Source of the DNA: Fusibacter paucivorans
GTDB lineage: Bacteria; Bacillota; Clostridia; Peptostreptococcales; Acidaminobacteraceae
Length of the DNA: 64,000 nt
Assembly: GCF_018390735.1 (NCBI RefSeq)
Contig: NZ_JAHBCL010000020.1
Coordinates: forward strand, 1 to 64,000
Direction: 5' to 3'
Shown here: one piece after another, positions 1 to 64,000 of the stretch
How positions within the stretch are numbered: position 1 is the stretch's first letter
How the letters are laid out: each line of letters starts with the position of its first letter
The notes under the pieces: generated by a model
Databases searched by the model: none
What the model was told of the DNA's origin: nothing
Seen by the model: the letters and a program-made list of their open reading frames with translations, nothing else
Made by a program: the position numbers and the translations under genes

Positions 1-40
1 TCTTTTCTGACAAATACAAAACTGTTAATGCATAAACTTG

Positions 41-120
41 GGAAGCGCCGTATACGAGACCCGTACGTACGGTGCTGTGGGAGGTCGGGAAAGTTATTTA
101 ACTTTCTCTCCTACCCGATT
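41..120 (+). mobile_element. 3' end of a group II intron (domains V and VI)
   Basis: Positions 44-76 fold as a domain V hairpin: the AGC triad at 44-46 pairs with GCT at 74-76, CCGTA at 48-52 pairs with TACGG at 68-72, there is a two-base CG bulge at 66-67, and a short upper stem TACG/CGTA closes the loop. Positions 83-119 look like domain VI: TCGGG and CCCGA enclose the perfect hairpin GAAAGTT-ATTT-AACTTTC, and an A at about 113 lies seven bases from the probable 3' splice site at about 119. The combined sequence is very like that of bacterial group II introns. The rest of the ribozyme and any reverse transcriptase lie left of the window. Confidence 0.8.
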
Positions 121-139
121 AAAACATGTAGATCAACGA

Positions 140-1036
140 TTAATGAATGTTTGCCATTGCTTTTGCATCTGGAAATATTTTCAGCATCTTGTCATTTGCA
201 ACTTCAATCTTCTTTAAATATTCGGCGTAAGCAGGGCTCAAAATTTTCATGTTTGTTATAAAGGTTTCCTGATAACCGCTTTCTCTTTGGAACGCTAACA
301 TACTCTTTTGAATACTTGCAATAGGTGACTGTTTATAGGCATCAGAAGTTTTATATGTGATGTGTTTCTCGAACATTTCATGATTTTGCTCTAAATAGGT
401 TTCTGGATCCGCGATCATTTTACTCAGATGCTGATGAACTGTCGTTTCAAATATGGTGATGTCCTTCTCCTTATCCGAAGCAAAGAGCGTTTCAAAAAAT
501 TCAGAAAGTGATTCAGACATATGTAAATCGACATTGTCCAAATAGTATACGATTGCATCATAGGCGTTTTGCTGTTCAGTAGTTTCAATGGTTCCGTTCA
601 AAAACCTTCCAAAATGCATGGCGACATAAAGACCGTAATTGCCGGGAAAAGCGAGAACGAGTTTTTCCTTGATGGTATATAGTGCTTTCTTGTGTCGCTG
701 AAGACGATCAAACATTTGATTGATGTTGTAATCGTCAATTAGTTGATTCATCAGTTCTTGTTTGTCATTCAGCTGTTGTATACGCAGTTTTATAATATAT
801 TGATATTTGGTTAGTGCCGCCGACTTGTTTGAGCTGTTGACAATATCTCTAATGCTGGCGATACTGATGCCGCATTGTCGCAAGATCGATATCTCTTTTA
901 GGATCACTAAATCGTCATTGCTGAAATCCCGATAGCCATTTTCAAGGATGATGGGATGAATCAATTCCTGTGTTTCATAATAATGGATTGCTTTTTTTGT
1001 CAGATTACATCGATTGCAGACTTCTTTGATTAGCAT
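140..1036 (-). CDS. MerR family transcriptional regulator with a large C-terminal domain
   Basis: The first 70 or so residues form a MerR winged helix-turn-helix: start MLIKEVCNRCNLTKKAIHYYE, then a QxLIHP wing and the ILRQCGISIASIRDIV segment that leads into the linker helix. The remaining roughly 200 residues are helical and match no effector domain I can name. With 298 residues it is much longer than CueR or SoxR types and close in size to MerR proteins that bind drugs or metabolites. The start has a GGAGG ribosome binding site. The promoter has a 19-bp spacer and an inverted repeat (1074-1110), so autoregulation by DNA distortion is likely. The neighbouring genes do not reveal its signal. 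Confidence 0.85.
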   Translation of the reverse strand: MLIKEVCNRCNLTKKAIHYYETQELIHPIILENGYRDFSNDDLVILKEISILRQCGISIASIRDIVNSSNKSAALTKYQYIIKLRIQQLNDKQELMNQLIDDYNINQMFDRLQRHKKALYTIKEKLVLAFPGNYGLYVAMHFGRFLNGTIETTEQQNAYDAIVYYLDNVDLHMSESLSEFFETLFASDKEKDITIFETTVHQHLSKMIADPETYLEQNHEMFEKHITYKTSDAYKQSPIASIQKSMLAFQRESGYQETFITNMKILSPAYAEYLKKIEVANDKMLKIFPDAKAMANIH

Positions 1037-1073
1037 GAATTACCTCCGAAATAGTACTTATTGTTCTAAGTCT

Positions 1074-1110
1074 ATCATAAACCAATCCCTAAGGTCATGG
1101 TCAAGGGATT
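1074..1110 (-). promoter_or_regulatory. MerR-type promoter and operator of the MerR gene
   Basis: On the minus strand, TTGACC (plus 1099-1104) and TATGAT (plus 1074-1079) are separated by 19 bp, the lengthened spacing typical of MerR-controlled promoters. An inverted repeat AATCCCT (1084-1090) / AGGGATT (1104-1110) overlaps the -35 element and most of the spacer. Binding by the adjacent MerR protein is inferred. Confidence 0.6.
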
Positions 1111-1169
1111 TATGTAATGATAATTTCAAATTGATTTTTAGGCATAACTCAAGAAGGGAATTCGCGAAG

Positions 1170-1322
1170 CTCAGTGAGCCGATTGATCCAACCCGCAGCG
1201 GCTATACTTTTGGGGGATGGTACCAAGATGATAAAACATTTGAAAATCTATGGGACTTTTTAACAAATACGATGCCGGGAAGTAGAATGACGCTTTATGC
1301 AAAATGGATCGAAAATGAATGA
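1170..1322 (+). pseudogene. Remnant of an InlB B-repeat surface protein
   Basis: About 48 residues from EPIDPTRSGYTFGGWYQD to the C-terminal MTLYAKW match one Listeria-Bacteroides (InlB B / Flg_new) repeat: the hallmark RxGYTFxGW start, a central loop and the YAKW end. The open frame continues upstream to 1014, but those residues look random and overlap the MerR promoter, and there is no ribosome binding site, signal peptide or anchor. Such repeats normally occur in tandem in large secreted proteins. This is best read as the 3' scrap of a lost surface-protein gene, close to the intron end at 120. Confidence 0.6.
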
Positions 1323-1530
1323 AGCCGTGCGTTGATTGATTATAAAAAGCCGAAAAAGTCATTTTAGCACTTAAATTATAGTTGGTTAAATATTTGAAAT
1401 AAATGATTAGAAAACGATTGTGTAAATGGTTAACAATGTTATGCGCTAATGTGATAAGAGTAGCTTTATAGTAGCTGATTCAGGAAGTCCGAATTGATTC
1501 TGCCAGCTGTATCGACTTGGCGGAAATACG

Positions 1531-1560
1531 AAAAGTCCCCAATACAAACTGGGGACTTTT
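1531..1560. terminator. Bidirectional intrinsic terminator
   Basis: AAAAGTCCCC and GGGGACTTTT form a perfect 10-bp stem around a 10-base loop, with A and T runs on either side. It sits just after the 3' end of the Crp/Fnr gene on the minus strand. Positions 1323-1530 show nothing else recognisable. Confidence 0.8.
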
Positions 1561-1604
1561 CTATCTTTATCATTTTATAATCATGAATTGGTTTTAAAAG
1601 ATCA

Positions 1605-2261
1605 TTAGAGAATGACATATTTTCTTTTATCACGGCTTATAAAACCGTCCAGTTCAAGTTTTTTTAGAATTTGAGACGTCATAACCCTTGATAAGCCAAC
1701 CATTGAAGATAATTCTGACTGGGTGATGACCACATTGATTAATGTACCGGCTTCAGTCTGCACGCCATTTTGCTCTGCTAGCTGTCTAAGCACAAACAAA
1801 ACACGATCGGTTGATGACTGTGTTGCACTTTCTGCAATCTGCATTCTGAGATTGTTAAGCGATGCACCTAAGCTTTTGATGACTTCGCTGGCGAGTGTTG
1901 GATTACCTAAAAGCACGCGTTCGTAGTTCGAGCGATTTAGACTGCAAAGCTGCGTTTCTTCAAGTGCAACAGCTGATACTTCGTGTACGGGATCCTCAGA
2001 GAAAAGATTGTTTTCACCTATGGCATGACGTGCATAGACCAGTTTGATAATAATTTCTTCCCCTGATTCCATTAGACGTGTTAATTTTAATGTACCGCTC
2101 TTTACGACATATAAAACGTCGGCATCATCACCTTGATGAAATAAATAATCACCTTTGGAAAGTGTGATCTTCTGAGAGGCATCACAAAAGGCAACAAATG
2201 ATTCTCTTGGAATTCCTTTAAATATCGGAATATCGTGTATGCAAAGGCAATTCATTGGCAT
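1605..2261 (-). CDS. Crp/Fnr family transcriptional regulator
   Basis: The 218 residues comprise an N-terminal cyclic-nucleotide-binding-like beta barrel (about 15-125, including GDYLFHQGD and YVVKSGTLKL), a long dimer helix, and a C-terminal Crp-type helix-turn-helix (about 170-205, TQSELSSMVGLSRVMTSQIL). Cysteines at 5, 7, 26 and 106 resemble the number and rough placement of the cluster ligands of FNR; C106 falls where E. coli FNR has C122. Spacing at the N terminus differs from FNR, so an Fe-S cluster is possible but not shown. It lies two bases behind the methyltransferase gene and is probably co-transcribed with it. Start choice: AGAAAGGA lies seven bases before the first ATG. Confidence 0.85.
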   Translation of the reverse strand: MPMNCLCIHDIPIFKGIPRESFVAFCDASQKITLSKGDYLFHQGDDADVLYVVKSGTLKLTRLMESGEEIIIKLVYARHAIGENNLFSEDPVHEVSAVALEETQLCSLNRSNYERVLLGNPTLASEVIKSLGASLNNLRMQIAESATQSSTDRVLFVLRQLAEQNGVQTEAGTLINVVITQSELSSMVGLSRVMTSQILKKLELDGFISRDKRKYVIL

Positions 2262-2262
2262 G

Positions 2263-3084
2263 CTAAATCCTTTCTGAAGATTGACTTGGCTTATTCGCCG
2301 TTAAAATAAATGTCTTTGGAATGCCTCGGTCAAATTGCTCTGAGGACAAATTAGGCTCTTCTATTAATTGTTGAATCCATAAGCCGGATTTTGCAGCAGC
2401 TGTCACAATTTCGCCGAGTGTCCAGTGTCTGAGCCATACTGTTTGATCGTCATCTGGATTTGTATCAGCTTGTCGTGAATCACTGGTTTTATATTTTGAA
2501 AGTGCACTTGGCTGTGCTGTGAGTTCGGAACTGAAATAATCGCCTTCGACCTTGTGTTTGCGAATTTTAGCAGTGCTGCCTCTAGAGACAATGAGTTTGG
2601 TGCTTACAGGATGGAAATCGCGTATAATAAAATGCCCGCCGGGTTTTAAATAGCGCATGGGAATTTGCAAAAAGTCTGATAAATCTGTAAAATAATGTAG
2701 GATGCCCATTTCGGCAAAAACAATATCATAGGACTGACTGGCACTTACATCATCATATGCGCAGACATCGGAAACGATGTAGTGAATGGCTACATTTTGA
2801 GACTTGCACATGGCCTCGGCGTATTGACGATTTGCCTCAGAAAAATCGACGACTGTGACATCGGCGCCTAAGAGCGCAAGACAAAGTGCTTTCGCACCAT
2901 TTGAGCCCATTAAATTTAAAATTTTTTTGCCGTGTATGTCACCAAAATGGGGTATAAGTGTTCCGAGTGCCTTTAATGGTTTTTGAGCGAGTTTGGATGC
3001 GTAGACTTCCGGTTCGCCGTATTTATTGAGCCAAGCATCATAAGCAGCTTGATTCCATACGCGGTGATGTTGAAGTGTCGACAT
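2263..3084 (-). CDS. Class I SAM-dependent methyltransferase
   Basis: Motif I reads KILNLMGSNGAKALCLALLG, followed by the acidic end of strand 2 (VTVVDFSEAN), motif II SDVCAYDD, and EMGILHYFTD with LKPGGHFIIRDFHP typical of motif III of small-molecule methyltransferases. The substrate is unknown. The frame is open 15 codons further upstream, but AGGAGA lies six bases before the ATG at 3084, so that start is preferred (273 residues). An extended -10 TATAAT (plus 3112-3117) lies just upstream. It probably forms an operon with the Crp/Fnr gene. Confidence 0.8.
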   Translation of the reverse strand: MSTLQHHRVWNQAAYDAWLNKYGEPEVYASKLAQKPLKALGTLIPHFGDIHGKKILNLMGSNGAKALCLALLGADVTVVDFSEANRQYAEAMCKSQNVAIHYIVSDVCAYDDVSASQSYDIVFAEMGILHYFTDLSDFLQIPMRYLKPGGHFIIRDFHPVSTKLIVSRGSTAKIRKHKVEGDYFSSELTAQPSALSKYKTSDSRQADTNPDDDQTVWLRHWTLGEIVTAAAKSGLWIQQLIEEPNLSSEQFDRGIPKTFILTANKPSQSSERI

Positions 3085-3190
3085 GATTTCTCCTTGAAAA
3101 AGTATAGACATATTATAACATAAACTCAATTGGAAACCTATGATAACAATAAGGGATTCGAGATGCTGGAAGCAGATGATGAGGTGTTTA

Positions 3191-3583
3191 ATGAGAATGA
3201 GAATTGCACATCATACGATGAATTTAGATGGCATGGTTACTTTCTATGTCGATTTGCTCGGACTGAGATTAAAATCCGTTTTTAAATCGGAAACTGGCTA
3301 TGAAGGCGTTATTTTTTGCGATGATTCCGACACGTGGGAAATCGAATTTACAACATCAGAGGATTTGCCAAAATGCTGTTCGGATGAAGATGATTTAATC
3401 ATACTATACTTTGACAGTATGGCAGTTTATAATAGTACTATCGAAAGAGTAAGTCAATTAAGACATTTGGAGTTTGCACCGAGAAATCCTTACTGGGAAG
3501 AACGCGGCAGACTTTTTAAGGACCCTGACGGCAATCGAGTCGTCATTGTCAAACCCGTTTTAAACGAAGAGGACGGACAATAA
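3191..3583 (+). CDS. VOC (glyoxalase/bleomycin resistance) family protein
   Basis: The 130 residues match one VOC module: HHTMNLDGMVTFYVDLLGLRL for the first strand-helix unit and RGRLFKDPDGNRVVIVKP for the second. The metal-ligand pattern of such proteins (His early, Glu late) is only partly visible, so activity cannot be predicted. ATG codons exist further upstream, but the sequence GAGGTG ends four bases before 3191 and the VOC fold begins directly there, so this start is chosen. It is divergent from the methyltransferase gene and ten bases ahead of the next gene. Confidence 0.7.
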   Translation: MRMRIAHHTMNLDGMVTFYVDLLGLRLKSVFKSETGYEGVIFCDDSDTWEIEFTTSEDLPKCCSDEDDLIILYFDSMAVYNSTIERVSQLRHLEFAPRNPYWEERGRLFKDPDGNRVVIVKPVLNEEDGQ

Positions 3584-3601
3584 AAATCAAGGATGATTGC
3601 G

Positions 3602-4123
3602 ATGGATGCATTGGTTGTCGTGGATATGCAAAAGGGAATTTTTAATAAAAAACATATAAGGGTATATGATGATGAGGTGTTGATTAGCCGCATTAACCAT
3701 ATGATTGATAAATGCCATCTTCTAGGCATTCCCGTTATTTTTCTGCGTTATACCGGCAGTTATGTGTTGACACCGGGAACAGAAAACTGGGATATTATCA
3801 ATGAACTGCATTTTGAAGAAAACGATGTTTTGATTGACAAGTATTGCAGTGATGCCTTTGAAGCGGAAGCTTTTGTACAAGCATTAAATGAACTTGGCAT
3901 TAGACATGTATACATCTCTGGTGTTTTTTCACATGGATGTGTACAGGCAACTGTAATGGGGGCTGTCCACAAGCGATATGATGTCAGTTTAATTGAAGAT
4001 GCGCACAGCAATCTTGCGCCTCAGGCAAATAGAATCATTGATTCTGTCAACAGTAGAATGAAAAAGCTTGGTGTATCACTCCTCACCACAAGCGATTTTA
4101 TTGAATACGTAAAGAATACCTAA
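3602..4123 (+). CDS. Isochorismatase-like cysteine hydrolase
   Basis: This compact hydrolase (173 residues) shows the three catalytic positions of the family: Asp in ALVVVDMQKGIF, Lys in DVLIDKYCSDAF, and Cys in SGVFSHGCVQATVMGA. Family members hydrolyse amides or vinyl ethers such as nicotinamide, N-carbamoyl compounds or isochorismate; the substrate cannot be told from the sequence. An AAGG at 3589-3592 favours the ATG at 3602 over one at 3593. It may share a transcript with the VOC gene. Its 3' neighbour gpsA has its own promoter. Confidence 0.8.
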   Translation: MDALVVVDMQKGIFNKKHIRVYDDEVLISRINHMIDKCHLLGIPVIFLRYTGSYVLTPGTENWDIINELHFEENDVLIDKYCSDAFEAEAFVQALNELGIRHVYISGVFSHGCVQATVMGAVHKRYDVSLIEDAHSNLAPQANRIIDSVNSRMKKLGVSLLTTSDFIEYVKNT

Positions 4124-4166
4124 CCTTTTATATTGATAAATGGATGATCAGTTCATTCGCCTCATA

Positions 4167-4194
4167 TTCAAGAGCGGCTACTTTGTGTTATAAT
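4167..4194 (+). promoter_or_regulatory. Probable sigma-A promoter of gpsA
   Basis: An extended -10 (TGTTATAAT, hexamer 4189-4194) follows a weak -35 TTCAAG (4167-4172) at 16 bp. It lies 33 bp ahead of the gpsA start and about 20 bp ahead of its AGGAGG. Confidence 0.5.
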
Positions 4195-4227
4195 TAGCCT
4201 TGAGAAAGATTTAGGAGGCATTTAATT

Positions 4228-5256
4228 TTGAAAGTTACAGTTATTGCAGCTGGAAGCTGGGGAACCGCACTCGCACTGGTGCTTGAACAAAATGGGCACG
4301 ATGTGACAGTCTGGGCGAGACGCGAATCTCAAGTGCAGGACATTCTACAATCACGTCGAAATGATAAATACTTACGCAATATTGCGATCCCAGAAAATAT
4401 ACAGTTTACCTCATCGCTGCAAGAGGCAGTAAAGCATACAGAGGTAATTGTTCTGTCGGTTCCGACACAACAACTCAATAATGTTTTAGAACAAATGGCT
4501 GAGCAAATAACCTTGTCACATCGTGTGATTATGGTGAATGTATCGAAAGGCATTGATATGGGAAGTTTGGAATTGCCTTCTCAAATGGTGATGCGATACT
4601 ATCCGACGCAGCCTTTTGTCGTTCTATCAGGACCATCGCATGCAGAAGAAGTTGCGCTTAAATTGCCAACAGCACTGGTGGCAGCTTCAAAAAATCGTTT
4701 GGCGGCAGAAATCGTACAGGATTTGTTTTCGAATGATTATATGCGCGTCTACACAAATCCCGATGTCGTTGGCGTCGAAATTAGCGGAGCGCTGAAAAAC
4801 ATTATTGCCCTTGGTGCCGGAATCAGCGATGGCCTCGGTTATGGTGATAATGCCAAAGCGGCTTTAATCACAAGGGGCATTAACGAAATGGTTGTTTTGG
4901 GACAAATGATTGGTGCAGAGACGTCTACATTTAGAGGATTAGCCGGTGTTGGCGATCTTATCGTCACTTGTACAAGCCAGCACAGCCGCAATCGTCGCTG
5001 TGGTATTCTCATTGGTGAAGGCTTGTCGTTTGACAATGCGATAGAATCAGTTGGCATGGTCGTTGAAGGCGCGTATACAGTTAAGGCCGCTTATCGTTTG
5101 ATGACAAAGCTAAAGATCGATATGCCAATCACAAAGGTGCTTTACAGAGTGCTCTATGAAGGAAAAAATGCAAGGGAAGCTGTCAATTACTTGATGACGC
5201 GTCAAAAGAAGCATGAAATTGATGAGAACGCGGAAAAATTGGAGCTTTGGCAGTAA
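4228..5256 (+). CDS. gpsA: NAD(P)H-dependent glycerol-3-phosphate dehydrogenase
   Basis: It reduces dihydroxyacetone phosphate to sn-glycerol 3-phosphate for phospholipid synthesis in the cytosol. The 342 residues have the Rossmann start VTVIAAGSWGTALA, VSKGI, LSGPSHAEEVA, the catalytic lysine in SGALKNIIALGAG, and GLAGVGDLIVTCTSQHSRNR. The first glycine of the usual GxGxWG is alanine here. The start is TTG at 4228, nine bases after a perfect AGGAGG; the Rossmann strand begins at once, so no other start fits. It leads the transcript into the HlyD-like and division genes. Confidence 0.95.
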   Translation: MKVTVIAAGSWGTALALVLEQNGHDVTVWARRESQVQDILQSRRNDKYLRNIAIPENIQFTSSLQEAVKHTEVIVLSVPTQQLNNVLEQMAEQITLSHRVIMVNVSKGIDMGSLELPSQMVMRYYPTQPFVVLSGPSHAEEVALKLPTALVAASKNRLAAEIVQDLFSNDYMRVYTNPDVVGVEISGALKNIIALGAGISDGLGYGDNAKAALITRGINEMVVLGQMIGAETSTFRGLAGVGDLIVTCTSQHSRNRRCGILIGEGLSFDNAIESVGMVVEGAYTVKAAYRLMTKLKIDMPITKVLYRVLYEGKNAREAVNYLMTRQKKHEIDENAEKLELWQ

Positions 5257-5268
5257 AGGTGATATGAA

Positions 5269-6507
5269 ATGACTGCGAGGACAACGAGACGCAAGCGACG
5301 GCCAAAATACGGACGTATTTTTTTCAGCATTGTTTTTTTTCTGGGACTCTTGTTTTTACTAGGCAAGTTAGGCTTTGACCTTTTTTTCAGAGAACATGAG
5401 ACTTATTTAGTAGATTACGGCAATTTGGACATAAAAGCGGATTACAATGCGCTGGTTATCCAAAATGAAATTGTCGTCAATACGAATTACAGCGGCAAAA
5501 TAACTTATTATGCTGATGAGGGCGTGGCGGTAGTCAAAGGAGAACCGATTGCTGAAGTGTTTAACGATGGCGTAGAATCGGAGTCGTCAGAGGAAACTGC
5601 TTTAGAAGTCAGCCAAAAACAAATTGAGTTTGATTATACCGTCCTTGAATATGATATTATGACTTTAAAGAACAATATTCTCTTTGCCATATCGCAAAAG
5701 GAATATGATAAAGTGCCCGCACTGAAAAGCGAATTGATACTCAAGCTTGACACACGGGAAAAATTGGAAGGCGAAAATAAGTTTTTATCTAATCGTACGA
5801 CGTCTTATACTGAAAAAACAATTGGTGAAGGGCGGCTGGCAGTAGGGGAAAAAGCTAATTTATTTGCACCTGCAGAAGGCATCTTGACCTTCAATATTGA
5901 TGGTTATGAAGATTATTTGACGATTGATAATATTTATAATATTAATTATGATGATTTGGCTTTGACATCAATTGTGCCGCAATCGGTTAAAACGAATCGC
6001 GTTGATGCCGATGCGCCGATTTTCAAACTTATTGACCAATCTACTTATTACTTTGTCATTGAGCTGAAAGCAGATGTTGCAGCGACTTATCAGGTTGGCA
6101 AGCATGTTGTCGTCAATACTGGCGACGTCAATATGGATGGTGAAATTTATGATGTTTTTTCAAATGGGTCCGGAACGGTTGCTGTGATTAGATTACATGA
6201 AGCCAATGAGTCTTTCTATAGCAAGCGGCATGTGGCCTGCACCGTTATCAATGAGAACTATAAAGGACTGAAGATCAACGTTGATACGATTGTTAACCTC
6301 GATGGCACCATTGGCGTCTATCGCGTTATGTCAAATCGCAGACTTCAGTTTGTGCCAATTGAAGTGATTGGTTATGATGCAGATTATGCCATTGTGCAGA
6401 GCGGCCAATTCTACCAAAGCGATGAAGGGGTTGTTCGAACGCTTTCTGCCAATCAGGAAATTGTACGAAATGCAGCAGCGTATAAAGAAGGCGACTTAAT
6501 TGAATGA
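5269..6507 (+). CDS. HlyD-family-like membrane-anchored protein
   Basis: A basic N terminus (TTRRKRRPKYGR) precedes one membrane helix at about 17-38. The rest is predicted outside: a short lipoyl-like half (NYSGKITYYADEGVAVVKGEPIA), a helical hairpin (about 105-175), and a second beta region (LFAPAEGILTFNIDG), as in membrane-fusion adaptors. Genes of this type commonly sit ahead of yggS-sepF in Clostridia. No transporter lies nearby, so a cell-envelope or division role is inferred from position only. It starts 12 bp after gpsA and its stop overlaps the yggS leader. Confidence 0.65.
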   Translation: MTARTTRRKRRPKYGRIFFSIVFFLGLLFLLGKLGFDLFFREHETYLVDYGNLDIKADYNALVIQNEIVVNTNYSGKITYYADEGVAVVKGEPIAEVFNDGVESESSEETALEVSQKQIEFDYTVLEYDIMTLKNNILFAISQKEYDKVPALKSELILKLDTREKLEGENKFLSNRTTSYTEKTIGEGRLAVGEKANLFAPAEGILTFNIDGYEDYLTIDNIYNINYDDLALTSIVPQSVKTNRVDADAPIFKLIDQSTYYFVIELKADVAATYQVGKHVVVNTGDVNMDGEIYDVFSNGSGTVAVIRLHEANESFYSKRHVACTVINENYKGLKINVDTIVNLDGTIGVYRVMSNRRLQFVPIEVIGYDADYAIVQSGQFYQSDEGVVRTLSANQEIVRNAAAYKEGDLIE

Positions 6508-6523
6508 TAAGGGAGGATGTGTT

Positions 6524-7216
6524 TTGACATACGCGTATTTAAAAACGAATATACAGCAGATAAGAAAAGCGATTGACAGCGTGAAACGTCCGTGGACGCA
6601 CCCTGTGACGCTCATTGGTGTAACGAAGACCTATGAAGCGGATATTATCAATGAATCGATTGCTTATGGTATTCAAGCCATTGGTGAAAATAAAGTTCAG
6701 GAAATCATGCGCAAATACGACGCGGTTGCGGAAGGTGTGGCATGGCATTTAATTGGACATTTGCAAACGAATAAAGTAAAATATATCATTGATAAGGTTG
6801 ATTTAATTCAATCGGTGGACAGTGAAAAGCTGGCAATGGAAATCGAAAAAAGAGCGGCGGCTATTCATAAAATACAAGATATTCTCATACAGATTAATGT
6901 AGCGGGAGAAGACCAGAAAGCGGGGATTGCACCGGAAGATTTGCCGGCGCTGTTGGAATTGATTTCGAAATTACCGCATATTCGGGTACAGGGCCTTATG
7001 AATATCGGTCTTTTTACAGATGACGAAGCACTTTTGCGATCGCATTTCAAAAAAATGCGAATGCTATTTGAGACATTGCCTGATTATGGCTATTCGAATG
7101 TGACGGCAACACATCTTTCCATGGGGATGTCTGGTGATTTTGAACTGGCAATCGAAGAAGGGGCAACAATGGTGCGCGTTGGCACCTCAATTTATGGCAA
7201 GCGCAATTATTCTTAA
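6524..7216 (+). CDS. yggS: YggS/PROSC family PLP homeostasis protein
   Basis: This PLP-binding protein buffers pyridoxal phosphate and has no known catalytic reaction. The alanine racemase-like barrel shows LIGVTKTYEADIINES (PLP lysine), IGENKVQEI, WHLIGHLQTNKVKYI, VQGLMNIG and the phosphate-binding LSMGMSGDFELAIEEGATMVRVGTSIYG. A longer frame starts at TTG 6500, but GGGAGG at 6511-6516 lies seven bases before the TTG at 6524, and the family usually begins close to there (230 residues). It is the first gene of the ylm-type division cluster. Confidence 0.92.
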   Translation: MTYAYLKTNIQQIRKAIDSVKRPWTHPVTLIGVTKTYEADIINESIAYGIQAIGENKVQEIMRKYDAVAEGVAWHLIGHLQTNKVKYIIDKVDLIQSVDSEKLAMEIEKRAAAIHKIQDILIQINVAGEDQKAGIAPEDLPALLELISKLPHIRVQGLMNIGLFTDDEALLRSHFKKMRMLFETLPDYGYSNVTATHLSMGMSGDFELAIEEGATMVRVGTSIYGKRNYS

Positions 7217-7249
7217 GCGCTAAGGCTTTAAATATGGTAGAATAATAGG

Positions 7250-7255
7250 TATAAT
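7250..7255 (+). promoter_or_regulatory. Possible -10 element ahead of sepF
   Basis: TATAAT at 7250-7255 is preceded at 17 bp by the poor -35 TTTAAA (7227-7232). About 100 bases of leader with small GTCG/CGAC and CTGT/ACAG hairpins follow before sepF. This would be an internal promoter of the division cluster. Confidence 0.35.
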
Positions 7256-7354
7256 TAAGATAGGTGACATCGTTCTTGAAGACAGCATTCGGTCGTGACG
7301 ACTGTTGCGACAGCGAAGTTATTGATAAAGTAAAAATAGGCAGGAGGCGTTCTC

Positions 7355-7855
7355 ATGGGGGAAAAGTTTATTGATAAGCTCAAGTTTTTTTGGGGTGTTG
7401 ATTCTCGAGAAGACGAGCAATTGTTAAATGATGATTTTTATAATGAAATGAAGCGAACGGATTTGGAAGCGGAAGAAACGGTCAATGCTATTGCCGAAAC
7501 GACGCAAAAATCGATTAATACCATCAAAACTTCAAATAAAGTTTTGAATATTCACACCAATGCACAGATGAATGTTGTACTCTATCAGCCTAAGTCATTT
7601 GAAGAGACAACTGCAATCGTGGATACCCTTAAAAGCAAGCGTCCTGTCATTATGAATATTTTGGATCTCGATAATGATTTAGCAAGAAAGATTTTTGACT
7701 TTTGCTCCGGTGCGCTATATGCACTGGATGGTCACATTAACCTCGTGTCAAAGGGCATTTATGTATTGGCACCGCCAAATGTAGACGTTACTGGTGATAC
7801 AGCAATAACCCGCCTTGAAAGCCAGATGAATGACTGGCTGAAATCAGATGATTAA
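7355..7855 (+). CDS. sepF: Cell division protein SepF
   Basis: SepF polymerises into arcs and anchors FtsZ to the membrane. The 166 residues have an amphipathic N terminus (MGEKFIDKLKFFWGV), a variable acidic linker, and the C-terminal SepF fold from about residue 70: VVLYQPKSFEETTAIVDTLK, VIMNILDLDNDLARKIFDFCSGALYALDG and ISKGIYVLAPPNV-like ending (VSKGIYVLAPPNVDV). A strong CAGGAGG precedes the ATG. It stands between yggS and yggT as in most Gram-positive bacteria. Confidence 0.95.
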   Translation: MGEKFIDKLKFFWGVDSREDEQLLNDDFYNEMKRTDLEAEETVNAIAETTQKSINTIKTSNKVLNIHTNAQMNVVLYQPKSFEETTAIVDTLKSKRPVIMNILDLDNDLARKIFDFCSGALYALDGHINLVSKGIYVLAPPNVDVTGDTAITRLESQMNDWLKSDD

Positions 7856-7917
7856 AGACTGCGACTGTTTAGTCTGTTTTCATCATTAAAAAAACAATTA
7901 GTGAAAGGATTGCCTAC

Positions 7918-8181
7918 ATGATTTACGTAAAAGTTGCACTATTTTATTTTTTCCAATTAATTATGTACCTTATTTTTGGTAGAGCGGTGCTCTCTTGGTT
8001 TATCAGAGATTATAATAATCCAATTATGCGCATTTTGGTAAGTTTGACGGAACCTATCTTAAAGCCTATTCGAGAATTGCTGTCGCGCTTTAATATCGGC
8101 GGGAATATGATTGATTTCAGTCCGCTGGTAGCACTGCTCATTGTACAGCTCTTAATGGCGCTGGTGATCAACGTATTATAA
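7918..8181 (+). CDS. yggT: YggT family membrane protein
   Basis: This 87-residue protein has two hydrophobic segments (about 5-24 and 62-86) around the family core FGRAVLSWF and TEPILKPIRELLSRF. The biochemical role is unknown; the family is linked with division and envelope genes. GAAAGGA lies upstream of the ATG and ylmH begins two bases after the stop. Confidence 0.88.
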   Translation: MIYVKVALFYFFQLIMYLIFGRAVLSWFIRDYNNPIMRILVSLTEPILKPIRELLSRFNIGGNMIDFSPLVALLIVQLLMALVINVL

Positions 8182-8183
8182 TC

Positions 8184-8975
8184 ATGGATAAACAACAAAT
8201 ATTAATGGTTCACAAAAACATCGTCGATAAAGAGGGTGTTTTTTTAAAGAGTATTGAACAGCTCGAAAAGTGCATAAAGTACTATGAACGCGCGGCAACG
8301 CCTTTTATTACCCCAGAAATGCGCGTGGTACTTGAAGAGATTGTCAAGTATGAACGGGATGTTGAAACAGTTGTACACAGCGGCTTTAAACACTTTGAGC
8401 GTTGCCGTTTAGAATGGTTTCCGGACTATCTTTCAGCTTCTGATTCTTCGGAATATATTCAGGCGCTCAGGTTGACGTACCAGCAAAAGTTTAATAAGCT
8501 GGGGCATCGCGATGTTCTTGGCGCCTTAATGGGGCTGGGGATATCACGCCAGAAAATCGGCGATATTGTCGTGCTTGAAGAGCATATTGATATTGTCGTT
8601 GATGCCTCAATGGCTGTTTATATTTCTGCTAACCTTGATAAAGTTGGCAGAGCGGGTATTCGCATTGCACCAATTGAACTGGATGCGCTGAGAGAGCATA
8701 CACCTGTCATGCGATGCGTTGACGACACAGTAAAATCACTACGATTGGATGCAGTTATTGCCTCTGCGTATCACCTCTCAAGACAGGAAGCGCAGCAATT
8801 GATCAAGGGTGGCAGCGTTAGAGTAAACTACCGGGAAATGCTTCAAACGAGTCATTTGCTTTTAGAAGGCGATCTCGTATCCGTTCGCGGTAAAGGCCGG
8901 TTTATGCTTGAATCGGTTGAAGGCGAGACAAAAAAAGCGCGTATACGTATTACCTTATCACATTTTGACACATAG
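8184..8975 (+). CDS. ylmH: YlmH, S4-domain RNA-binding protein (RqcP2 type)
   Basis: The N-terminal two thirds form the YlmH-specific domain (HFGFP-like SGFKHFERCRLEWFPDYL; LGHRDVLGALMGLGISRQKIGDIV). The C-terminal S4 domain runs from about 188 to 245 (LRLDAVIASAYHLSRQEAQQLIKGG, SVRVN, GDLVSVRGKGRF). In Bacillus YlmH can act in ribosome-associated quality control on stalled 50S subunits with RqcH, which is also encoded in this window (32767-34509). There is no clear ribosome binding site; coupling to yggT, two bases upstream, is likely. Confidence 0.9.
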   Translation: MDKQQILMVHKNIVDKEGVFLKSIEQLEKCIKYYERAATPFITPEMRVVLEEIVKYERDVETVVHSGFKHFERCRLEWFPDYLSASDSSEYIQALRLTYQQKFNKLGHRDVLGALMGLGISRQKIGDIVVLEEHIDIVVDASMAVYISANLDKVGRAGIRIAPIELDALREHTPVMRCVDDTVKSLRLDAVIASAYHLSRQEAQQLIKGGSVRVNYREMLQTSHLLLEGDLVSVRGKGRFMLESVEGETKKARIRITLSHFDT

Positions 8976-8985
8976 GAGGTTTGTG

Positions 8986-9444
8986 ATGATTAAACCGATT
9001 GAAATTCAACATAAAGAGTTTACGAAAACCGTACGCGGCTACAACCCGACAGAAGTTGATGAATACCTAGCGATGATTGTAAAGAGCATGGAAGAATTGA
9101 TTCAAACGAATATTGAAATTACTGCTCAAGTCAAAATGCTTGAGCGTGATATGACGCGCTATGTCCAAATGGAAAAAACAATTAATGATGCCATGATTCT
9201 TGCTCAGAAAACCTCTGACGAAATGATCAAGGCAACTGAAGAAAAGGCGAAATACATTTTGGAACGCGCTGAGACTGAAGCCGAAAAGATTATGAATACT
9301 GCAAATATAGAAGTGCTTGAAGCGATAAAACGTAAAGAAGAAGCCGTTCGCGACTATATGACGTTCGTAACAAAGTTCAAAGTGCTGTTGGAAGGTGAAC
9401 TCAAAGGGATTGATGCGTACGATATAAAGGGTGAAAAGGCTTGA
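8986..9444 (+). CDS. divIVA: DivIVA domain protein
   Basis: The N terminus IKPIEIQHKEFTKTVRGYNP followed by EVDEYL is the membrane-curvature-binding DivIVA motif; the remaining 110 residues are coiled coil. It marks poles and septa in Gram-positive cells. A frame opening at 8908 overlaps ylmH, but AGGAGG at 8974-8979 lies six bases before the ATG at 8986, where homology begins (152 residues). It is the last gene of the division cluster before the T-box. Confidence 0.93.
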   Translation: MIKPIEIQHKEFTKTVRGYNPTEVDEYLAMIVKSMEELIQTNIEITAQVKMLERDMTRYVQMEKTINDAMILAQKTSDEMIKATEEKAKYILERAETEAEKIMNTANIEVLEAIKRKEEAVRDYMTFVTKFKVLLEGELKGIDAYDIKGEKA

Positions 9445-9504
9445 CGTATACTGCATTCATCAGTTATAATGGATGCACATGTTGTTAAATATGATATCAA
9501 TTTT

Positions 9505-9740
9505 ATAAATTGCAATGACTGGGACGAGTAAAGCATGCGGAGATACAGAGAGTCGGTGGCTGGTGAAAACCGATGAGACAATTGTTTGAATATCACCCAT
9601 AGCAGTTCAAATGAAATAATGAGTAATTTGAACCGGTTTGATACCGTTATCATTTTTAAGTGGCATGATTCTCATGTAATTTGGGTGGTACCGCGGATTA
9701 TTCGTCCCATGGCTTTTAGCCGTGGGATTTTCTATTTTGT
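9505..9740 (+). ncRNA. Isoleucine-specific T-box leader of ileS
   Basis: The conserved T-box sequence GGGTGGTACCGCGG is at 9683-9696. Before it, a Stem I region holds a TTTGAATATCACC segment in which ATC (9592-9594) is the likely specifier codon, read by tRNA-Ile. After it, GTCCCATGGC (9704-9713) and GCCGTGGGA (9719-9727) form the terminator stem, followed by a T-rich tract. Uncharged tRNA-Ile should stabilise the antiterminator and let ileS be transcribed. The specifier matches the downstream gene, which supports the call. Confidence 0.93.
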
Positions 9741-9855
9741 GGATCAGTAGGGATCGTCACTTTTGCAAAGACAATGCAACATTAAATGCAATGATATCGG
9801 TAAGACAGAGAATAACTCGTGCAAACGAGTAGAAAGATAGGAAGGGATGAAGTTT

Positions 9856-12800
9856 ATGAGTTATAACGAGCTCAAGAAAGGTGCTGTTTCGGAAAACGAA
9901 GCTGAAGTCAGGGCCTATTGGGAGGAAATTGATTTACTGAAGCGCAGTGTGGAAGCGCGTGAGGGCAAAACGCCTTACATCTTTTTTGAGGGCCCTCCGA
10001 CGGCAAATGGTCGTCCGGGTATTCATCATGTTTTAGCGAGAGCGCTTAAAGACGCCGTGTGTCGCTATAAGACGATGCAAGGTTTCCAAGTCAAACGGAA
10101 AGCTGGATGGGATACACATGGTTTACCCGTTGAAATTGAAGTCGAAAAGCGACTAAACCTCAATGACAAAACGGCAATCGAAGCTTACGGTATTGAGAAA
10201 TTCAACACACAGTGCCGAAATTCCGTATTTGAATACGAAGATACATGGCGTGAAATGACAAAGAAGATGGCATATCTCATTGACCTAGATCATCCTTATA
10301 TTACACTGGAGAACGATTATATTGAATCAGTCTGGTGGATTTTAAACAAATTTTTTGAAGAAGGCTATATTTACGAAGGCCATAAAATTTTGCCTTACTG
10401 CCCACGCTGCGGAACAGGACTTGCATCACATGAAGTGGCACAAGGCTATCAAGAAATCAAAACCGTTACTGTTTATGTTAAATTTAAACTCAAGGATGAA
10501 GAGGCTTATTTTCTCGTTTGGACGACGACGCCTTGGACGCTGGCTTCCAATGTTGCATTGACTGTTAATGCGAATGAAACGTATGTCAAAGTACGCAATA
10601 ATGGCGAAGTGTTATATGTTGAAAAAGGCCTTGCGGCAAAAGTGCTGGAAGGCGAATATGAAATACTGGCAGAGATGAAGGGTAAAGACCTTGAATACGT
10701 CGAATACGAACAGTTAATGCCTTTCGTAAAAGCGGATCGCAAAGCGTTTTTCGTTACTTGCGCCGACTATGTTACGGTAGAAGATGGAACGGGGATCGTC
10801 CATACGGCGCCTGCGTTTGGTGAAGATGACTACCAAACCGGCGTGCGTTATAATCTGCCGGTACTTCAGCCCGTAGATGAAGAAGGCAAGTATACGACGA
10901 CACCTTGGGAAGGCACATTTGTCATTGATGCCGACCCTGAAATTGTCAAATGGCTGGCAGAAAACAAGAGCCTGTATAAACGTCAAAAAATGGAGCATAA
11001 CTATCCGCACTGCTGGCGTTGCAAGACACCGCTTCTCTATTATGCAAAACCGAGCTGGTACATTGAAATGACAAAACTGAAAGACCAGCTCATCGCCAAT
11101 AACAACAGCGTTAACTGGTTCCCAGATTTTGTCGGTGAAAAACGTTTTGGCAACTGGCTTGAAAATTTAAATGACTGGGCAATTTCTAGAAGTAGATACT
11201 GGGGAACCCCATTAAATATCTGGCGATGTGAATGTGGGGAACTGACATCTGTTGGATCACGCAAAGCACTTGCTGACCGCGCCATCGAAGAAATTGACGA
11301 GAACATTGAACTGCATCGTCCGTATGTTGATGATATTCATCTCAAATGTGATAAGTGCGGTGGGACGATGACACGTGTACCGGATGTTATTGACTGCTGG
11401 TTTGACAGTGGTTCAATGCCATTTGCGCAGCACCATTATCCATTTGAAAATAAAGATATTTTCGATTCGCTTTACCCTGCGGACTTTATCTGTGAAGGGA
11501 TAGATCAGACGCGTGGATGGTTCTATTCACTCATTGCGATTTCGACGTTCGTCATGGGGATGTCGCCTTATAAAAATGTATTGGTCAATGATTTGATTCT
11601 CGATAAGTACGGCAAGAAAATGTCAAAATCCAAAGGCAATACAGTCGATGCCTTTCAGCTTCTCAATCAATATGGCGCCGATGTTGTGCGTTGGTATCTC
11701 TATTATGTATCGCCTGCGTGGACGCCAACAAAATTTGATGAAGAAGGGCTTATTGAAGTGAATTCAAAGTTCTTTGGTACCCTTAAAAATGTCTATAACT
11801 TCTTTGCACTCTATGCGAACACTGATGGTGTGGACGTTTCGACTTTTGATGTACCAGTGGGTGATCGTCCGGAACTCGACCAGTGGATCATTTCTAAACT
11901 CAATCAATTAATTGCTGGTGTGACAGCGGATATGGATGTCTATGATTCGACAAAAGCCGTTCGAAAAATTCAGGAATTTGTCAGTGAAGATCTTTCGAAT
12001 TGGTACATTAGACGTTCTAGAAGACGTTTCTGGGAATCAGAATTGACACAGGATAAAAAATCTGTCTATCAGACGACTTATGAAGTGCTGACCGCAGTTT
12101 GTCAATTGGCAGCACCATTTGCACCATTTGTTACAGAAGAAATCTACCGAGCCCTCACGGGTGGCGAATCCGTCCACATCAGCTATATGCCAAAAGTCAA
12201 TACGGCGTATATCAGTGAACATATCGAAGCGCGTATGGATCTCATCAGAGACCTCGTAACCCTTGGCCGCGCCGCTCGTGAATCCGTTAAAATTAAAGTG
12301 CGTCAGCCTATCCAACGCGTTATTGTCGATGGTAAGAGCAAATCGCTAATTGAAGATCTCATTCCTTTGATCATGGAAGAACTCAATGTCAAAGAAGTCG
12401 TATTTGCAGATGATTTGCCAACGTATATGGCATTTCAGCTCAAGCCAAACTTTAAAGTGTTGGGGCCGGTGCTCGGCAAGAAAATGGGTGCGTTCTCCAA
12501 AGCGCTTAGTGCTTTGGATCCTCAGGTATATGCAATTGCATTAGAGAACGGTGAAACGGTTAGCCTTGAGCTAGGGGATGAAACTTTTGAAGCAGATAAA
12601 TCACATGTCCTCATCAACATCTCGGCAAAGGAAGGTTTTACTGTCAAGATGGAGAACAACCGCTTTATTATTTTGGACACGCATTTAACAGATGAACTCA
12701 TCAGTGAAGGCTATGCCCGTGAAATGATCTCGAGAATACAGCAGATGCGCAAAGCCAATGATTTTGAAATGATGGCTAATATTCGCATTTATTATGCAAG

Positions 12801-12951
12801 TGATGATGTGTTCAGTGAGGCAGTGGAAGCGCATAAAGCCTATATTATGAGTGAGACACTTGCCGTCAGCGTTGAAGGTTCTGATGCTAAAGAGGCTGAA
12901 GTCTTCAATTTAAATGGCCATGACGTTAAACTCTTTGTTGAACAGGTATAA
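9856..12951 (+). CDS. ileS: Isoleucyl-tRNA synthetase, IleS2-like with GxHH signature
   Basis: This class I synthetase charges tRNA-Ile. Its length (1031 residues) and motif style fit the second, eukaryote-like IleS type. The HIGH position reads GIHH in PPTANGRPGIHHVLAR; the KMSKS loop is intact (KKMSKSKGN). The editing domain (about 190-390) has TTPWTLASNVAL and GTGIVHTAPAFGEDD, and CPRCG and CWRC pairs may bind zinc. Swapping residues 1 and 3 of HxGH to GxHH is known in IleS2 enzymes that are hyper-resistant to mupirocin. GGAAGGG favours the ATG at 9856 over 9847. The Ile T-box controls it. Confidence 0.95.
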   Translation: MSYNELKKGAVSENEAEVRAYWEEIDLLKRSVEAREGKTPYIFFEGPPTANGRPGIHHVLARALKDAVCRYKTMQGFQVKRKAGWDTHGLPVEIEVEKRLNLNDKTAIEAYGIEKFNTQCRNSVFEYEDTWREMTKKMAYLIDLDHPYITLENDYIESVWWILNKFFEEGYIYEGHKILPYCPRCGTGLASHEVAQGYQEIKTVTVYVKFKLKDEEAYFLVWTTTPWTLASNVALTVNANETYVKVRNNGEVLYVEKGLAAKVLEGEYEILAEMKGKDLEYVEYEQLMPFVKADRKAFFVTCADYVTVEDGTGIVHTAPAFGEDDYQTGVRYNLPVLQPVDEEGKYTTTPWEGTFVIDADPEIVKWLAENKSLYKRQKMEHNYPHCWRCKTPLLYYAKPSWYIEMTKLKDQLIANNNSVNWFPDFVGEKRFGNWLENLNDWAISRSRYWGTPLNIWRCECGELTSVGSRKALADRAIEEIDENIELHRPYVDDIHLKCDKCGGTMTRVPDVIDCWFDSGSMPFAQHHYPFENKDIFDSLYPADFICEGIDQTRGWFYSLIAISTFVMGMSPYKNVLVNDLILDKYGKKMSKSKGNTVDAFQLLNQYGADVVRWYLYYVSPAWTPTKFDEEGLIEVNSKFFGTLKNVYNFFALYANTDGVDVSTFDVPVGDRPELDQWIISKLNQLIAGVTADMDVYDSTKAVRKIQEFVSEDLSNWYIRRSRRRFWESELTQDKKSVYQTTYEVLTAVCQLAAPFAPFVTEEIYRALTGGESVHISYMPKVNTAYISEHIEARMDLIRDLVTLGRAARESVKIKVRQPIQRVIVDGKSKSLIEDLIPLIMEELNVKEVVFADDLPTYMAFQLKPNFKVLGPVLGKKMGAFSKALSALDPQVYAIALENGETVSLELGDETFEADKSHVLINISAKEGFTVKMENNRFIILDTHLTDELISEGYAREMISRIQQMRKANDFEMMANIRIYYASDDVFSEAVEAHKAYIMSETLAVSVEGSDAKEAEVFNLNGHDVKLFVEQV

Positions 12952-12999
12952 GTTTAAGAGGAAACGCGATTAAAAGGTGAAGATTAAGTGTTTACAATA

Positions 13000-13038
13000 A
13001 TCAAAGCCGCTATGCCATGTAGGATAGCGGCTTTTTAT
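13000..13038. terminator. Bidirectional terminator between ileS and the sigma-54 activator
   Basis: AAAGCCGCTAT (13003-13013) and ATAGCGGCTTT (13024-13034) form an 11-bp stem with a 10-base loop and a T run after it on the plus strand. The gene on the minus strand ends at 13065, so it may use the same hairpin. Confidence 0.85.
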
Positions 13039-13064
13039 CGTGCTGATTTATAAAAGGTTTTAAC

Positions 13065-14573
13065 CTAAGTTAAACCGTACTGTTTTGCTTTTCGGGCAAT
13101 GGTCGATTGGTTGCTGCCAAGTGCAACGGCAGCATTATAAGTTGTCTTATGCTTTTTTAAGGCAGCTTCTATTAAATGTTTTTCATATGAAGCAACGGCT
13201 TCTTTGAGCGGCAGCTTACTGTCATCAGCCGTATTGTCGGCATAGATGAGATCGCCTTCAATTTCTGCTTGGGGTTGTGTGACATATTTCACTTGTGTAT
13301 GGTTAATACAGTTTTTCTCACCGATGATGACAAGCCTTTCAATTGCGTTTTTAAGCTCCCTGATATTGCCGGGCCAATCATGCTGTTCGAGTAAGAAGAG
13401 TGCACGGTCATTTAAGAATTTTTCTTTATTATATTTTGCATTAAACTCTTCCAAAAACTTTTGACAAAGCAATTTTATATCGTCTTGCCGTTCACGGAGT
13501 GGTGGGATTTTAATTGGAATAACATTGAGCCGGTAATACAAATCTTGTCTAAAGCCGCCTGTCTTAATAAGGCTGAATAGATTTTCATTTGTTGCAGAAA
13601 TAATGCGAACATCAATGGGAATCTTTTTTAAACCGCCAACGCGCATCAGTTCGTTTTCTTGGATAACCCGCAGTAGTTTTGGCTGAAGATTTAATGGCAT
13701 TGATCCAATTTCATCAAGCAGGATCGTGCCGCCGTTAGCAAGTTCCATTAAACCCACTTTTGACTTAATCGCACCGGTAAAAGCGCCTTTTTCATAACCA
13801 AATAGCTCGGATTCAATGAGATGATCAGGAATGGCGGCGCAGTTGACCGTAATGAAAGGTTTGTCTTTACGTTCACTTTGTTCGCAGATCTCTTTTGCGA
13901 GGACTTCCTTTCCGACGCCGCTTTCACCGAGAATCAAAACGGCAGCATCAGTCTTTGCAACCATTGGAAGCATTTCTTTGATATCTGTTATTTTCTTGGA
14001 TTGACCAATAAATGAAGAGGTTGTGAACTTATCCACATAATAGGCCAGCTTCTTGGCGAGCAATCGATTTTTTTCTATTTCAACATCGAGGCGTTCTTTC
14101 CAATCAGACATTTTGGCCAGATCCTGTACCACAGTCATAACGTACTGAATGTCACCATTTGTATCAAAAATTGGTGAACTTGTAACGATGAGTTTGCTGT
14201 GATCGGGTGCATCCGTTACCATTGAAACTTTTTTACGTTCCTTAATCGCACTGATGGCAGTTGATTCCGACAAGGACTTGTCAAGATGATTGTACTTGCA
14301 TTTAGGTGTATTGTTATCATCGAACATATTAGCGGGATCGGCTATTGCCATGAAGTAATTAAGCTGATCTTTCATAAGTTCTTCAATCGGCTTAAGATGG
14401 GCATTCTCGCGGGTTACTTTGTAAGTGTTGCTCCAAGCCTTATTGACGAATAGTACTTGTCCATCCTTGTTTATAATATGAATGGGCATGGCAACGAGGT
14501 CCAAAACATCAAATGCATCTATGGCAGGGATTGTCTGCAACCCAAAAATGGGTTGTGCTATTTTTGTGGTCAT
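13065..14573 (-). CDS. PAS-containing sigma-54-dependent transcriptional activator
   Basis: From the preferred ATG the protein has 502 residues: an N-terminal PAS domain (about 15-140, MPIHIINKDGQVLFVNKAWS), an AAA+ domain (about 185-420) with Walker A GESGVGKE, the sigma-54 contact loop GAFTGA, Walker B ILLDEIG and the arginine-finger region, and a C-terminal Fis/TyrR-like helix-turn-helix (YNAAVALGSNQSTIARKAKQ). No receiver domain is present, so a ligand or redox cue sensed by PAS is likely. It diverges from a consensus -24/-12 promoter for the catabolic operon. The frame opens at 14609; an AAAGG near 14587 and family length favour 14573, though the spacing is long. Confidence 0.93.
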   Translation of the reverse strand: MTTKIAQPIFGLQTIPAIDAFDVLDLVAMPIHIINKDGQVLFVNKAWSNTYKVTRENAHLKPIEELMKDQLNYFMAIADPANMFDDNNTPKCKYNHLDKSLSESTAISAIKERKKVSMVTDAPDHSKLIVTSSPIFDTNGDIQYVMTVVQDLAKMSDWKERLDVEIEKNRLLAKKLAYYVDKFTTSSFIGQSKKITDIKEMLPMVAKTDAAVLILGESGVGKEVLAKEICEQSERKDKPFITVNCAAIPDHLIESELFGYEKGAFTGAIKSKVGLMELANGGTILLDEIGSMPLNLQPKLLRVIQENELMRVGGLKKIPIDVRIISATNENLFSLIKTGGFRQDLYYRLNVIPIKIPPLRERQDDIKLLCQKFLEEFNAKYNKEKFLNDRALFLLEQHDWPGNIRELKNAIERLVIIGEKNCINHTQVKYVTQPQAEIEGDLIYADNTADDSKLPLKEAVASYEKHLIEAALKKHKTTYNAAVALGSNQSTIARKAKQYGLT

Positions 14574-14667
14574 ATTTGTACACATCCTTTCATCATAATC
14601 ATACCACATATTCCACGAGATAACGATAGTTTAATTTAAAAATGGGTTCGCAACTCAATAATGGGTT
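14538..14667. promoter_or_regulatory. Candidate enhancer (UAS) for the sigma-54 activator
   Basis: The octamer AATGGGTT occurs at 14547-14554, 14641-14648 and 14660-14667. The first copy is part of a perfect dyad, CAACCCAAAAATGGGTTG (14538-14555), inside the start of the activator gene. The copies lie 160-290 bp ahead of the -24 element, the usual distance for enhancer sites of sigma-54 activators. Binding by the adjacent activator is inferred. Confidence 0.5.
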
Positions 14668-14828
14668 AAAAAAGGCATCTTTTTCTTATGGATGATATTC
14701 TAACGGTCGAAATCGCATGTGTCGCTGAGATTTTTCGAAAAAAAAATATGCCTTGAAACTATTGAAATTACAAGATTTCAAAAAACATTGTCAAAAAATT
14801 ATCTTTTTTTTGCGAAATGTTTAACATT

Positions 14829-14844
14829 TGGCACACTCTTTGCA
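14829..14844 (+). promoter_or_regulatory. Sigma-54 promoter of the catabolic operon
   Basis: TGGCAC-N5-TTGCA (14829-14834 and 14840-14844) matches the -24/-12 consensus with GG and GC at the required spacing. The start of transcription should fall near 14855, about 30 bases before the first ATG. An activator of the right class is divergently encoded. Confidence 0.9.
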
Positions 14845-14886
14845 ATATTAATAGACGTCATGACAATAAGAGCAAGGAAGTGAAAA

Positions 14887-15465
14887 ATGAAGCGCATTTT
14901 ACTGTTTAACGGAAGTCCTCATAAAGAAGGCAACACGGCAATCGCACTCGGTAAAGTTGCGGGTGTTCTGAATAAACGCGGCATTGAAACGCAGATCATT
15001 CAAATTGGTGGGACGCCTATCAAACCGTGCTTGGGATGTCGCAAGTGTGCCGAACTTAAAAATGGTCGATGCATTATACAATCTGATGATGTCAATCAAT
15101 ATATTGAAGCATTAGTTGCAGCAGATGGCATGATTATCGGTTCTCCCGTTTATACCTCAAATGTTACATCAGAGGTAAAAGCCTTTATAGACCGCGTAAA
15201 CTTTGTTTGCAAGGTTAACGACTTCATGTTAAAAGGCAAAATTGGAGCGCCGGTTGTTGTGGCCACAAAAACCGGTGCAAATGTCGCTTATGCAGCCATA
15301 CAGTATATGTTTGGCATCTCCCAGATGATCATGGTGGGCTCATCGTATTGGAATGTAGCATACGGTAAACTTCCGGGTGATATCTTAAACGATGACGAAG
15401 GTATTCAGTCATTTATTGATTTGGGAGAAAACATCGCAGATCTATTAATAGGTAAGGAGGGCTAA
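14887..15465 (+). CDS. Flavodoxin-like NAD(P)H-dependent FMN reductase / iron-sulfur flavoprotein-type oxidoreductase
   Basis: The 192 residues follow the flavodoxin fold of the NADPH-dependent FMN reductase group: phosphate loop FNGSPHKEGNTA, the cysteine segment CLGCRKCAELKNGRC after strand 2, IIGSPVYTSNVTSEVKAFIDR for the flavin ring, and a C-terminal helix. The CxxC...C segment resembles that of iron-sulfur flavoproteins, though cluster binding is not certain. As the first gene of the sigma-54 operon it may supply reducing power for the pathway or reduce a substrate directly. GAAGTG precedes the ATG. Confidence 0.8.
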   Translation: MKRILLFNGSPHKEGNTAIALGKVAGVLNKRGIETQIIQIGGTPIKPCLGCRKCAELKNGRCIIQSDDVNQYIEALVAADGMIIGSPVYTSNVTSEVKAFIDRVNFVCKVNDFMLKGKIGAPVVVATKTGANVAYAAIQYMFGISQMIMVGSSYWNVAYGKLPGDILNDDEGIQSFIDLGENIADLLIGKEG

Positions 15466-16340
15466 TGGGAAGAGAAATACTCAAGGGATTAATTGACATT
15501 CACGTACATGCCGGCCCATCGGTGGCAAATCGCGCCGTTGACGCGGCAGAAATGTTAAAAAAAGCTGAAGCAGCTGGCTATGCAGGTTTTTTAGTAAAGG
15601 ATCATTATTTTCCAAGTATGTTGGGTACAAAAATGATCGAAAAGCATTTAGGGAATGGCACATGTAAAGTCTACGGGTCGATTGCGCTGAATAATTCAGT
15701 GGGACTTTTTAACATGAAAGCACTTGATACAGCACGTCAAATGGATGCAAAGATTATCTATTTCCCAACTGTATCAACTAAAAAGCATATTGACGATCAC
15801 AAAAAGGCGGCATTTGTAGGTTCAGGCAAGCCGACAGTACCGGAAACGCCGATTGAATACGTTGATGAAAATGGCAATATTGACCCAATGGCTGTAGAAA
15901 TTTTGAAATACATGGCAGAGTATGACATGGTACTTGGTACGGGACATGGCAACTTAAAAGAAGTTAAATGTCTAGTGGACACGGCCTTGGCATTGGGTGT
16001 TAAACGTATTCTCGTCAATCACCCGCATTATAATGTCAATGCTTCACTAGAAGATATGAAATCGTGGGCAGATCGCGGGGCATATATTGAAGTCAATGCC
16101 TGCGTCTTTAAAGGCTCTTCGAAATTTGGCGAAATTGACATGGATTATGCTGAAAAGATGATTCGCACATGCGGCGTTGATCAAATTATCATTGACTCAG
16201 ATTTGGGTCAAGCGGGCAATATTGATCCTGTTGAAGGGCTTTATGAGTTTATTGAAACGCTCATGAACGATTTTAATATCACAGAAGAAGAAATCAACAT
16301 TATGACAAAAGTCAATCCGGCAAAACTGCTTAACTTATAA
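15465..16340 (+). CDS. DUF6282-type amidohydrolase-like protein
   Basis: The 291 residues begin with the metal-binding DIHVHAGPS of amidohydrolase TIM barrels; other candidate ligands are VKDHYFPS (strand 2), GTGHGNLKE, NHPHYNVN and DSDLGQAGN near the C terminus. The family is poorly characterised; hydrolysis of an amide, lactone or lactam ring is a reasonable inference. Start and previous stop overlap as TAATG, with AAGGAGG just before, so it is translationally coupled to the flavoprotein. Sharing an operon with a TRAP transporter suggests it acts on the imported compound. Confidence 0.7.
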   Translation: MGREILKGLIDIHVHAGPSVANRAVDAAEMLKKAEAAGYAGFLVKDHYFPSMLGTKMIEKHLGNGTCKVYGSIALNNSVGLFNMKALDTARQMDAKIIYFPTVSTKKHIDDHKKAAFVGSGKPTVPETPIEYVDENGNIDPMAVEILKYMAEYDMVLGTGHGNLKEVKCLVDTALALGVKRILVNHPHYNVNASLEDMKSWADRGAYIEVNACVFKGSSKFGEIDMDYAEKMIRTCGVDQIIIDSDLGQAGNIDPVEGLYEFIETLMNDFNITEEEINIMTKVNPAKLLNL

Positions 16341-16400
16341 AAGTGAAAATTGAAAATAAGCCGGACGAAAATAAGCACTGCAAATGAATAAAATAAGACT

Positions 16401-16413
16401 GCGCTTAGAGCGC
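16401..16413 (+). other. Intra-operon hairpin
   Basis: GCGCT-TAG-AGCGC is a perfect 5-bp stem with a three-base loop and no T run, in the 219-bp gap after the amidohydrolase gene. A second, wider inverted repeat, ATGTCAC (16465-16471) / GTGACAT (16489-16495), lies further on. Either could affect mRNA processing or bind a regulator. Confidence 0.35.
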
Positions 16414-16559
16414 CAATAAAATGTGATTTATGTTTCGTTTTTAAATATCGACATCATCAGGCTAATGTCACTTGACTACGTTGACGCGGTGACATGATAA
16501 AAGACAACCGGGGTAAAGCGGAGCATTTAATCTATACGATTGATATGAGGAGGATTATT

Positions 16560-16946
16560 ATGGCAAAGATTGCATCAGGCAACTGGAATGAATCACCATG
16601 GCAAGAAGTAAGAAAAGGTATTACACGTGTTGTATTTGGTATGGAAGCAGATGGCGTTTGCTGTACCATTGGCCGTGTTGAAAACGGCAATGAAGTAAAA
16701 CCGCACACACATCCAAATGAACAAGTTGCATTAGTGCTTGAAGGTGAATGCGACTACTATGTTGACGGCGTTCCTTACAGACTGACACCAGGTTCTTGGG
16801 TAACAGTACCATCAAACGTAGAACATTACATTCACGTATATGACAGCCCTGTACCGTGCATGCAAATGGATATCTTTACACCAGACAGACCTGAGTACAC
16901 AGAATCGTATTCTAAATTTTTAGAAGAAGTTAAGAAAGAAAAATAA
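16560..16946 (+). CDS. Single-domain cupin protein
   Basis: Both cupin motifs are present: HTHPNEQVALVLEGE (two His and a Glu as metal ligands, in the order HxHxxxE with a spacer) and PGSWVTVPSNVEHYIHV (third His). Such small cupins may be isomerases, lyases or sugar-acid-processing enzymes; the substrate is unknown. The frame is open from 16494, but GAGGAGG lies just before the ATG at 16560 and the cupin begins there (128 residues). A metal-dependent step on the imported substrate is plausible from context. Confidence 0.85.
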   Translation: MAKIASGNWNESPWQEVRKGITRVVFGMEADGVCCTIGRVENGNEVKPHTHPNEQVALVLEGECDYYVDGVPYRLTPGSWVTVPSNVEHYIHVYDSPVPCMQMDIFTPDRPEYTESYSKFLEEVKKEK

Positions 16947-17014
16947 GGTTTTGATGTTATAATTTAATAAGCGTTAAGGCAAAAATATGATTTATGGGAT
17001 TAGGGGAGGATATT

Positions 17015-18091
17015 ATGAACAAACGCATCATGCAAGTATTAGTGAGTTTATTGATATTATCATTAGCGTTAACAGGCTGCGGCGGTTCGTCAGATTCAAG
17101 CAGTTCATCAAGCAGTTCATCAAGCAGTTCATCAAGCTCAAGTTCAAGCAGCGAGACACCGGCAGATACGCAAGAACAAATTGATATTACGTTTGCAGAT
17201 TATGGTTCAAGCGCAATGCCGACTGCTGACGGTTATCGTACTGCGATTGACTACATCACAAACAAATCTGGCGGCAGAATTAACATTACTTATACACCAG
17301 ATGCCGTGCTCGGTAATGAAACTGAAATGATTCAACAGCTCATGGATGGCACGATGAAAATGGCAACACTTGGCACAAGTACGTTTAGTAAATTTACGTC
17401 AAAAATGGAAGTGTTCCAATTACCATTCCTCATTACAGATTATGAAAAAGAACAAACTGCGTTCACAAGTCCTGAAGGACAAGTGCTTCTTGGTTCGGCA
17501 GAAGAATTAGGATTAAAAATTGTTGGTTACATGGAAAACGGGATCCGTCACTTTGCAAACAACAAACGTCCTATTAAAACACCTGCAGACCTTGAAGACT
17601 TAAAAATAAGAATTGTACCAAGCACAATGCTCCAAAAATCTATGGAACTTTTAGGTGCGAATCCTACGCCGCTTAACTATGGTGAAATCTACACAGCGCT
17701 TCAAAACAAAGTTATTGACGGCGAAGAAATCAACATCACATCACTTTATGCGATGAAACACTATGAAACGATTCAATATGTTTCTGAAATTGGTATGTAT
17801 CCTTTTGCAGCCGTTGTAGTCTTCAACTTAGATTACTGGAATTCACTTTCTGAAGAAGATCAACAAATTATTTTAGACGGTTTTGCAAGCGGTACAGAGG
17901 CACTCTTCGATACGTATTTGCCGAACTATGAAATCGTAGCAAAACAAGCATGTATTGACGCTGGTCTTGAATTTAATACCATTGAAGATAAAGAAGCATT
18001 CAGGGATCTCGTTCAACCGGTTTATGACGAGTATGAAGACATGGACCCTGATATGAAAGCTTTCATCGAAATGATGAAATCGTTGGAATAG
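17015..18091 (+). CDS. dctP: TRAP transporter solute-binding lipoprotein (DctP family)
   Basis: A lipoprotein signal ends at LALTGC (Cys about 21), followed by a linker of about 20 serines and then the DctP fold: TEMIQQLMDGTMKMATLG, ADLEDLKIRIVPS (the substrate-binding arginine region), PLNYGEIYTALQNKVIDGEE. It captures an organic anion outside the membrane for the QM permease encoded next. The start at 17015 follows GGGGAGG. Part of the serine linker is coded by three 12-bp repeats (17101-17136). Which acid it binds cannot be read from the sequence. Confidence 0.93.
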   Translation: MNKRIMQVLVSLLILSLALTGCGGSSDSSSSSSSSSSSSSSSSSSSETPADTQEQIDITFADYGSSAMPTADGYRTAIDYITNKSGGRINITYTPDAVLGNETEMIQQLMDGTMKMATLGTSTFSKFTSKMEVFQLPFLITDYEKEQTAFTSPEGQVLLGSAEELGLKIVGYMENGIRHFANNKRPIKTPADLEDLKIRIVPSTMLQKSMELLGANPTPLNYGEIYTALQNKVIDGEEINITSLYAMKHYETIQYVSEIGMYPFAAVVVFNLDYWNSLSEEDQQIILDGFASGTEALFDTYLPNYEIVAKQACIDAGLEFNTIEDKEAFRDLVQPVYDEYEDMDPDMKAFIEMMKSLE

Positions 18092-18110
18092 TAACGCGCG
18101 GAGGTGTGTT

Positions 18111-18611
18111 TTGGAAGTCATTAAATCTATTTTAGATGGTATTGCTGCTGTCGTAAAACGAGTAATCGCCGTCATGTTGGGCGTTATGCTGGTTGTTGCA
18201 CTTGTTGAGGTATTTAGGAGATATCTATTTGGATTATCCTTTCCATGGTCTGAGGAGCTCATACGCTATCTCATCATATGGGTATCGTTCTTGGGCGGCG
18301 CGGTAGCATACAAGGAGCAGAATCTCGTATTCTTTGATATGATTGTCGACAAACTGCACAGCAAGTTTAAGTATGTGTTGTTGATGTTGACAAACACCGT
18401 TTCTCTCATCTTTGTCAGTTACATTTTTTCCTATGCCTTAAAGGTAATCAACAAACCTTCTATCGTCAAACAGAAGAGTATAGGTCTTCAGATATCGATG
18501 CTTTATCCATACTTGGCAATACCGGTAGGTTTGGGTTTGATGATTTTGTTTGGTCTTTATCACTACAGGGTAATTTATGCAACTTATAAAAATGGGGGGT
18601 ACAACAAATGA
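18111..18611 (+). CDS. dctQ: TRAP transporter small permease (DctQ family)
   Basis: Four hydrophobic segments occur in 166 residues, with the family signature RRYLFGLSFPWSEELIRYL and WVSFLGGAVAYKE. It forms the small membrane subunit next to DctM. The start is TTG at 18111, five bases after GGAGGTG; no ATG fits. The gene overlaps dctM by four bases (ATGA). Confidence 0.92.
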   Translation: MEVIKSILDGIAAVVKRVIAVMLGVMLVVALVEVFRRYLFGLSFPWSEELIRYLIIWVSFLGGAVAYKEQNLVFFDMIVDKLHSKFKYVLLMLTNTVSLIFVSYIFSYALKVINKPSIVKQKSIGLQISMLYPYLAIPVGLGLMILFGLYHYRVIYATYKNGGYNK

Positions 18612-19882
18612 CATTTGCAGTCATCGTATTTGTAATTGCTTTATTTGCAGGCGTCCCCATTGCTTTCGTGCTCGGTTTGGCAGGTGTTACACACCTCGTG
18701 CAAATTGGGGATCCTTCGTTCTTTAACGTCATTGTCCCGAGAATGTTCGCGGGCATGGACATCATGGGTTTAACCTGTATTCCGTTCTTTATTGTTGCAG
18801 GTGAAGTGATGAATGCCAGTGGCGTAACAGGTAAGCTGCTCGAATTTACGAGGAGCCTTATTGGACACTTTAGAGGTGGTCTAGCATACGCCGTCGTCTT
18901 TATTGCCATGATCCTATCGGCAATTTTGGGATCGGCAAATGCGGTTGCATCCATTTTATGTGCGGTTATGATACCGGAAATGAGTAAGGATAAATACCCG
19001 GAAGAATTTAGCGGTGCCTTGATTGCATCGTCCGGGATACTAGGGCCGGTTATTCCGCCGAGTGTTACTTTTGTCTACTTTAGCGTTCTCTCAAACGTTT
19101 CGGTTAATGGCTTATTCATGGGTGGTATTGTCCCTGGTATTTTGTTGGGACTTGGTTTTGCAACGGTTATATTCTTTAAAGTTAGAAAGTTTGATTTGCC
19201 AAAGGGTGAGCCGTTCAGATTTAAGCGTTTGCTGAAAGCGACATTTCAAGCGCTGCCAGCATTGCTCGTGCCGATTATCATTGTCGGCGGGATCATGTCG
19301 GGTGCCTTCACACCGACAGAATCTGGTGCTGTTGCCGTTTTCGCAGCATTCTTAGCGGGTTTATTCTATCGTAAATTTAAGCTGTCCATGTTGCCGGGCA
19401 TCTTTACGAGAGCTGCCATTGCAACTTCCGGTATATTCCTCATCATTGGTTTCGGGAACATTATCGGATGGTCAATGGCGATTGACAAAATACCACAAGC
19501 TATTTCGGCGGCTATATTAGGGTTCACGACGAGCAAGACGCTTATTATCTTTATCATGCTCGGTTTGTTGGTTCTCGTTGGCTGTGTTATGGAAGCGACC
19601 GCAGCAATGCTTATTTTTACACCGGTATTGCTCCCAATTGCAACAGCAATTGGTATGAACCCAATTCACTTTGGGATTGTCTTCTGTATCATGCTGACAA
19701 TTGCCCTTGTAACACCACCAGTAGGGATGGTTTTGTTTGTCACATCAAATATCTCCAAAATCTCACTTAATAAATTGAGTGGTCAGGTATTGCCGTTCGT
19801 TGCGGTAGCGTTTGTCATTACAATTATTATTGCATTCGCTGAACCGCTCGTCATGTGGATACCAACGCTCTTAGGCATATAG
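18608..19882 (+). CDS. dctM: TRAP transporter large permease (DctM family)
   Basis: This 424-residue, 11-12-helix protein carries the elevator transport path driven by sodium or proton gradients. Family motifs include GVPIAFVLGLAG, GLTCIPFFIVAGEVMNASG, ILGSANAVASILCAVMIPEM, GILGPVIPPS and the C-terminal ITPPVGMVLF-like VTPPVGMVLFVTSNIS. It is fused in frame overlap with dctQ (ATGA), giving the order P-Q-M. Together they import an unknown carboxylate for the enzymes of the operon. Confidence 0.95.
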   Translation: MTFAVIVFVIALFAGVPIAFVLGLAGVTHLVQIGDPSFFNVIVPRMFAGMDIMGLTCIPFFIVAGEVMNASGVTGKLLEFTRSLIGHFRGGLAYAVVFIAMILSAILGSANAVASILCAVMIPEMSKDKYPEEFSGALIASSGILGPVIPPSVTFVYFSVLSNVSVNGLFMGGIVPGILLGLGFATVIFFKVRKFDLPKGEPFRFKRLLKATFQALPALLVPIIIVGGIMSGAFTPTESGAVAVFAAFLAGLFYRKFKLSMLPGIFTRAAIATSGIFLIIGFGNIIGWSMAIDKIPQAISAAILGFTTSKTLIIFIMLGLLVLVGCVMEATAAMLIFTPVLLPIATAIGMNPIHFGIVFCIMLTIALVTPPVGMVLFVTSNISKISLNKLSGQVLPFVAVAFVITIIIAFAEPLVMWIPTLLGI

Positions 19883-19892
19883 CAATGGTCTG

Positions 19893-19912
19893 GGGCGCCT
19901 GTAAAGGCGCCC
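19893..19912 (+). other. Hairpin between dctM and the aldolase gene
   Basis: GGGCGCC-TGTAAA-GGCGCCC is a perfect 7-bp GC stem without a T run. In an operon this more probably stabilises the transporter mRNA or separates expression levels than terminates. Confidence 0.5.
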
Positions 19913-19936
19913 TGTACCAAAGAGAGGTCAATTATT

Positions 19937-20728
19937 ATGAACAAAGCTTATTCATTAAAGAAGAGAATTGCCAACAAGGAAGTTCTCGTCGGTTTATTTT
20001 ATAAATTTAACAGTCAGGCGATTGTTGAAATGGTAGGCCATGCAGGGTTTGATTTCATCATTGTGGACTGCGAACACTCAAACTACGCACCTGGTGAAGT
20101 AGAAGGTCTTATCCGTGCAGCTGAGTGCGTACAAATGAGCAGCATCATTCGATTGAGAGATGCAACAGCTGAAGATGTATTGCATGCGCTCGACTCAGGA
20201 GCAGATGGTGTTCAAATTCCAAGTATCAAATCTGTTGACACGGCTTTTGATGTTTGTAAATCTACAAAGTATTTTCCGGAAGGCAATCGCGGTTTATCTT
20301 TGACGCAAAGAGCTGCAAACTACAGTGTATGGCAAGGTAAAGAGAGCTATTATCAACATAGCAATGAAAATTCTTTGGTTGTTGTACATGTTGAAAATAT
20401 CGATATGGCACATCAAATTGATAAATTGCTTGAAGTCCCACAAATTGACGTCGTCTTCGTTGGACCGGCTGACCTTAGTCAGTCAATGGGCAAGCCAGGT
20501 CAAATGAATGACCCTGAAGTTGTTGCTGTCATTGAAGAAGTCTTCAAAAAAGTATTGGCAAAAGGTAAAGCTGTTGGTATTTACTGCGGCAACCAAGCCG
20601 CTGTCAAGAAATATGTTGATTTAGGTGCAACTTATATCGCATATGGTTCAGATATTACCGTTATGGCTTCTGGACTTAAGACATTAAAAGAATCAATCAG
20701 CTTTTTAAATGATGGTGGTGACAAATGA
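19937..20728 (+). CDS. HpcH/HpaI-type class II aldolase
   Basis: The family cleaves 2-keto-3-deoxy acids into pyruvate and an aldehyde, using a divalent metal. Seen in the 263 residues: FDFIIVDCEHSNYAPGEVEGLIRAA (catalytic His), DSGADGVQIPSI, the metal Glu in VVHVENIDM and metal Asp in FVGPADLSQSMG. AGAGAGG lies ahead of the ATG. It overlaps the BKACE gene by four bases, which ties the two reactions together. Products of the operon are therefore likely pyruvate-type C3 units plus a second fragment. Confidence 0.88.
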   Translation: MNKAYSLKKRIANKEVLVGLFYKFNSQAIVEMVGHAGFDFIIVDCEHSNYAPGEVEGLIRAAECVQMSSIIRLRDATAEDVLHALDSGADGVQIPSIKSVDTAFDVCKSTKYFPEGNRGLSLTQRAANYSVWQGKESYYQHSNENSLVVVHVENIDMAHQIDKLLEVPQIDVVFVGPADLSQSMGKPGQMNDPEVVAVIEEVFKKVLAKGKAVGIYCGNQAAVKKYVDLGATYIAYGSDITVMASGLKTLKESISFLNDGGDK

Positions 20729-21642
20729 AAAAAATAATCACCGCAGCCATAACAGGTGCCGTTCATACGCCTGGCATGTCGCCATATTTGCCGATTACGC
20801 CTGATGAAATCGTGAACGATGCCGTCGGTGCGGCGAAAGCCGGCGCAGCCGTGGTTCACATTCATGCAAGAAATCCAGAAAACGGCGAACCGACTTCTGA
20901 TCTCAGTATTATGCGAGAAATTGTAACTGCGATCAAAAAACAAAGCGATGTGATTGTTTGTATCACTACAGGCGGTCAGATCGGCATGTCGATTGAAGAA
21001 CGCATTGCAGCAGTTCCGGATATGAAGCCAGAACTTGCATCGTGTAATGCAGGATCACTTAATTTCGTGTTGACACCTGCACTGAAGAGATTGAAACCTA
21101 AATACGAATGGGAAGAAAAATTCTTATCCGGTACGCAAGATTTAATTTTTTCAAATACATTCAAGGGCTTATCACAGTATGTGGAAACCATGTATGCAAA
21201 CGGGACCATGCCGGAATTTGAAGTCTACGATGTCGGCATGATTAATAACATTGCGTATATGATGCGCGAAGGTGTTATCAAAGCGCCTGTGTACATTCAG
21301 TTTGTTATGGGCATCTTAGGCGGTCTACCGGCAACAGTCAGAAATTTGAATTTCTTGGTTGAAACCGCTGATATGCTCTTAGGTGATACATTTAAATGGT
21401 CGGTAGCAGCTGCTGGCAAAGATCAGTTCGCGCTGACAACTGCTGCACTGGCAATGGGTGGTCATGTTCGTGTGGGACTTGAAGACAACTTATACCTTGA
21501 AAAAGGTGTTTTAGCTAAGCACAGCAGTGAACAAGTTGAGCGCATTCGTAAGGCATTAGAAGTGCTCGGACATGAAGTGGCGACACCAGAAGAAGCAAGA
21601 CAAATTCTTTCTCTTAAAGGCAACCACGCTGTTAACTTTTAA
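20725..21642 (+). CDS. BKACE (beta-keto acid cleavage enzyme, DUF849) family protein
   Basis: Members exchange a beta-keto acid with acetyl-CoA to give acetoacetate and a new CoA ester; the founder acts on 3-keto-5-aminohexanoate in lysine fermentation. The zinc-binding strand reads AAVVHIHARNPENGEPT; TTGGQ, SCNAGSLNF, PEFEVYDVG and a C-terminal GGHVRVGLEDN follow the family plan. Length (305) is normal. It closes the operon and is followed by a strong terminator. Neighbours do not include the other lysine-fermentation genes, so a different beta-keto acid is inferred. Confidence 0.9.
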   Translation: MKKIITAAITGAVHTPGMSPYLPITPDEIVNDAVGAAKAGAAVVHIHARNPENGEPTSDLSIMREIVTAIKKQSDVIVCITTGGQIGMSIEERIAAVPDMKPELASCNAGSLNFVLTPALKRLKPKYEWEEKFLSGTQDLIFSNTFKGLSQYVETMYANGTMPEFEVYDVGMINNIAYMMREGVIKAPVYIQFVMGILGGLPATVRNLNFLVETADMLLGDTFKWSVAAAGKDQFALTTAALAMGGHVRVGLEDNLYLEKGVLAKHSSEQVERIRKALEVLGHEVATPEEARQILSLKGNHAVNF

Positions 21643-21665
21643 ACAGTTTATATTTCCCCAAAATG

Positions 21666-21712
21666 GAGCGGTCAATCATCTTTACAATGAGGTGATTGAC
21701 CGTTCTTTTTTT
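21666..21712 (+). terminator. Terminator of the catabolic operon
   Basis: GGTCAATCA and TGATTGACC form a 9-bp stem, extended by GAGC/GTTC wobble pairing, followed by seven T at 21706-21712. Confidence 0.85.
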
Positions 21713-21861
21713 GTCATTTCAATAAGTGTCGGTGAAATTCATGATTGAAACAGCTATTATTGCACATAAATAGAATAAAGGCATAACAATTTTCGGGCAT
21801 TACTGAGGATTAAAATGTAGGCTCATGAAGCGAAAATCACATTTGCGATAGGAGGCGCGCT

Positions 21862-23199
21862 ATGATATCACAAAAGAATAAGCAGGCTATGATTGATGAT
21901 TTAATTTCAATGCTTCAGATCAAGAGTGTCATTGATGAAGAAAATGGTGAGAGACCATTTGGAGACGGCATTGATTTGGCACTGAAACAAATACTCTCAA
22001 TTTCCAAACGCTTAGGCTATCGAACTTATTATGATCCAAATGGCTATTATGGTTATGCGGAAATTGGCGAGGGTGAAGAACTCATTGGCATACTCGGTCA
22101 CATCGATGTCGTACCGGAAGGGGATGAAGCGCTTTGGCGTTATCCGCCATACAGCGGAACCTTTACAGACGATAAAATTTACGGCAGGGGTGCTCAAGAT
22201 GATAAAGGACCAATTGTAGCCGTTCTTTATGCCATGAAATGGCTTTTGGAGGAGGGACTGACGCTTCATAAGCGTTTTCGCTTTATCTTTGGAACGGATG
22301 AAGAGAATCATTGGCGAGGGATTTGTCGCTACATGCATGAACAGGAAGTGCCATGCTGCGGTTTTACACCGGATTCGGCTTTCCCAGTAGTATATGCTGA
22401 GAAGGGATTGCTGCAGCTGAAAATCGAAAGCAAAAAAGGCGTTCCTTTTCATATCAGTGGCGGTACTTCATTAAATGCAGTGCCGGAATCGGCGATCTAT
22501 GCTGGTGATGATGTGGTTCGAATTTCTCAGGCGTTAAAGAGGCAGGGGTTTGATTTCGAAAACGAAGGTGACGAACTTATTGTTATTGGAAGATCGGCGC
22601 ATGCTGCGAAACCTGAAAGCGGTATCAACGCAATATCAAGACTGGCATTAGCCATTTCAGAAGAGAGCGAGTTGATACACTTTCTCAATGAGCGCATTGG
22701 TTTGACGACAAATGGCGCTTATATATTTGGCAATTGCAGAGATGATGTTTCGGGTCGTCTCACACTAAATATTGGGAAAATTGACATGAGCAAATACGGG
22801 CAGTCTATTGGCGTTGATATTCGCTTTCCAGTGACATTCTCAAAAAAATTTATCATGGATGCCATGATGCGAAATGCCGAGAAATATCATTTGGAGATTA
22901 CGGAACTTGACTATCTAGCACCCAATTTTGTATCGGTATCATCAGCACTTATTCAAAACCTCGTTGGGGCCTATGAAGCTGTGACGGGACTTGATGGAAC
23001 ACCATTGTCAACAGGAGGTGCAACCTATGCGCGATCTATGAAAAATTGCGTCGCTTTTGGCGCTAGACTGCCGGGAATGAATGCTTTAGCGCATCAAACG
23101 GACGAGCACATTGCCGTGGAACAAATGATTGCTTGTATGCGAATTTATAAAGAGGCAATCAAACGACTCAATGATGCACCTGCTGTTTGTCCAATATAA
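21862..23199 (+). CDS. M20 family dipeptidase (PepV/Sapep-like)
   Basis: This dinuclear zinc peptidase has 445 residues. Visible ligands: His and Asp in LGHIDVVPEG, the bridging Asp in GRGAQDDKGP, catalytic Glu-Glu in GTDEENHW, Asp in TPDSAFPVVYAEKG, and a C-terminal His near MNALAHQTDEHIAVEQ. The inserted lid domain and STGGATYAR are typical of PepV. It releases amino acids from unspecific dipeptides in the cytosol. AGGAGG precedes the ATG. It is cut off from the upstream operon by a terminator. Confidence 0.92.
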   Translation: MISQKNKQAMIDDLISMLQIKSVIDEENGERPFGDGIDLALKQILSISKRLGYRTYYDPNGYYGYAEIGEGEELIGILGHIDVVPEGDEALWRYPPYSGTFTDDKIYGRGAQDDKGPIVAVLYAMKWLLEEGLTLHKRFRFIFGTDEENHWRGICRYMHEQEVPCCGFTPDSAFPVVYAEKGLLQLKIESKKGVPFHISGGTSLNAVPESAIYAGDDVVRISQALKRQGFDFENEGDELIVIGRSAHAAKPESGINAISRLALAISEESELIHFLNERIGLTTNGAYIFGNCRDDVSGRLTLNIGKIDMSKYGQSIGVDIRFPVTFSKKFIMDAMMRNAEKYHLEITELDYLAPNFVSVSSALIQNLVGAYEAVTGLDGTPLSTGGATYARSMKNCVAFGARLPGMNALAHQTDEHIAVEQMIACMRIYKEAIKRLNDAPAVCPI

Positions 23200-23222
23200 T
23201 CAATCTGCCAATTCACTGCATT

Positions 23223-23264
23223 AAAAAAGCCTCTAAGCACAAATAAATGTGATGCGAGGCTTTT
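23223..23264. terminator. Bidirectional terminator
   Basis: AAAAGCCTC (23225-23233) pairs with GAGGCTTTT (23256-23264) around an inner CACA/TGTG stem. It serves the dipeptidase gene on the plus strand and the converging 109-residue gene. Confidence 0.8.
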
Positions 23265-23270
23265 AACATT

Positions 23271-23600
23271 TTAGTGAAAGGCAATGATTTGATCGACAAA
23301 GATAGAAAGTTCTTCAAAGAGAAGGTTATACTTGACGTTGTTGGGATTATCTGTGTAGCTGAGATTAACTTGATAAACATTTTTACATTTGAGTACGGTA
23401 GGTGCGTCATCGGGTACCAGAATTTCTGAAGCAATGTATTTTGATGATGCGAACCAATTGTCAGAAACGATTTCAATGTTTTCTCTCAATAGTACGAGCC
23501 AGCCCATTCCGGCAACAAATAGTTCAATAGATGGCAGATCAGAATTGATAAAATGCTGTCGTAAGATTTGGGCTTTACTTGTTTGGAATTCCATGGACAT
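23271..23600 (-). CDS. Hypothetical protein, 109 residues
   Basis: I do not recognise this protein. A strong AAGGAGG seven bases before the ATG and a terminator directly behind it argue that it is a real single gene. The sequence is soluble-looking, with mixed strands and helices (SIELFVAGMGWLVLLRENIEIV; SYTDNPNNVKYNLLFEELSIFVDQ), no signal peptide and no metal motif. The 5' end faces the sigma-54 promoter at 23717 across about 115 bp, so the two divergent units could share control. Confidence 0.7.
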   Translation of the reverse strand: MSMEFQTSKAQILRQHFINSDLPSIELFVAGMGWLVLLRENIEIVSDNWFASSKYIASEILVPDDAPTVLKCKNVYQVNLSYTDNPNNVKYNLLFEELSIFVDQIIAFH

Positions 23601-23642
23601 GGTATGACCTCCTTTTTCTCTCTGTTGCTATTGTTGCATTTT

Positions 23643-23664
23643 TACCCCGTTATCAAAGGGGTTA
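23643..23664. promoter_or_regulatory. Inverted repeat ahead of the second sigma-54 promoter
   Basis: TACCCC and GGGGTTA flank a nine-base centre. The right half, AAGGGGTTAA, differs by one base from the AATGGGTTAA of the proposed enhancer near 14660. It lies about 55 bp before the -24 element, closer than usual for an enhancer, so its role is uncertain. Confidence 0.35.
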
Positions 23665-23716
23665 AGCAAATAAAAAATGATTTGTAGTTGCATTATTTTA
23701 TTTCAAAATTACATTT

Positions 23717-23732
23717 TGGCATAAGACTTGCA
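23717..23732 (+). promoter_or_regulatory. Second sigma-54 promoter
   Basis: TGGCAT-N5-TTGCA (23717-23722, 23728-23732) fits the -24/-12 consensus with the invariant GG and GC. Transcription should start near 23743. The first recognisable gene downstream is the MaoC hydratase almost 690 bases later. Confidence 0.75.
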
Positions 23733-23741
23733 ATATATAAT

Positions 23742-24420
23742 GGTGAATAACCGATTTTGGGTATTCATATGGTTCAAGATGATCGAAGACACATCTGAAG
23801 TTACGGTAAGGGATTTCGTAACAACCATCATGGGAAATGCTGAAGTCATTGATTTTAAAGGGCTTTAGAGATTGTTTTAGAGGGAGCGATCGCTAAAGAC
23901 ATAAATCACAGAGATAAAAATTCAATGACTGAATAGTATAATACCATCTTCAATCGTCCAGAGTTTGTACAGATGGATTGTCTAGCTGTAAACCATAGTG
24001 GACACTGTGACATATATCGTTCGTAAAGATGCAAACACACGAGCCTTTACACGCTATAGAGCATGCCGTGTGATAAAGCAGTATGTCACTGCCAGGGAAC
24101 GACGCCATCGAATAAGGATTGTGAGGGCGAAATGACCTGGTGCTGTAGCTAAGTAATATTGCAGTAATTGCAATGCCTTAGACAGAGAAACCTACCTTTT
24201 GGAGAGCGTTGGTTACAGGCAGCGTGGACTTGCAAAAGTACCTGATATTTTAAGGTGCTCAGCGTCGCCATGCATGCCGAATTGTGATAAAAACGCCTTG
24301 TAACATCCAGTGGATGGTAAAAAAACAGCACCGGTTTGGTCTTCAATCATCGCTAATTAAAAAGCACCCGTAAACAATTGTTTACAGATATGAGGTGCTG
24401 TAAACTTCAATTTACACTAG
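23742..24420 (+). ncRNA. Candidate structured non-coding RNA or very long leader
   Basis: About 680 bases without a usable reading frame follow the sigma-54 promoter. The predicted 5' end opens with a hairpin, TGAATAACC-GATTTT-GGGTATTCA. Further perfect or near-perfect pairings: GTTACG/CGTAAC (23800-23823), CCATCT/AGATGG, CATAGT/ACTGTG, GTGACATA (24006)/TATGTCAC (24082), CACACG/CGTGTG, GCAGT/ACTGC (24078-24092), ATTGCA/TGCAAT within CTAAG/CTTAG (about 24149-24181), a 10-bp long-range pairing CTGGTGCTGT (24137)/ACAGCACCGG (24325), and AGCACC/GGTGCT around GTAAACAATTGTTTAC just before the maoC ribosome binding site. Six-base pairings are expected by chance at this length; the longer ones are less so. 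It matches no RNA family I can name. Confidence 0.4.
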
Positions 24421-24429
24421 GAGGCCAAC

Positions 24430-24852
24430 ATGATTGGGAAAAGCATTGATGAATTAAAAGTAGGCGATAAGGCATCTTTTACAAAGACAATTACTGAGAC
24501 CGATGTCTACCTTTATGCAGGTATCAGCGGTGACTTAAATCCGGCGCATATTAACCAAGTAGAATCAGAAAAGACAATGTTCAAAGGCAGAATTGCACAT
24601 GGTATGTTGACAGCTAGCTTTATTTCGACGGTACTTGGATGTTACTTACCAGGCCCTGGCACAATTTATCTTGGTCAAACATTAAAATTTAAAAAACCAG
24701 TTCGTTTTGGCGATACGATTACAGCAGTTGCTGAAGTGATATCTGCTGATCAAGAGAAAAACAGAGTTATCTTAAAAACAACTTGCTATAATCAAAATGA
24801 TGAAGTTGTCATTGAAGGCGAAGCAACCGCGATGCCTCCAAAAAAAGCTTAA
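24430..24852 (+). CDS. MaoC-like enoyl-CoA hydratase (R-specific, PhaJ type)
   Basis: The hot-dog fold hydratase motif is clear: YAGISGDLNPAHIN supplies the catalytic Asp and His, followed by RIAHGMLTASFIS. The 140-residue size equals that of PhaJ-type single-domain enzymes, which hydrate trans-2-enoyl-CoA to (R)-3-hydroxyacyl-CoA. AGGAGG lies directly before the ATG and just after the stem-loop that ends the long leader. Sigma-54 control from 23717 would link it to the BKACE operon, which also handles CoA esters; this link is inferred. Confidence 0.88.
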   Translation: MIGKSIDELKVGDKASFTKTITETDVYLYAGISGDLNPAHINQVESEKTMFKGRIAHGMLTASFISTVLGCYLPGPGTIYLGQTLKFKKPVRFGDTITAVAEVISADQEKNRVILKTTCYNQNDEVVIEGEATAMPPKKA

Positions 24853-24880
24853 TAGGGATTAAGTTCGATTTGATTTAGTC

Positions 24881-24910
24881 GGCAGATGAGAGGGCACATA
24901 GGGATCTGCC
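24881..24910 (+). other. Hairpin downstream of maoC
   Basis: GGCAGAT (24881-24887) and ATCTGCC (24904-24910) pair perfectly around 16 bases. There is no T run, so this is not the terminator, which follows 30 bases later. Confidence 0.4.
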
Positions 24911-24942
24911 AATCAGTACACCAAAACTTTAATTTCAATATA

Positions 24943-25003
24943 CAAAGTGGATTGCTTTAAGCATATAGAAAGGACAGCATAGAGCTGTCCACTTTGTTTT
25001 TTT
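24943..25003 (+). terminator. Two-tier terminator after maoC
   Basis: CAAAGTGG (24943-24950) and CCACTTTG (24989-24996) form a lower stem around an inner hairpin, GGACAGC-ATAGA-GCTGTCC (24972-24990), whose last bases compete with the lower stem. Seven T follow at 24997-25003. Confidence 0.8.
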
Positions 25004-25041
25004 GACCTAATAATTTAAATGGCTGATAGAATGATTTGATA

Positions 25042-26241
25042 TCAATCATCTCCTAAAACGGCTGTATCTGGTGCCAGCATTCTGATCGTCAGCGGCACTT
25101 CAGTATAGACAGCCTGATCATTATAAAAAATGACTTTGCCGACATTGGTGTTTTCTGCGATAAGGCTCGTGGTTTGCCAGATTGGATCAATCATGAGCTG
25201 GAAGGAAATTTCAGCGTCTTTAGGTAAAAACAAGCTAATGTTTTCAGTAGGGACGATGCTGAAGTTTCGGCTGGTATCCGTGTAGAGCGGTATCTGAGAA
25301 TCGGTTATAGGGTAGACGCGCATATCTGATTTTGCATGATTGATGATTGCTTTCAGCGTATTGTTGCGATTCGTTTTGTTGATGGCTCCTAAAACGGATG
25401 CGAAAATATGGCGTGAGTCATCAACAGTGGATAATGGCGCTGCACCATAAATGCTTTGAAAAGGACCGTTGTCAACTTGCAGTTCACAAAGCGTCGCAGA
25501 TACAATCTGACAATAGCCTGCATAGACGGTATAACCGGTTTTTAAGCCATCAACTTCGTCGTAGAGCCACAGCAGTTGATTGGTATTTTTTTTATCCAAT
25601 CCCTTTGCTTCATATTGCCAATGTTCAATGGAAGTGATTTTTGTCAGTTCGGGGTAATTTGTCAGCAGTTGATCAGCAAGACGGTTGATATCCATTAAGG
25701 ACATATTGTTTTGATCGGGTTTTGTGTCGTGGTTTTCATCATATTCGGTAAGACCGCACGGATTGACAAAATGCGCAGATGCGAGGCCAAGCGATTTCGC
25801 TTCGCTGTTCATACGATTGACAAAGGTACTTTCTGAGCCGCCGGCATACTCTGAAAGTGCCACGGCAGCATCGTTGGATGAACAAATCAACATGCCATGA
25901 AAAAGATCATCCAATGTAACGGATTCACCGGCGCGCAGGCGCATACCATCGCCATCCTGACTTTGTGCATTTGATGAAATAGGTACTTGATCGGTTAGTG
26001 CAATTGTGCCATTTTTTAAGTCGTCCATAACCAACTTTGCTGTCATGAGTTTTGAGATGCTGGCGATCCCCATAGGCGTTGATGCGTTCATTGTATCAAT
26101 GAAGAGATCAGCATCTCTATCATAGAGAGCATAGGCATGGATATTTTGAACGGGAATATCGTCAACAGAGAATGCAATTGGTTGTGCGGTTAATGTAAGG
26201 GCAATTGCACCAATCAGTAATTTTTTAATCTTAAAAGTCAT
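25042..26241 (-). CDS. D-alanyl-D-alanine carboxypeptidase (S11, DacA/DacF-like)
   Basis: It trims the terminal D-Ala of peptidoglycan stem peptides outside the membrane. A signal peptide (KIKKLLIGAIALTLTAQPIA) is followed by the penicillin-binding triad SISK (in ASISKLMTAK), SSN (in CSSNDAAVALSEYAGG) and KTG (in DGLKTGYT). After the catalytic domain, about 130 residues make up a PBP5-C-like beta domain. No clear C-terminal amphipathic helix is seen. The frame opens at 26307, but GGAGTG and the signal peptide point to the ATG at 26241 (399 residues). Confidence 0.92.
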   Translation of the reverse strand: MTFKIKKLLIGAIALTLTAQPIAFSVDDIPVQNIHAYALYDRDADLFIDTMNASTPMGIASISKLMTAKLVMDDLKNGTIALTDQVPISSNAQSQDGDGMRLRAGESVTLDDLFHGMLICSSNDAAVALSEYAGGSESTFVNRMNSEAKSLGLASAHFVNPCGLTEYDENHDTKPDQNNMSLMDINRLADQLLTNYPELTKITSIEHWQYEAKGLDKKNTNQLLWLYDEVDGLKTGYTVYAGYCQIVSATLCELQVDNGPFQSIYGAAPLSTVDDSRHIFASVLGAINKTNRNNTLKAIINHAKSDMRVYPITDSQIPLYTDTSRNFSIVPTENISLFLPKDAEISFQLMIDPIWQTTSLIAENTNVGKVIFYNDQAVYTEVPLTIRMLAPDTAVLGDD

Positions 26242-26379
26242 TTGTACACTCCATATAGTATTATTACTCTTTATGCTACCACAAAATGCTGGAACATGAA
26301 ATGGCATTTTAACAGCTTTCTATTGAAAAGTCGCTGAAATTGGAAAAAAATATTAATCGTGTGATCTGTTAAACGAATA

Positions 26380-26412
26380 CAAAAAAAGCCCAGATTCTAA
26401 ATGAACTGGACT
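26380..26412 (-). terminator. Terminator of the lipoprotein gene
   Basis: Read on the minus strand, AGTCCAG (plus 26406-26412) and CTGGGCT (26387-26393) pair and are followed by seven T (26381-26387). Confidence 0.75.
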
Positions 26413-26429
26413 AATGTTTTTCAATTAAG

Positions 26430-27185
26430 TTATGGCAGCAATAATGGGTTTATTGCTGAAGCAGAAGCTTCTAACGGCATGTGAATTTCAATATAGTGCT
26501 CTGAAAAATCATTTTCCTTAAAAAAATAGACAAGTGCATTATCTGTAAAATAGAACGACATCCAAGGTTCCGGTTTTTCAAATTCAAATCCAGCTTCTAG
26601 AGCCATTTGTGAAAAGAGCTGATTGAAGTCTGATACTGCTGTTGGCGTATTATTGTCATATAGCGTTTCAGTCGATACTCTGGCTGCTGAAATGATACTG
26701 ATGCTGACAGGATTCCAGAACTCAATAGTCCCTTCCTCAATTTGCATTTCAGCCTTGAAAAGGATGCTGAGAAGCGTTGGCGACTGCATGCCGAGTTCAT
26801 ACGTAATGGTGACGGGATTGGTGCCGTCAAGTGTATCTGTGATCTCATTGGCGGCCTCTGCAATAATTGCATTGACGTTTTCCTGAAGACTGCTGTTGGT
26901 AAGACCTTGAACTTCCGGCAATGTCAGAGCGGTGTTAAGTGATTCTAAAATAAAAGTTTGATCAACGATCTCATATGATTCTGTAATAAGAGCAGTTTCA
27001 CCACTTGGCGTTTCTGGTTCATCGACAGTTGTTTCGCTGTCGGATGAATGGTTATCCGATGTCGTTTCTGTATTGGCTGGCTGCGAAATATTGGTATCAT
27101 TGCTAGGGGCTTCGGTCACGGGATCGTTGCCGCAGGCAGCTAAAATTAAAACAATTCCAATTGCTAGGATAAATTGTCGCTTCAT
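26430..27185 (-). CDS. Lipoprotein, RsiV/PdaC-like (DUF4163-DUF3298)
   Basis: A lipobox LILAAC is followed by a 50-residue Ser/Thr/Glu-rich linker. From about residue 65 the protein reads like the DUF4163 plus DUF3298 pair of RsiV and PdaC: PEVQGLTNSSLQENVNAII early, and the late strand FYFTDNALVYFFKENDFSEHYIEIHMPL. No deacetylase domain or sigma factor is nearby. GAAAGGA favours the second ATG (27185). The domain match is by eye and moderate; the role is unknown. Confidence 0.6.
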   Translation of the reverse strand: MKRQFILAIGIVLILAACGNDPVTEAPSNDTNISQPANTETTSDNHSSDSETTVDEPETPSGETALITESYEIVDQTFILESLNTALTLPEVQGLTNSSLQENVNAIIAEAANEITDTLDGTNPVTITYELGMQSPTLLSILFKAEMQIEEGTIEFWNPVSISIISAARVSTETLYDNNTPTAVSDFNQLFSQMALEAGFEFEKPEPWMSFYFTDNALVYFFKENDFSEHYIEIHMPLEASASAINPLLLP

Positions 27186-27253
27186 TGTTGTCATTTCCTT
27201 TCAGTGGTTGTTCAGCATGATGCACAGCATCGTCACTACAACATGATTTTACC

Positions 27254-27571
27254 CTAAGAGAATCGCTTTTTAAAGTATTTTTTGCCAATACTCGTAAGAA
27301 TGATTTGAACTAGCATTAAAACGAGGCCAAAGTGAATGATAATGGTGGCATAACTGGAAATGATACTCGCAATCATGCTCCAAGACATAAAGAGAACACC
27401 TGCAATTGCATAAACATAGCTTAAGAATTTTAAAAAGCCATTGGCATCGTAGATAATAAAATCTTTACGATAATTGACGAGGTAGGCGTCTTTTGATGGA
27501 AGATATAGATGTAATCTTATCTCAACAGCCTTGACGATCATGAGGATACATAACAGATAAATGATTGACAT
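27254..27571 (-). CDS. Small membrane protein, 105 residues
   Basis: I do not recognise the family. Three hydrophobic segments are seen: 1-16, about 48-68 (LSYVYAIAGVLFMSWSMIASI) and 72-92 (ATIIIHFGLVLMLVQIIL), with a basic C terminus (GKKYFKKRFS). GGAGGGGG before the ATG supports expression. It lies between the ThrE-like genes and the lipoprotein gene, all on the minus strand. Confidence 0.6.
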   Translation of the reverse strand: MSIIYLLCILMIVKAVEIRLHLYLPSKDAYLVNYRKDFIIYDANGFLKFLSYVYAIAGVLFMSWSMIASIISSYATIIIHFGLVLMLVQIILTSIGKKYFKKRFS

Positions 27572-27661
27572 AGAACCCCCTCCAATCTTCGAGTTTAACT
27601 ACTTTTTATATACCCGTATCAGAGTTGTTTTAACCGACAAAGCAAAGGGGTTTTTTAAAAC

Positions 27662-28102
27662 TTACAATAAATGCAGCAAGTATGGCTTTAGTTTTCGCAT
27701 AAAGGTTGTTGCCAAAATAATGCCGCAGGCGATGGCAACGGCAATAAACAGCGACTGTGCACCTGTCATCAGCGCTTGATCGACATCGCCTTCAACAATA
27801 TGAAGCATTGTATAATAAATGCCGTACCCGGGAACAAACGGAATGATGCCGGGGATGGTAAACATTGTCGCAGGATGTTTCTTGACGTAGGCAAAGCTTT
27901 CGCCAATAATGCCGACTACGATTGACCCAATTAATGAGGGCATGATAAAGCTGGTGGTCAATGGCTGGATGAGAACATAAACGAGCCAGCCGACCATACC
28001 GGATATCCCGGCGGGCATCAGCAGTTTCCTAGGTAGATTAAAAATAACTGAGAAGCCGATAACGCAGCATAATGAATAAAAACACTGTTGAATATAATAC
28101 AT
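27662..28102 (-). CDS. yjjB: ThrE-type threonine/serine exporter, small subunit (YjjB, DUF3815)
   Basis: The 146 residues contain four hydrophobic segments and the family stretch PATMFTIPGIIPFVPGYGIYYTM. In many bacteria ThrE is split into a YjjP and a YjjB part that work together in amino or dicarboxylic acid export; this pair shows that layout. The partner gene ends ten bases upstream on the same strand. Confidence 0.88.
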   Translation of the reverse strand: MYYIQQCFYSLCCVIGFSVIFNLPRKLLMPAGISGMVGWLVYVLIQPLTTSFIMPSLIGSIVVGIIGESFAYVKKHPATMFTIPGIIPFVPGYGIYYTMLHIVEGDVDQALMTGAQSLFIAVAIACGIILATTFMRKLKPYLLHLL

Positions 28103-28111
28103 GCTTACCTC

Positions 28112-28885
28112 CTAAGCGGCGATGCCGAGACCAAGTTGCAGGACGATGCCAACGCCGAATGCAATGGCAATGGCAACAAATAGAGCTTCCATTATTTTTG
28201 CACTTCCAGACAAGAGCTCGCCAGAAATAAGATCGCGGATGCCGTTTGTCAATGGTACGCCGGGAACGAGCGTCATCAGCGGTCCGATAATAATCATATT
28301 GAGATCCGCCTGAACGCCGATTGCGTGTGCTCCCAAAATAGAAAGGACGCCAAGTGCTGATGCCGCCGCACCAGCCAGCAGATGCTTGACGAAAAAGTTG
28401 ATTTTATATTTAGTCAAATAGTCAAAAAAAAGAACGGTCAAAGACGATGCTAAGTAAGCAATCAAAAACTCGACAATTGTCCCACCGAACAAGAAAATAA
28501 AAAAACCACCAGCCATACCGCAAAAGATGAAACGGATAACCCGCCCGTAACTCGGTGTTGCTAGCAATGCTTCAAGTTGCTGTTCAGCATCAGAAAGAGA
28601 CATTTTCGAACTGGTAAAACGACGTGAAAAGTCATTCGTACGATCAATGACTTCTAGATCAATCCCGGCGGGATTAACACGTTCTAAAAAGCTGTAATTT
28701 CGGCCTTCGTCTAAAGTAGACATAATAATGCCTGTCGGAATGACAAAGACATTAACTTCTTCCATGCCTCGTGATTCGAGCATGCGTTTAACGGTGTCTT
28801 CAACACGGTAAGTCTCTGCGCCATTTGTGAGCAGGACGCGGCCAGTAGTGAGTGCTAATTTAATGAGTCTATTTTCTTTTGTCAT
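28112..28885 (-). CDS. yjjP: ThrE-type threonine/serine exporter, large subunit (YjjP, DUF1212)
   Basis: The N-terminal cytosolic part has the DUF1212 signatures LLTNGAETYRVEDTVKRML and IPTGIIMSTLDEGR, followed by five hydrophobic segments including LVPGVPLTNGIRDLISGELLSG. Length (257) is typical. Together with the YjjB subunit it should form an exporter for small acids or hydroxy amino acids; the real substrate here is not known. It is the first gene of the pair. Confidence 0.88.
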   Translation of the reverse strand: MTKENRLIKLALTTGRVLLTNGAETYRVEDTVKRMLESRGMEEVNVFVIPTGIIMSTLDEGRNYSFLERVNPAGIDLEVIDRTNDFSRRFTSSKMSLSDAEQQLEALLATPSYGRVIRFIFCGMAGGFFIFLFGGTIVEFLIAYLASSLTVLFFDYLTKYKINFFVKHLLAGAAASALGVLSILGAHAIGVQADLNMIIIGPLMTLVPGVPLTNGIRDLISGELLSGSAKIMEALFVAIAIAFGVGIVLQLGLGIAA

Positions 28886-29079
28886 AAATGCCTTCCCATA
28901 TTAATAAGATTCTAATCTTTGCTTAATCAACTCTAAAGGTTATCGTCATATACTGTTTATAACAGAACGACCATTCATGGCAATGTATGAACAGCCGTTG
29001 ACTGGCTATCCTTATTATATCGAATCATCGATTAAGATGATAATGATAATTTTGTAAAAGAAGTGAAAGGGGTGTTAAA

Positions 29080-29280
29080 ATGCTGGAATTATTCTTAGTA
29101 ATTATTATTGGCTTATTTTTAATAAAATTTTTGTTTTCATTAGGATTTGGCATTATGAAGATTATATTTTCGGTAATTGGTTTGGCGATTGCCTTTGTAC
29201 TATTGCCAATTGGATTGGTTTTCCTGTTGCCAATTGCCATTATTCTCGGTCTAGTGACAATTTTAAAATTGATTTTTTAA
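29080..29280 (+). CDS. Very hydrophobic 66-residue membrane peptide
   Basis: Nearly the whole chain is membrane-spanning: two segments (1-35 and 37-64) of Leu, Ile, Val and Phe with glycines in between, and only a few charged residues. AAAGGGG precedes the ATG. I cannot assign a family; small phage-shock or stress membrane peptides look like this. GATAATGATAAT at 29039-29050 lies in its leader. Confidence 0.6.
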   Translation: MLELFLVIIIGLFLIKFLFSLGFGIMKIIFSVIGLAIAFVLLPIGLVFLLPIAIILGLVTILKLIF

Positions 29281-29284
29281 GCTT

Positions 29285-29362
29285 GTTGATCAATAAATTG
29301 ACAACTTGTGGATCAATAAATTGACAACTTGTGGATCAATAAATTGACAACTTGTTGATCAA
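29285..29362 (+). repeat. 23-bp tandem repeat, 3.4 copies
   Basis: Units start at 29285, 29308 and 29331, with nine more bases at 29354. Each holds GATCAATAAATTGACAACTT; the first unit and the last partial unit differ by one base at position 3 (GTT instead of GTG). The array lies directly after the stop of the 66-residue gene and before its terminator. Confidence 0.9.
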
Positions 29363-29443
29363 AGGTAGGTTGATAAATTGTTGGCGGCGTCTGGCTGCTG
29401 CTTGATTGCTGCCTGAAGAAGACAGAAATGAACATAGAGGTAA

Positions 29444-29478
29444 AGCGGCGAATCCAAAATGGATTGCCGCTTTTTTTT
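29444..29478 (+). terminator. Terminator ahead of rluD
   Basis: GCGGC(G)AATCC and GGATTGCCGC form a 10-bp stem with one bulged base and an AAAAT loop, followed by eight T at 29471-29478. It probably ends the transcript of the 66-residue gene. Confidence 0.85.
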
Positions 29479-29548
29479 CATGCCTTTTTCTGATAAAATA
29501 AAAACACATTACGAAAAACATATAGCGCATAGATTGGAGTATGAAGCC

Positions 29549-31004
<1,456 letters not shown>

Positions 31005-31040
31005 TCGCAGGCTTTTTAAGTGATCATTATACAAATATAA

Positions 31041-31087
31041 AATGGGCTGCCCAAAAGGATTTTGCAATCGTTTGAGGCAGCCCATTA
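31041..31087. terminator. Bidirectional terminator after pyrR
   Basis: AATGGGCTGCC and GGCAGCCCATT form a perfect 11-bp stem around 25 bases. It lies between two converging genes. Confidence 0.75.
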
Positions 31088-31104
31088 TAATAATGTGATG
31101 TAAC

Positions 31105-31713
31105 TTATTTAACTTCCCGGAAATCAACTTCTTCGGCATCGTCAGATTGAATGTCAATGACAATGCGCCTGCCGTTTGACGGCTTCGTATGATAAGCAGT
31201 AAAACCGCTTGATTCAAAAGATCGAAAGGCTTTAAAAGACTTACCTGAGATAAAGAGGACAACACCAAAGACCGTCATGAGTATACCGAAGATCAAAACG
31301 ATTGTAGAAAGTGCCGCCTGAGCATTCAGAAAAGCGAAAACCCCTAGCAGAATAAAGAGCAAAGACGTAATGACAGTACTATCGCCGACCTGCTTACTCT
31401 TTATAAAAAAGAGAAATAAGCCGTTGATTCCGTTAATGACAAAGCCAAGACCGATAATCAACAGCAGATAATCCGGGTTGGCAAATGTATAGAGGCTCAT
31501 TAGAAGTACCGCGATGCTTAAAATGATAGATGCTTTGCTTCGAATGGCCAATGAAATTGAAAGACCAATGACGGCCATAACAAAAAAGAGAAATGTTATC
31601 ATTCGAATTGAAATCGTCCCAACGGTTCCGGGGAATGCAACGAAGAGTAATCCGATGACGCTCATCACCAAACCAAAATACTGTAATGGATTCCATTTAT
31701 GTTGTCGTGCCAT
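31105..31713 (-). CDS. Multi-pass membrane protein of the HdeD/DUF308 type
   Basis: Six hydrophobic segments arranged as pairs of helices, with the glycine pattern GLGFVINGINGLFLF and FGILMTVFGVVLFISGKSF, resemble HdeD/DUF308 proteins. About 45 polar residues form a C-terminal tail (GRRIVIDIQSDDAEEVDFRE). The function is unknown. AGGTG supports the second ATG at 31713 rather than the first. Confidence 0.65.
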   Translation of the reverse strand: MARQHKWNPLQYFGLVMSVIGLLFVAFPGTVGTISIRMITFLFFVMAVIGLSISLAIRSKASIILSIAVLLMSLYTFANPDYLLLIIGLGFVINGINGLFLFFIKSKQVGDSTVITSLLFILLGVFAFLNAQAALSTIVLIFGILMTVFGVVLFISGKSFKAFRSFESSGFTAYHTKPSNGRRIVIDIQSDDAEEVDFREVK

Positions 31714-31838
31714 TTTCATTCACCTACGTTTTAATGATACTGGATTCGCGCTGGATGTATTCACTAACAGCCAGTGCATCGTTTAACTTTATTATAGCGA
31801 AGAGTTGTGAACATTGTATTAACAATCCTGTAAGAAGT

Positions 31839-32744
31839 TTATTTAAACCCCTCGATGACAATCTCATTTAACGCGTATTTGGTATCAATACGGTTGGTAG
31901 CATAAAAATAAGTAATCATTTGATTGATAACTTCGGGATCCGGTCTTTCAAATGATTCAAACGGCATATAATCGGTAGAAAGATAATCTCTTAACGTTGG
32001 GAAATAGGCATCCAGCCATTTTTCGGTTTTGTCGTCTTGAGAAACAGCTACCGCTTCATTTAGGTAGCTGGTGACCTGCTCTAACTGGTGATCATCTAAT
32101 GATTTTGGCACCAAGACGGCATCAAACATATGATCAAATGTGTAGAGCTTGCGTGCGCCTCTTGAAAGGACATACTGATCATACGGCGCTTCCAACACCG
32201 CATAATTAATCATGCTGTCTGTCAGCAAATTTATCTGATCATAGAGATTTGTGCAGGCTATTTCATCTAGTGATAAGCCGATGATGCCCTCCATATCAAT
32301 AACGGTACGGAAGACGTATTCATCTGATGCCTTACCGTTTATGCCCAAAACAGCACCTTTGATGTCGTTTACATGTTCAATCGACGTATGCTTAGGATCG
32401 ACCATTAAATAAGATGCTTTTGGGCGCAGCGCATAGATTGCATAATCGGTGAAAATGTCGTGATATTCGAGAAAAGTCAATGCATCAATAATAATAAGTG
32501 CAGTATCAGTTTGATCGGCGGCTCCGAGAAGCGTGTTTAAATCATCATAGGCCACAGCCTTTACAGGCAGTGTTGTATTGTCCACCTTAACGTCGGTGAC
32601 TTCACGAAGGGGTACATTAGCCCAATAATTGAGAAAGTGTACGTCTATTGACTGCGACGGCTCGGAACCGGCAAAGAGAGCCTGAAAAACAATTGAGCCG
32701 ATGGCTGTAAGACAGATCAGTCCGATTATGACTTTTGTTTTCAT
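31839..32744 (-). CDS. Orphan membrane-anchored periplasmic-binding-like protein
   Basis: An N-terminal hydrophobic segment (VIIGLICLTAIGSIVFQALFA) may be a signal peptide or anchor; no lipobox cysteine is seen. The 275-residue outer part resembles type 2 solute-binding proteins of the NMT1/SsuA group: alternating strands and helices with VNDIKGAVLGINGKASDEYVF and SMINYAVLEAPYDQYVL. No ABC permease or ATPase is near, so a sensor or scavenging role is as likely as transport. It lies 22 bases after rqcH on the same strand. Confidence 0.55.
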   Translation of the reverse strand: MKTKVIIGLICLTAIGSIVFQALFAGSEPSQSIDVHFLNYWANVPLREVTDVKVDNTTLPVKAVAYDDLNTLLGAADQTDTALIIIDALTFLEYHDIFTDYAIYALRPKASYLMVDPKHTSIEHVNDIKGAVLGINGKASDEYVFRTVIDMEGIIGLSLDEIACTNLYDQINLLTDSMINYAVLEAPYDQYVLSRGARKLYTFDHMFDAVLVPKSLDDHQLEQVTSYLNEAVAVSQDDKTEKWLDAYFPTLRDYLSTDYMPFESFERPDPEVINQMITYFYATNRIDTKYALNEIVIEGFK

Positions 32745-32766
32745 ATAACCTCCGTTAAATGGTCTT

Positions 32767-34509
32767 CTAAATGCTCTTCAAAGATTCGATCATTTTGACA
32801 TCCGGCGTAACATAGAGTGTTCGGTTATGTGTGTAAATGACCATCCCTGGCTTTGCGCCGTTTGGTTTTGTAACGTGTTTGACGAGGGTATAGTCAACTG
32901 GTACGTTTGAAGACTGTTTGGCTTTGCTGTAATAAGCGGCAATGGTAGCGGCTTCAATCAGCGTTTGTTCGGGCACTTCGACACCTTTTGTGCGGATGAT
33001 AACATGAGAGCCCGGTATAATTTTAGTATGAAACCAAAGATCTTTATTGGAGGCGACTTTTAAAGTTAAATAATCATTTTGATAGTTGTTTTTGCCGACG
33101 AGAATTTCAAAGCCATCGCTTGAGCGGTATGTTTTAATCTCTGGCTTTTGAGATTTAGAAGGACGTTTCGAATACTTTTTCCGAATGAATCCCTGTTCAG
33201 CTAGTTCCGCGAGCAATTCGGCGATGTCAGCCTGTGATTCGACTGTTTCCATATGGGTCAAGACGTTCTCGAGATAGTGCATCATTTCTTCTGTCTCTGA
33301 GATTTGAGTGTCCAATAACTTCTGAGCCGTTTTTAATTTTGTATATCTTTTGAAATAATGCTGTGCATTTTCATTGGGATCAAGCCTGACATCTAAGGGG
33401 ATCTCAAGATCAGTGTCGGCATCATCATAATAGTTTTGTAAAGTTGCTTTATTCATGCCTTTCGAGAGTTGATAAAGGTTAGCATAGAGCAGTTCACCCA
33501 TGATTTTGTATTTTTCTGCATGGTCGGCTTCGTTGCGTTCTTCATGCAATTTGATAAGTTTTGAAGCACTTCGATCATATTTGATTTGAATGGTTTTGCG
33601 GATATCTGTCAGTCGCTGATGCATTTTTAGTGTACGGTTTGTCTTGCCGTAGAATTGTTCCAGCGCTTCACCAAGGGTCTCGTAAACGGTCAGGACCTGA
33701 TAATCTAAATGCGTGTCGACAAAATAAACACTTGCAGGTCCTTTAGAGGGATCAGAGACAAGATAGCCGCTCGGCGCTGACAGTTGAAGCAATGGTTGAA
33801 GTATCTGCCAAATTGTTTTTAACTGTTCATCGGGGACAGTATGCAGCGGTATGTCGGCAGTGCAAGCGGTCTGGCTGATGAGGATATTGGCAAAGAAGGG
33901 ACTAAAGCCTTCAACGGCGCTGTAAAGCCCCTTTACCAATTTTTGATTTGGCAACTGACTGCGGAGCGACTCGATAAACACATCGCTAGTTGATTCCGGT
34001 GAGATTTTATGATTCGGAATGATCCAGTAACGCCCTCCCGGTAGAATTGTTCGAATCCGGCTCATATCAAGTGAGATGCGTTTGATACTGTCAATAATGG
34101 TATCGTCCTCTCGCGTTAAAATGAGATTTGAGTGCTTACCCATAATTTCAAGAAAGAGTTTTTTTGTTTCGATTTCGCCAAAATCGTTGCGGCCTTCAAT
34201 GTCGATTTCAATGATGCGTTCGTAACCGATTTGTTTAAATGCCAATATCCGGCTGCCGAGAAGATGTTTACGCAACAGCATGCAGAACATCGGCGGCTGT
34301 TGTGGATTTTCTTTTTTCTGGGTTGTAAGTGTAAAATAGGGTATACTGCTGTCAACGGAAATAAAGAGCGTATGTGTTCCGCCTCTTCCTTTAATAGATA
34401 ATGTAAGCTCATCTTTTTCCGGTTGATGTATTTTATCAATGCGACCGTCAACGAGTTTCGGCGCAATTTCTTGACATAGATAATGTATAAACATGCCGTC
34501 AAATGACAT
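32767..34509 (-). CDS. rqcH: RqcH, ribosome quality control NFACT protein
   Basis: RqcH binds split 50S subunits with stalled nascent chains and adds C-terminal alanine tails. The 580 residues show NFACT-N (LVDGRIDKIHQPEKDELTL; PPMFCMLLRKHLLGSRI), a HhH region, a long coiled coil (about 300-430), and the NFACT-R domain (SSDGFEILVGKNNYQNDYLTL with DLWFHTKIIPGSHVIIR). The frame is open from 34587, but TTGGAGG and the conserved MSFDGMF start set 34509. A YlmH that can join this pathway is encoded at 8184-8975. Confidence 0.93.
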   Translation of the reverse strand: MSFDGMFIHYLCQEIAPKLVDGRIDKIHQPEKDELTLSIKGRGGTHTLFISVDSSIPYFTLTTQKKENPQQPPMFCMLLRKHLLGSRILAFKQIGYERIIEIDIEGRNDFGEIETKKLFLEIMGKHSNLILTREDDTIIDSIKRISLDMSRIRTILPGGRYWIIPNHKISPESTSDVFIESLRSQLPNQKLVKGLYSAVEGFSPFFANILISQTACTADIPLHTVPDEQLKTIWQILQPLLQLSAPSGYLVSDPSKGPASVYFVDTHLDYQVLTVYETLGEALEQFYGKTNRTLKMHQRLTDIRKTIQIKYDRSASKLIKLHEERNEADHAEKYKIMGELLYANLYQLSKGMNKATLQNYYDDADTDLEIPLDVRLDPNENAQHYFKRYTKLKTAQKLLDTQISETEEMMHYLENVLTHMETVESQADIAELLAELAEQGFIRKKYSKRPSKSQKPEIKTYRSSDGFEILVGKNNYQNDYLTLKVASNKDLWFHTKIIPGSHVIIRTKGVEVPEQTLIEAATIAAYYSKAKQSSNVPVDYTLVKHVTKPNGAKPGMVIYTHNRTLYVTPDVKMIESLKSI

Positions 34510-34795
34510 GAGAACCTCCAATGCGATTGTGGGGATAATAAACTGCTTTCGTCGACAAATAAGGTATGTGCAGCGTGTTGTCTGCATTCAGTTATTTGCA
34601 ATCTAAAGTATAGCATTTATTGTCTTAAAGATAAAGCGATGAGGGCTGGATGCCGATGCAGACCGCATAAAAAATTAAGTGGCACGATGGTATCATATTA
34701 AATAAAATTATTATATAATAGATTTAACATCGTCTGGATCGGCTGGTTTATTGGTAATCGCCTGTCAAGCGGCTGTTAAGAGCTATTAACAAATG

Positions 34796-34825
34796 TTGAA
34801 ACGCAAGGTGCGTGTATGCTATAAT
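34796..34825 (+). promoter_or_regulatory. Sigma-A promoter of the yicC-gmk-rpoZ operon
   Basis: TTGAAA (34796-34801), an 18-bp spacer and TGCTATAAT (hexamer 34820-34825, extended -10) lie 30 bp ahead of the yicC ATG. Confidence 0.75.
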
Positions 34826-34854
34826 TGATAGATGCGAAAATATTGGAGGATTGT

Positions 34855-35739
34855 ATGATCTATAGTATGACGGGATTTGGTCGTGGAGAGTTTTCAAACG
34901 ACGCTTTCGCTGTGACGCTTGAAATCAAATCGGTGAATAATCGGTATTGTGATATCATCGTCAAGATGCCGAAAAAATTGAATGTTTTCGAAGAGCGTAT
35001 TAAAAATACGGTTAAGCAATATCTCGCCAGAGGTAGGATTGATGTTTATATCAATATTGAGGAGAAAGCTTACGACAATTATGAAGTCGTTGCCAATTAT
35101 GAAATTCTCGATAAATATGTCAACGTTTACCGGGATCTCATTAATCGGTATCAGCTGGATGAAAGTATTAGTTTGAGTATGGTGACAAGAATTCAAGACG
35201 GCATCGATGTTTCTTATCTGGAACGCGGTGAAGATGAATACTGGGAAGCCATTGAACCTGCACTGACGGAAGCGCTGTCGCGGATCAAAGCAATGCGTGA
35301 AACGGAAGGCGAAAAGCTTAAACGCGATATTTTGGAAAAAGTGGCGCATATTGAACAGCTGCTGACGCAGCTCGAAGTGATGTCGCCGGAGATTTTAGAG
35401 CATTACAAGCAGCGGACGAGAGACCGGTTAAGCGAACTGCTTGAAAGCTATAATGCAGAAATCGATGATAACCGCGTTGCCAATGAATTGGCGGTTTATG
35501 CGGATAAAACAAATATTAATGAAGAAATTGTAAGAATACACTCTCACCTAGAGCAGATAAAAGTCATTTTGACTGCTTCGGAACCGATTGGCCGAAAACT
35601 GGACTTTTTAATTCAAGAACTGAATAGAGAAGTAAATACCATTGGGTCGAAATCGCCGGACATTGACATTTCGAATCTGGTGATTGCTTTAAAGAGCGAT
35701 ATTGAACAAATACGCGAACAAATTCAAAATCTTGAATAG
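34855..35739 (+). CDS. yicC: YicC/YloC family endoribonuclease
   Basis: The start MIYSMTGFGRGEF and LEIKSVNNRYCDIIVKMP define the family; the C terminus GRKLDFLIQELNREVNTIGSKS carries its most conserved block. Members have been shown to be endoribonucleases in RNA turnover. GGAGG lies five bases before the ATG at 34855, so the upstream extension to 34825 is dropped (294 residues). gmk follows after 11 bases; remA, often found between them, is absent. Confidence 0.92.
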   Translation: MIYSMTGFGRGEFSNDAFAVTLEIKSVNNRYCDIIVKMPKKLNVFEERIKNTVKQYLARGRIDVYINIEEKAYDNYEVVANYEILDKYVNVYRDLINRYQLDESISLSMVTRIQDGIDVSYLERGEDEYWEAIEPALTEALSRIKAMRETEGEKLKRDILEKVAHIEQLLTQLEVMSPEILEHYKQRTRDRLSELLESYNAEIDDNRVANELAVYADKTNINEEIVRIHSHLEQIKVILTASEPIGRKLDFLIQELNREVNTIGSKSPDIDISNLVIALKSDIEQIREQIQNLE

Positions 35740-35750
35740 GGGCTAGGTAT

Positions 35751-36374
35751 ATGAATTTTAGAGGTTTACTGATTGTTGTTTCAGGTCCGTCTGGAGCGGG
35801 GAAGGGAACGATTTGCAAAGCACTGGTAAAAAGAGATCCGTCTATTGTCGTGTCAGTTTCAGCGACAACGCGTGAACCGCGCAATGGCGAGGAGCATGGC
35901 ATTGCCTATCATTTTTATGACAAGGCAGCATTCCTGTCAATGATTGATAATGATGGTTTTCTAGAATATGCAACCGTATACGATAACTATTACGGAACGC
36001 CGAAGCAATTTGTTATTGATAAAATTGCATCAGGCGAAAACGTATTGCTTGAAATCGATATACAGGGCGCTTTGCAAGTTAAGAAAAAATACCCTGAGGG
36101 TATCTTTGTCTTTGTCTTGCCGCCTTCAATGAAAGAGCTAAAGAGCAGAATTGTCGGCAGAGGGTCTGAAACGCAGGAATCTCTCACAAAAAGACTTTCA
36201 AGTGCGTACAGTGAAATTGAGTACATTAAGAATTATGATTATTTTATCGTGAATGATACTGTCGAGCATGCAACCGATGTCCTTCAGGCGATTATTTCAG
36301 CCGAAAAGTGCCGTGTTGATGCAGACATTGAAGAAATTGTCAGTAAATTTAAGGAGGAAACCGAAAATGCTTAA
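35751..36374 (+). CDS. gmk: Guanylate kinase
   Basis: It phosphorylates GMP to GDP. P-loop VSGPSGAGKGTICKAL, the GMP-binding SATTREPRNGEEHGIAYHF, EYATVYDNYYGTPK and LLEIDIQGALQVK are all present in the 207 residues. The gene end overlaps rpoZ by eight bases. Confidence 0.97.
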   Translation: MNFRGLLIVVSGPSGAGKGTICKALVKRDPSIVVSVSATTREPRNGEEHGIAYHFYDKAAFLSMIDNDGFLEYATVYDNYYGTPKQFVIDKIASGENVLLEIDIQGALQVKKKYPEGIFVFVLPPSMKELKSRIVGRGSETQESLTKRLSSAYSEIEYIKNYDYFIVNDTVEHATDVLQAIISAEKCRVDADIEEIVSKFKEETENA

Positions 36375-36579
36375 GCCATCTATTGACGAATTGATTGAGA
36401 AGACGGGTAACCGTTATGCACTTTGTATTGTCGCTTCGAGAAGGGCTAGGAACCTGATTGCAGAAGATGAAGAACAGATGATGGACGATTTGGAAAAGCC
36501 GATCAGCCGCGCGATTACTGAGATCATGCATGATCAAGTTGATGTCGTCGTGCCAAATCCGCCAAAAGATCAAATTTAG
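36367..36579 (+). CDS. rpoZ: DNA-directed RNA polymerase omega subunit
   Basis: The 70 residues have the omega core LKPSIDELIEKTGNRYAL with ASRRAR. AAGGAGG inside the end of gmk lies before the ATG at 36367; a longer frame in gmk is an overlap artefact. Omega helps assemble RNA polymerase. Confidence 0.93.
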   Translation: MLKPSIDELIEKTGNRYALCIVASRRARNLIAEDEEQMMDDLEKPISRAITEIMHDQVDVVVPNPPKDQI

Positions 36580-36590
36580 TGAGGTCGCCA

Positions 36591-37802
36591 ATGTTAACTG
36601 GAAAAAATATTGTCATTGGTGTTTCAGGAGGCATTGCTGCATACAAAGCGGCTGATATTGTCAGCCGTTTAAAAAAATTAAACGCCTCAGTTTATGTCAT
36701 TATGACGAAGGGCAGTACTGAATTTATTAAACCGTTGACATTTCAATCACTTTCGCAGAATTATGTTGTGACGGATATGTTTGAAGATCCCAAAACTTGG
36801 GATGTTGAACACATCGCACTGGCAAAGCGTGCGGATTTGTTTCTCATCGCGCCTGCCACGGCAAACATCATTGGCAAGATCGCGAATGGCATTGCCGATG
36901 ATATGTTGACGACGACGGTCATGGCTACTGAAGCGCCTGTCTTTATAGCGCCTGCCATGAATACAAAGATGTATGAAAATGTCATCGTTCAGGAAAATAT
37001 CGCAAAATTGGCAAAACGCGGCTATCATTTTATTGACCCGGCTGCCGGGCGATTGGCTTGCGGAGATGTTGGAGCGGGAAAACTTGCAGCACCGGAAGAT
37101 ATTGTCGATGTCATCAAAGCGCATTTTACAGAAAATAGACCCCTTGAAGGGGTTCGTATTATGGTCACAGCAGGGCCAACACGGGAACCCGTTGATCCAG
37201 TGCGCTATATTACCAATCATTCGAGCGGGAAAATGGGCTATGCCATTGCCAAACAAGCACAGCTTTTAGGTGCTGAAGTCATACTGATTTCAGGACCGAC
37301 GCATCTAGAAACGCCAAATGGCGTTAAACGCATTGACATTGTTACGACGTCGGATATGTTGGAAGCCGTTCAGGCTAATATGGCGGTAGATGTTATTATC
37401 AAAGCAGCGGCGCCATCTGACTATAAACCGATGCAATACCAGAATCAGAAAATTAAGAAGGGATCTGAATCGATTGATATGAAGTTGGTGAAAAACCCTG
37501 ATATTCTCAAGTCGATTGTACCGTTGGTGAAAGATCAGATCGTCGTTGGATTTGCTGCTGAGACACAAAACGTTGAAGGTTATGCGATGCAGAAGCTTCA
37601 GGAGAAAAAACTTGACTTTATTGTTGCCAATGATGTGACAGCAGAAGGTGCAGGGTTTGATAAAGATACGAATATTGTGACGATCTTTGAGGCAAACGGA
37701 ACGAAAAGTTCTTATGAATGTCTTCGGAAAGATGTCGTTGCAGGGATTATACTTGATAAAGTGATTGAATATTTAAAGAAGCAACAAACGATAAAAGAGT
37801 AG
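36591..37802 (+). CDS. coaBC: CoaBC, phosphopantothenate-cysteine ligase / decarboxylase
   Basis: The N-terminal flavoprotein decarboxylase (about 1-190) reads KNIVIGVSGGIAAYKAADIV, with the active His in DVEHIALAKRADL and APAMNTKMYEN. The CTP-dependent ligase half (about 190-403) has TAGPTREPVDPVRYITNHSSGKMGYAIA and KKNPDIL-like LVKNPDIL. It makes 4'-phosphopantetheine from 4'-phosphopantothenate in CoA synthesis. A GTG at 36579 is in frame, but GAGG places the start at ATG 36591. Confidence 0.95.
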   Translation: MLTGKNIVIGVSGGIAAYKAADIVSRLKKLNASVYVIMTKGSTEFIKPLTFQSLSQNYVVTDMFEDPKTWDVEHIALAKRADLFLIAPATANIIGKIANGIADDMLTTTVMATEAPVFIAPAMNTKMYENVIVQENIAKLAKRGYHFIDPAAGRLACGDVGAGKLAAPEDIVDVIKAHFTENRPLEGVRIMVTAGPTREPVDPVRYITNHSSGKMGYAIAKQAQLLGAEVILISGPTHLETPNGVKRIDIVTTSDMLEAVQANMAVDVIIKAAAPSDYKPMQYQNQKIKKGSESIDMKLVKNPDILKSIVPLVKDQIVVGFAAETQNVEGYAMQKLQEKKLDFIVANDVTAEGAGFDKDTNIVTIFEANGTKSSYECLRKDVVAGIILDKVIEYLKKQQTIKE

Positions 37803-37817
37803 GCGCGCCTACTCTTT
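37794..37817 (+). terminator. Palindromic hairpin at the end of coaBC
   Basis: A perfect 24-bp palindrome, AAAGAGTAGG-CG then its complement, folds into a 10-bp stem and covers the coaBC stop codon. TTTCATTTAT follows, so termination is likely weak or partial before priA. Confidence 0.55.
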
Positions 37818-37913
37818 CATTTATCACTTGGCTTTTATTTTACTCATCTCGTTTCTGATGATAGACTGGTTTGACAGTCTGTTTATATTTTCCAATAAAT
37901 AAAGAGGACGACC

Positions 37914-40352
37914 ATGTACGCAGAAATTATTGTATTGAGGAATCATGCAAACCTCGATCAACTATTTACATATACGGTACCATTAAATCTGGAAGCGGTT
38001 ATTACCGTTGGCAGCAGGGTTATGGTGCCCTTTGGCGGCGAATCGCTGGAAGGTGTCGTATGGCATCTGGCGCATGAAACCAGTGTTGAGGCGGCGAAGC
38101 TGAAGGCGATACTGTTTTGCTTCGAACCAACGCTGAGTTTGCCGGAAACGTTATTGAATGTAACCGCTTTTATGAAGGAGACATACCTCTCTACACATGC
38201 AGAAGTGTTGCAGCTGCTGTTGCCAACGGGAACCTTGGTCGAAGCAGTCCAACAGTATACGTTTATAACGGATGAACCACTGGCGCATACAAAAGCAACG
38301 CCTAGCATAAAACAGCTTGCGTCTTGGATCCAAGACGCAGGTGTCTGTGAAGAAAACATGATCGACATACCGTTCTCACAAGCACTGGTGAAGCGTAATC
38401 TCAAGCAGCTTGTTGCACTGAATGTGCTATCCGAAAAAACGGTTTACGTGCAAAAGGTGAAAGACCGTTATGTTTCACGATACCATGCGGAAGACATAAC
38501 GGATCAGACGAGGGCGTCTATTCCGGCGCATTATCATGCGAAGCATCGTGCGCTGGATTATCTAATAAAACACCCTGATGGCAAATTATCTGTATTGAGA
38601 GAAGGTGCAAGAATATCAAAGTCTGTGATCGACTGGCTAAAGCATGACGGCTTAATCAAGGTTACAGAAGTTGAAGATCGAAGGATGCCAAGTTTTATGG
38701 AATCCGTTTCAGCTAAGAAATCTGTCCAATTGTCTCCCGATCAGACAACGGTCGTTGGCGCTGTCAGAAAACACTTTCTAGAGGCGCCAACTATGCCGGT
38801 ACTTCTGAGAGGTGTGACAGGAAGCGGTAAGACAGAAGTGTATATGGCGCTTATTGATTCTATGCTGAAAGTGGGAAGACGCGCCATCTATCTCGTTCCT
38901 GAAATTGCATTGACGCCACAGATGGTTTCGAGGCTCGCCAAGCGTTTTGGCGCGTCGCGAATTGCGCTCATGCATTCAAAACTCTCCGCAGGTGAACGGT
39001 TTGATCAATGGAAAGCGATGCGTGAAGGGTCTGTTGACATCGTTATCGGCGCACGTTCTGCTATCTTTGCACCAATTGATAACATCGGTATTATTATCAT
39101 TGATGAATCACATGAGCATTCATACCGATCTGAACGCAGACCTAAATTTGATACGTATGAAATCGCAAAATACAGGGCGCTTCAAGAGAAAGCACTCTTG
39201 ATTGAAGGATCGGCGACCCCATCAATTGACAGCGTTCATGAGGTTTTAAACGGCAGACGGCAAATGTTTGCGCTGGAGAAGCGCTATAATGTTCACGAAC
39301 CGCCGAAGCCAGAGATTATTGATATGCGTCAGGAACTCACTGCAGGCAATCGTACGATTTTGAGCCGTCGACTTTATGAAGCCATCGAAGAACGGTTGGA
39401 AAGAGGCGAACAGAGTATTATTTTTTTAAATCGCACGGGACACTCAACTTTTGTAACATGCCGTTCTTGCGGCTATACACTGACATGCCCCAACTGCGAT
39501 ATCACCTTAACTTATCATAAACACGAAAACAAGATGTCTTGTCACTATTGCCAGTATGAAAGTTTTGTACCGCGAAATTGTCCATCATGCGGCAGCTCCT
39601 ATTTTAAGCACTTTGGCGTCGGGACTGAAAAGCTTGAAGAAACGCTTAAAAAGTTTTTCCCTCATGCGACAATTGGTAGAATGGATCGGACGACCACGAG
39701 CAGAAAAGGTTCTTTTGAAGCTATTTTAGAACGTGTTGAAACGGAAGAGATAGATATTCTCGTTGGAACGCAAATGATTGCAAAGGGATTAGATTTTGAA
39801 AATGTAACCCTCGTAGGCATCATTTCAGTCGATTTACTGATGAATATGCCGCATTTCCAAGCGGGTGAAATGACTTATCAGATGGTACAGCAAGTTTCTG
39901 GCAGAGCTGGACGCGGTGCATTACCGGGGGAAGTGATCCTTCAAACCTACCAGCCTGAACACTATGCAATCAACTGTGAGACCTATCATGCATTTTATGA
40001 ACATGAGATAGCACTCAGGCAGCGGCTGAATTATCCGCCATTTTGCAGGATGGTCAATTTACTCTTTTTAAGTCGCTCAGAGGCGACTGCAGAAGATTAT
40101 GCAGAAAAAACCTTTCAATACCTAAAAGCGAATTTATTTAAGAAAGATTTACATTCTATGGTAGAAATCTTTCCGGCACATCCGGCATTATTAAAGAAGA
40201 TAGATGGTAATTATCGGTTTCAAGTGCTGATGAAAGTTCAAAGTGAAGGCTATGAGGCTGTAAAAGGCTGGGTTGATAAGTTGCAGACCAGATTTGTGAG
40301 CATCTCGGATTGTAAAATTAATATAGATTTAAACGCCAAAAATATATTATAA
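37914..40352 (+). CDS. priA: Primosomal protein N' (PriA helicase)
   Basis: PriA reloads the replisome at stalled forks. The 812 residues contain an N-terminal fork-binding domain, a winged helix, the helicase core with GVTGSGKTEVYMALI (Walker A), IIIDESHEHSY (DEAH-type Walker B) and GSATPSID, the zinc region with CxxC pairs (CRSCG, CPNC, CHYC, CPSCG), and the late QVSGRAGRG. AGAGGACG precedes the ATG. Confidence 0.96.
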   Translation: MYAEIIVLRNHANLDQLFTYTVPLNLEAVITVGSRVMVPFGGESLEGVVWHLAHETSVEAAKLKAILFCFEPTLSLPETLLNVTAFMKETYLSTHAEVLQLLLPTGTLVEAVQQYTFITDEPLAHTKATPSIKQLASWIQDAGVCEENMIDIPFSQALVKRNLKQLVALNVLSEKTVYVQKVKDRYVSRYHAEDITDQTRASIPAHYHAKHRALDYLIKHPDGKLSVLREGARISKSVIDWLKHDGLIKVTEVEDRRMPSFMESVSAKKSVQLSPDQTTVVGAVRKHFLEAPTMPVLLRGVTGSGKTEVYMALIDSMLKVGRRAIYLVPEIALTPQMVSRLAKRFGASRIALMHSKLSAGERFDQWKAMREGSVDIVIGARSAIFAPIDNIGIIIIDESHEHSYRSERRPKFDTYEIAKYRALQEKALLIEGSATPSIDSVHEVLNGRRQMFALEKRYNVHEPPKPEIIDMRQELTAGNRTILSRRLYEAIEERLERGEQSIIFLNRTGHSTFVTCRSCGYTLTCPNCDITLTYHKHENKMSCHYCQYESFVPRNCPSCGSSYFKHFGVGTEKLEETLKKFFPHATIGRMDRTTTSRKGSFEAILERVETEEIDILVGTQMIAKGLDFENVTLVGIISVDLLMNMPHFQAGEMTYQMVQQVSGRAGRGALPGEVILQTYQPEHYAINCETYHAFYEHEIALRQRLNYPPFCRMVNLLFLSRSEATAEDYAEKTFQYLKANLFKKDLHSMVEIFPAHPALLKKIDGNYRFQVLMKVQSEGYEAVKGWVDKLQTRFVSISDCKINIDLNAKNIL

Positions 40353-40380
40353 TAAAGATTAGGAAAAAGGAGGGGAAAAG

Positions 40381-40848
40381 ATGGCAATTAGAACGATTAG
40401 AACGGATTCTGATCCGATCTTGCGAAAAACTTCAAAACCCGTTAAAGTTTTTGACAATAAACTAAAGCAGCTGATTGATGACATGGTTGAAACGATGCAC
40501 GAAGCCGAAGGCGTTGGACTTGCGGCGCCTCAGATCGGCATTTTAAAGCGCGTGATTGTCTTTGATCTCTATGATGAAGAAGGACCGATGGCGCTAATCA
40601 ACCCAGAGGTGATTGAATCGTCCGGCAATCAATGTGAAGAAGAAGGCTGTTTGAGCCTACCTGGACAGCGTGGTTTCGTCAACAGGCCCTACGAAATCAA
40701 AGTACGGTTTCAAGATCTGCAGGGAGATCACTATGAAATTGAAGGTGAAGAACTGCTGGCACGTGTGCTGAGTCATGAAATTGATCACCTAAATGGTATT
40801 CTCTATATTGATAAAGTTGTAAATGTTGAGAAAGAGGCACTGTCATAA
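40381..40848 (+). CDS. def: Peptide deformylase
   Basis: It removes formyl groups from nascent N termini. Motifs 1-3 are GVGLAAPQIG, EGCLSLPGQRG (metal Cys) and HEIDHLNG (two metal His and the catalytic Glu). AGGAGG precedes the ATG. Its TAA overlaps the fmt ATG (TAATG), so the formyl-adding and formyl-removing enzymes are coupled. Confidence 0.97.
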   Translation: MAIRTIRTDSDPILRKTSKPVKVFDNKLKQLIDDMVETMHEAEGVGLAAPQIGILKRVIVFDLYDEEGPMALINPEVIESSGNQCEEEGCLSLPGQRGFVNRPYEIKVRFQDLQGDHYEIEGEELLARVLSHEIDHLNGILYIDKVVNVEKEALS

Positions 40849-41783
40849 TGAAAATTGTATTTATGGGAACGCCGGAAATTGCAATACCGACACTTGAAGC
40901 CTGCATCGAACACCATGAGGTCATCGCTGTTTTTACACAGCCCGATCGCCCCAGTGGGCGAGGCAAAAAAATGACGCCGCCGGCAGTTAAGGTGACTGCT
41001 GAAAAACATGGTATTCCCGTTTATCAGCCGGAAAAAATAAAAACGGATGACTGGGTTCGAAAAATTGAAGCCATGGCGCCGGATGTTATCGTCGTATTGG
41101 CATTTGGACAGATCTTATCAAAAGCTATTCTTGAGATTGCGAAATACGGTGCAATCAATGTACATGCGTCACTGCTGCCAAAGTATCGAGGCGCCGCTCC
41201 GATTAATTGGGCTATTGTCAATGGTGAAAGGGAAAGCGGTGTTACGACGATGCAAATGGATCCCGGTATTGATACCGGCGATATGCTGCTGAGAGATATC
41301 GTGCCGATTGATCAGCAAATGACAGCTGGAGAGCTGCATGATCACTTGATGGTACGTGGCGCCGCACTGCTGCTCAAGACACTGGAAGCGGCGGAAGCGG
41401 GAATGCTTAATCCTGAAAAGCAAGAAGAACAACAAAGTTCTTATGCGCCGATGATCAGCCGTAAGATGGGTGATATTAAATGGTCAGAAGCAGCAGGGGA
41501 TATTATGAATCGCATTAGAGGTTTTAACCCGTGGCCGATTTGCTATACACAGCATGCGGAGACGCGGATGAAAATCTTTAAAGCAGAGGCTGTTGCGTCA
41601 GAGGGCAATCCTCAGCGCTCCGGTGAAATCATCGAAGTCGCCCCCACTTATATTAAAGTGGCCTGCGGCGAGGGTGCACTGAAAATATACGAAATACAAT
41701 ACGGCAATGGGAAGCGTATGTCTGTTAAAAGTTTTTTGCTTGGTCATACACTGACATGCGGTGAAATCTTAAAGGAGGCTTAA
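40848..41783 (+). CDS. fmt: Methionyl-tRNA formyltransferase
   Basis: The 311 residues have KIVFMGTPEIAIPTLEA, the formyl-folate site FGQILSKAILEIAKYGAINVHASLLPKYRGAAPINWAI (Asn, His, and later Asp in MDPGIDTGDML), and the C-terminal beta barrel that holds tRNA. It formylates Met-tRNA for initiation. Confidence 0.97.
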   Translation: MKIVFMGTPEIAIPTLEACIEHHEVIAVFTQPDRPSGRGKKMTPPAVKVTAEKHGIPVYQPEKIKTDDWVRKIEAMAPDVIVVLAFGQILSKAILEIAKYGAINVHASLLPKYRGAAPINWAIVNGERESGVTTMQMDPGIDTGDMLLRDIVPIDQQMTAGELHDHLMVRGAALLLKTLEAAEAGMLNPEKQEEQQSSYAPMISRKMGDIKWSEAAGDIMNRIRGFNPWPICYTQHAETRMKIFKAEAVASEGNPQRSGEIIEVAPTYIKVACGEGALKIYEIQYGNGKRMSVKSFLLGHTLTCGEILKEA

Positions 41784-41784
41784 C

Positions 41785-42474
41785 ATGTATATGGGATTTG
41801 ATTCATCAGGCAGTTTTTTGATACTTATATTGCTCATGATCTTTGCTTCCATGGCGAGTATGGGCGTTAAATCCACATTTAATAAATATCACAGAGTACG
41901 TAGTGCCCGTAATATTACCGGTGCTGAAGCCGCACAAATGATGCTCAATAAAAATGGACTGTACGATGTGCGCATTGAGAGAATCGCTGGTAACTTGACA
42001 GATCATTACGATCCGAGAACGAAGACCGTGCGCCTGTCAGATCCGGTATACAGCAACGCTTCTGTTGCTTCTGTCAGTGTAGCGTGTCATGAGGTCGGCC
42101 ATGCGATTCAACATGAGCAGGGGTATGCACCATTGGCTATTCGGACGGCTATCTTGCCAGCGGCACAACTCGGTTCTCAAGCATTATGGCCACTGTTTTT
42201 TATTGGTATTATTTTTTCACTACCGGGACTTATTCAAATTGGTATTCTTTTTTTTACTTTTTCAGTTCTCTTTCAGCTGGTAACATTGCCTGTTGAATTC
42301 AATGCAAGTGCTAGAGCGTTGGAAAATATGGAGGCTTACGGCATTTTGGTTGATGAAGAAAATGAACACGCCAAAAAAGTATTGAAGGCAGCGGCGATGA
42401 CCTATGTAGCAGCAGCGGCAATGGCTGTTGGGCAACTCGTTAGAATGCTGCTCTTGTCGAATAGGCGAAGATAG
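41785..42474 (+). CDS. yugP: YugP-type membrane zinc metallopeptidase
   Basis: The zinc motif SVACHEVGHAIQHEQGYAPL lies between membrane segments (about 9-25, 115-165 and 200-218). DPRTKTVRLSDPVYSNASVASV precedes it as in the family. It starts one base after fmt with AAGGAGG inside the fmt end. The natural substrate is unknown. Confidence 0.93.
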   Translation: MYMGFDSSGSFLILILLMIFASMASMGVKSTFNKYHRVRSARNITGAEAAQMMLNKNGLYDVRIERIAGNLTDHYDPRTKTVRLSDPVYSNASVASVSVACHEVGHAIQHEQGYAPLAIRTAILPAAQLGSQALWPLFFIGIIFSLPGLIQIGILFFTFSVLFQLVTLPVEFNASARALENMEAYGILVDEENEHAKKVLKAAAMTYVAAAAMAVGQLVRMLLLSNRRR

Positions 42475-42519
42475 GATCGACGATAGCGGTTGAGAAATAG
42501 CACAACTAAAGACTCAATT

Positions 42520-42567
42520 AAAATGCTGCAGCAGTCAATGTGATTATTGAATGCTGCGGCATTTTTA
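42520..42567 (+). terminator. Terminator after yugP
   Basis: AAATGCTGCAGCA and TGCTGCGGCATTT pair with one mismatch around 18 bases; a T run follows on the plus strand. Confidence 0.75.
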
Positions 42568-42652
42568 AATTAGAAAGCATGTCTAATGTTGAATATGTTA
42601 ACGTTTGTAAAATTTGCTTTTAAAATCTTCATTTTTTGGTATGAATAATTTG

Positions 42653-42716
42653 ATGGTACCTTATCATTAAGGAGGTATCTTGAAATATTGTATGTTCTTG
42701 TAGACATACCTTGCAT
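42653..42716 (+). promoter_or_regulatory. Possible leader-peptide / attenuator-like structure
   Basis: A perfect AAGGAGG (42669-42675) is followed by TTG AAA TAT TGT ATG TTC TTG TAG, an 7-residue open frame. The ribosome binding site can pair upstream with TACCTT (42657-42662) and downstream with ATACCTT (about 42706-42712), and GTATGT/ACATAC forms a third hairpin. Mutually exclusive pairings around a mini-ORF suggest control of the GGDEF gene 140 bases on; this is inference. The remaining leader to 42856 shows a palindrome, ATATCATGATAT, and nothing else recognisable. Confidence 0.3.
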
Positions 42717-42856
42717 TCAATAACCTGATCGATAGAAGTTTGATATCATGATATTGGTCGATTAAGCTGTGTTGCAGCACATTTTTAAAATGGTTTAACG
42801 AATAAAGATAGGGAAAGGTCACTGGAGTGTGTAAAGCATGGTGAAATGGGGACGAT

Positions 42857-44623
42857 ATGGGGCGGAAAATTGAACGGAAATCTGTTAGAATAGGAATTGC
42901 GCTAATCGTAGGGATTCTGTTTTTTATGATTTCGGAAATGACCTTAATGGGCTATTTCGAAAATCAAAGTATCAATGAGCACATTGTCGTTGCAGAAAAA
43001 TATCTGACGATCCAGCAGAGCGTCGAATACATGATGATGGATAATGTGAATCTAATTAAGGGATTGGGCGCCTATATTCAGATGAATGATACCTATACGG
43101 ATGATGAGATTCAAGAAATTCTGCGCATTCTCTATGATGATCGCCTTGATGAAGTTCGAAACGTTGGCGTGATTGAAGACACTACGGTAAGGTGGGTCTT
43201 TCCATTAAAGGGCAACGAAGCGATTATCGGTGTAGACTTAGCTGCCATTCCGGAGCAGGTAAAAGGGATATTAAAAGTAAAGAACAACCTTGAAACAGGC
43301 ATTTATGGGCCGATTGATCTCGTCCAAGGCGGCAAGGGATTTATCGTGCGCATTCCGATTAAAAAAAATGATGTTTATTGGGGAATGGGCAGTGTTGTTC
43401 TCAACGCAGACCATGCATTTCAATTTTTAAGTGATTTTGAGACGGCGCACCATGTAAAAATACTACTGACGCATACGGGAAATCCGTCAGAAGTTATTTA
43501 TGGTGATCCTGCCATCTTAGAGCAACAACCAATGCGTTTTGGTGCCGATACCAATGCGATGCTTTGGGATACTTATATGCTGCCAAAGGATGGCTGGGTT
43601 GATACACACGCCATATGGCTGTTTTTATCATTTGTTTTTTTAATAGCCACCGGCTTAATCGTTCACAGCATTTATGCATGGTTGACAAAATATACTACCG
43701 TTATGGATGACAATATACAGATGCGCATGTTGTCCAATACGGATACGTTTACAGGTATTTTTAACAAAAATTATTTTAATCTATGTGCCAAAGATGAGAT
43801 TATGCGCTCGGATCGTAGTGAAAATCCAATATCGCTGCTTTATTTTGATTTGGATCATTTTAAGGAAATCAATGATACCTATGGACATGCGCGAGGGGAT
43901 GAAGTGCTGTTGGGCGTTGTCGATCTTGTCAAGCAAAAACTAAGAGCGAACGATATCTTTGCCAGATGGGGCGGGGATGAATTTATTATATTATTGCCAT
44001 ATACGGATCTGGCAGGTGCAAGTGTCGTTGCCGAGAAAATTCAAAGAGCCATTGAAGGTATGGCCATGGATGGCGGTGAACGCGTTACAGCCAGTATCGG
44101 CATCGCAGAACGCGCACATTTTGAATTCTGGGAATCTTGGTTTAGGCGAACCGATGAAGCGCTGTATCAGGCAAAAGTCAATGGCAGAAATCAGTACGCC
44201 GTTTCAAATCATCAGCATAATCCGCGTATCTTGAAACGCATCGTATGGCTTCAGATTTGGGATTGCGGTGTCCCGGAAATTGATAAGGCGCATCGTGATT
44301 TAACCGTATACTGCAATGAACTGGTCATGAGTTCATTCGATTCATCTAACATTGATGAGACGATTCGACTTGCAGGACAGTTGCTGGATGAAACCAAGCA
44401 TCATTTTGAAATGGAAATACAGTATTTAAGAGAAAAAGCGTATCCTCAAGTGGAAGCGCATGCGGCCTTGCATGAAACGCTTTATCAGTCGACCAAAAAA
44501 TTGTATGATGGTCTGATAAAACATGAATACGATTCTGTTGAGTTGTTGAATTATTTAAAAGATTACGTGATTATCGGTCACTTGGTCAACGCAGATCAGC
44601 ATTATCGTCAATACCTTCATTAA
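42857..44623 (+). CDS. CHASE-GGDEF-hemerythrin protein (diguanylate cyclase)
   Basis: The order is: membrane helix about 12-32, an extracellular CHASE-like domain (about 75-240, EVRNVGVIEDTTVRWVFP and GFIVRIPI), helix about 253-275, GGDEF about 292-455, and a bacteriohemerythrin domain about 470-588. GGDEF is intact (RWGGDEFII) with an RxxD inhibitory site (RAND) five residues before it. Hemerythrin ligands are visible: IDKAHRDL, HHFEMEIQYLREKAYP, EAHAALHE and GHLVNADQHY. It should make c-di-GMP under joint control of an outside ligand and of oxygen or iron redox state. GGGGACGAT lies before the ATG. Confidence 0.92.
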   Translation: MGRKIERKSVRIGIALIVGILFFMISEMTLMGYFENQSINEHIVVAEKYLTIQQSVEYMMMDNVNLIKGLGAYIQMNDTYTDDEIQEILRILYDDRLDEVRNVGVIEDTTVRWVFPLKGNEAIIGVDLAAIPEQVKGILKVKNNLETGIYGPIDLVQGGKGFIVRIPIKKNDVYWGMGSVVLNADHAFQFLSDFETAHHVKILLTHTGNPSEVIYGDPAILEQQPMRFGADTNAMLWDTYMLPKDGWVDTHAIWLFLSFVFLIATGLIVHSIYAWLTKYTTVMDDNIQMRMLSNTDTFTGIFNKNYFNLCAKDEIMRSDRSENPISLLYFDLDHFKEINDTYGHARGDEVLLGVVDLVKQKLRANDIFARWGGDEFIILLPYTDLAGASVVAEKIQRAIEGMAMDGGERVTASIGIAERAHFEFWESWFRRTDEALYQAKVNGRNQYAVSNHQHNPRILKRIVWLQIWDCGVPEIDKAHRDLTVYCNELVMSSFDSSNIDETIRLAGQLLDETKHHFEMEIQYLREKAYPQVEAHAALHETLYQSTKKLYDGLIKHEYDSVELLNYLKDYVIIGHLVNADQHYRQYLH

Positions 44624-44680
44624 GAAGTGTTTACAATTCTATGATATTTATCGATTGCGCTTAAATTGTGCGGGCTAATT

Positions 44681-44689
44681 TGGTATAAT
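44681..44689 (+). promoter_or_regulatory. Extended -10 promoter element of the rsmB operon
   Basis: TGGTATAAT (hexamer 44684-44689) lies 36 bp before the rsmB ATG. No good -35 is at the right spacing, which extended -10 promoters tolerate. Confidence 0.5.
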
Positions 44690-44724
44690 GAGGGGAATGC
44701 TAAGATTGGAGCTCGCGTGACCAT

Positions 44725-46056
44725 ATGAAGATAAATGCAAGAAAAATGGCGCTTAAGATACTGAATCACATTGAATTGGAGCATGTTTTTTCACATCATG
44801 CACTGAATCATTTTTTTGAAACGTATGAGGTATCCAACATTGATCGCCGTTTTATCAGTAATCTGATATTAGGTGTTCTTGAGCATAAAATGCTCATTGA
44901 TTTTTATATTCGAAAATTTTCAAAAGTCAGGTTTGGCAAGATTAATCACGAAGTGGTTAATATTTTGAGACTTGGCATTTATCAAATCATGTTCATGGAT
45001 AAGGTACCAGAATCCGCTGCCGTAAATGAAAGCGTTAAATTGGCAAAACGCATCAGCCCAGCTCAGGGCAATTACGTCAATGGGGTTTTGCGTGCCTTTA
45101 TTCGTGCTTATGAAGAAGTGCCGCTTCCAGATGAACGAAGGCATCCGGACGAATACCTCAGTATTAAGTATTCTCATCCCAAATGGCTGGTAAACCTTTG
45201 GCTGGATGCCTATGGTTACGATGATACCAAGGCTTTACTGGCGGCAAACAATATGACGCCGCCACTGAGTATCCGTGTTAATCGGCTGAAGACGACACGG
45301 GATGATTTTTTAAAGGTGCTGGATGCCGCGGGCATTGTTGCTACACCTTCAAAATTGAATCCAGATGGTATTTTGATTCAGTCTGTTAATCAAATGAATA
45401 TCACATCGCTCCCTCGATTCAAGGAAGGGGATTTTCAAATTCAAGACATTAGCTCGATGATGATTGGCCATATTGCCGATGTGAAGCCGGGAGATTTCGT
45501 CATGGATGTCTGTGCAGCGCCGGGCGGTAAGAGCTGCCATATGGCAGAACGAATGCATAACAGTGGTCGTTTACTGGCGCGGGATGTCTCTGAACAAAAA
45601 TGTCAGCTCATTGCAGATAATGCCAGTCGACTGGGCATTTCAATTATTGAAACGGCTATTTTCGATGCAAGGCATTTTGATAAATCCCTTAGGCAGTCTG
45701 CTGATGTCGTCTTAGTAGATGCACCGTGTTCAGGGCTCGGCATTATTCGCAGAAAGCCGGATATAAAATACAATAAACAGCCAGAAGACCTCGCGTCACT
45801 CACCCGGATTCAACGAGAAATTTTAAATGCTGCGGCTGAATACGTTAAAGTGGATGGCATTTTGATCTATAGTACTTGTACATTAAACGAGGCCGAAAAT
45901 GATGGGCAAGTGAATGATTTTCTTGCGCATCATGATTCATTTGAACGCGTTTCACTTGCAGGTATTATACCGGGACAATCGGAAACGCTGACGCTTTTGC
46001 CACATCAACATCAGACAGATGGTTTTTATATAGCAAAGATGAAAAGGATTAAATAG
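44725..46056 (+). CDS. rsmB: 16S rRNA m5C967 methyltransferase RsmB
   Basis: An N-terminal NusB-like domain (ILNHIELEHVFSHHALNHF; RLGIYQIMFMDKVPESAAVNE) is joined to a Fmu/Nol1 methyltransferase: VMDVCAAPGGKSCHMAE (SAM), DAPCSGLGIIRRKPDIKYN and YSTCTLNEAEND with both catalytic cysteines. Length 443 is usual. The only GGAG is 14 bases upstream of the ATG, a wide spacing. Directly followed by the phosphatase gene; the rlmN that often stands between them is missing. Confidence 0.95.
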   Translation: MKINARKMALKILNHIELEHVFSHHALNHFFETYEVSNIDRRFISNLILGVLEHKMLIDFYIRKFSKVRFGKINHEVVNILRLGIYQIMFMDKVPESAAVNESVKLAKRISPAQGNYVNGVLRAFIRAYEEVPLPDERRHPDEYLSIKYSHPKWLVNLWLDAYGYDDTKALLAANNMTPPLSIRVNRLKTTRDDFLKVLDAAGIVATPSKLNPDGILIQSVNQMNITSLPRFKEGDFQIQDISSMMIGHIADVKPGDFVMDVCAAPGGKSCHMAERMHNSGRLLARDVSEQKCQLIADNASRLGISIIETAIFDARHFDKSLRQSADVVLVDAPCSGLGIIRRKPDIKYNKQPEDLASLTRIQREILNAAAEYVKVDGILIYSTCTLNEAENDGQVNDFLAHHDSFERVSLAGIIPGQSETLTLLPHQHQTDGFYIAKMKRIK

Positions 46057-46066
46057 AGGTGAACGC

Positions 46067-46780
46067 ATGAAGATTACAGCCTTAACAGATGTTGGGAAAA
46101 TGCGGGCCAATAACGAAGATGTTTATAGCGTTTTAGAGGACGCGCGGGTTTACATTGTATGCGACGGCATGGGAGGGCATCAAGCCGGTGAAATTGCCGC
46201 ACAGGCGGCAACAGAGGATATTACTGCCGCCATTGCAGAGATAGAGACGCTGACGGCAGACAATTTTTCCGATGCCATTCGAAGTGTTTTAGTCAATGTA
46301 AATGCGAAGATTATGGCCATGGCTGCCGAGAATGAAGCATACCGGAATATGGGGACAACTTTGGTACTTGCAGCGCTTTCTGAACCGTATTTACTGGTGG
46401 CAAATGTTGGTGACAGCCGTTGTTACATTGTAAAGGACGGTAAACTCGTTCAGGTATCAAAAGATCATTCGCTGGTTGCAGAACTTGTGAAGATTGGCAG
46501 TATCAGTGAAGCGGAAGCTGAAAAGCACCCAGACAGAAATATTATAACAAGTGCCATTGGCGTTGATGAAAGCTTTGAAGTTTTTACAGATGTAGTGCCG
46601 CTTGATGGTGTATCACATATCTTACTGTGTACTGATGGCTTGACCAATATGCTCAACCCCAAACGCATTTTGGCGCTTTTAACAGAGCCGCCTTTTGAAG
46701 AAGCGGCAAATGCATTGGTAAATGAGGCCAATGATTCTGGCGGTCAGGATAACATTACCGTCGTATGTATTGAATTATAA
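46067..46780 (+). CDS. stp: PP2C-type Ser/Thr phosphatase (Stp/PrpC)
   Basis: It reverses PrkC phosphorylation. Metal-binding aspartates are seen in MRANNEDVYSV, VCDGMGGHQAGEIAA, DGLTNML (CTDGLTNM) and SGGQDNITVV. The gene lies 11 bases ahead of prkC, the usual arrangement. Length 237 is typical. Confidence 0.96.
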   Translation: MKITALTDVGKMRANNEDVYSVLEDARVYIVCDGMGGHQAGEIAAQAATEDITAAIAEIETLTADNFSDAIRSVLVNVNAKIMAMAAENEAYRNMGTTLVLAALSEPYLLVANVGDSRCYIVKDGKLVQVSKDHSLVAELVKIGSISEAEAEKHPDRNIITSAIGVDESFEVFTDVVPLDGVSHILLCTDGLTNMLNPKRILALLTEPPFEEAANALVNEANDSGGQDNITVVCIEL

Positions 46781-46791
46781 GGAGGATTTTC

Positions 46792-48768
46792 ATGTCGGAA
46801 ATCAATGGTTTGTTATTGGACAATCGATATGAGATATTATCGGTGGTCGGTAGCGGCGGCATGGCAACCGTCTACAAGGGCAGAGATCACGTTTTAAATA
46901 GAATGGTCGCAATTAAAGTATTAAAGCAGGAATTTAATTCGGATTCCGATTTTGTCGCTAAATTTGAAAAAGAATCACAGTCAGCCGCTAGTCTTTCGCA
47001 TCCCAATATCGTTAATGTCTTTGATGTTGGGATGGATCACGACATGCATTATATTGTCATGGAGCTTATCACGGGTCATACACTTCGGGAGTACCTGAAT
47101 AAAATGCACGGGTTCATGAAAGAAGAAGCAGTTGTCAATATTATCATGCAGATTGGCTCGGCGCTTCAGCATGCGCATCAAAATAACATTATTCATCGCG
47201 ATATTAAATCGCAAAATATTCTCGTCAGTGAAACCGGCAGTGTTAAAGTTGCAGATTTTGGCATTGCACGGGCGGCGACAAAGAGTACACTGGTGAACAC
47301 AAAAGAAATCGTCGGCTCCGTTCATTATGCATCACCCGAACAGGCGAGGGGCGGCTATGTTGATGCCCGAAGCGACATTTATTCTCTAGGCATTCTGATG
47401 TATGAATTGATCACCAAAGAACTGCCATTTGATGGTGAAACACCTGTTTCCGTTGCACTGAAGCAGCTTCGGGATCATTTGCCTGATCCGAGAACCATTA
47501 ATGCCAATGTCTCGGACGGATTTGCGTCAATACTCTCGAAGGCGACGGCAAAGGATTTAAACCAACGGTATCAGAGTATTTATGAATTGATGGAAGATTT
47601 AAAGCGGCTCAGCGTTGACAAACGATTTGTCGTCAAGACAGAAGGCTATCTCAATGATGAAACGACAATATTGCCAAAGATTACAGAGGAAGATATCATG
47701 AAACACGATCAAAACAGAACGCGAAAATCAACGAAGCAAAAAGCATCGAAGCCGGTGAGCAAATTAAATATTACCTTAGTGGTCGTGGCGGCGCTCATTG
47801 TTTCAATGCTCGTGTTTTCACTGGTTGCCATTAATAAATTTAAAGAAATATTCAATGTCGATATTGTAACGGTACCAAATGTCGTCGGTATGGATGTGGA
47901 CGAAGCCGTCAGAGCGATTCAGGATAAAGGGCTGGTCGCAGATACCACAGAACGCAAATACAACAACGATATTGATGAAGATATTGTCATATCGCAAAAC
48001 TATGCTGAAGGTGAAGAACTAAAAGAAGGTTTTACCGTGAAACTCGTGGTCAGCAATGGCGCGGTGAGGGTGCTCGTGCCAAATGTCGTACAGCAGGATT
48101 TGGTTAAAGCTCGTGTGATGATTGAAAATGAAAACTTTGAAGTGGGTGAAATTAAATATGAGTTTAATGATCTGCCGACGGGAACCGTTATCAGTCAGTC
48201 GCCAAAAAGCGGTGTCAAAGAAGCTGAGGGAACTTTAATTGATCTGGTTGTGAGTCAAGGACAGGAAATCAAAACGGTATTGGTACCAAATGTATCCGGC
48301 AAGACGATCCGCGAAGCAGAAAGTGAACTCAATGCATTAGGATTAAAATTGGGTTCTATTGAATATGAACTCAGTGATGAATTTGAAGAAGGCATGATTA
48401 TCAGCAATCAAGGCGTTGGACAAACATACGAGCAAGGCTCAGAGGTTTCCGTCGTCGTCAGCAATGGACCGGAGAACGTCGATGGTGATGGCACCGGTGA
48501 AGGAAATGGCGACGGTACGGAGAATGGCGATGGAACAGGTGATAACTATTCAGAAATATCAGTTGCCATTTTTGCTTCGACATTTATGCACGATCCAGAA
48601 AACATTCGCATCGAAATGATTCAAGGTGAAACGCGTACCGTGGTTTACGAAAACACGCATACAAAAGCAGAAGGCGATTTTAGGATAAAAATTCGCGGAA
48701 CCGGATTTGCAACACTTGAAGTATTTTACAGCGATCAACTCGTCTCACAAGAAACGATTCAATTTTAA
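46792..48768 (+). CDS. prkC: PASTA-domain Ser/Thr protein kinase PrkC
   Basis: The cytosolic kinase (about 13-275) has GSGGMATVYKG, the lysine in VAIKVLKQEF, IIHRDIKSQNILV and VADFGIARA, with an activation loop rich in Thr/Ser. A membrane helix at about 325-346 precedes three PASTA domains (about 360-425, 427-495, 497-565; each starts VPNV) that sense muropeptides or lipid II. After a Gly-Asp-rich linker (DGDGTGEGNGDGTENGDG) about 60 further residues form a beta-rich tail of unknown role. It regulates growth and division; the cognate phosphatase is upstream. Confidence 0.96.
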   Translation: MSEINGLLLDNRYEILSVVGSGGMATVYKGRDHVLNRMVAIKVLKQEFNSDSDFVAKFEKESQSAASLSHPNIVNVFDVGMDHDMHYIVMELITGHTLREYLNKMHGFMKEEAVVNIIMQIGSALQHAHQNNIIHRDIKSQNILVSETGSVKVADFGIARAATKSTLVNTKEIVGSVHYASPEQARGGYVDARSDIYSLGILMYELITKELPFDGETPVSVALKQLRDHLPDPRTINANVSDGFASILSKATAKDLNQRYQSIYELMEDLKRLSVDKRFVVKTEGYLNDETTILPKITEEDIMKHDQNRTRKSTKQKASKPVSKLNITLVVVAALIVSMLVFSLVAINKFKEIFNVDIVTVPNVVGMDVDEAVRAIQDKGLVADTTERKYNNDIDEDIVISQNYAEGEELKEGFTVKLVVSNGAVRVLVPNVVQQDLVKARVMIENENFEVGEIKYEFNDLPTGTVISQSPKSGVKEAEGTLIDLVVSQGQEIKTVLVPNVSGKTIREAESELNALGLKLGSIEYELSDEFEEGMIISNQGVGQTYEQGSEVSVVVSNGPENVDGDGTGEGNGDGTENGDGTGDNYSEISVAIFASTFMHDPENIRIEMIQGETRTVVYENTHTKAEGDFRIKIRGTGFATLEVFYSDQLVSQETIQF

Positions 48769-48780
48769 GGTTAGGGATCA

Positions 48781-49671
48781 ATGATAAATGGAACAATCTA
48801 TAAAGGCATCGGCGGATTCTACTATGTCATGGTCGATGGTATGCTTTATGAATGCAAAGCACGAGGAAAATTTAAAAATATCAATATGACGCCGACAGTC
48901 GGAGATTTTGTTCAGATTAACATTGTTGACGAAGCGGAAAAGACAGGTGTCATCGAGACAATATTGCCTCGAAAATCAATTTTGCTCAGACCGAATGTCA
49001 GCAATGTCGATCAGGCGATCATCGTCTTTGCGCTCAAAAATCCCGAACCCAATATGATGCTGTTGGACAAAATGATTCTTTTAGCGGAAAACGCTAATTT
49101 GGACGTTGTCCTCTGCTTCAATAAATGTGATATAGATGATGAAGGGCGTTTTGATACGCTTCGCAGCATCTATAATAATGCCGGATACGATATCCTTCGT
49201 ACATCACCAAAGACAGGTGAAGGGATCGTATCGCTTAAAGCGATTTTAAACAATAAGATATCTGTTTTTTCAGGGCCGTCTGGCGTTGGCAAATCCTCAC
49301 TGCTCAATGCGATTGAAAATGGTTTCAAATTACAGACAGGCGATTTGAGTCACAAAATTAAACGCGGAAAGCATACCACGCGGCACTCAGAGCTGCTGCC
49401 GCTAAAAAGCGGTGGTACAGTGGTTGATACGCCGGGTTTTACGTCGCTGTCGCTCCATGAAATTCCGCTGGATCGGCTGTCCAGTCTATTTCCAGAATTT
49501 GAATCCATATCAGCAGCCTGTCAATTTGATAACTGCAAGCATCTAAGTGAACCGAACTGCGCGGTTAAAGCAGCGGTTGAAGCTGGAGAAATACATGCAT
49601 CACGCTATGAAGCTTATCAATATATCTATCATGAAATCGAAACACTGGGGAGGAAGTATAAAAAATGGTAA
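48781..49671 (+). CDS. rsgA: Ribosome small subunit-dependent GTPase RsgA
   Basis: The circularly permuted GTPase shows NKCD (G4) before GPSGVGKSSLLNAI (G1) and DTPGFTSL (G3), with an N-terminal OB fold and a C-terminal zinc site CQFDNCKHLSEPNC. It checks 30S maturation. The end overlaps the rpe start by seven bases. Confidence 0.96.
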   Translation: MINGTIYKGIGGFYYVMVDGMLYECKARGKFKNINMTPTVGDFVQINIVDEAEKTGVIETILPRKSILLRPNVSNVDQAIIVFALKNPEPNMMLLDKMILLAENANLDVVLCFNKCDIDDEGRFDTLRSIYNNAGYDILRTSPKTGEGIVSLKAILNNKISVFSGPSGVGKSSLLNAIENGFKLQTGDLSHKIKRGKHTTRHSELLPLKSGGTVVDTPGFTSLSLHEIPLDRLSSLFPEFESISAACQFDNCKHLSEPNCAVKAAVEAGEIHASRYEAYQYIYHEIETLGRKYKKW

Positions 49672-50318
49672 AATTGGCACCGTCGATACTATCGGCTGAT
49701 TTTTCTAATTTGCTTGTTGACGTCAAGGCAGTTGAAGAGGCTGGCGTCGAATATTTGCATGTTGATGTTATGGATGGACACTTTGTGCCAAATATTTCTT
49801 TTGGCGCACCTGTACTGAAATCGCTGAAAGGCAAAACGAGTTTATTTGTAGATGTTCATCTTATGATTGAAAATCCTGATCAGTATATTGCAGATTTTGT
49901 CGATGCAGGTGCTGACAGCATAGGCGTTCATGTCGAAGCGACGCGCCATCTGCACCGAACGATTCAGCTTATCAAATCTTATGGCGTACAAGCGGCAGTA
50001 ACGCTTAATCCTGCAACGCCGCTTTCAAGCATTGAAGAAATATTGGAAGATGTGGACATGGTATTGCTCATGTCGGTGAACCCTGGTTTTGGCGGTCAAA
50101 GCTATATCCCGCAAACGACTGCAAAAATAAAGCGACTGCGAAAAATGATTGATGAACGCGGACTTGATGTCGCTATACAAGTCGATGGGGGCATTAAGCT
50201 CTCAAACGCCAAAGAAGTGGTTAGGGCTGGGGCCGATATACTCGTAGCGGGCTCAGCAATTTTTAACAGTGAATCAATTATTGAAACCGTTCAGGCCTTT
50301 AGAGAGGTTGTAAAATGA
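49665..50318 (+). CDS. rpe: Ribulose-phosphate 3-epimerase
   Basis: It interconverts ribulose 5-phosphate and xylulose 5-phosphate. The TIM barrel shows APSILSADFSNL, HVDVMDGHFVPNISFG (metal His/Asp), VDVHLMIENP, LMSVNPGFGGQ and VDGGI. A GGGGAGGAAG inside the end of rsgA lies before its ATG. Placement next to rsgA and thiN is common in Gram-positive bacteria. Confidence 0.97.
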   Translation: MVKLAPSILSADFSNLLVDVKAVEEAGVEYLHVDVMDGHFVPNISFGAPVLKSLKGKTSLFVDVHLMIENPDQYIADFVDAGADSIGVHVEATRHLHRTIQLIKSYGVQAAVTLNPATPLSSIEEILEDVDMVLLMSVNPGFGGQSYIPQTTAKIKRLRKMIDERGLDVAIQVDGGIKLSNAKEVVRAGADILVAGSAIFNSESIIETVQAFREVVK

Positions 50319-50947
50319 GGGCGCTCCTAGCACTAAATGGGAAAATTGAAGATATGGAAGCCCTTCGTGCTATTTTGGAAACATTGGAAATTCATTTTGT
50401 CGTTGGTGTAGATGGTGGTATAAAACATTTGCAGGCATTGGGGTATGTTCCCAACGTCATGATCGGTGATTTTGATTCGGTTGAACTCGAAGGTTATGCA
50501 GAAGTATGGCCGGATGTTGAAATCATGCGTTTTAACAAAGAAAAGGATATGACGGATGCCGAGCTGGCATTTAGTTATATTCAAGACAAACGGTTTAATG
50601 ATATTATTGCTATTGGTGCCTTCGGTGGGCGGTTGGATCATCTATTGGGTAATGTCTTCCTGTTGGAACACTATCCGAACATCATGCTTTTGGATGCCTA
50701 TAATCGCGTTAAACTTTTAGAAGGGCCTGCCGAAAAAACATTGTTTCAGCGAAAGGGTTTTCTATCGCTTATTCCAATAACAGAACGCGTTGAAGGCGTT
50801 ACGTTGAAGGGATTCAAATATCCGCTTGACGACGTTGTTATCAAACGCGGCTCAACCTGGGGGATTAGCAATGAATTTTCAGCAGAAGAGGCGACAATAC
50901 GTTTCGATAAGGGAAAGATGCTCGTCATTATCGCTGAAGATTACTAA
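50315..50947 (+). CDS. thiN: Thiamine diphosphokinase
   Basis: It makes thiamine diphosphate from thiamine and ATP. The nucleotide-binding part has VGVDGGIKHLQALGYVPNVMIGDFDSVE and FNKEKDMTDAELAF; GAFGGRLDHLLGNVFLL follows, and the C-terminal half binds thiamine. It overlaps rpe by four bases (ATGA). A terminator follows. Confidence 0.95.
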   Translation: MRALLALNGKIEDMEALRAILETLEIHFVVGVDGGIKHLQALGYVPNVMIGDFDSVELEGYAEVWPDVEIMRFNKEKDMTDAELAFSYIQDKRFNDIIAIGAFGGRLDHLLGNVFLLEHYPNIMLLDAYNRVKLLEGPAEKTLFQRKGFLSLIPITERVEGVTLKGFKYPLDDVVIKRGSTWGISNEFSAEEATIRFDKGKMLVIIAEDY

Positions 50948-50974
50948 AGGACAATAGTTTAGAGAAATATATCC

Positions 50975-51008
50975 AAAATGATAATTTACAAAAAATTATC
51001 ATTTTTTT
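50975..51008 (+). terminator. Terminator of the housekeeping operon
   Basis: AATGATAATTT and AAATTATCATT form an 11-bp stem with a five-base loop, followed by a T run after 51003. Confidence 0.85.
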
Positions 51009-51020
51009 ATGCTTTAAGGG

Positions 51021-51049
51021 TTGCGAATAAAAATAAACAAGTGTATATT
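51021..51049 (+). promoter_or_regulatory. Sigma-A promoter of the TetR gene
   Basis: TTGCGA (51021-51026), 17 bp, TATATT (51044-51049), 30 bp before the ATG. Confidence 0.55.
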
Positions 51050-51078
51050 ATTAATAAATCTTGATGAAAGAGGATTGT

Positions 51079-51642
51079 ATGCAATATTTGAAAGACGATG
51101 TAAGGGCGCGCATTATTGATGCCGCATTAGATGAATTTGCTGAAAAGGGTTTTAATAATGCGAGTATGCGCGAAATTGCACAGCGTGCACAGATTACAGT
51201 GGGCAATATCTATCGTTATTTTAAAAACAAAGAAGACTTGCTCAAGCACTGCTTGAGTCCGCTGATTGAAGTGATTGATGCTTTTGTCAATCGTGACTAT
51301 ATCGCTGAAATGGGGATCTCTAGGCATGTAGAAGTGAGAGAAATTATCGCTGTAAACATCACGAAGTTGTATACAGATTTCCCAAGAGAGTTTTATGTAT
51401 TGCGAAATGGCCTTAAGGGAACACTCTATAATGCTTACTATGACAATGTGGTACAATCGGTGATCGCAAAGATGAAACGCCTGTCTTTTAGTGAGATGAT
51501 TGCGATTGATCCCATGATCTATGAAATCATGGCGCGCAATCAGATTGAAGCCATTATTTATATCTTGGAGCATGCAGAGCCTGAAGATGTTGAAAGACTT
51601 GTCAAACAATTTTTTGCGGTGTCTTTTAAAGTTTTCAAGTGA
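51079..51642 (+). CDS. TetR family regulator of the adjacent RND pump
   Basis: The N-terminal helix-turn-helix is canonical: RARIIDAALDEFAEKGFNNASMREIAQRAQITVGNIYRYFKNKEDLL. The C-terminal ligand domain is variable (to 187 residues). AGAGG before ATG 51079 sets the start. A near-perfect palindrome overlaps the -10 of the pump operon 75 bp downstream, so it probably represses that operon until a toxic ligand binds. Confidence 0.88.
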   Translation: MQYLKDDVRARIIDAALDEFAEKGFNNASMREIAQRAQITVGNIYRYFKNKEDLLKHCLSPLIEVIDAFVNRDYIAEMGISRHVEVREIIAVNITKLYTDFPREFYVLRNGLKGTLYNAYYDNVVQSVIAKMKRLSFSEMIAIDPMIYEIMARNQIEAIIYILEHAEPEDVERLVKQFFAVSFKVFK

Positions 51643-51697
51643 TCGTGATCTGTAATAATCATGGTGAAACGGTTTAAGACATCTTTTTTTTGGCATA

Positions 51698-51722
51698 ATA
51701 ATGAACGAGCGTTAATTATAAT
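51698..51722. promoter_or_regulatory. Candidate TetR operator over the RND pump promoter
   Basis: ATAATGAACG (51698-51707), two bases AG, and CGTTAATTAT (51710-51719) form a 22-bp palindrome with one mismatched pair. A TATAAT at 51717-51722 overlaps its right edge, so a bound repressor would block transcription. Confidence 0.55.
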
Positions 51723-51740
51723 CGAGTTGGAGGCTAATGA

Positions 51741-52838
51741 ATGAAACGACATAAAATATGGCTTAGCTGTATAGGCTTGAGCCTGTTGCTATTGGCAGGC
51801 TGTGGGAGAGAATCGGCGTCTGAAGACGTATCACGTGTTAAAACAGTGGAGACGCAGGCAGTGGCCACTTCGATAACAGAGGAACAGATGGTTTATTACG
51901 GCTATGTTGAATCTGGCTCAATGACAAAACTCAGTTTTAAAAGTGCAGGTGTTTTAGAGGCGCTGTACGTTGAGAAGGGGGATTACGTCGAAAAAGGCGA
52001 GGCCCTAGCGGCATTGGATGATTCAGATTACAATATTCAGCTGTTGGCAGCACAGGCTGGTGTTCAATCAATCTATGCGACTTTGAATAAAGCAACACAA
52101 GCTTATAACGATGCGAAAAGCGATTACGAGGATTATGAAAAACTCTTTGCCGCCGGCAGTATTTCACAAGCGGCGCTGGAAAAGGCAAAACTTAACTTCA
52201 ATGTCTCTGAACAGGATCTCAATGCGGCGAGAGAAGGTTATCAGCAGGCACAGCATAATTTAGAGGCACTATCAAAATCCGTCAATGAACTTAAAATGAC
52301 AGCAAGCATTGAAGGGGTTGTCGTCGAGACACTGTATGAAGCCAATGAAGCCGTTGCAGCCGGGTATCCTGTTATTGTTATTCGCAGTGAAGATTCTGTT
52401 TTTAAGGCCAGTGTTGCGCAACGGGATTTAAAACATCTCAGTATTGGTCAGCCGGTAACGATGAGGTTTACTTCGGAAACCTATGAAGGCGAAATTACGG
52501 CCATTGGCAATACACCGGATACAGCGACTCATACGTATGAAATTGAAGTATCTATCAACGGAGACGTACCATTGGGCAGCGTTGGTGAAGGGACGTTTGT
52601 CATCGATTCATATAAAGGCATCAAAATTCCGATGGAGGCCGTTATAAAAGGCGACACAGACTATGTTTATACCATACGCGACGGAATTGCTGTTAAGCAG
52701 TCGATTTCCATTGAAAAGCGTATTAAAAATGAACTGATTGTTTCAGGTCTTCAAGATGGAGACCAACTTGTAGTCAAAGGCTTTAACCGCCTTAATGACG
52801 GTGATCATGTCAATATACTGAATGAGGAGGCAAAATGA
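51741..52838 (+). CDS. RND efflux membrane-fusion lipoprotein
   Basis: A lipoprotein signal (LSLLLLAGC) anchors it to the outer leaflet. Next come a lipoyl half (AGVLEALYVEKGDYVEKGEALAALDD), a helical hairpin (about 95-190, YEDYEKLFAAGSISQAALEKA), the second lipoyl half (SIEGVVVETLYEANEAVAAG), a beta barrel and the membrane-proximal domain. It links the RND permease to the exterior. Stop overlaps the permease start (ATGA). No outer-membrane channel gene is seen, as expected for a single-membrane cell. Confidence 0.93.
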   Translation: MKRHKIWLSCIGLSLLLLAGCGRESASEDVSRVKTVETQAVATSITEEQMVYYGYVESGSMTKLSFKSAGVLEALYVEKGDYVEKGEALAALDDSDYNIQLLAAQAGVQSIYATLNKATQAYNDAKSDYEDYEKLFAAGSISQAALEKAKLNFNVSEQDLNAAREGYQQAQHNLEALSKSVNELKMTASIEGVVVETLYEANEAVAAGYPVIVIRSEDSVFKASVAQRDLKHLSIGQPVTMRFTSETYEGEITAIGNTPDTATHTYEIEVSINGDVPLGSVGEGTFVIDSYKGIKIPMEAVIKGDTDYVYTIRDGIAVKQSISIEKRIKNELIVSGLQDGDQLVVKGFNRLNDGDHVNILNEEAK

Positions 52839-55800
52839 ACAAGCTCTTATGTGGTGTGATTAACAACCGACGTATTCTCATTTTTATTATCGCACTGTTG
52901 TTCATCTATGGCATTTATAATTTTGGCCTTATTCCAAGACAGGAATCTCCTGATGTCAGTGCACCGGTTGTCATTGTCACCTGTCAATACCCTGGTGCTT
53001 CACCAGATGAAGTAATGAGTCGTGTTACCAGTGTCATTGAAGATGAAATTAAAGAGATCCCAAGTATTGAAGAGTACAATTCAACGGCGATGGAAAACGC
53101 TTCGGTAACGGTTGTCTATTTCGAGTTCAATGCCAATATGGATGAAGGGATTGCCACGCTGCGTACAAAAATGGAAGATATTCAAGTGGATCTCCCAGAT
53201 GCCTGTGACAAGATTACCATAGACAGCGACCTCATGGAAACGGCGGGTATGCTCATTAGTATTTCTTCCGATGAATTCGATTATGATACCTTGGGTCAAT
53301 TTGGTGAAGAACTTCGAAATATACTTTCAAAAGTAGACGGTATTTCACGTGTTGACTTGGTTGGCAAACGTGACTACAATCTTAAAATTACTTTGAAACC
53401 TGAAGATATCAACCAATACAACATTTCATACAGTGACGTAATCAATTTGCTGAAAGCACAGAACATTGATATTCCGTCCGGCAAATTAGACGGAATGCTC
53501 AATAAGATCAGTGTGACCACAAAAGGCAGCTTTGAAGATGTTGATGAAGTGGGGAATGTCATCGTTGCCGTTAGTGAAGAAACAGGTGCTGTCGTAAGGC
53601 TGAAAGATATTGCGACAGTGGCACTTGCATTGGATGACGATGCTGTTATGTACAAGCAGAATGGCGATAATGCCATTATTCTGGCTGGTTATTTCAAGCA
53701 GGATTTAAATGTTGTAACCATTGGAGAAGAAGTGAAAGCGCTTATTGACGACTACCAGGCATCACTGCCGTCAGCTGTCAGTTTTGATGAGATCATGTTT
53801 CAGCCACAGGATGTTCACAACCGCGTCAGCAGCTTTATGATGAGTTTACTCCAAGGTATTTTATTTGTAATCGTCGTCGTCTTTATCGGGATGGGGCTTC
53901 GAAATGCGCTGGTGGTTTCCTTTGCCATTCCATTATCTGTGATTATAACATTTACATCGATGACACTATTCGATATTGATATTCATCAGATTTCAATTGC
54001 CGCGCTTATTATTTCATTGGGCATGCTGGTGGATAACGCCATCGTTGTTTCCGACGCTATCCAGGCACATATTGATAATGATGAACCCAAACTGGATGCA
54101 TGTATCAATGGGGTAAAAGAAGTTGCCATCCCCGTGTTAACGTCGACTTTGACGACAGTTGCCGTATTCACACCGCTCATGATGCTCGATTCCATTGCAG
54201 GCGAATTTGTAAAGAGTTTACCGATTATTGTCATGGTGGCATTATCGGCTTCCTATTTGGTTGCGATATTTGTCACACCGACACTTGGCTTTATCTTTTT
54301 TAGGAAGTCAAAAGAGAAGCAGTCAAAATTCCGTGTACGACATATCTTTGAAAACATTTTGAAGTATGCGCTTGGACACAAACTCGTGATTCTAGCTGTT
54401 GTCATTTTGGCCGTGACAGGCGGTGTCAGGCTGGCATCGACATTGGGACTACAGTTTTTCCCAGCGGCAGAATCAGATTTGGTTTATATCAACGTCACCA
54501 ATGATGTCAATACGTCAATTGAAGATACAGAAAAGCTCGTTGAGCACGTGGAGGCTGTTATTGCAGAGCAGCCGCTGGTGTTGTCATACAGTGCTGCCAT
54601 CGGTGAAGCGTTTCCAAAATTTTATTATACACTGCCGGTTAATGCGGCATCGACTGATTTTTCTCAGATCATTGTAAAACTGGATGCGACCAATAAAGCC
54701 TTTGTAAGTAATAAGGCCTTTGTTTCGATGCTTCAAAAGGAGATGGATAGCCGCATTTCAGGTGGCAAAGTCCTCGTTAAGGAATTGGAACAGGCAGAAC
54801 CAATTGGATCTCCTGTTAAGCTCAGAGTAACGGGGGACAGTATTGACGAACTGAGAAGCGTGAGCAATGAACTCGTTGAAATATTTAGCAGTATTCCCGG
54901 GACAACTAATGTTGAAAGTAATCTCAAAGACAAGTCTTATGGTTATTATGTTGAAGTAGATGATGTGAAAGCCGGTTATTACGGCTTGACAAAATACGAT
55001 ATTCAAAATGAAGTGAGTATTGCACTGAGAGGACGCGAAGCGACAGAACTCAGAATGGCAGATGACACATACAATATTATGGTAGACGGCGGCATCGAAA
55101 GTTTGGCCGAACTTGAAAATATATCAATCAAGTCGTCATTCACAGATAAAAAGATTCCGTTGAAAGAAGTGGCGACGGTTCGGCTAAAAGAGAAGAACAG
55201 TGTCATTAGAACCTATATGGGTGATGTTGAAATCCAAGTGACCTCTGATGTGCTCGATGGATACAGTTCCATCGATATTCAACATGCTATAGGAGATCGC
55301 ATTGCACAGTTGCACACTGAAAATGTTCATTATGTCTTTGATGGCGAAGAGCAGAGTATCAGCAAGAACTTCGGCAGTATTGGCGTGTCGGCAGTCTTTG
55401 CACTTTTCCTGATCTATTTAATATTGCTTTTGCAGTTTAGGTCGTTTCTCTATCCATTTATTATCTTTGCATCAATTCCACTGTCATCTATTGGTTCGAT
55501 TATAGGGCTTTACCTGTTTAATCAGCCGCTTTCTTTTACGGCACTATTTGGGATTGTGAGCCTTTTTGGCATCGTGGTTAATAATGCAATTGTCCTGCTG
55601 GACTTTATCAGTGCCGAAGTAAGAAGCGGCAGTGCGGTAGATGTCGCCGTCAAAGATGCAATGGCGAAGCGTTTTAGACCGATTATGCTTAGTTCTATTA
55701 CGACGATTATGGGACTTGTGCCACTGGTTGCGAGTAAATCGCCGCTGTTTATGCCGATGTCCATTGCTCTGATGAGTGGTCTGATTATTTCGACGTTATT

Positions 55801-55876
55801 AACATTGATTCTGATTCCAGTCATTTATGATACACTGTTTAATCGCAAAAGGAAAACAAAGGAAACTTTCAATTAA
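52835..55876 (+). CDS. RND superfamily efflux permease (AcrB/HAE-1 type)
   Basis: The 1013 residues have the duplicated 2x6-helix plan. Helix 4 region ISIAALIISLGMLVDNAIVVSDAI carries the proton-relay Asp, and FGIVSLFGIVVNNAIVLLDFI is its counterpart in the second half. The large outer loops hold porter-like subdomains (SPDEVMSRVTSVIEDEI). The start PRQESPDVSAPVVIVTCQYPGAS is typical of proton-driven drug exporters. It is coupled to the fusion protein and likely under the TetR regulator. Confidence 0.95.
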   Translation: MNKLLCGVINNRRILIFIIALLFIYGIYNFGLIPRQESPDVSAPVVIVTCQYPGASPDEVMSRVTSVIEDEIKEIPSIEEYNSTAMENASVTVVYFEFNANMDEGIATLRTKMEDIQVDLPDACDKITIDSDLMETAGMLISISSDEFDYDTLGQFGEELRNILSKVDGISRVDLVGKRDYNLKITLKPEDINQYNISYSDVINLLKAQNIDIPSGKLDGMLNKISVTTKGSFEDVDEVGNVIVAVSEETGAVVRLKDIATVALALDDDAVMYKQNGDNAIILAGYFKQDLNVVTIGEEVKALIDDYQASLPSAVSFDEIMFQPQDVHNRVSSFMMSLLQGILFVIVVVFIGMGLRNALVVSFAIPLSVIITFTSMTLFDIDIHQISIAALIISLGMLVDNAIVVSDAIQAHIDNDEPKLDACINGVKEVAIPVLTSTLTTVAVFTPLMMLDSIAGEFVKSLPIIVMVALSASYLVAIFVTPTLGFIFFRKSKEKQSKFRVRHIFENILKYALGHKLVILAVVILAVTGGVRLASTLGLQFFPAAESDLVYINVTNDVNTSIEDTEKLVEHVEAVIAEQPLVLSYSAAIGEAFPKFYYTLPVNAASTDFSQIIVKLDATNKAFVSNKAFVSMLQKEMDSRISGGKVLVKELEQAEPIGSPVKLRVTGDSIDELRSVSNELVEIFSSIPGTTNVESNLKDKSYGYYVEVDDVKAGYYGLTKYDIQNEVSIALRGREATELRMADDTYNIMVDGGIESLAELENISIKSSFTDKKIPLKEVATVRLKEKNSVIRTYMGDVEIQVTSDVLDGYSSIDIQHAIGDRIAQLHTENVHYVFDGEEQSISKNFGSIGVSAVFALFLIYLILLLQFRSFLYPFIIFASIPLSSIGSIIGLYLFNQPLSFTALFGIVSLFGIVVNNAIVLLDFISAEVRSGSAVDVAVKDAMAKRFRPIMLSSITTIMGLVPLVASKSPLFMPMSIALMSGLIISTLLTLILIPVIYDTLFNRKRKTKETFN

Positions 55877-55908
55877 ACGCTGACTATTCAGATGTGTGTT
55901 ATAGAGTA

Positions 55909-55995
55909 AAAAACCGCCCGCATAGAGATTTCCCGCAAATGACGCCAATGAAAACTGATGCATATGAGGGATCGATCAAAATGTCGGCGGTTTTT
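55909..55995. terminator. Possible bidirectional terminator between RND permease and LysR genes
   Basis: AAAAACCGCC (55909-55918) and GGCGGTTTTT (55986-55995) pair perfectly, but the loop is 67 bases long. Confidence 0.45.
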
Positions 55996-56055
55996 CAATC
56001 GTTTGACAATAACGCTGATAGCCGTGATACGATGGTCAACGAAAAAGCATGATGC

Positions 56056-57012
56056 TCAACTGCCGAGAATACCGGCGGCGCTTTGTTTTTCAATCATAAG
56101 CAAGGCCTCCTCGTAAAAAACATTGGCGGCTGGATTGTGACAGTCTGCATTTTGATAAAGACGTATTTCAATTTGCGCATTTGGTAGTGTAAGCGGTACG
56201 AACCGAACAGTATTGGGAGCATAGTAATGCAGGTACCTCGGCATAATGGTAATGCCCATTCCTGAAGCGATAAAGATCATCAAAGGTTCGAGTCTTTTTA
56301 CTTGGTGAGTGATTTGAGGATGAAACCCTTCTTCGACGCAGAGTTTAATAACGTGGTCATACCATTGTGGAAATTCTGAGCGTTCACGCATTATAAAAGC
56401 TGAGGTTTCAAGCTCGTGGATGCGAAGTGAAGTCTTGCTTGCCAGCGGATTTTCAGAACTCATGTAGACACCGATATCGGATCCGTAAATAAGTGCAGAA
56501 TTGATTCCATCGACTGCATTGAACCCAAAGGGAACTGCAAATACAATATCGAGTTTTTCTTCCTTGATACCTTCGATTAATTCGGGCAATGTTAAATGTT
56601 TTAAGTTAATGACGATCTGCGGGTAGCGCCGTTTAAAATGATTGAGGAGATCGGGCAGAAAGTTGATGACAGGACCTGCTAAGAAACCAATGTTAACGGT
56701 GCCGAGCGAGCCGGCATCTGCGGCTTTCATAACACTAATGGCCTCTTCGGTCTCTGCGAGCATTTTCGTAGCGATTTCATAGAAATGTTTGCCGGCACTT
56801 GTCAATTTTACCATGCGATTGGTGCGAATAAAGAGTTTCATTTGCAATCTTTCTTCCAACTGCATGATTTTTTGACTGACGGCAGATTGCGGAACGAAAA
56901 GCTGTTTTGCAGCCTTGCTGAAGCTTAACGTTTCAGCAACGGTAATAAAGTAACTGAGTTGGTTGATATTTAAATTGATGTTGGATAAATGAAAATACCG
57001 ATTGTTTCCCAT
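56056..57012 (-). CDS. LysR family transcriptional regulator
   Basis: The N-terminal helix-turn-helix is clear (LNINQLSYFITVAETLSFSKAAKQLFVPQSAVSQKIMQLEERL), followed by the two-lobed co-inducer domain (VNIGFLAGPVINFLPDLLNHFKRRYPQ; GMGITIMPRYL). GGAGG precedes the ATG at 57012. It lies downstream of and on the same strand as the DASS transporter and CocE genes, 291 bp away; it may regulate them, but LysR targets are usually divergent. The gap 57013-57303 holds only a small AGCGT/ACGCT hairpin (57242-57261). Confidence 0.92.
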   Translation of the reverse strand: MGNNRYFHLSNINLNINQLSYFITVAETLSFSKAAKQLFVPQSAVSQKIMQLEERLQMKLFIRTNRMVKLTSAGKHFYEIATKMLAETEEAISVMKAADAGSLGTVNIGFLAGPVINFLPDLLNHFKRRYPQIVINLKHLTLPELIEGIKEEKLDIVFAVPFGFNAVDGINSALIYGSDIGVYMSSENPLASKTSLRIHELETSAFIMRERSEFPQWYDHVIKLCVEEGFHPQITHQVKRLEPLMIFIASGMGITIMPRYLHYYAPNTVRFVPLTLPNAQIEIRLYQNADCHNPAANVFYEEALLMIEKQSAAGILGS

Positions 57013-57303
57013 GATGACCTCCAGGATTGCTGAAACTTAATGCACTCACATTATTTTATCGTAATATTCAGAGAAATGCCACGCTGTGAAAGGTGGTTGA
57101 TCTAATCGGTTTTTGATGTGGCATTTTTGGAAACAATGATCGCAATATAAAGCGAAGAACCCTTCAGCGATTCAAGACGAATGATGCTGTCGAGTTCTTT
57201 TGTTTAAGGTTATGTGATAAAGCATCACCATAGCGTCAGTAAGCGTGGGGCTGCTAACGCTGTGATTGAAATATAGCGCCATCGTTTAAAGAGGTGTGTC
57301 TGC

Positions 57304-58752
57304 TTAGAGCATGAGGCTTATGCCGAGCAGTGGATAGAGCAGATAACACACCACTGAGACGACGATGGGGCCGAGAAGCATCATCGCGGCACCTGGGCGT
57401 ATGGTCTCTGTAATATCCCAGTAACCGTACTGATAGGTGGTCTGATATGAAGCGCTGGATCCCAAGATCGTCGCAGGATGCGACAGGATCAATGCCGGCA
57501 TAAAGATGGCAACTGGATTATAGCCCAAAGACATGACTACTGGTGCAAAACTGGAGATCAGAATGATAGATACTGGTGCAGGCCCTGAAATGATGATATT
57601 GTTTAAAATACTCTTTAAAAAGGTGAAAAATAGAATTAGCCCTAAAATACTAAACTGATTGAGATAAGGACTTGTTGCAGAGATGAGTACATTTGTCAGT
57701 TTGCTCTGCGTCAATATCGATGACAATACTGGCGAAAATCCTAGGATAAAGAGAAGGAACCAAGGAACATTTTTTAGCATTTCTTTTCCTGAGACAATAC
57801 CAATGCCCGGCAAGAGGCAGATGGTTCCAAAAATGACACCAACATACCCCATTGGAAAGCCGAAAACCAAAAAGACAATCATCGTCAACATGATCAGTAA
57901 CCAGCGAATTTCTTTTCCCGTGATTGGGCCGAGCTCATTAAGCGATTGTTTAAAGACGGTGACATCAATGCCGTCAATGGTTTTAGGTACCTTAAAATAA
58001 CGGGTGTAAAGGACGACGATTATAGGAATAATCAGCAAAAGAGAGACCCACCCAACGGTTGCCCATTGCAAGTAGGAGACTGTTGCGGTGCCTTCTGTGG
58101 CCAATTCCAAATTTTGCAGTGCGACGAGATTTGGTCCTGAACCGTTGATAAGAGCAGCGCCGCCATACATGGCTGAGACCGGCAGTAAAATCATAATCGC
58201 CTTGCCAAGCTGCTTATTTCCCAAGTGTTCAATAACAGGTGCAAAGGTCGCTGCCAATAGGATGGCAGTGGCAATATTGGATACGACAGATGAGAGGACA
58301 GCACAAACGATAACGGCAACAAGTGCAATGGTACGAGGTTTACGCCCAAACTTCCATAGTAGGAAATAGGCAAAACGAGAGGTTAACTTCGTAGTGCTGG
58401 CCCCTAAAGCGACGATGCAGATACCGAGCATTGGCAAAAACTGTGATGAGCCAAAGAGCGTCGCCACTTCTTTATAACTCAACAGGCCGAGCAGAATTGC
58501 ACCGCCTGCCAAGACGAGACTGCTCGTCATCAGATCAACGTAGAGTGTAATCCACATATAGAGGACGAGTGCGGTCAGTGCCAGAGTTCTTGCAGCTGTA
58601 TCGGAGATCGAATCCAGCGGCAATAGCATAATGCCTGCAAACAGAAAGAATGAAATGATGAAATGGATGCGATTTTTACGTTTTCTAAAATCAAAACCAA
58701 CCGCAGAACCGTCAATATCAAATAACTGAAATTTTTGAACATCTTTACCCAT
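57304..58752 (-). CDS. DASS/SLC13 family carboxylate transporter
   Basis: About 11-12 membrane segments in 482 residues after a polar N terminus. Conserved sodium- and substrate-loop sites are seen twice: SNIATAILLAATFAPV with NGSGPNLVAL, and NNIIISGPAPVSIILI with SHPATILGSSASYQT. Members import di- or tricarboxylates or sulfate; the present one has diverged SNT motifs, so substrate is open. GGGGG precedes the ATG, 27 bp after the CocE gene, so both are co-transcribed. Confidence 0.88.
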   Translation of the reverse strand: MGKDVQKFQLFDIDGSAVGFDFRKRKNRIHFIISFFLFAGIMLLPLDSISDTAARTLALTALVLYMWITLYVDLMTSSLVLAGGAILLGLLSYKEVATLFGSSQFLPMLGICIVALGASTTKLTSRFAYFLLWKFGRKPRTIALVAVIVCAVLSSVVSNIATAILLAATFAPVIEHLGNKQLGKAIMILLPVSAMYGGAALINGSGPNLVALQNLELATEGTATVSYLQWATVGWVSLLLIIPIIVVLYTRYFKVPKTIDGIDVTVFKQSLNELGPITGKEIRWLLIMLTMIVFLVFGFPMGYVGVIFGTICLLPGIGIVSGKEMLKNVPWFLLFILGFSPVLSSILTQSKLTNVLISATSPYLNQFSILGLILFFTFLKSILNNIIISGPAPVSIILISSFAPVVMSLGYNPVAIFMPALILSHPATILGSSASYQTTYQYGYWDITETIRPGAAMMLLGPIVVSVVCYLLYPLLGISLML

Positions 58753-58779
58753 TTTTATTCCCCCTATAAAAATTTGTCG

Positions 58780-60528
58780 TTAAGATTGTTGTTCGTCTTT
58801 GATAAATGGCAATAGGATTGAAGATGGATAGGCTTTTCCGGTGTAAATGGTAACGTCGCCATTATAGATCGCTTGAGAACGCTCGCCATGCTGAAATGGA
58901 CCACAGCCTTTCGATGGATAACGATGAAAGGCACGTGTTGATTCGTCAATTGCGCCGCTGAACTCATAATCTTTGCCGCTGACGGTTAAGGCTAGCTGAT
59001 AATTTGGCGGGATCACAATAGAAGTGGGCCAAATTTCAATGGATAGCTCATAAATTTTACCGATTTCAAGCGGCTCGATAACATCATGCGTATGATAAGG
59101 ACGATACGGCAACGTTTTTTTCGGATCCAGTTTTCGATGTGACGCACGCAGCCAGCCTTGTGCAACGGGTGCATTCGCATCCATTGCCCCTCTGAAGGGC
59201 ACTTCTTTTCCCTCGGGGTCAAATAGGCGAAGCGTTAAAAAGAGATCGGCATCTTCGGTTAGCGAACTAATGTAAATTGTTGCTGCAACAGGCCCTGTTA
59301 TTTCAATGGTTTCTGAAACTTTAGGCATGTAAAATGTGACTTCATCCTCCAGTGGCTTATAGGCAATATGTTGATTAGCGAATGGTACAGTCGTTGTCAG
59401 GGTTCTTTCGACGGCATTGAGAAACATTGTCTGAAATGTTGTGTTCGGGAGCGGCCAAGCATCCGCAGTACGTTCTTTGAAAGCATTGCCGATAAGACGC
59501 GTTTGGAGTCTTACTCTTGGCTCGGTGTCCCAACCGTTTGAAAATCCTTTTAGGAAATGATCCAGAAAGCGCTTTTGAATATCGACGCCATAGTCAGTAT
59601 AAAAATGAGTCCAATGCTCATAACCATGAACTTCCAGCCAGCGATTATGATTGCCGCCTTCTGAAAACCCTTCAATATTGCCTCTCAAATGAAGGCCGGC
59701 GCCTCCCCAATTTGCCGTTGTCAGGACTGGGACCTTGATATTCTCCCAGTTTACGGTAATGCCGTCGTAGTACGCATCTTTAAGTGGGTGCGCTTTAATG
59801 TGCTCGACGAGGCCAATACGGTTTTTAGCAAGTGCTGTTTCGCTCATGGTGACCGCACCTGCAACGTTTTCGCCGGTATTTGGATTTTTACGGCCGCGGT
59901 CTCCATAGCCATATTGAATACCTTCTTGCTTTTTAAGCCAGCTATCCACAAAGGTGCAGCGAATGCCGCCGTGATAAAAGAGCTCACGATACCAGTCTGA
60001 TGTGCCTTCCCAAGGGACAATAGCCTTGAGATGCGGTGGGTTTAAGCCAGCGACAAGCCATTGATTCGCAGCGTAATAGGAAATGCCTAGCAGTCCAACG
60101 CCGCCATCACACCAGGATTGCGTACCGGCCCATTCAATGCATTCGTAATAATCCTTAATTTCCTCTTCGGACCAAGGGTACTGAATGCCTTCAGAACACC
60201 CGGAACCTCTTGAATCGATTCGCACGAGTGCATAACCATGCGGCACCCATTTTTCCGGATCGGCAGTTTCCCAATTCTGATAACGATTGGAACTGCCAGC
60301 CATAATTTCAGGGAAATCGGTTACCATACGCGTCCAAGGGCCTTCGTAGACTGTTTGAAAGCATTGGCCTTTGCCGTAGATTCCATATGTCATTAATGCG
60401 GGGTATTGACCTTCATCGATTGGCAAAAAAACGTCCGCTTTTAAGACAATGCCGTCACGCATTTCAATGGGGACATCGTAGTAAATTCTCATTGTGTCAG
60501 TGGTGGTGCGTTTTGTATCAAATGCCAT
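58780..60528 (-). CDS. CocE/NonD family alpha/beta hydrolase (peptidase S15-like)
   Basis: The 582 residues have the S15 start (EMRDGIVLKADVFLP), RIDSRGSGCSEG, the nucleophile elbow GLLGISYYAANQW, NWGGAGLHLRGNIEGF, the catalytic His region EVHGYEHWTHF, and a C-terminal jelly roll (about 390-582). Members cleave esters or acyl-amides. The preceding catalytic Asp of CocE (GWYD) is replaced by NWGG, as in one subgroup, so the acid residue is not located. AAGGAG favours the second Met (60528). With the DASS transporter it may release and export or import a carboxylate. Confidence 0.85.
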   Translation of the reverse strand: MAFDTKRTTTDTMRIYYDVPIEMRDGIVLKADVFLPIDEGQYPALMTYGIYGKGQCFQTVYEGPWTRMVTDFPEIMAGSSNRYQNWETADPEKWVPHGYALVRIDSRGSGCSEGIQYPWSEEEIKDYYECIEWAGTQSWCDGGVGLLGISYYAANQWLVAGLNPPHLKAIVPWEGTSDWYRELFYHGGIRCTFVDSWLKKQEGIQYGYGDRGRKNPNTGENVAGAVTMSETALAKNRIGLVEHIKAHPLKDAYYDGITVNWENIKVPVLTTANWGGAGLHLRGNIEGFSEGGNHNRWLEVHGYEHWTHFYTDYGVDIQKRFLDHFLKGFSNGWDTEPRVRLQTRLIGNAFKERTADAWPLPNTTFQTMFLNAVERTLTTTVPFANQHIAYKPLEDEVTFYMPKVSETIEITGPVAATIYISSLTEDADLFLTLRLFDPEGKEVPFRGAMDANAPVAQGWLRASHRKLDPKKTLPYRPYHTHDVIEPLEIGKIYELSIEIWPTSIVIPPNYQLALTVSGKDYEFSGAIDESTRAFHRYPSKGCGPFQHGERSQAIYNGDVTIYTGKAYPSSILLPFIKDEQQS

Positions 60529-60556
60529 CTTTTGCAGCTCCTTCATTATGGATTTG

Positions 60557-60570
60557 ACATTACGTAATGT
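60557..60570. promoter_or_regulatory. 14-bp palindrome upstream of the CocE gene
   Basis: ACATTACGTAATGT is a perfect palindrome about 30 bp ahead of the CocE ATG, placed to act as an operator. The binding protein is unknown; the LysR of this block is one candidate. Confidence 0.45.
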
Positions 60571-60621
60571 TCTAACAAAATCTTATAATGTCGCACGCTA
60601 TAAGTAAAATATGTAAATAGA

Positions 60622-60649
60622 TATAATGATTATCATAAAAATTGATAAT
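60622..60649. promoter_or_regulatory. Fur-box-like inverted repeat
   Basis: ATTATCA (60629-60635) and TGATAAT (60643-60649) are perfect 7-base arms; the 19 bases 60622-60640 agree with the classical Fur consensus at 14 positions. It lies about 95 bp ahead of the CocE start. Binding by Fur is only inferred. Confidence 0.35.
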
Positions 60650-60661
60650 GAATAACTTAAG

Positions 60662-60704
60662 AAAACACAAACCCGACATCAAACGATGCTGTGATTTGTG
60701 TTTT
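60662..60704. terminator. Possible terminator behind the chemoreceptor remnant
   Basis: AAAACACAAA and TTTGTGTTTT form a perfect 10-bp stem around 23 bases, followed by T-rich sequence on both strands. Confidence 0.5.
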
Positions 60705-60768
60705 TATGACTATTAGGATTGAATCAACACGAATTGCTTCTTCAATCAGTGCGGACCTAATTTATGCT

Positions 60769-61215
60769 TTATTGGAGACATACATTAAAATGATTAGCGT
60801 TGCTGACGAGATCTGTTGCATTAACAATACGTCTGGATTCATCTGCAATATCACTTATTTGCTGAACGGCGCTTTGAACTTCTTTTGCCGATTCGTTATT
60901 GGCAATGGCGATTTCACCAATGGCTTTTGTGAGGATTTGAATGGCCTCTGAGGCTTGCTGTGCAGCTTCATCGATATTGGCGGTCGTCTTAGAAATTTCC
61001 ATGGCGCTGCTGTTGAAGCGATCGCCGAAATCGACCATACTGTCATAATCAGTCATAACTTCTTGATCCACAAAAGCATAGATATTTTCTGAGGCTGAAC
61101 GAAGGTGATCCACTGAGCCCGTGATTGTTCCGGTAAGCTGTTGAATGGCATTGACGGCGACACCTCCGGCACTCTTTGAAACATCAATGGCTGTTATGGT
61201 AAGTTTAGGAAATGG
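60769..61215 (-). pseudogene. Remnant of a methyl-accepting chemotaxis protein
   Basis: The minus-strand frame open from 61215 to 60769 encodes about 148 residues of MCP-like helix: DVSKSAGGVAVNAIQQLTG at the start, SSAMEISKTTANIDEAAQQA, and ESAKEVQSAVQQISDIADES near the end. It lacks a sensor, membrane segments and the conserved signalling tip (ERNLLALNA-like). The only Met is internal at 61113 and has no ribosome binding site. An in-frame stop precedes it. This is the decayed piece of a receptor gene. Confidence 0.6.
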
Positions 61216-61359
61216 TCAATGCAATATGTTACAAAAACGCAAAAAATATGGCGTGGTCATGAGGGCGGTCGATGGATGAGAAGTAATGTGAGCACTCTAA
61301 TAGATGATGTGAATAATAGATAGAGAGATAGGCGGCAGTTGCTGATCAAAACAGTTTGC

Positions 61360-61396
61360 AAAAAAATAAAAAATCATATAACAATGTTATATGATT
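61360..61396 (-). terminator. Terminator of rpmB
   Basis: AATCATATAAC and GTTATATGATT pair (11 bp, three-base loop); on the minus strand the stem is followed by a T-rich run (plus 61360-61372). Confidence 0.7.
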
Positions 61397-61424
61397 TATA
61401 TGCGTTCGCTTAATGAAGTTGACA

Positions 61425-61616
61425 TTAAATTGCTCTTTCAACTTTGCCAGATCTTAAGCATCTGCTGCAAACCTTAATACGTTTCGTCGAACCGTTGACG
61501 GAAGCTTTGACACTTCTAAGGTTTGGTGACCATGATCTTCTATTGTGGTTATTTGCATGGCTGACTGTGTTACCAGACATTTTTCCTTTACCGCATACAT
61601 CACATACTTTTGCCAT
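61425..61616 (-). CDS. rpmB: 50S ribosomal protein L28, zinc type
   Basis: The 63 residues start [15 protein letters not shown] and end [16 protein letters not shown]: two CxxC pairs make this the zinc-binding form. AAGGAGG precedes the ATG and a good sigma-A promoter lies at 61662-61690. It is divergent from asp23-fakA, the common Gram-positive layout. Confidence 0.96.
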
Positions 61617-61661
61617 TTATGACACCTCCTTCGAGTGATTAACTCTTAACATAACAAACTA

Positions 61662-61690
61662 ATTTTATCAGAGAAGATACGGTTTTTCAA
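61662..61690 (-). promoter_or_regulatory. Sigma-A promoter of rpmB
   Basis: On the minus strand TTGAAA (plus 61685-61690), 17 bp, TAAAAT (plus 61662-61667). Confidence 0.7.
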
Positions 61691-61699
61691 GTGGAAAAT

Positions 61700-61720
61700 A
61701 GCCAAATGAATGGCTTTTTT
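61700..61720 (+). terminator. Small hairpin with T run between rpmB and asp23
   Basis: AGCCA-AATGAA-TGGCT is followed by a T run ending at 61720 on the plus strand. No plus-strand gene ends here, so it is either residual or guards asp23 from read-through. Confidence 0.35.
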
Positions 61721-61750
61721 ATTACAAACGCTTAATAAAATGGGTTTAAC

Positions 61751-61779
61751 TTGCTAAAAACAGGGGTTTACTATAAAAT
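61751..61779 (+). promoter_or_regulatory. Sigma-A promoter of asp23-fakA
   Basis: TTGCTA (61751-61756), 17 bp, TAAAAT (61774-61779); asp23 begins 57 bp later. Confidence 0.6.
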
Positions 61780-61836
61780 TAGAGTAAAATGATTTTTATG
61801 AATCGTTATCAGCTCTGATTATTTGAGGAGGCGTTT

Positions 61837-62193
61837 ATGTCAATAAAGATAATGAATGAAATTGGCGAAATCAACATTGAACACGATGTGCTCGCAACGA
61901 TTGCGGCAATGGCGGCGATGGAGTGCTATGGACTCGTTGGATTAACTTATAAATCTGCGCGCAACGGCATTGCAAAGATGCTGAAAGGCGAGCATATGTC
62001 GAAAGGCGTGGAAATTCGTCCTGTGGAAGAAGGCGTGGAAATTGATCTCTTTGTCATCATTCAGTATGGTACGAAGATATCAGTGGTGGCTGAGAACATC
62101 ATTGAAAAAGTGAAGTATCAAGTTGAAACCCAGACTGGAATCGATGTCAAAGAGGTGAACCTCAATATTGAAGGCGTTCGCGTTCAGGAATAA
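61837..62193 (+). CDS. Asp23/Gls24 family envelope stress protein
   Basis: The 118 residues follow the family: GEINIEHDVLATIAAMAAMECYGLVGL, then VEIRPVEEGVEIDLFVIIQYG and VNLNIEGVRVQ. Members lie at the membrane surface and support envelope homeostasis. GGAGG precedes the ATG. The next gene begins 17 bases on. Confidence 0.93.
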   Translation: MSIKIMNEIGEINIEHDVLATIAAMAAMECYGLVGLTYKSARNGIAKMLKGEHMSKGVEIRPVEEGVEIDLFVIIQYGTKISVVAENIIEKVKYQVETQTGIDVKEVNLNIEGVRVQE

Positions 62194-62210
62194 CAGGAGG
62201 AAATTGAAAC

Positions 62211-63881
62211 GTGAAGATTATGACAATTAATGCAGATATGCTTGCAAGCATGTTTCTGCAAGGGACTTATGAACTTTATCATCATAAGGAAATCGTTGAT
62301 GCACTGAATGTTTTCCCAGTACCGGACGGCGATACGGGTACCAATATGTCACTGACGATGAACTCGGCAGTAGAAGGTTTGAAGAAAGGCTCGTTCCAAT
62401 CAGTAGATGAAGTGGCAAAACTGGTTTCAAGGGGATCGTTAATGGGTGCCCGCGGGAATTCAGGGGTCATATTGTCTCAGATATTCAGAGGCTTTTCGAA
62501 AGGATGCAAGGATCTTGAAACACTTGATTCTATTCAATTTTGCAATGCGCTCAAGTATGCGGCAGACACGGCATACAGCGCTGTGCTCAAACCCGTGGAA
62601 GGCACCATCTTAACCATTATTCGAAAAATTGCTGAAAAGGCGATGGAATATGCCGTCGAAGCAGTACCGATTGACGAATTGATACAAGTGCTGATCAAGC
62701 GCGGCGAAGAGACGCTGGAAGAGACGCCTGAATACCTTGAAGTATTGAAGCAGGCAGGTGTAGTCGACGCAGGCGGCAAGGGACTCATTTATATTTTTAA
62801 AGGATTTGATAATGCCCTGCAAGGCAAAGTATATAAAGAGGTTTCAGAGAAAGAGACGGGTCAAGCAGTGAGCAAGCCTGCGCAAGCTGTTATGCAGACA
62901 GAGGATATCCGGTTTGCCTACTGCACTGAATTCATTATTGAAGGTGATGCCATCGATGGAGCAGCCTTGAAAGCATATATTGAGACGCTTGGCGACAGCA
63001 TGGTATTTGTTCAGGATGAAGAGCTCGTCAAAGTACACGTTCATACCAACAATCCGGGTTTGGCGCTTGAAGCAGCGGTTAAACAGGGAGAACTCAAAAA
63101 AGTTAAAATTGAGAATATGAAGGATCAGCACCATAGCATTATTGATGAACCTGCATCATCATCTTCTTCAAAAGCAATGAGCCAAGCGGAAGACACTGAT
63201 GAGACATCGGTTCGATTACACGATGAGAAATATGGCTTTATTGCCGTTTCAATGGGCGAAGGCTTTGCTAATATCTTTGAAGATCTAGGGATTCATGGCA
63301 TTATCACAGGTGGGCAGACGATGAATCCGAGTACGGAGGATTTTTTGAATGAAATCGAAAAGTGTCCGTCAGAAGCGATTTTTCTCTTCCCGAATAACAG
63401 TAACATTATTATGGCGGCAAATCAGGCAAAAGCGATTTCAAAGAAGAATGTCTTTGTAATCCCGACGAAGACAATGCCGCAGTGTATTACGGCAATGCTT
63501 GCATTTGATCACGATGTCGAACCTGACAATAATGTAACACAAATGACAGAGAGTCTCGAATTGGTCAAAACCATTCAAGTAACCTATGCTGTTCGCGATA
63601 CATCCATTGGCGGTATGGCTATCGAAAAGGATGATTACCTCGCTGTTGCAGACGGCGCCATAAAGAGCGTTGGCAAGAGCCGAGATAACGTCTTATTAGA
63701 GGCAATTGAAAAGACGATGGATACGACGACGGAGATCTTATCAATTTATTACGGCAGTGATATTTCGGAAGCGACGGCGAAAGAAGTTGGGGAGATGATT
63801 GAGGCGAAATTCCCGCAGTTGGAAATAGAAGTTTACGAAGGTGCTCAGCCGATCTACTATTTTGTGTTGGCGCTTGAGTAA
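62211..63881 (+). CDS. fakA: FakA-type fatty acid kinase (DAK2 domain, YloV)
   Basis: It phosphorylates fatty acids bound to a DegV/FakB protein for entry into phospholipids. The N-terminal DhaL-like ATP site reads NVFPVPDGDTGTNMSLTM with GARGNSGVILSQIFRG; VDAGGKGLIYIFKGF ends this domain. The middle and C-terminal parts (FAYCTEFIIEG; KVHVHTNNPG; FPNNSNIIMAANQA) fit the FakB-binding half. The start is GTG at 62211, ten bases after AGGAGG. Length 556 is typical. Confidence 0.95.
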   Translation: MKIMTINADMLASMFLQGTYELYHHKEIVDALNVFPVPDGDTGTNMSLTMNSAVEGLKKGSFQSVDEVAKLVSRGSLMGARGNSGVILSQIFRGFSKGCKDLETLDSIQFCNALKYAADTAYSAVLKPVEGTILTIIRKIAEKAMEYAVEAVPIDELIQVLIKRGEETLEETPEYLEVLKQAGVVDAGGKGLIYIFKGFDNALQGKVYKEVSEKETGQAVSKPAQAVMQTEDIRFAYCTEFIIEGDAIDGAALKAYIETLGDSMVFVQDEELVKVHVHTNNPGLALEAAVKQGELKKVKIENMKDQHHSIIDEPASSSSSKAMSQAEDTDETSVRLHDEKYGFIAVSMGEGFANIFEDLGIHGIITGGQTMNPSTEDFLNEIEKCPSEAIFLFPNNSNIIMAANQAKAISKKNVFVIPTKTMPQCITAMLAFDHDVEPDNNVTQMTESLELVKTIQVTYAVRDTSIGGMAIEKDDYLAVADGAIKSVGKSRDNVLLEAIEKTMDTTTEILSIYYGSDISEATAKEVGEMIEAKFPQLEIEVYEGAQPIYYFVLALE

Positions 63882-63897
63882 TACGGACGAATGCCAT

Positions 63898-63927
63898 TAA
63901 AACCAGCTTGAAGAGCTGGTTTTTTTA
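63898..63927 (+). terminator. Terminator of asp23-fakA
   Basis: AAACCAGCT and AGCTGGTTT form a 9-bp stem with a five-base loop and a run of seven or more T. Confidence 0.85.
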
Positions 63928-63950
63928 TAAACTAAATTTGGAGTTGAAAA

Positions 63951-64000
63951 ATGTCAGTGACACAGTACAATAAAGACGGTGTTGAAAATTTGGATAACTT
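63951..64000 (+). CDS. 5' end of a further gene, cut by the window
   Basis: After TTTGGAG, an ATG opens the frame MSVTQYNKDGVENLDN, which runs off the edge. Sixteen residues are too few for a name. In many Clostridia recG follows fakA, but the visible residues do not prove it. Confidence 0.45.
   Translation, partial: MSVTQYNKDGVENLDN

Follow-up and report, generated by a model that had tools for sequence, protein, structure and literature searches.

In Fusibacter paucivorans, a sigma-54 promoter is followed by about 690 nt that hold no conserved reading frame, and the predicted fold of this stretch is kept in a congener far beyond the null expectation. The stretch leads up to maoC, which encodes a MaoC-like CoA-ester hydratase, and it occupies the place that a FabG-type reductase gene takes in relatives. 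We think it somewhat better than an even bet that the sigma-54 transcript would consist of a structured leader followed by maoC, that the leader would act in cis on maoC, and that it probably arose from a decayed fabG. The window analysed here is a stretch of 64,000 nt, and the features of the locus are collected in Table 1.

Promoter, conservation and distribution

The promoter TTGGCATAAGACTTGCA had been recognised in the initial annotation as a consensus -24/-12 element, and its match to the consensus is indeed exact. A chance match is unlikely, as the genome contains 44 matches to the strict pattern TTGGCAYNNNNNTTGCW against one in a reversed control. These counts, and the roughly 48 strong hits that the sigma-54 activator domain has in the genome, make the promoter credible, and the congener keeps its -24/-12 motifs. 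Judging from the promoter match, transcription would start at about position 23743. An identical 17-nt site (G000:C77:72082-72098) precedes a gene pair resembling the LeuC/LeuD (aconitase) family, which has no long non-coding leader. A second exact sigma-54 promoter in the window (14828-14844, + strand) lies before a cluster of flavin reductase, DUF6282, cupin, TRAP-type transporter and BKACE genes, and a gene for a PAS-type sigma-54 activator (13065-14609, - strand) is divergent from it. Divergent from the maoC promoter is an ORF of 109 aa (23271-23600, - strand), 86% identical in the congener and with no Pfam match.

The leader was found in one congener only (locus L003/L004, 82% identity over 830 bp). 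The searches covered 41 family genomes and, from the order, class and phylum, several hundred genomes each, in partly overlapping samples; their first step relies on sequence similarity and could overlook a copy that has diverged strongly. The two copies share invariant runs of 68 (from 24098), 48 (from 24321), 40 and 36 nt, and the four-fold coding sites of 20 genes common to both genomes are 51% identical. Other intergenic stretches of the genome pair are about 53 to 93% identical over the length of the window. Several of them reach 80-92%, so identity alone is not decisive proof, and a small unlisted gene probably accounts for at least one of them; none of the control stretches is as long as the leader region.

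At the gathering cut-off, no Rfam 15 family matches the leader, and at E ≤ 5 the span 23700-24450 gave only a chance miRNA match (E 2.2). The OLE, GOLLD, ROOL and raiA models, which the initial annotation had named for comparison, gave no match, and the leader thus fits none of these families. Elsewhere in the window, Rfam finds a group II intron match at the edge (43-119, + strand, 47.6 bits) and a T-box leader (RF00230, 9506-9712, + strand, 137.9 bits) ahead of a gene for an aminoacyl-tRNA synthetase (9847-12951, putative ileS). No leader match came from blastn against phages and plasmids or from exact-pattern scans of viral contigs. The MaoC loci of Clostridium and others gave no convincing match to the R1 model; most of them have a short leader, and in some a sigma-54-like site stands 50-90 nt upstream. 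A 24-nt exact match in another class and those short matches within the family that were inspected were rejected as homologs, each sitting in, or resembling, a protein gene. A search of the literature found no described counterpart of the leader.

Table 1 Features of the sigma-54-maoC locus in the window, with the predicted elements of the leader RNA
Feature	Position	Strand	Basis
Sigma-54 (-24/-12) promoter	23716-23732	+	exact consensus match, -24 GG / -12 GC, correct spacing
Predicted structured non-coding leader RNA, promoter to maoC; fabG slot in relatives	23743-24429	+	no conserved ORF, fold z -4.9, 151 shared MFE pairs vs null 37, synteny
Hairpin at predicted transcription start	23743-23768	+	9 pairs in common, one of them compensated (A-U to G-C)
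5' arm of predicted helix with 24423-24427 (TGGTT/GGCCA)	23770-23774	+	in both independent MFEs, invariant
5' arm of 14-bp closing helix; also site of fabG start region	23778-23793	+	paired bases invariant
Invariant hairpin GTTACGG/TCGTAAC	23800-23822	+	shared fold
Long branched arm	23830-23947	+	3 pairs maintained through changes in both partners; further one-sided changes
Arm closed by GTGACATAT/TATGTCAC, inner CACACG/CGTGTG	24007-24089	+	alignment and shared fold
Near-invariant core, two hairpins: CCAGG/CCTGG (inner CGCC/GGCG) and CTAAG/CTTAG with ATTGCA/TGCAAT	24091-24181	+	68-nt invariant run, within R1 model
ACAGCACCGG, long-range partner of 24137-24146	24325-24334	+	sequence matches
3' arm of closing helix	24337-24351	+	inside 48-nt invariant run from 24321
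Compound stem (24363-24399) and small hairpin (24400-24415) just 5' of RBS	24363-24415	+	both conserved
maoC, MaoC-like CoA-ester hydratase, 140 aa	24430-24852	+	PF01575 4.8e-22; congener protein 100% identical
maoC 3' UTR, ending in compound terminator	24853-25005	+	94% conserved in congener

A fold shared by two species

Folded singly, the leader reaches minimum free energy (MFE) z scores of -4.7 to -4.9 in the window, and that of the relative scores -3.5, whereas random genomic segments average near zero and the fabG genes of relatives range from -0.1 to -1.6. The antisense strand, with z -3.3, likewise exceeds shuffles in stability but scores less well than the sense strand. The consensus fold of the two sequences has a z of -9.3 against column shuffles. 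In the most stringent comparison, the MFE folds computed independently for the two sequences coincide in 151 pairs, out of 215 in the window and 207 in the relative. Redistributing the observed substitutions among other positions that carry the same base, inside the same 40-nt block, gives 37 ± 15 coinciding pairs (maximum 84 in 200 trials). The relative folds at -200 kcal/mol against -174.5 ± 6.5 for simulated relatives, and substitutions break 24 pairs of the window structure where 45.6 ± 3.8 are expected, an effect much weaker in the antisense control (34 broken, 42.5 expected). Double changes that keep a pair number 10 against 3.3 in one direction (p 0.001) and 5 against 3.2, not significant, in the other; compensation is seen in the start hairpin, the arm at 23830-23947 and the stem 24214-24217/24283-24286. 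When maoC and its 3' UTR are included in the fold, 136 of the 215 leader pairs remain. A pairing between leader and maoC seen in this full-length fold was set aside because the relative carries a mismatch.

The folding models ignore pseudoknots and tertiary contacts, and the comparison rests on two sequences of one genus, too few for a formal covariation test. As modelled, the leader is held by selection to one elaborate fold, and in the two sequences it has the big, conserved, multibranched secondary structure of a large ornate RNA. The suggestion that its layout goes beyond chance is thus upheld by the single-sequence, consensus and shared-pair results alike, and both sequence and fold are conserved in a relative.

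The stems that the initial annotation singled out also reappear. The start hairpin is present, one A-U pair being kept as G-C in the relative and one neighbouring pair being lost. The 8-bp stem placed at 24006/24082 exists, kept through G-U changes in the alignment, but its true position is 24007-24015/24081-24089. The 10-bp pairing of 24137-24146 with 24325-24334 is invariant in the relative, and the local CCAGG/CCTGG stem competes with about half of it. Since GGTGCTGT occurs twice (24139 and 24394-24401) and ACAGCACC once (24325), two mutually exclusive pairings are possible; from the sequence, ACAGCACCGG could alternatively pair with GGTGCTGT at 24394-24401, which we regard as a lead and not as evidence for a switch. 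The compound stem ahead of the ribosome-binding site, with its small hairpin, is likewise conserved. The 14-bp closing helix was absent from that annotation; it encloses a multibranched domain of about 575 nt. The predicted five-pair helix 23770-23774/24423-24427 would cover the spacer and the last part of the Shine-Dalgarno sequence of maoC.

The fabG slot and the origin of the leader

Six other genomes of the family (L089, L091, L092, L095, L096 and L097) have a sigma-54 site 785-805 nt upstream of maoC, and the interval is taken up by the gene for a FabG-type reductase of about 240 aa. In the window, this distance is 713 nt and non-coding, exactly in the fabG position. A nucleotide profile built from nine fabG genes aligns to the leader with z scores of 2.8 (window) and 3.9 (relative), with 2 and 1 of 300 shuffles as good; 1 and 0, respectively, were as good both among 300 random genomic segments and among 300 codon-permuted profiles. 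The signal is weak, at roughly the 1 in 300 level, colinear and spread along the leader, and the segment 24363-24415 resembles the fabG 3' end (CTGTAAAC...TTTAC...TAGGAGG). At the protein level, with frameshifts allowed, the alignment to FabG was equalled by 30 of 60 shuffles for the window, which leaves it not significant, and by 3 of 60 for the relative, a marginal result. Both genomes have an intact fabG elsewhere, which sits behind a gene read from its sequence, not by family search, as a putative CoA-transferase.

Based on slot synteny, the weak profile signal and the intact fabG elsewhere, we propose that the RNA probably descends from fabG, or at least replaced it. The fuller scenario, in which the fabG of the sigma-54 operon, its frame once lost, changed at its original site into a large structured RNA controlling maoC or working beside it, has in our estimate a little less than an even chance. 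An unlikely alternative, though one to be taken seriously, is that fabG was deleted or relocated and its slot taken by an unrelated structured RNA, either formed there or brought in from elsewhere. The similarity to fabG is weak, no single leader segment is decisive for it, and the window gave no signal against the genome's own present fabG copies only, all of which would suit such an unrelated RNA. However, the colinear signal exceeds that of shuffles, permuted profiles and random genomic segments, and it survives leaving out the 5' or the 3' end, although it is weakest without the 5' end. In a second lineage (L088 of genome G061), the sigma-54 site is followed by about 300 nt before maoC that are apparently non-coding and without strong structure, possibly an independent loss of fabG.

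The initial annotation had proposed a sigma-54-controlled large structured RNA or a long leader and had named a decayed protein gene as what would speak against it. The conserved fold supports the first part well, and the fabG slot with its weak colinear signal goes part of the way towards the second. Nothing in these results points to the sensory function that the initial annotation suggested for a long leader. As the fold is selected although the frame is gone, we take the traces of fabG to point to the origin of the leader and not against its function.

Role of the leader and comparison with known systems

A cis-acting leader of the maoC mRNA is the most economical role and the one we infer to be most likely. 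There is no terminator-like site on the + strand between the leader and maoC, and one follows maoC, so the term leader fits better than that of a free-standing RNA. A single transcript from the sigma-54 promoter would carry a folded non-coding leader of about 690 nt and run on into maoC, whose product has a hydratase-type domain for CoA esters by family match. The closing helix would bound the multibranched domain, with the compound stem and the five-pair helix towards the Shine-Dalgarno sequence on its 3' side, and the leader may set how well the maoC mRNA is translated or how long it lasts, in addition to control by the sigma-54 activator. The leader takes the place that fabG has in the sigma-54-fabG-maoC operon of relatives, with a decayed fabG as its probable source. 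The predicted fold of the maoC 3' UTR consists of a hairpin and a compound terminator ending in a T run, and this UTR may belong to the same RNA design.

It is rather improbable that the leader is instead a trans-acting large structured RNA, an independent molecule or RNA particle in the manner of OLE, ROOL and GOLLD, with maoC merely downstream. The size, closing helix and multibranched architecture of the predicted fold would agree with such a molecule, and the invariant GCATGC palindromes at 24061 and 24272 could allow RNA-RNA contacts, but the leader is without a terminator-like site of its own before maoC, is very narrowly distributed and matches nothing in Rfam. A plain decaying fabG pseudogene, functionless and with incidental hairpins, is very unlikely. 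It would account for the exact fabG slot, the colinear similarity (z 2.8-3.9) and the intact fabG elsewhere, but the long invariant runs, at a locus of genomes whose four-fold sites are only 51% identical, and the kept pairs are not those of unconstrained drift after frame loss. The shared and broken pairs both depart far from the null, and the fold is much stronger than in the fabG genes of relatives; because this fold is under selection, the leader is not a plain pseudogene. A protein gene hidden by frameshifts, recoding or small ORFs is scarcely credible: the ORFs are short, and one of 46 aa on the + strand is open in both species, but its substitutions are even over codon positions (6, 9, 6), none open in both shows a third-position bias, and most other frames, including the longer ones, are broken in the relative by stops or by indels that are not multiples of three, in keeping with the initial view that no usable frame precedes maoC.

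If the preferred reading of a cis-acting leader derived from fabG is true, the locus holds a large structured RNA that is new and unnamed and has an unusual type of promoter, and it exemplifies the rare conversion of a bacterial gene into such an RNA. Its birth would be traceable, as the promoter and the next gene are those of a family operon with a protein gene in the same place. This would allow the study of how a coding sequence becomes a folded RNA, and of the service of that RNA to a sigma-54-controlled CoA-ester hydratase.

Like OLE, ROOL and GOLLD (PMC12286853), the leader is several hundred nt long, with a predicted closing helix, many branches and near-invariant blocks. Unlike them, it has no terminator of its own and sits immediately before a gene, occurs in one genus only, and matches no covariance model. 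With structured 5' leaders and riboswitches such as the T-box, it has in common the position between promoter and ribosome-binding site, conserved hairpins and possible alternative pairings near that site, whereas it is far larger, belongs to no known family and has no terminator or clear switch. Sigma-54 promoters over butyrate-metabolism operons containing maoC are known in Clostridiales (PMC6615313), with the consensus TTGGCATNNNNNTTGCT; a term search of that source gave no fabG and no leader RNA, and in contrast to the regulons it describes, the transcript from 23743 would begin with a non-coding RNA. A counterpart by position is the sigma-54-fabG-maoC operon of the family, which has the promoter type, the downstream gene and a similar spacing in common with the window; fabG is intact there, whereas the window has a structured non-coding RNA in its place.
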